A stretch of 31,041 nucleotides of DNA. It comes from a virus. Made by a program: the position numbers and the translations under genes. The notes under the pieces were generated by a model. It searched no databases, had not been told where the DNA came from, and saw only the letters and a program-made list of their open reading frames with translations. The stretch is taken from the IMG/VR virus record IMGVR_UViG_3300028837_000222, positions 1 through 31,041 of that record. One strand, 5' to 3'. Below, one piece after another: positions 1-31,041 of this stretch. Each line of letters begins with the position of its first letter. Position 1 is the stretch's first letter.

Positions 1-114
1 GAGCTGGGGCAACAAGGCTTCTGTATATTTCCTGACGGGAATGAATGTGATGAGTGGGACTTCTATAATGGCTTGTGTTCGTACAACCCGGGTCCCTTCA
101 GGCGAATTCGATAG
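1..114 (+). CDS. DUF333-domain protein, C-terminal end (partial)
   Basis: The reading frame is open from the left edge to a TAG at 112-114, giving 37 residues. The stretch GFCIFPDGNECDEWDFYNGL followed by Cys matches the conserved end of the DUF333 family (putative hemolysin-like, small secreted or lipoprotein domains), whose hallmark is a Cys-x-Phe-Pro-Asp-Gly-x-x-Cys-x-x-Trp pattern. The start and any signal peptide lie outside the window. DUF333 proteins have no established biochemical role. In a phage this would be an accessory (moron-like) gene, or the window edge may touch host-like DNA. Confidence 0.65.
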   Translation, partial: ELGQQGFCIFPDGNECDEWDFYNGLCSYNPGPFRRIR

Positions 115-150
115 ATTCTTGCCTGGCTGCAAAAGAACAAAGGAGGAACG

Positions 151-342
151 ATGACACTGAATGACATACTGCTTGTAATGCTTGCAGTGTCAATACTTAT
201 ATTAGCCTGGTTGACTGATAACAACTATCAGGTGAAAGTCCACAGGCACAAATATCTCAACAGAACTTACAAACGCTGGGTATGGCAAGGAGTTATCCAT
301 ATCCGAATTGGGAAAATATTAATTACCTTATGGAAGGAGTGA
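151..342 (+). CDS. Small single-span membrane protein
   Basis: This 63-residue protein has a strong ribosome binding site (AAAGGAGG, about 5 nt before the ATG). Residues 5-21 (DILLVMLAVSILILAWL) form one hydrophobic segment. The rest is basic and rich in Trp, Tyr and His, so the tail probably faces the cytoplasm. It is the first of a tightly packed + strand run, and its stop is 3 nt before the next start. I do not recognise a family. It could be a superinfection or host-interaction factor, but nothing in the sequence shows this. Confidence 0.6.
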   Translation: MTLNDILLVMLAVSILILAWLTDNNYQVKVHRHKYLNRTYKRWVWQGVIHIRIGKILITLWKE

Positions 343-345
343 CAA

Positions 346-591
346 ATGAACCAACAAGAAAGGGATATTATACAACACGTTGCTGAGTTTTGGGAGAATG
401 AACAAGAATATGCCGGACGCATGGAAACGTGGTGCTTCTATTGCGGTGAATATCAGGGAGAGAAAGCTAACGAAAACAACCACAAGATAGATTGTTTACA
501 CCTTCAAGCGTTGGATTTACTAAGTACATGCCAGGTGTGCGGAAGTGGATGTTGTCTAAACCCACTACACGACATCAAGGAGGACAAATGA
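346..591 (+). CDS. Small Cys-rich, probably zinc-binding protein
   Basis: The protein is 81 residues long with an acidic, polar N-terminus. It has a CFYC pair near residues 30-33 and a second cluster, CQVCGSGCC, near residues 62-70, plus His/Cys residues between them. That is consistent with one or two small zinc knuckles. The ribosome binding site is GGAAGGAGTG before ATG 346. The last codon overlaps the next start in an ATGA junction at 588-591, which implies translational coupling. No family is recognised; small zinc-ribbon proteins of this type are common in phage early regions. Confidence 0.6.
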   Translation: MNQQERDIIQHVAEFWENEQEYAGRMETWCFYCGEYQGEKANENNHKIDCLHLQALDLLSTCQVCGSGCCLNPLHDIKEDK

Positions 592-863
592 TCAAATCAC
601 AAAATGTTACTAATTCAGTCACAAATCGTGATTCGACTAAGTGTTTATGCCCTTGCCCCGATTACATTCAATGGAAAGATAGAGGCACTCACACGCAACT
701 ACTCAAAGGATTTGGTATTACCCTGCATGGAAAGAAAGCGACTATCAGTTGCGAAAAGTGCGGACAAGGATTGTGTGGCGATTGCGTAATATGGCTCATC
801 GTTGAAGAGCCTGAATATGCCTCAACTCCACTATGCCCCACCTGTGCGGAGGTGACGAAATGA
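588..863 (+). CDS. Small zinc-ribbon-like phage protein
   Basis: The frame is open further upstream (from 492), but the ATG at 588 is preceded by AAGGAGG and overlaps the previous stop as ATGA, so I take 588 as the start (91 residues). Three Cys pairs are visible: CLCPC near residue 17, CEKCGQGLCGDC around residues 55-66, and CPTC near the end. Together they could build two zinc sites. The stop overlaps the next gene at 860-863. The function is unknown; the layout (several CxxC pairs, very short loops) suggests a nucleic-acid or protein-binding zinc ribbon rather than an enzyme. Confidence 0.6.
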   Translation: MIKSQNVTNSVTNRDSTKCLCPCPDYIQWKDRGTHTQLLKGFGITLHGKKATISCEKCGQGLCGDCVIWLIVEEPEYASTPLCPTCAEVTK

Positions 864-1048
864 CAAGCGACAAAGAGCGGCTTGACTGGATACAAAACTC
901 TTACGACATGTGCAAGATTGAGCTGCTTGTTCTTATGAAGGCAAACGCAGAACTGGAAGCCGAGAACGCAAGGATTACAGACGCTTATAAACTCTTGATT
1001 GACAAGCTGAACGAAAAAGATCAAGACGAGATAAACATCTCACCATAA
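860..1048 (+). CDS. Small coiled-coil protein
   Basis: The start is taken at ATG 860, which overlaps the previous TGA and follows GGAGGTG at 848-854. This gives 62 residues. The centre (KANAELEAENARITDAYKLL) is a Leu/Ala/Glu heptad stretch typical of short coiled-coil phage proteins. A very similar segment (AELEAENAKLREQNDQL) occurs near the C-terminus of the gene at 1970-2401, so the two may share an origin. No catalytic motif is visible and the function is unknown. Confidence 0.55.
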   Translation: MTSDKERLDWIQNSYDMCKIELLVLMKANAELEAENARITDAYKLLIDKLNEKDQDEINISP

Positions 1049-1059
1049 AGGAGAGAACG

Positions 1060-1776
1060 ATGAAAAGAATTACAGTTGATTTAGTAATGAGCTACGAACC
1101 CTGCGATCCACCATACACCAGGCAATACGTAGAAGAATTATTCGCTGGCAAGAAGTGGATGCTACCTAAAACTGTATTGAAGATTGATATTCCAGCAGAA
1201 GATAAGTTATGGCTGTTAATTAGGGATGATTTTATCTCTGAGAAAAACCTGAGACTCTTTGCTTGTGATTGCGCTGAAAGAGTATTACATCTTTACGAAA
1301 AAGAATACGATAATCCTGCCCCCAGAAAAGCGATTGAAGTTGCTAGACTTTACGCAAACGGAGAAGCCACGCAAGAAGAATTAGCTGCTGCTAGGGCTGC
1401 TGGGGATGCTTGGGCTGCTTGGGCTGCTTGGGATGCTGCTGGGGCTGCTAAGGCTGCTGCTAGGGCTGCTGGGGATGCTTGGGATGCTGCTTGGGATGCT
1501 GCTAGGGATGCTGCTGGGGCTGCTAAGGCTGCTGCTAGGGCTGCTGGGGCTGCTAAGGCTGCTGCTTGGGATGCTGCTGGGGCTGCTGCTGGGGCTGCTG
1601 GGGCTGCTGCTGGGGCTGCTTGGGCTGCTGCTTGGGCTGCTGCTTGGGATGCTGCTAGGGATGCTGCTTGGGATGCTGCTGGGGATGCTGCTAGGGATGC
1701 TGCTAGGGATGCTGCTAGGGATGCTGAACGTCAATGGCAACTAGAGAGGCTAGAATATTATCTGCGAGGAGGATAA
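1060..1776 (+). CDS. Imm5-like protein with long Ala-rich (W/R/G/K)(D/A)A repeat
   Basis: The protein is 238 residues long with ribosome binding site AAAGGAGAG before ATG 1060. Residues 1-108 are ordinary sequence. They include a segment LRLFACDCAERVLHLYEKEY followed by PRKAIEVARLYANGEAT, which resembles the putative immunity protein (Imm-5-like) family often seen in phage and uncultured-bacterial genomes. Residues 109-222 consist almost only of Ala with Trp, Arg, Gly, Lys or Asp every three to four positions, as expected for a long alpha helix with one decorated face. The tail (ERQWQLERLEYYLRGG) is ordinary again. The last 43 bases overlap the truncated toxin-like gene at 1734. The Imm5 link is from memory of the family pattern; the function is not established. 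Confidence 0.6.
   Translation: MKRITVDLVMSYEPCDPPYTRQYVEELFAGKKWMLPKTVLKIDIPAEDKLWLLIRDDFISEKNLRLFACDCAERVLHLYEKEYDNPAPRKAIEVARLYANGEATQEELAAARAAGDAWAAWAAWDAAGAAKAAARAAGDAWDAAWDAARDAAGAAKAAARAAGAAKAAAWDAAGAAAGAAGAAAGAAWAAAWAAAWDAARDAAWDAAGDAARDAARDAARDAERQWQLERLEYYLRGG
1384..1725 (+). repeat. Low-complexity codon repeat, GCT-dominated
   Basis: In the coding frame this stretch uses almost only six codons: GCT, GAT, TGG, AGG, GGG and AAG. Units are 9 or 12 bases long (GCT GCT NGG GMT). The differences between units are almost all at the first base of the NGG codon (T, A or G) or the middle base of the GMT codon. Alanine is GCT throughout, although the same protein uses mixed Ala codons outside the repeat. 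This uniformity at the DNA level points to recent expansion by slippage or unequal recombination. It also leaves long open frames in other registers (1381-1740 on the - strand, 1406-1744 on +) that are by-products. Confidence 0.9.
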
Positions 1777-1922
1777 AAGACAAGGACAAAACCTGGAGAA
1801 TTATCTATCATATCGCAGATGATGTTATTGTTGTTTTGGAAGTATTTTCAAAGAAATCAAAAGAGACCCCAAAATATATAAAGGAGAACAGCAAAAAGCG
1901 CTTGAAAGAATTCAAATCATAA
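1734..1922 (+). pseudogene. N-terminally truncated Gp49/HigB-type toxin remnant
   Basis: The 62-residue frame contains DKTWRIIYHIADDVIVVLEV followed by FSKKSKETP and a Lys-rich end. This is the C-terminal half of the phage-derived Gp49-like / HigB-type toxin family (RelE superfamily), which normally spans about 100-115 residues. The first half is missing. The frame is closed by TGA at 1725-1727, just where the Ala repeat ends, and ATG 1734 has no convincing ribosome binding site. An AGGAGG at about 1767-1772 is followed by no standard start codon. The gene therefore looks decapitated, with the repeat-bearing gene abutting it. It sits next to a matching, also damaged antitoxin at 1970. Confidence 0.6.
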
Positions 1923-1969
1923 ATACACCTACATATTAAATATATACACATATTGCAAGCGGAGAAAAC

Positions 1970-2401
1970 ATGAACAGCAAGCGGAGAAAAGAACTTGAAG
2001 CCAAAGGTTGGAAGTTTGGCGGGGTGGAGGATTTCCTCGGTCTGACAGATGAAGAATTGGAGTACATTGAAGTAAAAATCACCCTCAGCGAGATGGTGAA
2101 GGATTACCGTGAAAGCAGAGGATTAACACAGGTTGATGCTGCATGGGAAAGGCACAGCGATAGCATGTGCGCAGGATGGCTGTTGCTACCAGATAAAGAC
2201 GAGGATTTATTTACAATTATAAAAAGGTATCTAAATCCCCCCCGTGGATGCAAAGAGATTGTCGCAGAGCTAGAAGCAGAGAACGCAAAGCTAAGAGAGC
2301 AGAACGACCAGCTAGTGTTTGCTACTGAGCTTTTAGTCAAAGAGATCAACGCCCTCAAAGAGACTGCGGTACGCAACACAGGAGCAAGCAATGGCTTATG
2401 A
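1970..2401 (+). CDS. Chimeric protein: HigA-type antitoxin N-terminus fused to unrelated phage tail
   Basis: The 143-residue product starts like the XRE-type antitoxins paired with Gp49/HigB toxins (KRRKELEAKGWKFGGVEDFL, then GLTDEELEYIEVK, then RESRGLTQVDAA, the first helix of the DNA-binding domain). At about residue 58 the HTH breaks off. It is replaced by WERHSDSMCAGWLLLP and a stretch of unrelated phage type, ending in a coiled coil (AELEAENAKLREQNDQL). The DNA-binding turn and recognition helix are missing, so it should not work as a normal antitoxin. A direct repeat (GCAAGCGGAGAAAA) occurs just before and just after the start codon. One of the five palindromic sites of this window lies at 2364-2381. 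Confidence 0.6.
   Translation: MNSKRRKELEAKGWKFGGVEDFLGLTDEELEYIEVKITLSEMVKDYRESRGLTQVDAAWERHSDSMCAGWLLLPDKDEDLFTIIKRYLNPPRGCKEIVAELEAENAKLREQNDQLVFATELLVKEINALKETAVRNTGASNGL
2364..2381. promoter_or_regulatory. Palindromic 18-mer site d (parS-like)
   Basis: CTGCGGTACGCAACACAG differs at 3 of 18 bases from the palindromic consensus CTGCGTTACGTAACGCAG derived from five copies in this window. It lies inside the 3' end of the chimeric antitoxin gene. See the copies at 3119, 3496, 13322 and 27819. Confidence 0.4.
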
Positions 2402-2576
2402 TCCTTACCTCACTGTGGCGGAAATAACGGCTATCCTGGGAGTTACCAGGCAGCGGGTCCACCAGATCATCAAAGATCATTCCCTGGTCCATATCAAAAA
2501 GGGCCCAATCATCCTGGTTGAGAAAAAGTCTTTCCAGGAATATAAACAGAAGAGGCTCAACCGGGGAATAGGCTAG
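2391..2576 (+). CDS. Small helix-turn-helix DNA-binding protein
   Basis: The 61-residue protein starts inside the end of the previous gene, with AGGAG 8 nt before the ATG. The segment LTVAEITAILGVTRQRVHQI is a clean helix-turn-helix, followed by a short wing (IKKGPIILVEKKSFQEY) as in excisionase/MerR-like small phage regulators. It probably binds DNA as a transcription factor or recombination directionality factor. The neighbours are small accessory genes on the same strand, so it may control this + strand block. Confidence 0.75.
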   Translation: MAYDPYLTVAEITAILGVTRQRVHQIIKDHSLVHIKKGPIILVEKKSFQEYKQKRLNRGIG

Positions 2577-2582
2577 TATAAA

Positions 2583-2771
2583 ATGGAAAATAATGGATTC
2601 TCAGATTGCGAAATATGCAAAGGAGTCGGGTGGCTCCGAGAGGATCTGGAAGTATTTGAAGAAGGCTTTGGGCGATTAGCTCCATGTGAATGCAACCTGG
2701 AAGCGTTAGCAAAGCTTGAAGAAGAGAAACCCCCGGACCCAGATCTTAGCTGGACAGAATGGACCGAATAG
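2583..2771 (+). CDS. Small zinc-binding protein resembling a helicase-loader N-terminus
   Basis: This is a 62-residue protein with CEICKGVGWLRED near residue 9 and CEC near residue 35, separated by FGRLAP. The spacing C-x2-C-x-G-x-G ... F-G-x(4)-C-x-C is like the small zinc domain found ahead of the ATPase in DnaC/IstB-type helicase loaders. Here it stands alone without any ATPase. The C-terminus is acidic and ends in WTEWTE. The role is unknown; a protein-protein adaptor in replication would fit the resemblance but is an inference. Confidence 0.55.
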   Translation: MENNGFSDCEICKGVGWLREDLEVFEEGFGRLAPCECNLEALAKLEEEKPPDPDLSWTEWTE

Positions 2772-2809
2772 AAAAAGAAATTCAAACAAAGCTACAACAG
2801 GAGGAATGA

Positions 2810-2989
2810 ATGACTGAAGGAATTGGAGTAATAATTTTTATTGTGTTGTTCTTTTTGTGGCTTGGTTGTGCATCAACTAGAGCAACGGAATTGGGAGCCT
2901 GGGGAAAAGCCAAGCATATTGAGGAAGGTGGATGTAATGACCCCGATTGCTATACTTGTAAAAAGCATAGGCTAAGAAAGGAGGAATGA
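2810..2989 (+). CDS. Small membrane protein with C-terminal Cys/His cluster
   Basis: The ATG at 2810 follows ACAGGAGGAATGA and gives 59 residues. Residues 5-22 (IGVIIFIVLFFLWLGCAS) are a transmembrane segment. The tail carries CNDPDCYTCKKH, a compact Cys/His cluster that could bind a metal. It ends in a second copy of the GGAGGAATGAATGA junction that also precedes it, so the neighbouring small genes are translationally coupled. No family is recognised. Confidence 0.55.
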   Translation: MTEGIGVIIFIVLFFLWLGCASTRATELGAWGKAKHIEEGGCNDPDCYTCKKHRLRKEE

Positions 2990-3118
2990 ATGATGAAGCA
3001 TCAATGGACTAGATTCAAATATAAGCTGCTCTCCTGGGGGAAGCTAATAAAGTTCTGGATTGAAAGAATTGCAGCCAAGATCAAATATGTCAGAATACGC
3101 ATAAAATATAAGCTGTAG
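2990..3118 (+). CDS. Very small basic protein
   Basis: The frame runs from ATG 2990 (AAGGAGG 9 bases upstream) to TAG 3116-3118 and encodes 42 residues rich in Lys, Arg, Trp and Ile (for example WIERIAAKIKYVRIRIKYKL). It can be drawn as an amphipathic, strongly basic helix that might contact membrane or nucleic acid. It is the last + strand gene before the convergent - strand block. Its reality rests mainly on the good ribosome binding site. Confidence 0.45.
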   Translation: MMKHQWTRFKYKLLSWGKLIKFWIERIAAKIKYVRIRIKYKL

Positions 3119-3136
3119 CTGCGTTACGCAACGCTG
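3119..3136. promoter_or_regulatory. Palindromic 18-mer site a (parS-like), intergenic
   Basis: CTGCGTTACGCAACGCTG lies exactly in the short gap where the + and - strand gene blocks converge. It differs from the palindromic consensus at 2 of 18 bases. This intergenic copy cannot be explained by coding constraint. Confidence 0.5.
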
Positions 3137-3154
3137 TTAATCTGCCGGAATGTC

Positions 3155-3784
3155 TCATCCATTGTTTTCCTCATCTAGTTGGAATCTTTCTAATTTAAGT
3201 GTTTTGGATCGTTCGTTTACTTTATCAATCAATTCCTCAAACCATAATCTTATCTGTGGATCAGCCCGGGGATCGTCTCGCACCATTTCCAGCTTCTCTA
3301 ATCCGGTCTGCAAGCGGTAAATCCAGGGCGGTGTTGCGTCCATCGTTTTATTACCACGCCAGGCAAGAATTTGATCCACTGAAGGACCCCTGCCCTCTGC
3401 TTCATACATCGCTACCGATTCCCACAGCATTTGATTTGCTTTATCCTTGCCGGCAGGAATGATATTTCTCCAATGGGAGAACTTCAGGAAGGGAACTGCG
3501 TTGCGTAACGCAGTGTCAACAACAGCAGCAACCCTTTCCCGATCCCGAACCGTGTGCATAGAAATTGAATAAATCTCCCCAACCACCTTCCGTATCGCCG
3601 CCTTAGAATACTCTGGATGATACAGTTCCTGCAGCTCCATTGATAGCTCGCCGCTGCCCCAATAAGCCTCTTCTTGCATCTGCGCTAGGTTTCTATGCTT
3701 ATCTAACAGATCGGTTGAGGCCAGAGCGATGATCGCCTTAGATTGCTCCTCTGTGGGTCTGGGATTTGTAATAGCTTTTGTCAT
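3155..3784 (-). CDS. Phage protein of unknown function with HTH-like segment
   Basis: The protein is 209 residues long, with start ATG 3784 preceded by AAAAGG. A helical stretch near residues 64-82 (IRKVVGEIYSISMHTVRDR) has the look of a helix-turn-helix. It is followed by a Trp-rich region (FSHWRNIIPAGKDKANQML) and an acidic/basic alternating C-terminus. I do not recognise the family; a DNA-binding role is inferred only from the HTH-like pattern. It is the last gene of the leftward early transcript, directly behind the structured non-coding region. Site b of the palindromic motif is embedded in its codons (TALRNAV). Confidence 0.6.
   Translation of the reverse strand: MTKAITNPRPTEEQSKAIIALASTDLLDKHRNLAQMQEEAYWGSGELSMELQELYHPEYSKAAIRKVVGEIYSISMHTVRDRERVAAVVDTALRNAVPFLKFSHWRNIIPAGKDKANQMLWESVAMYEAEGRGPSVDQILAWRGNKTMDATPPWIYRLQTGLEKLEMVRDDPRADPQIRLWFEELIDKVNERSKTLKLERFQLDEENNG
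3496..3513. promoter_or_regulatory. Palindromic 18-mer site b (parS-like)
   Basis: Read on the - strand this is CTGCGTTACGCAACGCAG, only one base away from the perfect palindrome CTGCGTTACGTAACGCAG. It is the best copy in the window. It is 377 bp from the intergenic copy at 3119 and lies within the coding sequence of the 3155-3784 gene. Confidence 0.5.
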
Positions 3785-3805
3785 TTAATAACCTTTTCTA
3801 AAATA

Positions 3806-4003
3806 AAGGGGCGCATTACCCAAGATTACAGCCAGCACCACACTTGACGGGTTACTCGGTTGAAGTTGAGGTATTAGCGCATTTTTGTGTTTCAGCGGAT
3901 GCTTCCTCCGTGTGTTTTTTCTCACCAACACACCTACTTGGCTGGGCTATGGATTCTCTGTTACCACCTTGTTATACCCGCTGGTTTCCCGAATGCGCCC
4001 CTT
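3806..4003 (-). ncRNA. Candidate structured RNA closed by a 12-bp helix
   Basis: The stretch 3785-4074 has no credible gene. On the - strand, AAGGGGCGCATT (4003-3992) pairs perfectly with AATGCGCCCCTT (3817-3806), closing about 174 nt. Inside are further helices: GTGTGTT/AACACAC with a 10-nt loop, CGGA/TCCG with a 7-nt loop, CCAGC/GCTGG plus GGGT/ACCC, and AAGT-AGGT against ACCT-ACTT. A third copy of AATGCGC (3883-3877) could compete for the same 5' strand, which would allow a switch. It lies in transcription order between the zinc protein gene (4075-4371) and the 3155-3784 gene. The family is unknown. It could be a cis-acting leader of the 3155-3784 gene or a processed phage RNA. Confidence 0.5.
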
Positions 4004-4005
4004 AA

Positions 4006-4068
4006 TGGAGTAGGGGGTACTCGAAACCCCGTCCAGTCTTTATGACCTGTCGATTGCCTGTCTACCCC
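4006..4068 (-). ncRNA. tRNA-like mini-fold (acceptor stem and perfect T arm)
   Basis: On the - strand, GGGGTAG (4068-4062) can pair with CTACTCC (4013-4007) over 7 bp with one G-U pair. Immediately inside its 3' strand is GGGGT-TTCGAGT-ACCCC (4030-4014), a perfect 5-bp T stem with a canonical 7-nt T loop (TTCRANY). A discriminator-like A follows and no CCA is encoded. Only 31 nt remain for D and anticodon arms, which is too short for a normal bacterial tRNA. The best internal hairpin is GGTC-ATAAA-GACT. I therefore call it tRNA-like (a D-arm-less or decayed tRNA, or a processing/tRNA-mimic module), not a functional tRNA. It begins 6 nt after the preceding stop and ends 2 nt before the structured RNA. 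Confidence 0.45.
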
Positions 4069-4074
4069 GCTTTA

Positions 4075-4371
4075 TCAAACTTTCCTTTTCATTTTTGTAA
4101 TTACGCCTCTGAGTGCGTTCCTGCTTCTTTCTGTCGCTTTGCGTTTTTCCTGTTCTGAGTCATGCCTTACCCGACAAATCGCTAGTTCATCTTTGAGTTT
4201 TTCTTCTTCGGACTTTCCTATATAATGCTGGCCGTGTCCATTTGGGCAAAAGAAGGATTTATGATCTTTGAGCCGTTTGTCTCTGTGGCTTTTTAGCATA
4301 GCAAATACCAGCCCACAATTGGCACAAGTCTCTATTACAAATTCTGAAGATAACCATATTTTTTGATTCAT
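4075..4371 (-). CDS. Phage zinc-finger / coiled-coil protein
   Basis: I choose ATG 4371, which has GGAG upstream and overlaps the preceding TGA (ATGA). This gives 98 residues (MNQKIW...). It contains CANCG near residue 14 and CPNGHGQHY near residue 40, which together could bind zinc, then a basic coiled coil (EEEKLKDELAICRVRHDSEQ). This layout is frequent in small phage proteins that pair a zinc finger with a charged helix. The function is unknown. Its stop lies just 6 nt before the tRNA-like fold. Confidence 0.6.
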   Translation of the reverse strand: MNQKIWLSSEFVIETCANCGLVFAMLKSHRDKRLKDHKSFFCPNGHGQHYIGKSEEEKLKDELAICRVRHDSEQEKRKATERSRNALRGVITKMKRKV

Positions 4372-4472
4372 TCGTTTTCTCCTTTCTTGGCAGCGGCTAA
4401 TAAGCAAGCACAGAAAAAGCCCAACCAAAAGATTATTGATCCAAAGCAAATCGAAGTTAATACATCCATCAT
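4368..4472 (-). CDS. Very small membrane protein (LGFF type)
   Basis: The frame from ATG 4472 to TGA 4368 encodes 34 residues. One transmembrane segment is followed by LGFFCACLLAAAKKGENE. The protein at 7990-8130 has the matching end LGFFTAALLAAAKRGEHD, which strongly supports both as real related genes. AAGGAGTGA lies just ahead. The start overlaps the previous stop (4469-4472), and the stop overlaps the next start (4368-4371), so three genes are coupled. The function is unknown. Confidence 0.6.
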   Translation of the reverse strand: MMDVLTSICFGSIIFWLGFFCACLLAAAKKGENE

Positions 4473-4684
4473 TCACTCCTTAGTTTTGCGATCCTGCATA
4501 CGGTTGATTTATGTACTCCATATTCGTCTGCGATACGCTGTGATCCCTTTATTCCTTCCTGCCATTCCTGCCAAATCATTTCATGGAAAACTTCTTTGTG
4601 TTCTCGATTGAGTATCTTTTCACGCTCGTGGTCAACCTTCCTTAATAGCCACCAATCTTTCCTGAAGTTTTCTGCGATGCTCAT
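4469..4684 (-). CDS. Small HTH protein (homeodomain/resolvase-like)
   Basis: ATG 4684 is favoured over ATG 4690 because AGGAGG at 4692-4697 is 7 nt from it but only 1 nt from the upstream ATG. The protein has 71 residues. The C-terminal segment GSQRIADEYGVHKSTVCRIA is a helix-turn-helix of the type found in resolvase or transposase C-termini. The N-terminal part is basic, with several Trp. It is likely a DNA-binding regulator; no catalytic domain is present. Confidence 0.6.
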   Translation of the reverse strand: MSIAENFRKDWWLLRKVDHEREKILNREHKEVFHEMIWQEWQEGIKGSQRIADEYGVHKSTVCRIAKLRSE

Positions 4685-4686
4685 CT

Positions 4687-4887
4687 TCATTCCTCCTGTT
4701 GTAGCCCTATCTGGAGTTTTGGCAGTAGTGACGCAAAAACCTCTAACTCTTGAAGTGTAAACGTAAATATATCGCTAACATGCTTGCTCTTTTCTCTTCT
4801 TATATAACATTGTGGAACATCATTTTTGACAAAACCAATCTCTATATTGTCTGTATTAATTCTAAATTGAATGTCTTGGCAAATCAT
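4687..4887 (-). CDS. Small hypothetical phage protein
   Basis: This 66-residue protein has a good ribosome binding site (AAGGAGGATG, 6 nt spacing). No cysteine cluster, membrane segment or HTH is visible. The pattern looks like a small alpha/beta fold (FRINTDNIEIGFV ... FTFTLQELEVFASLLPKLQ). It is coupled to the following HTH gene through the ATGA at 4687-4690. The function is unknown. Confidence 0.5.
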   Translation of the reverse strand: MICQDIQFRINTDNIEIGFVKNDVPQCYIRREKSKHVSDIFTFTLQELEVFASLLPKLQIGLQQEE

Positions 4888-4980
4888 TTACATCCTCCTT
4901 GCAAACAGTATCTCCACCCGGTATCATTCTGTCTGGATATCCCAAGAATATAATCACCCATAACTTACCCGTTGGAAAGT

Positions 4981-5265
4981 TCACCCGTCCACCCCCTCAA
5001 AGTTTGACAACATCATACATTTAGGACAATCAACCGGTAATCCCATATTATTCCAAATAAACCCATTACCGCCACACTCTGAACAAGGCTCATCCTCTGC
5101 GGTGTTGGCGGTGAGGGCTTTGTCTATTTCACAAGCAACTTCGTTAAATGTTTCAGCCCAAATAACATCCGGAGAACCATCAAGTTGATATAGTGTTCTC
5201 GTAAAGAGGTTGAGTATTTCTAGTATCTTTTCAATGCGCTGTTCAGGTGTTAGTTTCGAGTTCAT
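4981..5265 (-). CDS. Small protein with C-terminal zinc knuckle
   Basis: The protein is 94 residues long and starts inside the stop of sbcC (ATGA at 5262-5265). The N-terminal two thirds are helical. The C-terminus has CSECGGNGFIWNN and CPKC, a DnaJ-like zinc knuckle (C-x2-C-G-x-G ... C-x2-C). It is probably a structural zinc site used in protein or nucleic-acid contacts. Position and coupling suggest co-expression with SbcC. No named family is assigned. Confidence 0.55.
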   Translation of the reverse strand: MNSKLTPEQRIEKILEILNLFTRTLYQLDGSPDVIWAETFNEVACEIDKALTANTAEDEPCSECGGNGFIWNNMGLPVDCPKCMMLSNFEGVDG

Positions 5266-7631
5266 GATATCCTCACTTGTGATCCTGCTGCAGTTTTTTC
5301 AATACGGAGCTGGACAGGAAATGCCTCAATGACCTCCGGAATGTGTGTGATTACTAAAACCTTGTCATATTCTTCTTTGACTGTGTTGATCGCATTGATC
5401 AGCCTGTCCCTTCCCCCAGCGTCCTGGGATCCAAACCCCTCATCTATCACTAAGGTTCTTAATTTAGCCCCCGCTCTGTTAGCAAGCACGTGAGATAAAG
5501 CCATTCTAATTGCGAAGTTGATTCTGAAGGACTCGCCCCCGGAGTACATTTCATAATCTCTAATCCCGGCCTGATCCTGTATCTCTATATCCAGGGTTTC
5601 TTTCATATCTTCCCGGGAAGAATCTGAATAGGCTTTCTGGGTAATAAAATGCACTGCCATATTCCCATCACTCAACCTGCTCAGCAGCTGGTTGGCTTTG
5701 CTCTCGATCTGCGGTAAAGCCTGTTCTACCAACAAAGCCGGTACGCCTTTCTTGGAAAACGCTTCTTGCAGTATAGAATAGTTCTGATGTAATTCAGTGT
5801 TTTCCTTTTCCTGGGACTTGATCTCTTTCAGCTTCTGCTTTTTCTCTTCGATTGATTTTATGATCTGGGTCAGTTCCCCGATCTGTTGATTCTTTAATTG
5901 TACTTTCATTCTGGCTTCATCCCGTGCATGGGCAAGGACAGTCATTTCGTTATCGTTTACCGGGTAATCAGCAGGATATAAACCTTCCTTGCTTTCAATC
6001 TGGGTCTGATACTCTTTTATAGTGGCGTCAACGTCAAACAAGTCTTGATTCAATCCCTTGATTTGAATATCTAAACTCTCTCCAATCTTCTCTGCCCCTT
6101 CTAATAAACCATGGTCTCTGGGGGCATTGCTAACAAGTTCCGACTCATTCCTCAATTCCTGTCCTGCTGCTTTGTCATAATCCAGGAGTTCAATCTTCTC
6201 TTCGATGTCCCTTAATTCGTTTAGGTCAAAATCCTTGTGCGCCTTCTGGACAGATTCGATTGTTGCCTTGGCGGTTGCAATGTTCTCCCTGTATTCGCTT
6301 ACCGATTCAAACTTTCCCTGAATAGCGTCAATGGCATCCCCCCCGTTTTCTATTTCTTCCCACAACTGCTGTTCTTGTTTTGCTAAATTATCTCTTTCCT
6401 TTGCAAGCAAATTAATTAATTCTTCTGGATTCTTCAACGCTTGTTTGCACAAGGGGCATTCGCTGTGCCCAGCCAGTCCTTCAATCTGAGCAGATAATTC
6501 GTGTTTTTCTGCTGCCTTCTGGACTGCCTCGGCGTTCCATTTGATCTGGTTCTCCTTAATTTTATTTACCTGTATCTCGTATTTTTCCGCATCGTCTATA
6601 TAATTTGACCAACCGTCTATATCCTTTTCGTGTTCTGGGATCTCTAACAGATTATCTTCAACTTCCTGGAGTTTTGTTTCCAGCCCAGAAAGGGAATTCT
6701 GCAGCTTGCCATGCTCTATTTCTTTGGTCCCAAAATCCCCTAATAGTTGAGTTAATTCTTTGGATCTGGCATAATCTTTAACGATCTGTTCTTTCCGGGA
6801 AATGATCTCTGCGTTTTCCCGCTGCTGATTCAAAAGCGACTGCACCCTGGTATTAAGCTCGTTGCGTTTCCCGTTGGCTATTTGTTTGTTTTCCTTTATC
6901 TTGGTCAGTTCAGCCTTCCAGTCCAGCCATTCATTCTTTTTCTTCTGACCTTCATCAAGGGATATCTGGGCGATTGACAATTCTTCTTCAATTGCCGGCA
7001 GTTCATCTTCAACTATTTCCAGATCAGAAACAACTTCCGGGGCCTTCCTTACATCTTCTTCCAATATCTGCATACTGCCCTGGGCCTGCTCCATTGATTT
7101 CTCGATCTTCTTTATCTCTGCAGCAGCGGATAACCGGAACTTCTCCCAAGCGTCCAGTCCTAAGATGTCAAATAGGACTTGCTTTCTTTGGCCCGGGGAA
7201 GCTGTAACAAATTGATCACTCTCTCCCTGCAGGAAAAACACCGCATGGATGAAAGTATCATAATCAATTTTTAGGATGCTTTCTATTTTGTTTTGAGTGT
7301 CACGGGTAGTCCGTTCTGTTAAGTCAAGCTCAGGGGTTTTTAGTGTTAGCCTGGCAGGCTTGCCCCTCTTGTTAGACCTGCGGATTTTGTAGCTCTCACC
7401 AGAATATTCAAATGAGAAAGAAACTATCGCTTCATCTGATTGGAGATTAATTAGGCTTTCATTGCTTTGCCTGCATTTTCCAAACAAATTCCAAGTGATG
7501 GCGTCCAGAATGGAAGATTTGCCTGCGCCGTTTTCCCCCGTAATACAGGCAAGGTCAAATTGAGTAAAATCTATTGTGACTGTTTCTTGGTATGAAAGAA
7601 ATCCGGCGATTGAAAGGTGATTGATTTTCAT
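5262..7631 (-). CDS. sbcC: SbcC/Rad50-like recombination ATPase (T4 gp46 type)
   Basis: The 789-residue protein shows the complete SbcC/Rad50 layout. Walker A is GENGAGKS at residues 32-39. A Q-loop region (FFLQGESDQF) lies near residue 135. Long coiled coils flank a zinc hook CPLC at residues 392-395. The ABC signature YSGGESFRINFAIRMALS, Walker B/D-loop LRTLVIDEGFGSQDAGG and switch His (VLVITHIPEV) lie near the C-terminus. In this family it forms a complex with the SbcD/Mre11 nuclease that processes DNA ends and hairpins. In phages (T4 gp46/47) it serves recombination-dependent replication. It is shorter than E. coli SbcC (about 1050 residues) because the coiled coils are short. The partner SbcD is at 8127-9296, separated by two small genes. 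Confidence 0.95.
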   Translation of the reverse strand: MKINHLSIAGFLSYQETVTIDFTQFDLACITGENGAGKSSILDAITWNLFGKCRQSNESLINLQSDEAIVSFSFEYSGESYKIRRSNKRGKPARLTLKTPELDLTERTTRDTQNKIESILKIDYDTFIHAVFFLQGESDQFVTASPGQRKQVLFDILGLDAWEKFRLSAAAEIKKIEKSMEQAQGSMQILEEDVRKAPEVVSDLEIVEDELPAIEEELSIAQISLDEGQKKKNEWLDWKAELTKIKENKQIANGKRNELNTRVQSLLNQQRENAEIISRKEQIVKDYARSKELTQLLGDFGTKEIEHGKLQNSLSGLETKLQEVEDNLLEIPEHEKDIDGWSNYIDDAEKYEIQVNKIKENQIKWNAEAVQKAAEKHELSAQIEGLAGHSECPLCKQALKNPEELINLLAKERDNLAKQEQQLWEEIENGGDAIDAIQGKFESVSEYRENIATAKATIESVQKAHKDFDLNELRDIEEKIELLDYDKAAGQELRNESELVSNAPRDHGLLEGAEKIGESLDIQIKGLNQDLFDVDATIKEYQTQIESKEGLYPADYPVNDNEMTVLAHARDEARMKVQLKNQQIGELTQIIKSIEEKKQKLKEIKSQEKENTELHQNYSILQEAFSKKGVPALLVEQALPQIESKANQLLSRLSDGNMAVHFITQKAYSDSSREDMKETLDIEIQDQAGIRDYEMYSGGESFRINFAIRMALSHVLANRAGAKLRTLVIDEGFGSQDAGGRDRLINAINTVKEEYDKVLVITHIPEVIEAFPVQLRIEKTAAGSQVRIS

Positions 7632-7654
7632 GGGTGAACTCCTTTGTTTTATTC

Positions 7655-7684
7655 ATTATACCTTAAATTGTTCTTCTGTGTCCA
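7655..7684 (-). promoter_or_regulatory. Promoter ahead of sbcC
   Basis: On the - strand, TGGACA (7684-7679), an 18-bp spacer and TATAAT (7660-7655) make a near-consensus sigma-70-type promoter. It sits in the 3' end of the XRE regulator gene, just upstream of the sbcC ribosome binding site AAAGGAG. It would allow sbcC to be expressed apart from sbcD. Confidence 0.55.
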
Positions 7685-8021
7685 TCAGTTCTTTATAATC
7701 CACGCCCAATATTTTAGCGATCTGCATAAGCGCGTCTAAAGGAATGCCCCCTCCGACGCCGGATCCCGTTTCAAATTGGGTAATCCGAGAATCAGAATAT
7801 CCCAAAGCCTCTGCAATATCTCTTTGCAGCAATCCCTTTTCTCGCCTCAACTTCCGGAGCTTGGCGCGGTTGATCATTACCGACACCCCAGGGCGCCCAA
7901 CAGGACGTTTCAGGATTTCAACCGCCAGGTGATTAGCCTGGGATCTGGAAACCCTTGTGTTGTAATAGATCAAATCACTGATGCGTTTTTTATTTATTAT
8001 CTCTTTCGTTTCTCTGGTCAT
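7656..8021 (-). CDS. XRE-family transcriptional regulator
   Basis: The protein is 121 residues long. From about residue 50 it has a textbook XRE/Cro helix-turn-helix: LRKLRREKGLLQRDIAEALG, then YSDSRITQFETGSG and LDALMQIAKILGV. The first 45 residues (basic, with RVSRSQANHLAVEILKR) are an extra N-terminal segment. It is a probable repressor. It lies between sbcD and sbcC, overlaps the small membrane gene upstream, and its 3' end contains the sbcC promoter. The inverted-repeat pair at 12499-12532 is one candidate target, but no direct link is visible. Confidence 0.85.
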   Translation of the reverse strand: MTRETKEIINKKRISDLIYYNTRVSRSQANHLAVEILKRPVGRPGVSVMINRAKLRKLRREKGLLQRDIAEALGYSDSRITQFETGSGVGGGIPLDALMQIAKILGVDYKELMDTEEQFKV

Positions 8022-8130
8022 GTTCCCCCCTTTTGGCTGCGGCCAATAATGCGGCAGTGAAAAAGCCCAACATGAAAATCATCCAGCAACAGCAAAGCAA
8101 GGATAATATTTGTTGAGTTGTCGGCGTCAT
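7990..8130 (-). CDS. Very small membrane protein (LGFF type)
   Basis: ATG 8130 follows GGAGGAATAG and overlaps the sbcD stop (ATGA 8127-8130). The product has 46 residues. A transmembrane segment (ILSLLCCCWMIFMLGFFTAA) is followed by LLAAAKRGEHD and a charged tail. Its end resembles the 34-residue protein at 4368-4472, so both belong to one small family. The 3' end overlaps the XRE gene by 32 bases. The function is unknown. Confidence 0.6.
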   Translation of the reverse strand: MTPTTQQILSLLCCCWMIFMLGFFTAALLAAAKRGEHDQRNERDNK

Positions 8131-9296
8131 TCTATTCCTCCAATCAGCCCTGCGGCCAATTCCTGTAATTCTTCTTGATCTTCGATCCCTTTCTGGTCCA
8201 TCCACATTTTAAGTAATTCTCCCGGAGAATAAGCGGCAACTTCTTGGTCTAGATCAAGACGCGCTCGGCCCTCTCGAATAGGATCGTGTACGATCTGGAC
8301 TGAGAAGGCATCCGGAAACATGGCCTCAATCTGTTGGTTATTAATCAGCCCCGCCCAATTCTCCGGATACTGCAATTTAATCCGGATCATCACGCCCGGG
8401 GCATCTTTTCCATCGTCCACTTCATCGGCTGCCCTGTAAATTTCAGTGTAAAATTCTTCTTTGTCCTGCAGTTTTACAACCACGTCGATCATGGGACGAG
8501 TATTTAATCCCATGTAGGAAACAGCTACATACTCATCTGTAATATCAACAATCACAAATCCTTTATCTTCCCCCGCCTCTCCCCAATCTACCCGTTCAAT
8601 AGATCCGGGATAAATTACAGGTGGGCCGGCCCCGCCTGGCTCCCTGTCCTCGTTTATATCCTGCGACTTGTGAATGTGGCCAAGAGCAACATAATCAAAT
8701 CCGCTTTCGGTCAAAAGTTTTAGCGGTAGCATTAAATCCTCGCCCAGCATGATCAACCTCTCGCTGGAAAACCGGGCGCCAACCACGGAACAATGACCTA
8801 AGAATATGTTGGGGGTTTCTGGATTCATTTTCTCTATCAATTCTTCCAGCTGTTGAATTACTTTCCCGATTACCAGCTTGGATTTGTGGACCCAAGGAAG
8901 GCAGACCATATCGAAAGCCTCAGATTGGTGTATATATATATCACCTACCACTTGAATAAAATTCGGCTGCCAGGTAATAAATTCCACCAGAGCATTATTA
9001 TGAGAACTTGAACTCATATCGTGGTTCCCAACCAAAAGAAATGTTTGGATCTCTGCTTTTTCTAAGCGCAATATTCGGCTGGCAAATTCTGTTTGATATC
9101 GGGGGGTTGGGTTGCGGTCCTTGTATGCATCCCCGGCGAATAAAACCAGATCAACTTTTTCCTCAATCGCTGTATCAACGATAGTGTCCAGGGATTTAAG
9201 AAAGTCCATCGCCCGGACAGGCAAGCCCGTTTCCGGATCCCAGCGGCCGGATTGAACTGCGTCTATATGGGTATCTGCAAAATGTAGAATTTTCAT
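8127..9296 (-). CDS. sbcD: SbcD/Mre11-like nuclease subunit (T4 gp47 type)
   Basis: This 389-residue calcineurin-like phosphoesterase has the Mre11/SbcD motif series: DTH at residues 8-10, AGD with Asp56, GNHD at 90-93, GHCSV in the middle and GHIHKS near residue 210. A C-terminal capping region follows (PGELLKMWMDQKG). In this family the nuclease needs two metal ions, often manganese, and works with SbcC to trim DNA ends. The start ATG 9296 has AAAGGAGAG upstream. All metal-ligand motifs look intact, so it should be active. It is co-directional with sbcC. Confidence 0.93.
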   Translation of the reverse strand: MKILHFADTHIDAVQSGRWDPETGLPVRAMDFLKSLDTIVDTAIEEKVDLVLFAGDAYKDRNPTPRYQTEFASRILRLEKAEIQTFLLVGNHDMSSSSHNNALVEFITWQPNFIQVVGDIYIHQSEAFDMVCLPWVHKSKLVIGKVIQQLEELIEKMNPETPNIFLGHCSVVGARFSSERLIMLGEDLMLPLKLLTESGFDYVALGHIHKSQDINEDREPGGAGPPVIYPGSIERVDWGEAGEDKGFVIVDITDEYVAVSYMGLNTRPMIDVVVKLQDKEEFYTEIYRAADEVDDGKDAPGVMIRIKLQYPENWAGLINNQQIEAMFPDAFSVQIVHDPIREGRARLDLDQEVAAYSPGELLKMWMDQKGIEDQEELQELAAGLIGGIE

Positions 9297-9320
9297 GGAT
9301 TACTCTCCTTTGTTAGTCTT

Positions 9321-9335
9321 ATTATATCATACATT
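9321..9335 (-). promoter_or_regulatory. Extended -10 promoter ahead of sbcD
   Basis: The - strand has TGATATAAT (9329-9321), an extended -10 element. It lies within AATGTATGATAT (9335-9324), a 12-mer that also occurs ahead of the HExxH gene (19970-19959). No good -35 is visible at 17 bp. The TGATATAAT core also occurs ahead of parB (14815-14807). Confidence 0.4.
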
Positions 9336-9344
9336 AAGTAATTA

Positions 9345-9683
9345 TTATGCAAGCGTTTCTGGAACCTTTAGGCCCAATCCATCGTACCAGTCCTGAATTA
9401 TCTTCTTTCCGTACCAGCTGCACAACACCTGCCAGGCCCAGCATCTTCCTGCATAAGTTTCTGAGAACTTCGCGCAATCATCGCAGCAGGGCATAAAGTT
9501 TTCCCGGACGTTAATATCTTTGTGTTTCTTCCGCTTGTTATAAACTCGCTTATATACTAAAGCATGGGCCCCCTGAGTTGATCTGTTTACTATTTTCCCG
9601 GGTCTATTCTCTAAGCAGTAAGCGCAATCCAGGGCCTGATCGACAACCAGATCCTTTACGATCTCGTTCCAGGTTTCTTTCAT
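9345..9683 (-). CDS. HNH-like zinc protein, copy 1
   Basis: This 112-residue protein has CAYCLENRPG near residue 20, AHALVYKRVYN in the middle, then NFMPCCDDCAKF and a C-terminal CSWYG region. Two Cys pairs flanking a His and an Asn are reminiscent of HNH/NinG-type zinc nucleases, but the usual HH pair is missing, so activity is uncertain. It is a close paralogue of the gene at 12129-12467 (roughly 80-85 % of residues alike by eye, with matching DNA). Its start overlaps the methyltransferase stop (ATGA 9680-9683). Role unknown; it is clearly tied to the modification cassette. Confidence 0.6.
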   Translation of the reverse strand: MKETWNEIVKDLVVDQALDCAYCLENRPGKIVNRSTQGAHALVYKRVYNKRKKHKDINVRENFMPCCDDCAKFSETYAGRCWAWQVLCSWYGKKIIQDWYDGLGLKVPETLA

Positions 9684-11263
9684 AATAATTCCCTTTGTAT
9701 TACTGATGCAATTCTTCTCTCTGCAATCTCGAAGTAATGTTCATCAATCTCAATTCCTATAAAATCTCTGTTAGTTTTCTTGCAAGCCATTCCTGTTGTG
9801 CCTGAACCCATAAAGGGGTCTAATACAAGTCCCCCCGTTGGTGTTGATGTTAGTCTGCATAAGTATTCCATCAAACTCAAAGGTTTTACGGTAGGATGTG
9901 TATTCTGTTGCTTTGCCTTTATGCTCCCGTATTTTTCGCAAACATCGTCAGGTGTGTTATTCAGTCCCCCGCCTCCCTTCGTTTGTCCTTCCTCCATCCC
10001 CTCAAGTCCCTGGTTGCGTTCTGCCTTTGACGCTTTAGCGCAGTAGAAAAAACGGGCAGCAGAACCGGAGTCGTTGAAACCACTCATCCCGTCCCTAATG
10101 CCAAGCCCCTTTCCGCCACCATAAACTTGAGTTTCCCTTGTATGATTGTGGCGATGAGGCACACTCTTCGAGTCTGGAAATCCAGCCAGCACTTCCTCGC
10201 TTCCATCGTGTATGATGTTACTTGGCCATCTTCCGGCGTTCCCTTGCTCTTTTAGCTTCTGCGTCAAGACGCTCACGGCGTGTGTTATATTTTCGGCGGT
10301 GATGTCTGGCATGGTCGCCCCTTGACATGAGTTCCAAGTTTTCCAGTCTATTGTCAAGTCCTTCGTTATTTTTATGATGGATGATATATCCTTTGGGGAT
10401 TTTGCCAAAGGCATTCTCCCAAATTCTTCTGTGTTCGAATTCTGTTTTGTATTTTCCGCCTTCATTCCATCTAAGCATCCAGTATCCTTGATGGAAATAT
10501 CTTCCCGGCTTGTCTTTGGTGTTTCGCTCGTAGTCTGCTTTGCACATTCTTCCGCAGAATACTGGCAACTTTCCAGTTCTCCAAGTCTTTCGTTCAATAC
10601 CACAATACAAGCAGTTATAAATTCTCGGTTCTTTTGTTCTTCCCATTTTTGCACGCCTCCTTTGCGCACTTTTTGTTCCGTTCCCACTCTCCCCCCGTCA
10701 ATGTTCAAGCCAGCGACACCATGTTTCAATGCGTTCTCCGCAAACGTGCCGTCACGAGGTTTCATGAATACACCAATATATTCCCAAGCTGGCTTCAACG
10801 CTGTTCCCCATCCGTCCCAACCTTCTAGCTTCTTTCCAATGTTGTGTGATTTCGGGAAACCCGACCCGAAAATCCAAGCTACACAATCACGAACCTCCCA
10901 GCCAGCATCCTCAATACCACAAGCTATTCTGTGGAATGTGCGTGTCCCGCCAAAGCAGAACATGAACGCACCAGGCTTCGCTATTCTAAGCGCTTGTAAC
11001 GCCCACGAGTAGTGCCATTCCTGCATCTGTATCCCTGTTGATTTCAAATCGGGTAAGTTGCGTCTTCTGGAAGTCAGTCCATCAGTTTCTTTCTGTGTCT
11101 TTTTGATGTATTTTTGATCAGCTTCAGATTCGTTTCTCCAAAGTTTATCCCATTCCTTCCCCATAAACTGAGGCCCATACGGCGGGTCAGTGATAATCGT
11201 GTCCACGCTGTTGTCCTCAAGCGTTTTCATTACTTCAATGCAGTCACCTAAGATTAGTTGCAT
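9680..11263 (-). CDS. DNA (N4/N6) methyltransferase, beta-type motif order, with nested HNH insertion
   Basis: ATG 11263 is preferred (GAGGAAG about 8 nt upstream) over a TTG two codons earlier; the product is about 527 residues. The catalytic motif DPPY lies near residue 26-29. The SAM-binding motif DPFMGSGTTGMACKKT lies near the C-terminus, followed by FIGIEIDEHYFEIAERRI. This order (IV then I) is that of beta-group amino-methyltransferases. No restriction partner is obvious, so self-protection or regulation is likely. The part from roughly residue 206 to 348 does not resemble a methyltransferase. It is the alternate-frame reading of an HNH endonuclease gene (10218-10646). Conserved sequence resumes at GRWPSNIIHDGSEEV. 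Without the insert the enzyme would be about 385 residues, a normal size. The frame stays open through the insert. Confidence 0.88.
   Translation of the reverse strand: MQLILGDCIEVMKTLEDNSVDTIITDPPYGPQFMGKEWDKLWRNESEADQKYIKKTQKETDGLTSRRRNLPDLKSTGIQMQEWHYSWALQALRIAKPGAFMFCFGGTRTFHRIACGIEDAGWEVRDCVAWIFGSGFPKSHNIGKKLEGWDGWGTALKPAWEYIGVFMKPRDGTFAENALKHGVAGLNIDGGRVGTEQKVRKGGVQKWEEQKNREFITACIVVLNERLGELESCQYSAEECAKQTTSETPKTSREDISIKDTGCLDGMKAENTKQNSNTEEFGRMPLAKSPKDISSIIKITKDLTIDWKTWNSCQGATMPDITAENITHAVSVLTQKLKEQGNAGRWPSNIIHDGSEEVLAGFPDSKSVPHRHNHTRETQVYGGGKGLGIRDGMSGFNDSGSAARFFYCAKASKAERNQGLEGMEEGQTKGGGGLNNTPDDVCEKYGSIKAKQQNTHPTVKPLSLMEYLCRLTSTPTGGLVLDPFMGSGTTGMACKKTNRDFIGIEIDEHYFEIAERRIASVIQRELL
10218..10646 (-). 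CDS. HNH homing endonuclease nested in the methyltransferase gene
   Basis: This 142-residue frame is shifted relative to the methyltransferase. It has its own ribosome binding site (GGAGG at 10660-10656, 9 nt spacing). An N-terminal zinc pair set (C12-x2-C15, C31-x3-C35) precedes a classic HNH homing motif, HHKNNEGLDNRLENLELMS, followed by GDHARHH. The tail is basic. Such free-standing HNH genes insert into conserved phage genes. Here both ends fall inside methyltransferase coding sequence, and its last codons overlap the conserved GRWPSN segment of the host gene. It is likely an active or recently active mobile gene. Confidence 0.85.
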   Translation of the reverse strand: MGRTKEPRIYNCLYCGIERKTWRTGKLPVFCGRMCKADYERNTKDKPGRYFHQGYWMLRWNEGGKYKTEFEHRRIWENAFGKIPKGYIIHHKNNEGLDNRLENLELMSRGDHARHHRRKYNTRRERLDAEAKRARERRKMAK

Positions 11264-11694
11264 TTCCAAACTTCCTCTTCCAGAAACTTGATCGCTTTTC
11301 CATCTTCAACCATCTGAGAAGGAAACCTGAAAACCCTCCATCCCGTTGCCGCAGCATTATTATATTTTTCACAATCTTTAATAAACCCGGAGCCCCTGGT
11401 ATGCCTTCCCCGTGTCCAAACACCGCCTTCAATCTCAACAAGAATCAGGGTTGAATCATCTATGGGAACGCAACGATTCGGATTAGCGATCAAGAAATCG
11501 GATCGCCATTTTCTTTTCGGGTGCCACCTAAACTCTCTGGTATATTCCCCAGGCAATAAATTTTCAGGATCTTTCCCTAAATAAAGTCCTTTTGCTTCCA
11601 ACTGTTTTGCAAATTCAATTTCCCACTTCTCACGCTCCGCTTTCTTCAAGGCTTTTGTATATTCTTCTTTCGTAATCTCGTTTTCAATTGGCAT
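11254..11694 (-). CDS. PD-(D/E)xK-type nuclease-like protein
   Basis: ATG 11694 (AGGAG about 7 nt upstream) is preferred over earlier in-frame starts, giving 146 residues. The core reads FRWHPKRKWRSDFLI, then LILVEIEGGVWTRGRHTRGS and KYNNAAATGWRVFRF. The Asp of RSDF and the Glu-x-Glu of VEIEGG are in the spacing of a PD-(D/E)xK active site (Holliday-resolvase/VRR-NUC-like family common in phages). It might cut recombination intermediates or be the nuclease partner of the methyltransferase that follows. Its end overlaps the methyltransferase start by 10 nt, implying co-expression. Confidence 0.7.
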   Translation of the reverse strand: MPIENEITKEEYTKALKKAEREKWEIEFAKQLEAKGLYLGKDPENLLPGEYTREFRWHPKRKWRSDFLIANPNRCVPIDDSTLILVEIEGGVWTRGRHTRGSGFIKDCEKYNNAAATGWRVFRFPSQMVEDGKAIKFLEEEVWKCN

Positions 11695-11744
11695 TAATTC
11701 TCCTGTTTTCTGTACCATGCCCATACTTGTATTTTTTCACTCAT

Positions 11745-11789
11745 TCAAATACCTCCTATTCCAGCAAACAGTTCAATGAATTTAATCAT
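11745..11789 (-). pseudogene. Remnant of an m5C DNA methyltransferase (motif I only)
   Basis: A 14-residue frame, MIKFIELFAGIGGI then TGA, lies between the NDT-like gene and the nuclease gene. MIKFIELFAGIGG is the signature N-terminus and SAM-binding motif I of cytosine-C5 methyltransferases (Dcm/M.HhaI family), which are normally 300-400 residues long. Nothing else of such an enzyme is visible nearby. I infer that a C5 methyltransferase gene was replaced or deleted here and only its first codons survive. The remnant may persist because its AGGAGG sequence serves as a ribosome binding site. Confidence 0.55.
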
Positions 11790-12132
11790 GGCTTTCTTTT
11801 GCATAAAGATCATGGACGTTATAGTAAATCGGAATCCCGATTTCTTCAGCAACCTCTATTTCCTTTTTTGTGCCTTCGCTATTTTCCCACCCCCCAAGCA
11901 CAAGAACCACGTCACTTACCTTCAACCACTCAAGAGAATAATTATAAAACATATCAACGGTAAATTTACTGTATGGACGCTTGATAATAAAGTCTTTATC
12001 ATGCCAAGGGCAAAAAGGGGCATAACCCCTAAGAAAAAGCTCTGCGCAAACATCTTCGCCAATCCCTATATTCCTCAAGACGGCAAGCACGTTGTTGGCT
12101 GAATACGAACCAGCTACATAAACCTTTTTCAT
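11782..12132 (-). CDS. Nucleoside 2-deoxyribosyltransferase-like (DUF4406-type) protein
   Basis: This 116-residue protein begins with VYVAGSYSA. It has a central region YAPFCPWHDKDFI, then SDVVLVLGGWENSEGTKKEI and a final strand IPIYY. This is the Rossmann-like layout of the NDT/DUF4406 superfamily, in which the glycine-rich N-terminus and the GGWENSxGTxxEI motif bind nucleotide or nucleoside. In phages these proteins are thought to act in nucleotide metabolism or DNA modification, but the substrate is unknown. It overlaps the HNH-like gene upstream (12129-12132), and its end contains the start of the C5-methyltransferase remnant. Confidence 0.7.
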   Translation of the reverse strand: MKKVYVAGSYSANNVLAVLRNIGIGEDVCAELFLRGYAPFCPWHDKDFIIKRPYSKFTVDMFYNYSLEWLKVSDVVLVLGGWENSEGTKKEIEVAEEIGIPIYYNVHDLYAKESHD

Positions 12133-12467
12133 TCAAATACCTCCGGAACTTTCAAGCCCAACCCATCGTACCAATCTTCGATCAGCTTTCTCCCGTGCCA
12201 GCTGCACAAAACCTGCCAAGCCCAACATCTTCCCGCATAAGTCTCAGAGAATTTTTGACAATCATCACAGCAGGGCATAAAATTGAACCGCACGTTAATA
12301 TATTTATGTTTCTTCCTGTTATTATAAACTCGCTTGTAAACTAATCCGTGGGCTCCCTGGGTAGATCTGTTTACTATTTTCCCGGGTCTGTTTTCCAGGC
12401 AATAAGCACAGTCCAGCCCTTGATCAACTACCAGATCCTTTACAATATCGTTCCAGGTTTCAGCCAT
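12129..12467 (-). CDS. HNH-like zinc protein, copy 2
   Basis: Start ATG 12467 (AAAAGGAAAAG upstream) aligns with the start of copy 1, giving 112 residues. It shares CAYCLENRPGKIVNRSTQGA, NFMPCCDDCQKFSETYAGR and DWYDGLGLKVPE with copy 1 at 9345-9683. Differences are scattered and conservative, so both copies have been under selection since duplication. It is the first gene of the cassette, directly behind a promoter with paired operators. Zinc-site pattern and uncertainty are as for copy 1. Confidence 0.6.
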   Translation of the reverse strand: MAETWNDIVKDLVVDQGLDCAYCLENRPGKIVNRSTQGAHGLVYKRVYNNRKKHKYINVRFNFMPCCDDCQKFSETYAGRCWAWQVLCSWHGRKLIEDWYDGLGLKVPEVFE

Positions 12468-12480
12468 TCTTTTCCTTTTG

Positions 12481-12509
12481 TTTATAATAAGGCTCTCTAT
12501 TGTTGACAA
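12481..12509 (-). promoter_or_regulatory. Promoter of the modification cassette
   Basis: On the - strand, TTGTCA (12509-12504), 17 bp and TATAAA (12486-12481) form a good sigma-70-type promoter. Its start site would be near 12474, directly ahead of HNH-like copy 2. It can drive the whole set down to copy 1 at 9345. A palindromic operator overlaps the -35 box. Confidence 0.6.
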
Positions 12510-12532
12510 TCTTTTTCCTTATTGTTTACAAT
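12499..12532. promoter_or_regulatory. Tandem palindromic operators ATTGTNNACAAT
   Basis: Two perfect 5+5 inverted repeats, ATTGTTGACAAT (12499-12510) and ATTGTTTACAAT (12521-12532), are centred 22 bp apart, about two helical turns. The first covers the -35 box of the cassette promoter. This is the geometry of cooperative repressor binding. I found no other ATTGTNNACAAT in the window by eye. Confidence 0.6.
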
Positions 12533-12537
12533 TGCCT

Positions 12538-13308
12538 TCAGTTTTCAATAAATTCAGCCAACGGATCTTCCAGGTGCCGGTACCGTTTTGCTATTTCCGC
12601 CTCTTCGTCAGTTGGAGGACGGACACCTGATCTCAAACTTTTCCTCAACAATCCAGCACGGGGATATAAATCTGTTTTGTCTATTCTCTGCACCCAGGCT
12701 TTTACATAATCTGGATCTTCGTTATGCAATTTTATTATTTCGTCCAGGGACCCTACCCATCCCGTTGATAATATCTTTTTCTTTAATTTGTTGAATTCTT
12801 TTTTGTTTTTTATAGGTATAGTAATAATAATTTCTTTTTCATTGTTCTTAATTACCTTATTATTATTATTACCTCCATTTTCATTTTTGTTTTTTAATTC
12901 TTTCTTTTTTAATTCAGTACTTATTATATGCACCCCTTTACCATGCATGGTTTTGGGTAGTATGGTTTCACCATCCCCCCTTTTGGGTAGTATGGGCAGG
13001 GGTTGAGGGATGTCATATACCCACGTGTACCAGGTCCACTGTCCTTTTTCGTTTCTTGTTCTATTTCTTTTTATGTAACCCGTTGTTTCTAATTCCTTTA
13101 AAATAGATGAAACTTTCTTGCCCGCAGCGGGTGATGCCTTAACCAAATCACCTTTTGTTACTATCCATGTTTCTGGTTTTGATAAAAGGTAAATAAGCAA
13201 CGCCCTGGCTGCCCAAGATAATCTCCTGTCTTTTATTAAACTGTTTCTAATTACGGTGTATTCTTTTTCTACTTTGGTTCTGAATATGTATTTTTCTTCC
13301 ACCCGCAC
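12538..13308 (-). CDS. Winged-helix replication initiator / replisome-organiser-like protein
   Basis: The protein is 256 residues long. The N-terminus (YTVIRNSLIKDRRLSWAARA, LLIYLLSKPETWIV, then ILKELETTGYIKRNR and EKGQWTWYTWVY) is the winged helix found at the front of many phage and plasmid replication initiators (RepA/DnaD-like). A low-complexity Asn/Lys/Glu linker (residues about 135-175) follows, then a C-terminal helical region (PDYVKAWVQRIDKT). It probably binds the replication origin or recruits helicase; no helicase or polymerase is in the window. It lies downstream of the parB group in the early transcript. Confidence 0.7.
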   Translation of the reverse strand: MRVEEKYIFRTKVEKEYTVIRNSLIKDRRLSWAARALLIYLLSKPETWIVTKGDLVKASPAAGKKVSSILKELETTGYIKRNRTRNEKGQWTWYTWVYDIPQPLPILPKRGDGETILPKTMHGKGVHIISTELKKKELKNKNENGGNNNNKVIKNNEKEIIITIPIKNKKEFNKLKKKILSTGWVGSLDEIIKLHNEDPDYVKAWVQRIDKTDLYPRAGLLRKSLRSGVRPPTDEEAEIAKRYRHLEDPLAEFIEN

Positions 13309-13321
13309 TCCTTATGACGAA

Positions 13322-13339
13322 CTGCGATACGTAACGCTT
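13322..13339. promoter_or_regulatory. Palindromic 18-mer site c (parS-like), mostly intergenic
   Basis: CTGCGATACGTAACGCTT contains the uninterrupted core TACGTAACGC of the palindromic consensus and differs at 3 of 18 bases. It lies between two genes, about 450 bp from the 3' end of parB, and touches only the stop codon of the 13338-13535 gene. Confidence 0.45.
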
Positions 13340-13535
13340 ACAGGGTGTATTGTTCCCCTGATCCAAGCAAGCCTTTGATGATATTACTCCACTTCCTTTT
13401 CTTGCCAGCCTCCAGTTGTTTCATAGATTTTCCAGTGCCTTGTTCTATTGTTGCAACTACGTCTGGGAATGTGTCCGGATTCTTTGCACTAGCCTCTAGG
13501 ATTTTGTCCATGTATTTTTCAATCCCCTCTTTCAT
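13338..13535 (-). CDS. Small hypothetical protein
   Basis: This 65-residue helical, Lys-rich protein (MKEGIEKYMDKILEASAKN) starts inside the end of the preceding gene. The ribosome binding site for the first ATG is poor. A second ATG at residue 9 (13511) has GAGGGG at some distance, so the start is uncertain. No motif is recognised. Its ending (LLGSGEQYTL) abuts palindromic site c. Confidence 0.4.
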   Translation of the reverse strand: MKEGIEKYMDKILEASAKNPDTFPDVVATIEQGTGKSMKQLEAGKKRKWSNIIKGLLGSGEQYTL

Positions 13536-13791
13536 ATAGTAAAGAGCTCACGAACATTTCCCCGGGTGCACCATCTTCTCCTATGAAGTAGCCACGATCA
13601 TTCCAAAGAACATTATGCCCTCGCTCGACAATCCTTACTATTGCTCTTTGGAAATCATCCTTGTTAACATCTAGGTAATCTCTGCACGAGTCCGCCGATA
13701 GGTATCCTTGCTTGCCATCATCGGCTAGTCCTTGAAACACGTTAACTAATTTCATGGCCATAAAATTAATATCAACATCAGTATTTGTCAT
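13519..13791 (-). CDS. Winged-helix-like small protein
   Basis: ATG 13791 overlaps the parB stop (ATGA) and follows GAGGAGATGGAAGG, giving 90 residues. The pattern YLSADSCRDYLDVNKDDFQR, then AIVRIVERGHNVLWNDRGYF, matches a winged helix whose wing ends in RGYF, as in small phage regulators that choose between templates or promoters. It is coupled to parB and may modulate ParB or its own transcription. The function is otherwise unknown. Confidence 0.55.
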   Translation of the reverse strand: MTNTDVDINFMAMKLVNVFQGLADDGKQGYLSADSCRDYLDVNKDDFQRAIVRIVERGHNVLWNDRGYFIGEDGAPGEMFVSSLLYERGD

Positions 13792-14708
13792 CCTTCCATC
13801 TCCTCTATTACATTCTCCCAAACAGCAATCATCTTCTTGATTTTCTTAACTGTGAATGGGATTGCCTCAGGTGCGAATTTACCTTCTTGTACCATTTCAA
13901 TAATACTTTCCCCCACGTGTTCGGCTGTACTTAGAGCCTTGAGAACCCTGCTTACTTCTGGCAGGCTTGCCCAGTTTATAGCAGGGGATTTGGTATCATC
14001 CTCAATCGGATCAGCCTTGCCAAATCTCTTGGCTCGTTTCTCTACTTCAATAGGGTCGTGAGTATATGGGTCATACTTCTGTTCAATCAATCTTGCTTTA
14101 GTTCTCGGGTCTTGTGCTGCTGCTACTGACTGAGCTACTGCGCCGATTTGTTCCGCTGTCAGCCCGTCCCTTTCCACCTTGTCAATCAGTTTCTTCTTCT
14201 CTACTTCGTCCACTCCGGCTCCCCGTACTTTGTCAATGTGGTCTGTTGTAAGTTTTGGACGAGCCGTCCGAAGTTTATCTTGGGTGCTTGGGCTTTCCTC
14301 AAGTAAAGCAAGAAGCCTTCTAACATGCCTACCAGACAGCCCTACAATTTCGCCAACTGCATCAGACTTGCAGTTCTTCGCATCTCTGATGCCAGCCAAC
14401 CACCTAGCTTTATCAATTGGGTTCATGTCCTCACGGTGGATGTTCTCAATGCCAGCTTGGATGAGTGCGTTGGTATCATCAATGCCCTCAACGTAGCACT
14501 CAAGTTCTTTTAGTCCTGCCATCTTTGAGGCGGCAAAGCGTCGGTGTCCATACACGATCTCATTCATGTCACCAACGGGTCGTACCTTGATAGGCACGAT
14601 CAGCCCTTGCTCTTTGATTGAAGCAGCAAGTTCATCTAGCTTGGCGGGTTCCATCTGGGTTCGTACTGGTTCGGGGCTTGGTAAGATTTGTTCTATTGGT
14701 ATTTTCAT
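13788..14708 (-). CDS. parB: ParB-family DNA-binding protein
   Basis: ATG 14708 (AAGGAG 7 nt upstream) is chosen over an earlier frame start, giving 306 residues. The ParB N-terminal domain is clear: IEQILPSPEPVR, LDELAASIKEQGLIVPIKV, then the CTP-box-like VYGHRRFAASKMAGL and ENIHREDMNPIDKARWL. An HTH follows (GEIVGLSGRHVRRLLALLEE). The C-terminal part is charged and helical. ParB proteins bind parS palindromes and slide as CTP-dependent clamps; in phages they serve plasmid-like partition or gene regulation. No ParA is present in the window. Five near-palindromic 18-mers are candidate targets. The gene has its own promoter and an unusual leader. Confidence 0.88.
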   Translation of the reverse strand: MKIPIEQILPSPEPVRTQMEPAKLDELAASIKEQGLIVPIKVRPVGDMNEIVYGHRRFAASKMAGLKELECYVEGIDDTNALIQAGIENIHREDMNPIDKARWLAGIRDAKNCKSDAVGEIVGLSGRHVRRLLALLEESPSTQDKLRTARPKLTTDHIDKVRGAGVDEVEKKKLIDKVERDGLTAEQIGAVAQSVAAAQDPRTKARLIEQKYDPYTHDPIEVEKRAKRFGKADPIEDDTKSPAINWASLPEVSRVLKALSTAEHVGESIIEMVQEGKFAPEAIPFTVKKIKKMIAVWENVIEEMEG

Positions 14709-14722
14709 ATCCAACTCCTTGT

Positions 14723-14797
14723 AAATAAAAAGCGGTTCCATTTCCAGGGTAGGATGTTTGGAACCGCTCTCTAATTATTTTATCACACATCCTACCC
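14723..14797 (-). terminator. parB leader: intrinsic terminator with pseudoknot or competing stem
   Basis: On the - strand the leader contains, in order, GGGTAGGATGT (14797-14787), AGCGGTTCCA (14768-14759), ACATCCTACCC (14757-14747) and TGGAACCGCT (14740-14731), followed by TTTTATTT. Segments 2 and 4 form a 10-bp hairpin with a T tract, an intrinsic terminator. Segments 1 and 3 are an 11-bp perfect match, and segment 3 lies in the loop of that hairpin. The two helices would form an H-type pseudoknot or compete. The parB ribosome binding site follows directly, so this is placed to control parB by attenuation. Confidence 0.65.
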
Positions 14798-14806
14798 TTT
14801 TAAAAC

Positions 14807-14815
14807 ATTATATCA
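14807..14815 (-). promoter_or_regulatory. Extended -10 promoter of parB
   Basis: TGATATAAT on the - strand (14815-14807) is an extended -10 with a perfect TATAAT. The -35 region is poor. A start near 14800 would place the first stem strand of the parB leader at the 5' end of the transcript. Confidence 0.5.
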
Positions 14816-14820
14816 CAGAA

Positions 14821-16116
14821 TCACTCAAACAAATTTGTCTGTCCCTGATCTAGCTGAGTTTGATTCCAAACTCTTCGCAATTCTTCTTCTTCTACTTCCC
14901 CAAGAGCATCCCCATAAGTCCCAACTTTCAGCCAAAGATTCTTGATCGTTCCGATTTCCTGGGCTGTCCAGGATTTGGTGCTGCCTTTCCCTTCACCAAG
15001 CAAATATTCAAAGATCGCATATCTGAATATATCCCCGCCTTTCCCGGAAGGAACATAAACGTTCACGACTGAGGCGATCACCTGGGAATCTAGCTTGACC
15101 TGGACCGCATAATCATCAGGAGATTGCTCTAACAATCTGTTGTATTGGGAGATCCCCAGCTGAATGTTCTCTTTTACTTCCTCTGCGCTGTAGGGTTCTC
15201 TTGTTGACTGTGGGGGGTCAATTACCGCTTCTGCGGGGTTTTCAGGGGGAACGGGAGTAACCCATTGATCAGGATGGACTAAATCCGTTAGGGTCCCTTC
15301 TTCGGTTTCTTCTACTATCTCCATTTCCCCAGGTTCTAACATCTGAGCAGCAATACTTTTTGGAAACGCCAGTTGTTTATCTTCTTCCATCCTAGCAGCT
15401 ACCCAATCGGGATCCGCTTTAATTGATATTAAGGATTTTGTCATGCGCTGTTTTTTTCCATCAATAGGAACCATGACTTCGTGATCGCTCCGCATCAACT
15501 TTAAAGGAACTCCCTTAATAATCCCATTATTCAATTCTTTCAATCCGGCCAACTGCTGAGAAATGAACCTGATATCATTCCAGGAGCCGGTGGTAAACAG
15601 CATATAAGCGGCCTCTTTCAACTCAGGCACGATCACCTTAAGCCTTCCGATCGGGTTATATTCCACCGGTTTATTTTGATAATCATATCCTGCAATATTA
15701 TCTACTGGATGGGGCTCTTGTTTTCCTGTTTCCAGGTTTTCCCCATTTCTTACGATATGCTCCCCCGTCTTTCCATCACAACGGAAAAGAACTATTCCCC
15801 CATCTTCTGGTTTTCCATCAGATCTCGCCATCAATCTGGAAGCCGTATAAGCTTCTAAAAAACCATCCCACATTTGTTCTATTTCATTAAACGGTAAGCG
15901 GATATTAATACTTTTGGGTTCTGCCCCATACAACTTAAAAAACAAAGCTTCCAAAGCCACACCTTCTGGATCATCTGAAAATTCTACTTTAAAATAGTCC
16001 AGGTCCACCGGCCTTGTTACTCCTGGCTTTCCTTGTACTGGAACCTGTTCCCCCTTTTTGATTCTCCCAATCTGCGGGAAAGATAACCCCTTGTTAGTCA
16101 ATCCTTTAATCGGCAT
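14821..16116 (-). CDS. Phage Gp3-like (recombination-directionality-factor-like) protein
   Basis: The 431-residue protein starts MPIKGLTNKGLSFPQIGRIK and continues VTRPVDLDYFKVEF, LFFKLYGAEPKSINIRLPF and IVLFRCDGKTGEHI. This series (opening MPI-x-L, x-P-x-x-L-D-x-F, YG-x-x-P, R-C-D-G) matches the phage Gp3-like family, whose phiC31 gp3 member switches serine integrase from integration to excision. Many phages carry it without a serine integrase, and none is visible here. The C-terminal half (acidic linker, then helical part ending in TNLFE) is less conserved. It starts 10 nt inside the previous gene, early in the leftward transcript. A general DNA-binding or recombination role is equally possible. 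Confidence 0.5.
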   Translation of the reverse strand: MPIKGLTNKGLSFPQIGRIKKGEQVPVQGKPGVTRPVDLDYFKVEFSDDPEGVALEALFFKLYGAEPKSINIRLPFNEIEQMWDGFLEAYTASRLMARSDGKPEDGGIVLFRCDGKTGEHIVRNGENLETGKQEPHPVDNIAGYDYQNKPVEYNPIGRLKVIVPELKEAAYMLFTTGSWNDIRFISQQLAGLKELNNGIIKGVPLKLMRSDHEVMVPIDGKKQRMTKSLISIKADPDWVAARMEEDKQLAFPKSIAAQMLEPGEMEIVEETEEGTLTDLVHPDQWVTPVPPENPAEAVIDPPQSTREPYSAEEVKENIQLGISQYNRLLEQSPDDYAVQVKLDSQVIASVVNVYVPSGKGGDIFRYAIFEYLLGEGKGSTKSWTAQEIGTIKNLWLKVGTYGDALGEVEEEELRRVWNQTQLDQGQTNLFE

Positions 16117-16402
16117 AAGCTTTCTCCTTTGTGATAATTCCTGATCGGATTAAATCACGCTTGACCTCAAAAGCATTATCGAAGTCTTTTGCTCTTTCTC
16201 TTTCAATATACGAATTGGAAACAAACCCAAAATCCTGATCAGCAGCCCGGCATCTTACTTCTGCCAGTTGTTCCCCCTCTTGGGATTTCTTCAGCTGACC
16301 GTCAGATCCTTTTACCCATACCATAACCAAAAAGCCCCAACACCTGCTGCATTTATAATTCTCAACAGTGTGCCGGGCCAATTGCTCGGGCATTATTGAC
16401 AT
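16106..16402 (-). CDS. Small zinc-binding phage protein
   Basis: This 98-residue protein is the first gene behind the strong early promoter, with ribosome binding site AAAGGAGG. It has CSRCWGFLVMVWVKG near residue 18 and a later Cys (AEVRCRAAD), so a full four-ligand zinc site is not certain. The C-terminus is charged. It overlaps the Gp3-like gene by 11 bases. The function is unknown. Confidence 0.55.
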   Translation of the reverse strand: MSIMPEQLARHTVENYKCSRCWGFLVMVWVKGSDGQLKKSQEGEQLAEVRCRAADQDFGFVSNSYIERERAKDFDNAFEVKRDLIRSGIITKEKAYAD

Positions 16403-16453
16403 GAAAAACCTCCTTTTCGCTTCATGAGTTGTGTCGTTCCTTTGTTATTCCAG

Positions 16454-16482
16454 ATTATATACTAATAATTTATTTATGTAAA
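16454..16482 (-). promoter_or_regulatory. Main leftward early promoter
   Basis: On the - strand TTTACA (16482-16477), exactly 17 bp and TATAAT (16459-16454) give the best promoter in the window. It is placed just after the late-operon terminators and before the first early gene. A short inverted repeat GTACC/GGTAC (16483-16501 region) sits immediately upstream and could bind a regulator. Confidence 0.75.
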
Positions 16483-16555
16483 GTACCAATTTTATCGGGT
16501 ACAATGTAAGTGAAGATCTCTTTTCTTTCATGGGTTGAGAGTTCTCCTTTGTTAA

Positions 16556-16586
16556 AAGAAGCTGCCCCCACCTCCGGCAGCTTCTT
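16556..16586 (-). terminator. Intrinsic terminator 2 of the late operon
   Basis: AAGAAGCTGCC and GGCAGCTTCTT form a perfect 11-bp stem with a 9-nt loop. On the - strand the stem is followed by TTTT (CTTCTTTTAAC). Together with the hairpin at 16662-16687 it makes a double stop between late and early transcription. Confidence 0.8.
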
Positions 16587-16612
16587 GATTTAACCTGCTG
16601 AATAGGTCAAAC

Positions 16613-16651
16613 ACCATGAAATCTCGGAGTTGAACTCCCATTTTACATGGT
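16613..16651. repeat. Interrupted palindrome between the two terminators
   Basis: ACCATG (16613-16618) and CATGGT (16646-16651) enclose GGAGTT-G-AACTCC (16626-16638). The 16403-16718 gap, the longest without a gene, otherwise holds the early promoter, two terminators and no convincing coding sequence. The palindrome may be an operator, an RNA hairpin or a remnant. Confidence 0.45.
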
Positions 16652-16661
16652 AAAAGCTTAT

Positions 16662-16687
16662 AAACAAAAATCCCCCAGGGGGATTTT
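16662..16687 (-). terminator. Intrinsic terminator 1 of the late operon
   Basis: On the - strand AAAATCCCC-CTG-GGGGATTTT is a 9-bp stem with a 3-nt loop, followed by TTGTTTA. It lies about 30 bp after the holin-like gene, at the end of the long structural transcript. A further CCCCC copy upstream (16688-16698) offers an alternative pairing. Confidence 0.75.
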
Positions 16688-16718
16688 CCCGGGGGATTAA
16701 TTTCTTATCGCGCTATTG

Positions 16719-16997
16719 TTAAGGTGATAATCGGTGAGCTGCCTGGTTGGCAATAGTGGCCAGGATAAAATATTCCAGTAACAACCACACGCCATTCACA
16801 TCGCAGGTTACTAGATCATATCTTCCCAAGCAAGCCAAAGCAAAAACCCCACCCGCTGATAAAAGCAGAGCAGCAACCATAATTAATTTTTGCTTGGTGT
16901 CTACCAGAGCATTGTACCAACCATTAAGGCCGGGAAAATACTCAAACAACAAAGATAAAACCACTCCTGATATCCCTGCTAAAAGTTCTGCGCTCAT
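16719..16997 (-). CDS. Holin-like membrane protein
   Basis: The 92-residue protein has three hydrophobic stretches: LLAGISGVVLSLLFEYFPGL, LIMVAALLLSAGGVFALACL and VWLLLEYFILATIANQAAH. The motif FEYFPGLNGWYNAL followed by KQKLIM, and the end NQAAHRLSP, resemble holin-like proteins I associate with phages of Chloroflexi and related uncultured bacteria. A holin makes membrane lesions that release the endolysin (18617-19504). It is the last gene of the late operon. An assignment as an unrelated small membrane protein cannot be excluded. Confidence 0.65.
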   Translation of the reverse strand: MSAELLAGISGVVLSLLFEYFPGLNGWYNALVDTKQKLIMVAALLLSAGGVFALACLGRYDLVTCDVNGVWLLLEYFILATIANQAAHRLSP

Positions 16998-17057
16998 TTG
17001 ATTCTCCTTTCCCTTTCGGGAATAAACAATGGATAGGCTCCTGCATTATACACCACA

Positions 17058-17282
17058 TTATTTCAATTTGTATACCCTGCTGTTTTTCGGTCCGTTTACC
17101 CGCACAGTTGCCAACCCATCTTTAACCATCTTCCTGAGAGTATACCTTGCTGATTGGCCCGAACACCCCAATTCATCTGCAAGCATGGCAGCTGTAATTT
17201 CATCTTCCTCCGCGGGTTTCTGTCTCCTGGATTTGGCCTCTTCTATAAGCTGGGATCTCAGATCACTAATATCAGTTTTCAT
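17058..17282 (-). CDS. Small winged-helix DNA-binding protein
   Basis: This 74-residue protein has AAMLADELGCSGQSARYTL, then RKMVKDGLATVRVNGP, a helix-turn-helix with wing of the MarR/ArsR-like size, preceded by a charged helix. The start overlaps the phosphoesterase stop (ATGA 17279-17282), and GGAGG precedes it. It probably acts as a regulator. Its place among lysis genes suggests it may act late, but this is inference. Confidence 0.65.
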   Translation of the reverse strand: MKTDISDLRSQLIEEAKSRRQKPAEEDEITAAMLADELGCSGQSARYTLRKMVKDGLATVRVNGPKNSRVYKLK

Positions 17283-18139
17283 TTCAAAACCTCCATTACA
17301 TAATCCGTTAATCTGGTATAAATGGGCTCTATTCTCAAAAGCTTTCCATCAACTATTTGAATAATATTCATTCCGATATAGTAAGCATGAGGATTTGCAA
17401 CCTGTCTGGAATAGGCCCCAGGACCGCACATCGGGCTCATAACCGCCCAAGTACAGGAATGGTATCTTCCCTTTGACAAAACATATGCTGATCCCATAGA
17501 CGGCTTATGGCAGTGGGCAGATAAAACTAGATCCGGGCACCTTTCGTTTTCAATCAAGCTTTCATGCAGCATATTCTTGGCTGCGTTATGTGCCGCATTT
17601 CCTTCCAGGTGTTTTATCTTTGAAGTATTGGCCCCGTGATGTGAAAACTGAATCAAAAGTCCACCTATATTGAGCCGAAGCTTATTCATGCGCTGGATAT
17701 TTTTGCTTTTATAAACACCTTTTAATTCGGCTGCAACTGCTTTTGAATGTGCCCCATTGCTTCCTTCGTGCCAGGAAGTGGCCTGCATAAAATAAGCCCT
17801 CTCGCAAACTCTGAGAAAAGGCTTAATTGCATCAACCGCTATTATTTTTTGTTCATCTATATCGGATGTTTGCAGGTTATCAATATGCTTGTTCCCGTGC
17901 ATTACTTCCCCCAAGTCGATATAGATTCTTTTATATCCCTCACAGTTATTTTTGGTCCACAAAAGGGCATCTTCAGCAACTTTATCAATAGCCTGCTGGG
18001 TAGCTGTAAGATTTACTTTGTGCTTTCCTTGCCGGCCATGCATTGGCACATTATCGGGTAGCTTGGTGTTCGGGGAACAGTGTCCTTCTCTGTGCCCTGA
18101 GTGTCCGTCACTTCTGATCATAAGAGCTATTTTTTGCAT
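17279..18139 (-). CDS. Calcineurin-like metallophosphoesterase, altered second motif
   Basis: ATG 18139 (AAGGAG upstream) gives 286 residues. The motif series of phage metallophosphoesterases is visible: SDGHSGH at residues 10-16, then LGEVMHGNKH where GD-x-x-H-G is expected, ATSWHEGSNGAH for the GNHE-like block, FSHHG and LVLSAHCHK. The usual bridging Asp of motif two is Glu, so metal binding may be changed. The substrate is unknown; candidates are nucleic acids or phosphoester metabolites. It is embedded in the lysis region. Confidence 0.7.
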   Translation of the reverse strand: MQKIALMIRSDGHSGHREGHCSPNTKLPDNVPMHGRQGKHKVNLTATQQAIDKVAEDALLWTKNNCEGYKRIYIDLGEVMHGNKHIDNLQTSDIDEQKIIAVDAIKPFLRVCERAYFMQATSWHEGSNGAHSKAVAAELKGVYKSKNIQRMNKLRLNIGGLLIQFSHHGANTSKIKHLEGNAAHNAAKNMLHESLIENERCPDLVLSAHCHKPSMGSAYVLSKGRYHSCTWAVMSPMCGPGAYSRQVANPHAYYIGMNIIQIVDGKLLRIEPIYTRLTDYVMEVLK

Positions 18140-18175
18140 TGAGAACTCCTTGATTAAAATAGACAAACCCCGTAC

Positions 18176-18274
18176 CTAACAGTAGGGGATTAAAATAAGC
18201 CAAAGAAACACAACCACAACCAGGGCAATCTTTATGCCCCTATCTAATTTCATTAGCGGATCTTCCGGTTCCAT
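18176..18274 (-). CDS. Very small membrane protein
   Basis: The frame from ATG 18274 (AAAAGGAG 6-7 nt upstream) to TAG 18176 encodes 32 residues. A charged head (MEPEDPLMKLDRG) is followed by a single hydrophobic helix (IALVVVVFLWLILIPYC). In the lysis module such peptides can be accessory holins or spanin-like/antiholin partners. That role is suggested only by position. Confidence 0.55.
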   Translation of the reverse strand: MEPEDPLMKLDRGIKIALVVVVFLWLILIPYC

Positions 18275-18306
18275 AATAAACTCCTTTTAAGGTAATGCAG
18301 CGGCTT

Positions 18307-18609
18307 TTATTTATTCCCAAAAACAAAACCAATAACGGATCCGATCACTGTGCCGATCCCTACGATAGTATCATTTCGGTTAGATTTTCCTTCCAACTTC
18401 ACGATATCTTTCTGCGCCTGAATAACAGCCGGGCAAATCCTGGCCTGGGCAGCGCTGTCCACTTTTTTTATTTCGTCCCTAACCTCTTTTATATCTTCCC
18501 CCAATTCGACCATGCCGGTAAGAGACATCACGCGATATTGTTTAACGGTGAAATCGTCTCCGCTTTCGATAAGTTCTTTTATGGTGTGTAGCATGTCGCC
18601 GTTACTCAT
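18307..18609 (-). CDS. Coiled-coil protein with C-terminal membrane anchor (lysis module)
   Basis: This 100-residue protein has a long charged helix (VELGEDIKEVRDEIKKVDSA) and ends in a glycine-rich hydrophobic segment, IVGIGTVIGSVIGFVFGNK. The layout resembles the XhlA/hemolysin-like membrane-anchored proteins next to endolysins. The ribosome binding site is GAGGAAAA. It follows the endolysin directly and may help position the lysis complex at the membrane. The family link is by layout only. Confidence 0.5.
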   Translation of the reverse strand: MSNGDMLHTIKELIESGDDFTVKQYRVMSLTGMVELGEDIKEVRDEIKKVDSAAQARICPAVIQAQKDIVKLEGKSNRNDTIVGIGTVIGSVIGFVFGNK

Positions 18610-18616
18610 ATTTTCC

Positions 18617-19504
18617 TCATTGTTTTAGCAAAGGTTGAATCAGGCCGATCAGATTTTTGAGCGCATCGTTATGAGCTTTTTTGGTTGACGCTTCCAAAAC
18701 CAGTACGTGTGCTTTTCTCAATTCTAAGAGGTCTGCTTGATGTACTCTGCTTAGATCCTCTATCTTCTCTGTAAACTCCGCTGTGGTCGCTTTTATGGCC
18801 TCCTGGACCAACTCATCGCAATTTGGCAGGGGCGGTTCCGGCGGTAAGGCAGCAGCCACGACTTTATCAATCCAGCTTTGGGTTGTTCGGTTCTTGTCAA
18901 TGCTTGCATTAAATCCATCGACCTTTATATCAAGCTTGTATTGAACGATATCCGATTTGGCCCACTCCCCGCAAGGTGTATCGGGGCCGGGATCTGCTTC
19001 CCAAATATCATAAGAATAAATGTCCCAACCACCAAATTTGTCCGGACTAAAATGCGGCTTGATCCATTCGTCAAACCACCAACCGGCGGTGTAGATAATA
19101 GGCTTTCGATCAAACAATACCTCCATTCTGTTTAAGCAAGCCTTGATTGATTGGATGGATCTCCTGCCCTTTGGTGCTGTTTTATCTTCCAGGTCTAGCG
19201 CCGGGGGGAGTTCTCCCATCCCGTTATATTTGCCTCCAAAAACCTCACTTAGGGTATCGTACATAAATTGCGCTTGTGCCCGTCCGTGACTGTGAGAGTT
19301 TTGCAGGAGGCCAGGACCAATCCAGTAATGAAATGGAAGCCTGAGAAGTCCGTATAGCCTATTTGCTCTTTTCCATTGTCTGATTGGTTCGTCAGGAATG
19401 AAGTTTGTATCTTCGCTTGTTTTGATACCAGCGAACTTGTAATTTGTTCCCTCCGGCAAAACCCCATCCCAATATCTTGAATCAAATCCTATTGCCTCAG
19501 TCAT
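18617..19504 (-). CDS. GH25-type endolysin (lysozyme)
   Basis: The 295-residue protein has a GH25 catalytic domain (residues about 1-205): GFDSRYWDG with Asp8 at the N-terminus, the catalytic pair in LPPALDLED (Asp104, Glu106), PIIYTAGWWFDEW and IVQYKLDIKVDGFNASIDKN. The family cleaves the beta-1,4 bond between N-acetylmuramic acid and N-acetylglucosamine in peptidoglycan. The C-terminal 80 residues are a coiled coil (ATTAEFTEKIEDLSRVHQAD) instead of a known wall-binding domain, and may mediate multimerisation. There is no signal peptide, so export through a holin is expected. Confidence 0.88.
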   Translation of the reverse strand: MTEAIGFDSRYWDGVLPEGTNYKFAGIKTSEDTNFIPDEPIRQWKRANRLYGLLRLPFHYWIGPGLLQNSHSHGRAQAQFMYDTLSEVFGGKYNGMGELPPALDLEDKTAPKGRRSIQSIKACLNRMEVLFDRKPIIYTAGWWFDEWIKPHFSPDKFGGWDIYSYDIWEADPGPDTPCGEWAKSDIVQYKLDIKVDGFNASIDKNRTTQSWIDKVVAAALPPEPPLPNCDELVQEAIKATTAEFTEKIEDLSRVHQADLLELRKAHVLVLEASTKKAHNDALKNLIGLIQPLLKQ

Positions 19505-19540
19505 TTATTGCTCCTTTTTGAATAACCAGTCAAAACACAT

Positions 19541-19933
19541 TTAATTAGTTTTCAGGACATCGCTCATAATCATATTTGCTAAGTCTTTATTATAAAACTG
19601 CTGCAAGCCAACAGGGAGTTTATTTATATCGCCGTTTACCATATTCAACATTTCTGCATACAGTTCTGCATACAGCCCAAATTCCCTGTTGAATAAATAT
19701 ACCAAATGCAGCGGTTTATCTTTATCTATAATTCCTTCTACTGCTTTTTTGTATTCTTCGCCCTGGCTAATCCAGCCACCTTGTTGGTCAATTTTGTGCC
19801 CTACTTCGTGCCAGCAGTTTTCGTTACATACAATTTCACCAGTCCAGCGATTAAAATATTCTCCTGATCCGCCAGTGGAAAAGGGGATATAAAGAAAAAC
19901 TATAATTAAGCCCAGGATGATAATCTTTTTCAT
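19541..19933 (-). CDS. Secreted HExxH metallopeptidase-like protein
   Basis: This 130-residue protein has an N-terminal signal or anchor segment (KKIIILGLIIVFLYIPF). The zinc-binding motif HEVGH is at residues 42-46, in CWHEVGHKIDQQGGW. A later ELYAEMLNM helix could supply the third ligand Glu. The arrangement recalls small gluzincin-type (ATLF-like) peptidases. It lies between the tail protein and the endolysin, so it may act in the cell envelope during release or entry. Catalysis is not proven. A TATAAT (19958-19953) with the shared AATGTATGATAT upstream suggests its own promoter. Confidence 0.6.
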   Translation of the reverse strand: MKKIIILGLIIVFLYIPFSTGGSGEYFNRWTGEIVCNENCWHEVGHKIDQQGGWISQGEEYKKAVEGIIDKDKPLHLVYLFNREFGLYAELYAEMLNMVNGDINKLPVGLQQFYNKDLANMIMSDVLKTN

Positions 19934-19952
19934 TTCATAACCTTAATTTATT

Positions 19953-19970
19953 ATTATAATATCATACATT
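19953..19970 (-). promoter_or_regulatory. Possible promoter ahead of the HExxH gene
   Basis: AATGTATGATAT (19970-19959) then TATAAT (19958-19953) on the - strand. The 12-mer is identical to one ahead of sbcD. There is no clear -35. Confidence 0.35.
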
Positions 19971-22900
19971 TTACGGTATTAGCCTTGTAATTACAGTATT
20001 GGCAGGTGTTCCAATCATTCCATACATATTATCGATCAGCCTGTCTACTAAAGGATCAAGCGTTAAGTCCTCGAAATAATCAAGATCGGCTGTTCGCACA
20101 CAAGGCCCCTGGAATACCAACCCCCGGGTAATATCCCCGCCGGCAGCGTGGGAGGTTGCCTCTGCCTGAGTTAAAATTACATCGTATACGCAAACATCTT
20201 TGATAAGTCCATCCATTGATTTAGTGTGTTGGGTAGCAGAGATATTATTTCCTATTACAAGATGATTCCCTTCTTCGTCTGCAACATTGCCCAAGGGCGC
20301 TTGTACCTCTGTAAGAGGCGCCTGGTTTACCCCGTCAATATAAATTATCGGAGCAGTAGTTGACACTGTCAGATTGTGGGTAATAATAAGGTCTGTCCAA
20401 GCATTTAGTGGAATAGAATTCAAAGCTGATTGCCAGATCCCATCAGCAGAACCGGCGCCAGTATGAACTTGGATAAACTCGGCTTTTCGTCCAGTTCCAA
20501 CAGCAAACCAATATCCAGTCCCCCATTCTCCTGGAGGAAATGCAGAACTAAGTTCACCAAGCGCCCCAACGACATGTCCCCTTAATGCTGGGTCAGCATG
20601 AAGATAAATTCGAGCACTTATTGACCGCAGAGTTAAGTTTGAGGCTTGGGGCAAATAACCAAAGTCAACAGCGTCTAAAGTCGCGTCATCAAACTCACAA
20701 CTTATTAAATCCAAACCCTTCAAAAGGGATTGCATCCCTTTCACTATCCACGAGAATTTTATTAATCCCCCCGGGGATATTGTGAGTTCAACTCCCTGAA
20801 TATAAGCGTATTCATCTATTTCCCAATCATCTTCTTTAATGTAGCACATATCCCCAACATCCCATTTCAGCCAGGCCAACATTAAGGCATCAGTTCTGTT
20901 TGCTACAAAATTAACCTTATTCAATTTAGTTCGTGGTTGTTTTTCTTGCTCAATAACGCTTGCTCCAATCAAAGATCCCCTATGTAAATCATCCATATAT
21001 TTCTGATACAAGATGATTGATTGATAATCAAATTCCGCTATACTCGTGGCATCTTCTGCAGAGTGTTCAATTGGATTGTAGGCTTTTACGCCATCTCCCT
21101 TAATGCGGATCCAAACCCATGCGGTGGAAGGCGCGGCGCTTGTCAGCGTGAACGTAGTTCCCTCTGTGCCTTTATCAACTCCGACCGTAATATCAGCAGT
21201 GAAATCCGATCCGGTTCCATCCCTATTTCCGGTAGCGTCATAATCAACATTTATTACCGGGTCGAGTACATTGATTCCGGAAATTTCCGTGCCTCCCCCA
21301 TCGGGATCTGTATAGTTTCCGCGAAAAATAACAGTGTGGCCACTTGGGACCTTCTGCCTGACCTCTGAGTCAAACAAGACTACCGGTGCGGCAGTAACAA
21401 GCCTTGGATAAACCTTGTTAATAAAGCGATTAATTACATTCTTTCCATATTCGACTTCAAGAGAAGTCATTGTATTGTCAGATGTAAAATCGGGAGTGCG
21501 CAACCCGTTCCTGGCTTCGGCATTATCGAATACTAGCGTTTCCCCATAGACCGGGTCTTTTATCAAATAACAATAACCAAGTTCTGAAAACATTACTTTG
21601 CTTATTTCGGTATAGGCTTTAGTTTTTGTGGTAACGTTATCGAAGGCAGTCGGGAATGTATTAACGCCAGTATCGTAATCTGTGGCCAGTGGAGCAATAG
21701 GCATGTCAGCAACAACAGTTGTTAGCATTTGATCAGCCGTTTGGTCTGTTCCTATAGCCGGGTTTACCATCGGGTGAGTAGCTGCATAATCCATCCAATC
21801 AGTTACTTCTACCGTTACCCTCTTTGAAACAAAAGCGCCAGGTAAAGGATTGATATCATCTATCGTTCCGTAGAATCTAATATAATCTAAATCAGAATAG
21901 CTGAATCGTAATCGAACCGGGGTGCCTTTTTTGAAACCGTCAAGAGCTGTGGATTGTCCCGGGAGATATTTTCCATCATCATTATTCAAGACTATCGACA
22001 TTACCCCTGTTTTAGCTAAAAGATCAAGAGGGCCGTTATCTGACATTCCCCAATACCCTTTTATATCTTTTGTTACATCGTCTGTAATATCAATCCAAGG
22101 TCCCCACCTGCAATCGTCCATGTAGAAAATGCCGTAAGTGCCGGCGTCCAGGGCAGTAGTAACCCCAAAATAAATATTGGCGATATCTACGGTATCATTA
22201 TTTAATCCGGTTAGAGATTCCTGCAAAACATGATCGATATATAAATGCAAATACCCATCATCGTTTCCGTCCGCAGTTGAAGCCGCCCAATAAATTCTAA
22301 TGTGGTGGGGAGCGTCTGTAATTAAGTATTCTGAAGTTGATTCTGATCCAACATCTAAAGCAGCAGTAGCGTATATTTTATAACCGCCTGAATACTTGAG
22401 GGTTACATAAAAATCTGCGGCGTCCGCCTTAATAAGTACAATCTCGTCATCTGCTGCCATTGTCACAACATTTGGATCAATCCAACATTCAGCCATTGCG
22501 ACCGTTTCCGCATCTGGATTAGTAAAAGAACCGTATCTTGCCGTTGTGTCCATCACCGGAATAGCCAGCCCGTAAGTTCCGTTCTGCATTGCCAAAGTGT
22601 CTACCATCGGTGCGCCTACCGGATCAAGCTTGATTGTGTCTAAATAGAAAGAACCACCAAATCCAGCGGAGTTCGTTAGCAACATGCCTATCCGGATATA
22701 ATCCCAATCCAGTGTATCGTTATCTAATGTGGTATCTTCTTCTACCAGAACATCGTCAATATACAAGCGCATGAAACCATCGTTATTCCCTATCCCCGTA
22801 GAACGATCAAACATAATTTTTATATTATTCCATCCGGCGGCTAAATCCTGGTATGCTCCGACAAGCCCACCGCCACCCAAATCATCCTCGGCAAAAATCC

Positions 22901-23324
22901 CTATTTGGTAAGTTCCCCCATCATTATATAATCTAACCTGCCAGTTTATAGCTCCTGCACCGTCACGAAAATAAACCAATCGGATTACTTTGGTGTCGTC
23001 TACCGCAACATCGTTTGTATTCAACCAAAAAGAAAGAACTCCGCTTGTCTGGTCTGCGGCATCAGCATTCATAACTCCATACATGATGTTGTTGTCATCA
23101 AAAGTGAACTCTAATCCTACTGCCCCATCGTGCGCGGCGTCTGCATGGTCGTTCATGTCGGTATCGCCGTCTACTATCCCATCTGTAAACTCTGCCCGCC
23201 TGTCTACCTCTTTATCCCAAGCTGGAGTAACAGCGTCAAAGTCTGTTAATTCCCATTCATCAAAGAACTGGTCAACGGTGTCGGATAATTTCGCTTCAAT
23301 TCTGTACGTTGCTCTAACGGCCAT
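19971..23324 (-). CDS. Large tail protein with LamG-like domains (tail tip / distal tail)
   Basis: The 1117-residue protein follows the tape measure gene (TAATG overlap). Residues about 40-240 and 245-410 are two concanavalin/LamG-like beta sandwiches (for example WNNIKIMFDRS, MRLYIDDVLVEED and HIRIYWAAS, LHLYIDHVLQES). Residues about 410-900 are phage tail protein sequence (WGPWIDITDDVTKDIKGYWG, GTPVRLRFSYSDLDYIRFYG). Residues about 925-1117 hold a third LamG-like domain (NAWTDLIITHNL, IIYIDGVNQAPL). This combines a Dit/Tal-like core with carbohydrate-binding modules that could recognise the host surface. The domain borders are approximate. Confidence 0.75.
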   Translation of the reverse strand: MAVRATYRIEAKLSDTVDQFFDEWELTDFDAVTPAWDKEVDRRAEFTDGIVDGDTDMNDHADAAHDGAVGLEFTFDDNNIMYGVMNADAADQTSGVLSFWLNTNDVAVDDTKVIRLVYFRDGAGAINWQVRLYNDGGTYQIGIFAEDDLGGGGLVGAYQDLAAGWNNIKIMFDRSTGIGNNDGFMRLYIDDVLVEEDTTLDNDTLDWDYIRIGMLLTNSAGFGGSFYLDTIKLDPVGAPMVDTLAMQNGTYGLAIPVMDTTARYGSFTNPDAETVAMAECWIDPNVVTMAADDEIVLIKADAADFYVTLKYSGGYKIYATAALDVGSESTSEYLITDAPHHIRIYWAASTADGNDDGYLHLYIDHVLQESLTGLNNDTVDIANIYFGVTTALDAGTYGIFYMDDCRWGPWIDITDDVTKDIKGYWGMSDNGPLDLLAKTGVMSIVLNNDDGKYLPGQSTALDGFKKGTPVRLRFSYSDLDYIRFYGTIDDINPLPGAFVSKRVTVEVTDWMDYAATHPMVNPAIGTDQTADQMLTTVVADMPIAPLATDYDTGVNTFPTAFDNVTTKTKAYTEISKVMFSELGYCYLIKDPVYGETLVFDNAEARNGLRTPDFTSDNTMTSLEVEYGKNVINRFINKVYPRLVTAAPVVLFDSEVRQKVPSGHTVIFRGNYTDPDGGGTEISGINVLDPVINVDYDATGNRDGTGSDFTADITVGVDKGTEGTTFTLTSAAPSTAWVWIRIKGDGVKAYNPIEHSAEDATSIAEFDYQSIILYQKYMDDLHRGSLIGASVIEQEKQPRTKLNKVNFVANRTDALMLAWLKWDVGDMCYIKEDDWEIDEYAYIQGVELTISPGGLIKFSWIVKGMQSLLKGLDLISCEFDDATLDAVDFGYLPQASNLTLRSISARIYLHADPALRGHVVGALGELSSAFPPGEWGTGYWFAVGTGRKAEFIQVHTGAGSADGIWQSALNSIPLNAWTDLIITHNLTVSTTAPIIYIDGVNQAPLTEVQAPLGNVADEEGNHLVIGNNISATQHTKSMDGLIKDVCVYDVILTQAEATSHAAGGDITRGLVFQGPCVRTADLDYFEDLTLDPLVDRLIDNMYGMIGTPANTVITRLIP

Positions 23325-25099
23325 TAGTCACCTATTGCCAACATCAAATCCCGCAGCATCCGGGCTAATTTGCCTTCATCTAAAACTGGTTGGGAAGGTA
23401 CAGCTGCAGGAGCGTCCATTCGGCTCCCAGCTACCGCAACGCCTCTAACCGCATCTGTCGTGGCCATTGCCGGCACAGCGGCAAATTGATCAATTCCCTG
23501 GGCCATTCCCACCATACTAAACTTTCCAAGTTCTCCAAAGACCTTAGACGGTGAATCCATTCCCAAAAATCCCTTCACCGCATCTAGGGCAGCTTTTGCA
23601 GCACCCATTGCTGCGTCTTTGATCCATTGAGCCGCCCCGGTAATTCCTTTGGCAATTCCCTTGATGATGTTTAATCCCACTTCTGCCCAATCAGTTTCCG
23701 TAAAGAAGGTAATTACATTTTCAATAATCGTGGCTATTCCTTCCCTAATAGTTGTCCAAGCATTACTAACCGCAGTAGAAACCAGCGTCCATATTCCATC
23801 CCAATATTCCCGTATCTTTGCCCCGAACGTGTGCCAGTCTCCAGCAAAAGCAGCTTGAAAAGCTTCTACCAGGGGGGTGAAAATTGCTACAAAAGTATTC
23901 CAAACAGCCAAAACGCCATCCTTTAATTTTTGGAAAGTATTAACTACCCAGTCTTTAGCGATGGCAACCTTCTCCTGGATCCCCCAAAGGTTATTGGTCC
24001 AAGCCTCGTATAAAAGATAAGCGATTGCTCCCACAACTGCCATTATTGCGATCACAGGGGCAAACGCAACGACCATCGCGATCATAGCCGGGATAACGGT
24101 TGTATAAACGAAGGCTCCAATCGCCACGCCCATCGCGGCCAAAATGCCTATTACAACGCCTTTATTTTCTTTTAGAAAACTTACCATGTTGCTGAAATGC
24201 TGAATCCCCAAAGGAACATTTACTGAAATCCATTCTCCGAGCTTAGTAACCCCTGCAATAACCTTCTGCAAAAACTCCTGAAACTCCTCACTAGCGGCAA
24301 AATCCTTTACCATTACCGCAAGCCCCGCAAGAGCCGGGGTTAATCCTGCCCCGATTGCAGCTTTTGTATCTTCAAGGATCCCGGCCAACTGCCTTTGAGA
24401 GTTCGCTAAACCGCCAGAAGTGTTTTGAAAGTCTCCGGCAACTTTATCCGTCTGTTCATAAACCAGGGCAAGCGCAGCCTGGGCTTTCGCGGAATCGTCA
24501 AGCTCCCCATTTACATCCCCGAGTCCCATTTCCAAAGCTTTGGCATTAATACCCGCCTGATTCATCTTGACACCGAATTGTTCTAACGGATTGAACTCCC
24601 CTTTGATTGCAGATTGTATTGCAGCAAACGCCTGGGAAACATCTGTATTGAAAATCGAAGCCATATCAGATGCACGTTCCATCAAACTTATAGTTTCGTC
24701 TCCTAATTCAGCTTCTGCAATTCCAACGTTCCCTAGCATGGCCCCCATTTCTGCGGACATTTGATTAAATTCCCGGGAAGAAAGACCAACGGCCATTGCA
24801 GCGTTTTTGCCAAAATCTGTGATCTGTTTAGCACCTTCCCCGAATACAACATTTACAGCGTTGATTGCTTCTTCTAAATCTGTGGCTGGCCCTATCGTGG
24901 AAGCCAAAGCAACAGCAGTCGCGCCCACCCCAACGGCCGCCCCCGCCAAAACACCCATGCCGACTTTGCCAAGGTTGTTAAGGGTTTTAGTCATGGACCC
25001 AGTGCGTTTTTCGGCCTTGTCCATCCCCTTGTCAAAGGATTTTGAATCAACTCCCAACTTCACCAAAAGCGATTTCAGCGTCCCACCGGTCATTGCCAT
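23324..25099 (-). CDS. Tape measure protein
   Basis: This 591-residue protein starts with LVKLGVDSKSFDKGMDKAEK, the usual opening of phage tape measure proteins. A long Ala/Gly-rich helical region follows, then hydrophobic segments around residues 310-365 (VVIGILAAMGVAIGAFVYTT), then MDSPSKVFGELGKFSMVGMA, a frequent tape-measure C-terminal motif. It sets tail length and is ejected with the DNA. At 591 residues it predicts a short tail (roughly 0.15 nm per residue gives about 90 nm). Position after the chaperone pair confirms the call. Confidence 0.93.
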   Translation of the reverse strand: MAMTGGTLKSLLVKLGVDSKSFDKGMDKAEKRTGSMTKTLNNLGKVGMGVLAGAAVGVGATAVALASTIGPATDLEEAINAVNVVFGEGAKQITDFGKNAAMAVGLSSREFNQMSAEMGAMLGNVGIAEAELGDETISLMERASDMASIFNTDVSQAFAAIQSAIKGEFNPLEQFGVKMNQAGINAKALEMGLGDVNGELDDSAKAQAALALVYEQTDKVAGDFQNTSGGLANSQRQLAGILEDTKAAIGAGLTPALAGLAVMVKDFAASEEFQEFLQKVIAGVTKLGEWISVNVPLGIQHFSNMVSFLKENKGVVIGILAAMGVAIGAFVYTTVIPAMIAMVVAFAPVIAIMAVVGAIAYLLYEAWTNNLWGIQEKVAIAKDWVVNTFQKLKDGVLAVWNTFVAIFTPLVEAFQAAFAGDWHTFGAKIREYWDGIWTLVSTAVSNAWTTIREGIATIIENVITFFTETDWAEVGLNIIKGIAKGITGAAQWIKDAAMGAAKAALDAVKGFLGMDSPSKVFGELGKFSMVGMAQGIDQFAAVPAMATTDAVRGVAVAGSRMDAPAAVPSQPVLDEGKLARMLRDLMLAIGD

Positions 25100-25389
25100 T
25101 ATTCTTCCCTTTCCCTTAAGTCTTTACCACCCAAGCCGATGGTTACAACCTGGGCAAATTGGAGCATTTCTTCTACTGTTTGTTTTTTCTTGCCCTCAAA
25201 TGAAGGCATGAAGTCACTTGCTTTGTACGCTTTCTGCCCCTTCGCCCGGTTCACGTTTGCAACCGTTGCGGAGGTAATCGCATGCCCTAAAAATCCCGCA
25301 TCTGCTCCAAAAGGCTCGAGTTGCGAAAACGCCATCCATTCGGTTATTTCCCGGCTGGAAATCCGTCTAAGCAACTCGGATACAGGCAT
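25099..25389 (-). CDS. Tail assembly chaperone, T-like part (made by -1 frameshift)
   Basis: The frame from ATG 25389 has 96 residues (MPVSELLRRISSREITEWMA, PFGADAGFLGH, ANVNRAKGQ), matching phage T-type tail chaperones. The same frame is open upstream to the CCCTTTC site and encodes RRFCFRLAGHLG, which is itself typical of this family. The ATG has only a weak GGGG ribosome binding site. The product is therefore probably a G-T fusion of about 244 residues made by -1 frameshifting, as with lambda gpG-T. It ends in a TAATG overlap with the tape measure gene. Confidence 0.85.
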   Translation of the reverse strand: MPVSELLRRISSREITEWMAFSQLEPFGADAGFLGHAITSATVANVNRAKGQKAYKASDFMPSFEGKKKQTVEEMLQFAQVVTIGLGGKDLREREE

Positions 25390-25403
25390 ACCTAAATGCC
25401 CCG

Positions 25404-25832
25404 CTAATCTAAAGCAGAATCTTCGAAAGGGCTATCTTTCAACCCCTCCGCCAATTCTTCTACATCATCGTCTGTTATTCCTGATAATCTCTGAGCGATC
25501 TTAAACACCCGCTGCAAAGCAACTGCGGATTTCCTGGAAAGCTCTTTGATATCAGAAGGAGTAAAGAGGTTTTTGCCACCCTCATCACAAAGCGATTTGC
25601 TGCATAACTTCGCCCGGATATCGCGCATATCAACCCTCTGGTTATCGCCATCAATAGAGATAACACTGGCTTCAAATTGATCACGCTCTGATCCGGTCAT
25701 TCCTTTGACGTAAACGCTCCCTCCCCACTCGGGAACATCCACCAATTCGATCGTAATATCATCTACTGCAAGGATCTCGTCACGACTTAATACAGGCATA
25801 ACTTCTTTTTCTTTACGAAAAGGTGCTGCCAT
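25404..25832 (-). CDS. Tail assembly chaperone, G-like
   Basis: The protein is 142 residues with ribosome binding site GGAGG. It is acidic at the C-terminus (DDDVEELAEGLKDSPFEDSA) and contains ITIELVDVPEWGGSVYVKGM, followed by RDQFEAS, as in the gpG-like chaperones of siphophages. It coats the tape measure protein during tail assembly. A slippery site at codons 135-136 leads into the T-like frame. Most ribosomes would stop at TAG 25404. Confidence 0.85.
   Translation of the reverse strand: MAAPFRKEKEVMPVLSRDEILAVDDITIELVDVPEWGGSVYVKGMTGSERDQFEASVISIDGDNQRVDMRDIRAKLCSKSLCDEGGKNLFTPSDIKELSRKSAVALQRVFKIAQRLSGITDDDVEELAEGLKDSPFEDSALD
25425..25431 (-). other. Programmed -1 ribosomal frameshift site CCCTTTC
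   Basis: On the - strand CCCTTTC (25431-25425) fits the X-XXY-YYZ slippery pattern exactly. In the G frame it reads (AG)C-CCT-TTC, and slipping back one base gives CCC-TTT and continues CGA-AGA-TTC in the T frame without a stop. Confidence 0.85.
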
Positions 25833-25857
25833 TTATACCTCCAGGTATAGATTATTA

Positions 25858-26271
25858 TTATCTTAGTGTCGGTTGACCTGATAATTTAAATTTGACGGAA
25901 GCGGTCAACGCCCCGTCTACTGGCGCACTTGGTTCAAACCCGGTTACGAAAGCATTGAAATCCCACTCAGTTACACCGACATCTGAGAAAACAAGGTGGA
26001 AAGTGGTGATTAAAGTTCTCGCAACTAAATCCGCAAGCAATCCATCCCCGGCGTTTGCGTGGGTAGCGTGAGCCGGATCATAAACAATATCCATTGTGAC
26101 TTCGCCGGATCTGAGAATTGTTCCAACTACTTCTTCCCAAGCACCGGTTGAATCGTGGCTGGTTACATCTACGGTATCCAGGGATAAACCCGGCCCCGAA
26201 ATGTTGGTCACCTGGGCATAGGTAACTGCTCCCTTCTCCAGATAACATCCATAGGCATCATATTTTGCCAT
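25858..26271 (-). CDS. Major tail (tube) protein, short paralogue
   Basis: This 137-residue beta-rich protein has AQVTNISGPGLSLDTVDVTS, HDSTGAWEE, ILRSGEVTMDIVYDPAHATH and VTGFEPSAPVDGALTASVKF. These are hallmarks of the siphophage tail tube protein family. It lies between the second tube paralogue and the chaperones, the expected place. It shares most of these segments with the 26282-27043 product, so one arose by duplication. Confidence 0.85.
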   Translation of the reverse strand: MAKYDAYGCYLEKGAVTYAQVTNISGPGLSLDTVDVTSHDSTGAWEEVVGTILRSGEVTMDIVYDPAHATHANAGDGLLADLVARTLITTFHLVFSDVGVTEWDFNAFVTGFEPSAPVDGALTASVKFKLSGQPTLR

Positions 26272-26281
26272 AATTTACTCC

Positions 26282-27043
26282 TTACGCTAATAGTGGTTGT
26301 GATGTGATTTTTGCTTTTATTGTTGCTGTTAATGCTCCGTCAACCGCGGCCCCCGGCTCAAATCCTGTTACATAACCTGAAAATTCCCATTCTACATCAG
26401 AGGGAAAAATAAGCTTGAAGAAAGAATAAATCTTATCTTCCAGGCGGTAAAGCAATCCGGTGGCTGCGTCATGTGTCGCACTTGCGGGATCGTAAACAAT
26501 ATCCAGGGAAACTTCCCCGGACCTAATAATTGTTGCAACGGTTTCTTCCCAAGCTGTAGCCTGATCGTGGGTAGTTACGTCTACAGTATCTACTCCCAAG
26601 CCCGGGCCGCCGATATTTGTTACCTGGGCAACCGTTACTTCCGCCACCCCGGTTGCTCCCGGCGTTCCCGTTGCATCGTCTGTCAATCCAGCGCAGCCGT
26701 TATCGGCATAAGCAATTTCTACGGTTGCATCATCAGCTGCAGCTTCAACTAACCTACAATACAACAAATGGCCTACCGCATAAAATACCATCCAAGCAGC
26801 AATGGCCGGGACGGCATTCAAACCGATTGCAGCTTTCCGGGCCACATCCCTGGTGGTATCCCCAACTGCCAAAGCAACATCAGTGGCCAATGGTGATCCC
26901 GCTAATCCATTAGCGGTTATAGTAAATGCCCCGTTACCGGCTCCGGTGATCAGAAACGTGGCGCCATCAATAACAATCGTTGCATAATGCGTTTGTTGAG
27001 TTCCAATCTTTAGTTCTGAATCGTATGCTGCGTACTCTGCCAT
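26282..27043 (-). CDS. Major tail (tube) protein, long paralogue with inserted domain
   Basis: The 253-residue protein begins MAEYAAYDSELKIG. The tube core resumes at VAQVTNIGGPGLGVDTVDVT and ends with VTGFEPGAAVDGALTATIKA, closely matching the shorter neighbour. Between them, about residues 17-135 (ATIVIDGATFLITG, AVGDTTRDVARKAAIGLNAV) form an extra domain. It resembles the small beta/alpha modules found in phage tail and adhesin proteins. One paralogue may form the tube while the other decorates it or forms a special ring. Which is the main tube protein is not clear. Confidence 0.75.
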   Translation of the reverse strand: MAEYAAYDSELKIGTQQTHYATIVIDGATFLITGAGNGAFTITANGLAGSPLATDVALAVGDTTRDVARKAAIGLNAVPAIAAWMVFYAVGHLLYCRLVEAAADDATVEIAYADNGCAGLTDDATGTPGATGVAEVTVAQVTNIGGPGLGVDTVDVTTHDQATAWEETVATIIRSGEVSLDIVYDPASATHDAATGLLYRLEDKIYSFFKLIFPSDVEWEFSGYVTGFEPGAAVDGALTATIKAKITSQPLLA

Positions 27044-27046
27044 TTA

Positions 27047-27448
27047 TTACTCCTCTTGCCAAATTATATAATCACTCCGGCTGCGGTAAAGTTCTGAATC
27101 CGGATCAAAATCTGGTGCTTCGTTATCTGCTAAAGCTGCCCTAATTGTTACCCCGCCCATTGCACCAGTCTTTCCATGTAAAACCGCTCTAAGGGCGTCT
27201 GAAATTAACTTTGTTGATTTCTGCGTTGCTCCCCAGGCATCGAACTGAAACCGGGGGTTTGTCAAATCTCCTGTTGCTCCCGAAGAATCATGTGTAATTA
27301 TCCGGGGGGTGGAGATACGTTGATAAGTCAAGCAAGGCAAAGTTACATTTTGGGGCATCATCATCGGATAAATCCGATCCGCAACCACCGCATGAATGGT
27401 TGCATCCGCTATTAAAAAAGCTGCGATCCCTTCTTCTAAAACTGCCAT
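27047..27448 (-). CDS. Tail terminator / completion protein (DUF3168 type)
   Basis: This 133-residue protein starts MAVLEEGIAAFLIADATIHA and has RIYPMMMPQNVTLPCLTYQR and RFQFDAWGATQKSTKLISDA, the pattern of DUF3168 tail completion proteins that cap the tube and join it to the head. It overlaps the gp10-like gene (TAATG) and precedes the tube genes, the usual siphophage order. Confidence 0.85.
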   Translation of the reverse strand: MAVLEEGIAAFLIADATIHAVVADRIYPMMMPQNVTLPCLTYQRISTPRIITHDSSGATGDLTNPRFQFDAWGATQKSTKLISDALRAVLHGKTGAMGGVTIRAALADNEAPDFDPDSELYRSRSDYIIWQEE

Positions 27449-27891
27449 TATCTCGTTGCCTTATTTAAGTTTCGCCAAATTTCAGCTTCTACTGCTCCCC
27501 TAATGTCATTCTCGTTTTCGTCAAGCGCGGGCCTAAGGTATGGTCTTGCCGGCATGTGAACAGTTATTCCTGCAATTCCAAAAGCCTTTTTTATCATGCC
27601 CCCTAATTCGTGGATCCTGGCATAAATAATATTCGTTCCTATTCCAACCTCTGCCCGGGTTTTAGTTTGCTTTCCTTCATCAACTGTAATTGAATTAACC
27701 AAGGCCCCGGTTCTTATATTCAGATGTTCGGTCCCACCCTTTGAAGCGTTGATCTTTGCATGACCTTCAACAACAAATCCTCCGGCCTTTGCAGCATCCA
27801 TCAACATTCTTCCGGTAACTGCGTTACGTACCGCATTAAAGTTATCTTCCAGAACAATTACTTTTCCATCTGACATATTAAGTCTCGACAA
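27448..27891 (-). CDS. HK97 gp10-like neck / tail-completion protein
   Basis: This 147-residue protein has VVEGHAKINA, IRTGALVNSITV, IIYARIHELGGMIKK and MPARPYLRPALDENEND. The YARIHELGG and ARPYLRPAL motifs identify the HK97 gp10 family. It acts at the head-tail junction. Palindromic site e lies inside its N-terminal codons (NAVRNAVT). The start overlaps the end of the head closure gene. Confidence 0.88.
   Translation of the reverse strand: MSRLNMSDGKVIVLEDNFNAVRNAVTGRMLMDAAKAGGFVVEGHAKINASKGGTEHLNIRTGALVNSITVDEGKQTKTRAEVGIGTNIIYARIHELGGMIKKAFGIAGITVHMPARPYLRPALDENENDIRGAVEAEIWRNLNKATR
27819..27836. promoter_or_regulatory. Palindromic 18-mer site e (parS-like)
   Basis: CTGCGTTACGTACCGCAT keeps the core CTGCGTTACGTA and differs from the palindromic consensus at 2 of 18 bases. 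It lies within the gp10-like coding sequence, so coding constraint could explain it. Confidence 0.35.
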
Positions 27892-28255
27892 TCTTTAGTA
27901 ACAAACGAACACCCGAAGGACCTCTTTGGATTGGGCCCACTATGCTATATGCCAGATCCACCGCTAAAGCCTCTCCGAACCTCGTTGTGACTTTTACCCG
28001 GTCAATAGGATCAGGCGCAGAAGCGATCGGCAGCCGAATTGTGGCATCATACACCAATAAAGTTTTGTCTACTCCATGCCTTTCGCTTCCAGGCCGCATA
28101 TCCAACCCGCAAACCACATCGGCACCATAAGCAAATGTTTCTACCAGTTGGTTAAAAGTATCTGCCGTTTGAGTAGCGGTCCCGAATTTGCACACATCCA
28201 TCATGTGGAGATTTTGGGCCGATCTCATATTCGCTAAATCAGTAGCTGTAAACAT
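27878..28255 (-). CDS. Head closure / head-tail adaptor protein
   Basis: This 125-residue, beta-rich protein has MFTATDLANMRSAQNLHMMD, VCGLDMRPGSERHGVDKT and DRVKVTTRFGEALAVDLAYS, as in phage head-closure proteins that seal the connector before tail joining. Its position between the connector genes and the gp10-like gene supports the call. It overlaps both neighbours slightly. Confidence 0.75.
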   Translation of the reverse strand: MFTATDLANMRSAQNLHMMDVCKFGTATQTADTFNQLVETFAYGADVVCGLDMRPGSERHGVDKTLLVYDATIRLPIASAPDPIDRVKVTTRFGEALAVDLAYSIVGPIQRGPSGVRLLLKIVET

Positions 28256-28806
28256 TACTCAGTTTCTTCCTCAGTAGCTTTGATCGCGCCGTCCCGCATT
28301 GCCTTTTCAATTTCCTCTCCTTCCTCAGTCGCAGCCCTAACCACTGGCTCCTCTGGGGCGGTTTCTGGGGCTTCTGCGGGGGCAGGGGTATCTTCGTTAG
28401 GAATACTACCCTCAACGGTTTCCTGTTCCTTAGATGCTGTTTCTTCCAGATAAGCCTTTACATCCGGTTTTGTGATCTGGCCATCTTTTCCGGATCCCTC
28501 AATCAATGTAGGATCCAGATCGTTTTTCTCAATGAGCGCCCGGGCAGCAGCACTAACGTGGATTGCGATTTCCGGTTCTGCGCCTTCTGCTTCCGCATCT
28601 TCTAGGTCTGCAGCTTCTTCTTTTACAATATCAACCACAGTCTTTTCAGCAACCACCTTTGGGGGCTTGGGAGCCCTATAACCTTTCAGGGGAACAAAGC
28701 CTGCCCTTTTCAAAAGATTAATTTTGTTCTGGTTTGTTTCTGCAACTTCTCGGACTGTGCCGGTTTTAGGATGAATAAGTTTAATCACTGTTTGATTCCT
28801 CCTCAA
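28255..28806 (-). CDS. Head-region protein with E3-binding (PSBD)-like domain
   Basis: The 183-residue protein has a basic N-terminal part (VIKLIHPKTGTVREVAETNQ). A segment HVSAAARALIEKNDLDPTLI, then EGSGKDGQITKPDVKAYLEE, matches the peripheral subunit-binding (E3-binding) domain of 2-oxoacid dehydrogenase complexes. A long acidic Glu/Ala/Pro tail follows. Similar domains occur in head-module proteins of other phages, where they probably act as small protein-binding helices, not in metabolism. Its partner may be capsid or connector. Confidence 0.7.
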   Translation of the reverse strand: MRRNQTVIKLIHPKTGTVREVAETNQNKINLLKRAGFVPLKGYRAPKPPKVVAEKTVVDIVKEEAADLEDAEAEGAEPEIAIHVSAAARALIEKNDLDPTLIEGSGKDGQITKPDVKAYLEETASKEQETVEGSIPNEDTPAPAEAPETAPEEPVVRAATEEGEEIEKAMRDGAIKATEEETE

Positions 28807-29200
28807 CTATCTTTCTGGGCTCAACCCACACCTTCGAAGCCTTTGCCGATCTCTTGCTTAAGTGGAATCGAGATTTTGACATATACTGTTCATATTTTTG
28901 ACTACGGGAATAGTTACCGCCATCAGCAGAAAAATCATAATTCTCTGCAATCCCGGCAGCCTTTTCTTCCCAAATGTCTGCAGCAGCAGCATGAAGGTCA
29001 TAGGTTGGGATCCATTCGTCCCTTTCTGAAATCGTAGGGGGGCTTGTGGAAAAATCTACTTCCTGGGGATCTGTTCCGAGAACGTCAATTAACGGGTAAG
29101 TTTCAATATACTCATCAATTGCATCGTCGTCCCAGGTATCCTCTGTCGGTTCGTCAACCATCCTGCGGAGACGTTCCGCCATTGCAGCAGTTGCAGACAT
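28781..29200 (-). CDS. Head-tail connector protein (gp6-like)
   Basis: This 139-residue acidic protein starts MSATAAMAERLRRMVDEPTE and contains DDAIDEYIETYPLIDVLG, TYDLHAAAADIWEEKAAGI and FHLSKRSAKASKVWVEP, the helical pattern of phage connector/adaptor proteins that sit under the portal. It overlaps the E3-binding gene by 26 bases and follows the capsid-associated genes. Confidence 0.75.
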   Translation of the reverse strand: MSATAAMAERLRRMVDEPTEDTWDDDAIDEYIETYPLIDVLGTDPQEVDFSTSPPTISERDEWIPTYDLHAAAADIWEEKAAGIAENYDFSADGGNYSRSQKYEQYMSKSRFHLSKRSAKASKVWVEPRKIVEEESNSD

Positions 29201-29227
29201 TTATTTACTCCTTATTTTTGATTAAAC

Positions 29228-29656
29228 TTATTGGGCTAAATCGCCAAGTCGGAGGTATTTGATTAACAGGGTCGCTTTCAACCCGGTTGATGCCTGGGCT
29301 GCGCTTGTCACTGTTAGATATTCAGTTGCGGCCCAATCAACACCGCGGGGGGTAGTCATAGCGCCCTCAGAGGCAAGATCGGTTCCGATAACTTTCCAAA
29401 CGGTTCCTGCTGTTTTGTTCATTAACATGGCAGACATAAGATCCGAAGAATCCGATCCGGTCGCGCCAATGCCAATATTGAAGGTTGAGGCTGCGGTTGA
29501 AGCAACTTCAAAATACAGGTAACCTTCGATAATGTGTAGGGCCTGACCTTCGGGATTTAATACTTCCCCAACGGCTCCGGCTGCTACTGCGTTTCCGACA
29601 AGATTGATTTTCAAAAAACCTGCCTGAGCATATTCTTGATCAAGTGCGACAGTCAT
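29228..29656 (-). CDS. Probable capsid decoration / head protein
   Basis: This 142-residue beta-rich, Ala/Thr/Gly-rich protein has no charged clusters (INLVGNAVAAGAVGEVLNPE, GYLYFEVASTAASTFNIGIG, YLTVTSAAQASTGLKATLLI). Size, composition and place just behind the capsid genes suggest a decoration or head-fibre-base protein with a jelly-roll fold. I recognise no sequence family, so the call rests on position and composition. Confidence 0.5.
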   Translation of the reverse strand: MTVALDQEYAQAGFLKINLVGNAVAAGAVGEVLNPEGQALHIIEGYLYFEVASTAASTFNIGIGATGSDSSDLMSAMLMNKTAGTVWKVIGTDLASEGAMTTPRGVDWAATEYLTVTSAAQASTGLKATLLIKYLRLGDLAQ

Positions 29657-29716
29657 AATATTTTACTCCTCGGGGGGATTTCTCCCCCCTGATAGATTTT
29701 ACTTATTGGTCATTCT

Positions 29717-30613
29717 TTAGGCGGGAGCGATTCCAGTCCAGGCACCGCCACCCTTTGAATTGCCAGCCCACACATTAGCAGCCCCCTGTTCTAAGAACGG
29801 GTTTGCTGTAATAGCCGCTGTGGTGTTGTCGTTGGCAATGTTATTCAGGATCATCCATCTTGAAGAAGCAGCGCCCATAGTAATCGCCTCGCCTTCAGTA
29901 TCAGAATCAAGCAGAAATACACAATCTAGGATTCTTCCACCTGCCATACCGCCAGTTACGGAGATATTCGGACCTGGAATAGTTTCAAAGAAACAACCTG
30001 AGATTACAGGCCAGGAGCCATTGGAAGCATGAAGGATTCCACCAGTTGTCAAACCTGGGCCAAAGTGACAATCAATAATCCCTAGATAATGAGAAGGTTG
30101 ATTGGCTGCTGGTCCAGTCATAACGCCGTAGGATCCAACATGGAATGAGCAATCCTGGATCAACTGCCTCACCGCCGTTGCTTCAACCCCAAAGTCAATG
30201 CAGGGTTGGCCAGCGGTTGACCAAAGCATCATATTCTTGATAACTACATCACCGGCAGAGATTGTGAAAACCCCACCTGTAACGTGAGCATCAGGGAAGA
30301 TCCAACAACGAGCTTGATTTGCATATCCAGGCATATTGTTGGGAAGGCCGATAATCTGCACGGCACGTTTATTGACAATGATGGGTTGAGCTTCAACCTG
30401 AACGTAGGTATTTACATAAATCACATCGTTTTCATCATCATCACATTGAGCAATAGCATAGGTCAGTGTTGCAAACGGCCGGTCTTTCTTTGTGCCTTGC
30501 TTCCATTTTGTGGTATCAGTTCCTTCGTGATAGTTCACATAAAAGATATTGCTATCTGGATGCTCTGGTAATCCTGAAGGATGATTTACTTGTACTTTTG
30601 GATATAAACCCAT
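29717..30613 (-). CDS. Right-handed beta-helix head protein
   Basis: The 298-residue protein has IFYVNYHEGTDTT, RPFATLTYAIAQCDDDENDV and then repeated short beta turns with IQDCSFHVGSYG, LGIIDCHFGPG, ISGCFFETIPG and ILDCVFLLDSD. This is the ladder of a right-handed parallel beta-helix (pectate-lyase-like). No catalytic triad is evident. Beta-helices in phages are usually tailspikes, but here the gene lies directly next to the major capsid gene, so it may be a capsid decoration or a displaced adhesin. The ribosome binding site is AAGGAGG. Confidence 0.7.
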   Translation of the reverse strand: MGLYPKVQVNHPSGLPEHPDSNIFYVNYHEGTDTTKWKQGTKKDRPFATLTYAIAQCDDDENDVIYVNTYVQVEAQPIIVNKRAVQIIGLPNNMPGYANQARCWIFPDAHVTGGVFTISAGDVVIKNMMLWSTAGQPCIDFGVEATAVRQLIQDCSFHVGSYGVMTGPAANQPSHYLGIIDCHFGPGLTTGGILHASNGSWPVISGCFFETIPGPNISVTGGMAGGRILDCVFLLDSDTEGEAITMGAASSRWMILNNIANDNTTAAITANPFLEQGAANVWAGNSKGGGAWTGIAPA

Positions 30614-30626
30614 GATTTTATCCTCC

Positions 30627-31041
30627 TTACGGGATCAGAGCTGCAAACGGATAACGATCCGCTTCAGTTTCTTCTAAACGATTGATAGGATTGGGGACCT
30701 GCCAGCCCAAGCGCATTACTGCGCGAAGGGCAACCATATCTTGCTGCATAAGGTTATAAACAACGGCCCCTGTGGCATCTTGGATAACACCCTGATCAAA
30801 TACCTCAAAGGTCATATCCTGGCGAATAGAATAAACCAGCTTTTCCCATTCACCTAAAATCAGGTGAGCCTGGGTAACATCCCAGCATCCGTTCCGCGGG
30901 AAGTGCATCTGTTCACCATCGAGGAAATAAGAACTTCCCTCTTGCATTGATTTGGTAAAAATCAATTGTCCGTCAGCATCCCGGAGCCCACGCAATCGAG
31001 CTCTCATACTAATGGCTGCAGCGGATCCGGAGTGAAAATAT
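30627..31041 (-). CDS. HK97-fold major capsid protein, C-terminal part (partial)
   Basis: The frame is open through the right edge, giving 137 residues of the C-terminus. Segments RLRGLRDADGQLIFTKSMQE, SSYFLDGEQMHFPRN, HLILGEWEKLVYSIRQDMTF and LMQQDMVALRAVMRLGWQVP are typical of the P-domain and end of HK97-type major capsid proteins. The portal, protease and terminase are expected further right. It marks the upstream part of the leftward late operon. Confidence 0.85.
   Translation of the reverse strand, partial: YFHSGSAAAISMRARLRGLRDADGQLIFTKSMQEGSSYFLDGEQMHFPRNGCWDVTQAHLILGEWEKLVYSIRQDMTFEVFDQGVIQDATGAVVYNLMQQDMVALRAVMRLGWQVPNPINRLEETEADRYPFAALIP

Follow-up and report, generated by a model that had tools for sequence, protein, structure and literature searches.

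The closest described counterpart of the element reported here is the ssrA gene of mycobacteriophage DS6A, a phage tmRNA gene that amounts to approximately the tRNA-like domain (TLD) alone, has no tag reading frame, and is classed as "TLD only" (PMC4131195; PMC11915505). As set out in the passage of PMC4131195 that cites Mao et al. 2009, a similar molecule is reported to inhibit tmRNA strongly whether or not it can be charged with alanine, perhaps through titration of SmpB; PMC11915505 makes the same statement. No TLD-only tmRNA of a phage other than DS6A was found in the literature that we searched. Among organelles, two plastid tmRNAs (Mallomonadaceae, about 65 bp) have no tag frame, and a mitochondrial tmRNA without a tag frame and TLD-like plastid tmRNAs persist (PMC11915505). 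In a survey that typed tmRNA with ARAGORN, it was present in 402 of 18,146 phages, and the permuted two-piece tmRNA (RF04321), in which the coding piece is kept and the 3' half comes first, includes that of phage Melnitz (PMC9004378).

The window analyzed here is a virus record of 31,041 bases, and the region examined within it is an intergenic stretch of approximately 290 nt (3785-4074). The minus strand of 4068-4003 drew attention through a weak tmRNA match on the border of this region; the predicted element there is, judged by its sequence, very probably a TLD-only tmRNA (Table 1). It belongs to a known RNA family and is, among the TLD-only tmRNAs of phages, a new and unusually small one. 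DS6A ssrA, which could be compared by description only, is likewise little more than a TLD; the window copy differs in having a 14-nt P2 hairpin, in leaving CCA unencoded, and in its adjoining 12-bp inverted repeat. The plastid tmRNAs of the Mallomonadaceae, which lack a CDS, are of the same TLD size, a likeness of description and not of sequence, but are of organellar origin. The permuted tmRNA is also a tmRNA gene carried by a phage, whereas the gene in the window has its halves in the usual order and has no coding piece.

Table 1. Features of the intergenic stretch and its flanking genes, in window coordinates, listed along the minus strand.
Feature	Position	Strand	Basis or remark
Upstream gene	4075-4476	-	PHROG 33336 relative
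Predicted TLD-only tmRNA with its 5' end at 4068, 63 nt counted through the discriminator	4006-4068	-	RF00023, R1 model, MFE fold
Acceptor stem, 5' strand GGGGTAG	4062-4068	-	7/7 pairs with 4007-4013, third pair G-U
D-loop ACAGGCAATCGAC, tmRNA type, without D-stem	4049-4061	-	Alignment to tmRNA consensus
P2, 4-bp hairpin AGGTC ATAAA GACT (AGGTCATAAAGACT)	4035-4048	-	MFE fold, comparison with other TLDs
GGAC junction and T-arm GGGGT-TTCGAGT-ACCCC	4014-4034	-	5/5 T-stem pairs
Acceptor stem, 3' strand CTACTCC, and discriminator A	4006-4013	-	CCA unencoded, TTA next
Region that probably forms the 3' trailer of the TLD and the 5' leader of the gene that follows, with the 198-nt domain inside it	3785-4005	-	No homologue, RNA family or protein family
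Inverted-repeat arm	3992-4003	strand-neutral	On the minus strand, starts two bases past the TLD discriminator
Inverted-repeat arm	3806-3817	strand-neutral	Perfect match to 3992-4003
Downstream gene, 209 aa	3155-3784	-	Not assigned to any family; a weak match to helix-turn-helix falls below the cut-off

The standard tmRNA model RF00023 matched the window record with 39.8 bits (E 2.3e-16) across model positions 1-374. This end-to-end alignment retains the G3-U70 acceptor, the UCGAC D-loop without a D-stem, the GGAC junction and the T-arm, but 318 central positions are deleted, and the window element has neither the mRNA-like domain nor the tag frame and pseudoknots of a full tmRNA. By cmscan it scored 31.2 bits, and it is below the Rfam gathering cut-off for tmRNA of 47 bits. 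RF04321 gave 18.7 bits, and the tmRNA model scored above the other families of its clan. A covariance model, R1, was built from 25 other phage sequences with the window left out. It gave 42.8 bits for the window TLD and 7.5 bits for the next-best place in the window. ARAGORN did not report the element when run on the window, and no close relative of the window TLD was found.

The MFE fold of 66 nt is exactly the TLD structure, with 12 of 12 acceptor and T-stem pairs formed; in nearest-neighbor folding of the whole 292-nt transcript, the probability of the TLD acceptor stem is only about 0.5. The G3·U70 pair, A73, the GGAC ahead of the T-stem and a 7-nt T-loop of the UUCRANU type (UUCGAGU) are all present, as is the UCGAC in the D-loop that is common to most viral TLDs. 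G3-U70 and A73 are alanine identity elements. The P2 hairpin, with 4 bp and a 5-nt loop, takes the place of the whole mRNA-like domain of tmRNA.

Viral relatives were sought in IMG/VR with two patterns. The first specified the D-loop and the T-arm at a short distance from each other and left the acceptor unconstrained; it matched 52 stretches. The flanks of 44 of these pair over all 7 bp of an acceptor stem; G3-U70 and A73 occur in every one of the 44, and the pairs at acceptor positions 4-7 vary. The second pattern left the D-loop unconstrained and matched at least 120 stretches. Among the matches listed, at least 49 are distinct new sequences with 7/7 acceptor and 5/5 T-stem pairs; UCGAC is found in 40 of these and GAC in the D-loop of all. 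There are thus at least 93 viral loci with the TLD-only architecture. ARAGORN called a tmRNA in two of the 52 stretches (L023 and L056), both outside the 44, so that the tool behind the count of 402 in 18,146 phages reported none of the TLD-only loci found here. When the 44 records were searched whole, 41 had a match above the Rfam tmRNA cut-off, 40 of TLD size and one a full-length tmRNA of 396 bases (G032); those below 47 bits include the window and L036 (44.3 bits). An SmpB gene was found in none of the 44 records, many of which are fragments, and a host partner would therefore be needed. Many of the TLD-only tmRNAs are situated within phage tRNA arrays (L092, L094, L058, L046, L034 and L016), and others, that of the window included, stand alone. 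The first pattern also matched 31 stretches of bacterial and archaeal genomes, four of them with the TLD architecture, and two of these four are also present in IMG/VR records (L069 as L031, L090 as L055).

Covariation was assessed in 25 aligned sequences, picked for a complete acceptor and uniform length. In the three helices, 92.8% of cells are paired, compared with 69.2% in shuffled alignments, and 118 cells are changed on both sides, compared with 38. The covariation score is 0.619, against 0.150 when shuffled and at most 0.13 when slid. Complete pairing of the acceptor (100%) is partly due to the way the sequences were chosen, but the variety of its pairs and the covariation of P2 are not. 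In the relatives, P2 typically consists of 5-8 bp and an inner 3-bp hairpin, approximately 28-32 nt in total, which places the 14-nt P2 of the window at the short end; alignment artefacts aside, it is the shortest but one of the set.

TLDs are also present in isolate phages. The TLDs of Streptomyces phages LuckySocke (host S. lividans) and GiJojo (host S. mirabilis) are identical at 78 of 78 positions, whereas their 80-base flanks are about half identical, as in unrelated DNA. The TLD of pSt2308 differs in the acceptor and P2, partly by paired changes. None of these three TLDs is annotated as RNA. That of GiJojo (L210 252-332) lies within hypothetical ORF 44 of the annotation; an RNA gene has probably been miscalled there as a protein gene. 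In Streptomyces phage Alone3 (L209 256-335), the 80-base flanks on both sides are identical to those of LuckySocke (L094 1452-1532), while the TLD itself is alike at 63 of 78 positions (15 differences) and has its outer T-stem pairs broken; it is perhaps a recombination chimera of two TLDs joined at the conserved T-arm. The TLD model gave approximately 34 bits in Gordonia phage GMA2 (L093 1463-1544) and Xanthomonas phage Rb1 (L097 1470-1532), and both elements have broken acceptor pairs and appear to be degenerate and TLD-like.

Several other identities were considered for the window element. The T-arm is identical to that of four viral tRNA genes, which would be expected of a truncated ordinary tRNA, but this identity is highly improbable given the negative ARAGORN result, the lead of the tmRNA model over its clan, the lack of a 7-nt anticodon loop on a 5-bp stem, and the scores of R1, under which no tRNA gene in the tRNA-rich viral loci used as controls exceeded 27.6 bits. 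A further explanation is that the phage carries the 3' end of a host ssrA gene as its integration site, attP. Integration at ssrA is common (PMC11915505), mycobacteriophage Milly has such an arrangement beside its integrase, and the window encodes a recombination-directionality-factor-like protein (14821-16116). An attP would not need the 5' acceptor strand and the D-loop, however, and the complete 5' half of the window TLD refutes this explanation, to which we attach hardly any weight; no integrase was recognized among the window proteins scanned, and the Milly site scored only 15.5 bits with R1. It is also improbable, if somewhat less so, that the element is a decaying, functionless remnant of a host-derived tmRNA gene. 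The very short P2, the lack of CCA, the score under the cut-off, and the existence of degenerate copies such as those of GMA2 and Rb1 would be compatible with decay. Against it, none of the 12 pairs is broken and every tmRNA signature base is retained, covariation and conservation are strong among the relatives, and the closing pair of the T-stem is U-A where 76 of 78 relatives have G-C, a change on both sides.

For the function of the TLD-only tmRNA, the best overall explanation, to which we assign a probability of roughly 0.6, is an RNA that would be charged, bound by SmpB and EF-Tu, and would block host trans-translation. From the sequence, fold, covariation and distribution described above, we infer that the TLD would be expressed and cut from the minus strand transcript at the discriminator base, that the host would add CCA, and that G3-U70 and A73 would direct charging with alanine. 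The charged TLD would then bind host SmpB and EF-Tu and compete with host tmRNA for stalled ribosomes; having no reading frame on which to resume, it would block host trans-translation during infection. Inhibition of host trans-translation is in itself evenly balanced between true and false. The invariance of G3-U70 suggests that charging matters, and a pure SmpB decoy would not need to be charged, which leaves room for a role in tag-less rescue. The TLD would then be a helper: host SmpB would deliver it in its alanylated form, its alanine would be added to stalled chains, and other factors would finish a tag-less rescue. We regard this role as rather unlikely. It is consistent with the invariance of G3-U70 and A73 in 44 of 44 loci whose acceptor was left unconstrained by the pattern, and with the persistence of the tag-less mitochondrial and TLD-like plastid tmRNAs (PMC11915505). 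On the other hand, in the absence of a stop codon it is not apparent how the chain would be released, and the inhibition of tmRNA by a TLD-like RNA, chargeable or not, that is mentioned in PMC4131195 would favor the blocking role. Sequence alone cannot decide between a decoy and tag-less rescue.

With at least 93 viral loci, the TLD-only class is much more common than DS6A, the one published phage case, would indicate. This distribution suggests that the ribosome rescue of the host is a frequent target of phages, whether they interfere with it or borrow it. TLD-only RNAs account for some "gene-free" phage stretches passed over by ARAGORN, and the unannotated TLDs of isolate Streptomyces phages make phage interference with ribosome rescue directly testable. 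The odds are about level that TLD-only tmRNAs form a large, almost unnoticed class of phage RNA under strong selection, with its own recurrent capped P2, that antagonizes or redirects host trans-translation or performs tag-less rescue with host SmpB, and of which the window holds a near-minimal version, possibly with a 198-nt companion domain.

The first-pass annotation of this DNA had placed a candidate structured RNA of 198 nt, with two suggested alternative folds, at 3806-4003, inside a transcript between two minus strand genes. Its observations were real, and its interpretation was displaced by about 65 bases: the intergenic stretch does contain a structured RNA, in the form of the 63-nt TLD, whereas the 198-nt domain, for which no homologue was found, has an ordinary folding energy. 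The two flanking minus strand genes are as described, and 3785-4074 is gene-free to the extent that it holds no start-to-stop ORF of 60 aa; the longest stop-to-stop frames through it are 67 codons on the plus strand and 53 on the minus strand. A search of these frames against PHROG and NCBIfam returned no family match and so recognized no degraded protein gene, which had been named as a refuting outcome. The other outcome so named, homologues lacking covariation, was not encountered either. The statement that no known RNA family fits holds for 3790-4004, where there is no fit in Rfam, and not for the adjoining 4003-4068, where tmRNA matches; at curated thresholds, Rfam gave no match.

The perfect 12-bp inverted repeat said to close the domain is present, and so is the third 7-nt copy, at 3877-3883 (GCGCATT on the plus strand, AATGCGC on the minus strand). 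A second fold that pairs the 5' arm with this internal copy is disfavored: forcing it raises the energy by 12 kcal/mol for the 198-nt RNA and by 7 kcal/mol for the 292-nt RNA, and the ensemble gives these pairs a probability of 0.0. A perfect 12-bp repeat arose in only one of 2000 dinucleotide shuffles of the 292-nt stretch, but the 31-kb window contains two such repeats whose arms lie no more than 250 nt apart, where 0.6 would be expected in a shuffled window, and the statistical support for the repeat is therefore modest once the search space is counted. The inverted repeat is real and its function is unproven. Folding energy of the RNA of 3806-4003 is unremarkable on the minus strand (z -1.34) and somewhat better on the plus strand (z -2.29).

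Searches of phages and plasmids, and of IMG/VR with patterns of the arms, turned up no DNA related to the 198-nt domain. In IMG/VR, GGGGCGCATT...AATGCGCCCC matched only an unrelated repeat-rich stretch, and a TLD followed by GGGGCGCATT had no match. An unrelated viral intergenic region (L091 540-800) contains many copies of AATGCGCCCCC in both orientations and resembles an iteron array. A transposon or MITE origin of the 12-bp ends was considered and rejected, since the flanks (AAAATA and AATGGA) show no target duplication, and so was a displaced 3' coding part of the tmRNA, there being no tag-like frame and no tmRNA signal in the 198-nt domain. Read in the simplest way, this domain combines the 3' trailer of the TLD with the leader of the 209-aa gene. 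That it is itself a functional structured RNA or a regulatory leader of that gene is unlikely, despite its closing repeat and its location in gene-free DNA immediately ahead of a start codon, because such repeats are expected at 0.6 per window, the z-score on the coding strand is weak, the switch is disfavored, and no homologue was found.

Relatives of the proteins encoded at 3155-3784 and 4075-4476 were not found in IMG/VR. A neighboring SbcC-like protein has one distant IMG/VR locus, on a 497-kb contig, and one neighboring gene has relatives in Gordonia and Mycobacterium phages that are 31-39% identical. Elsewhere in the window, the minus strand gene at 14821-16116 encodes a Gp3-like recombination directionality factor (PF18897, E 4e-26), which suggests a temperate phage with its integrase outside this contig. 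The plus strand gene at 1060-1776 encodes an Imm5-like domain (PF21805) and, after it, a long low-complexity repeat of Ala, Trp, Asp, Gly and Arg. On the minus strand, a DNA methyltransferase (9680-11269) is interrupted in the middle when compared with its profile, with protein residues 1-525 aligned to profile positions 122-348, and a second frame inside it (10218-10646) reads like an HNH homing endonuclease (EFEHRRIWENAFGKIPKGYIIHHKNNEGLDN); the interruption may be an intron or insertion that carries an endonuclease. The minus strand also encodes, at 9345-9683 and 12129-12509, two near-duplicate small proteins (TWNEIVKDLVVDQ...DCAYCLENRPGKIVNRSTQGAH...).
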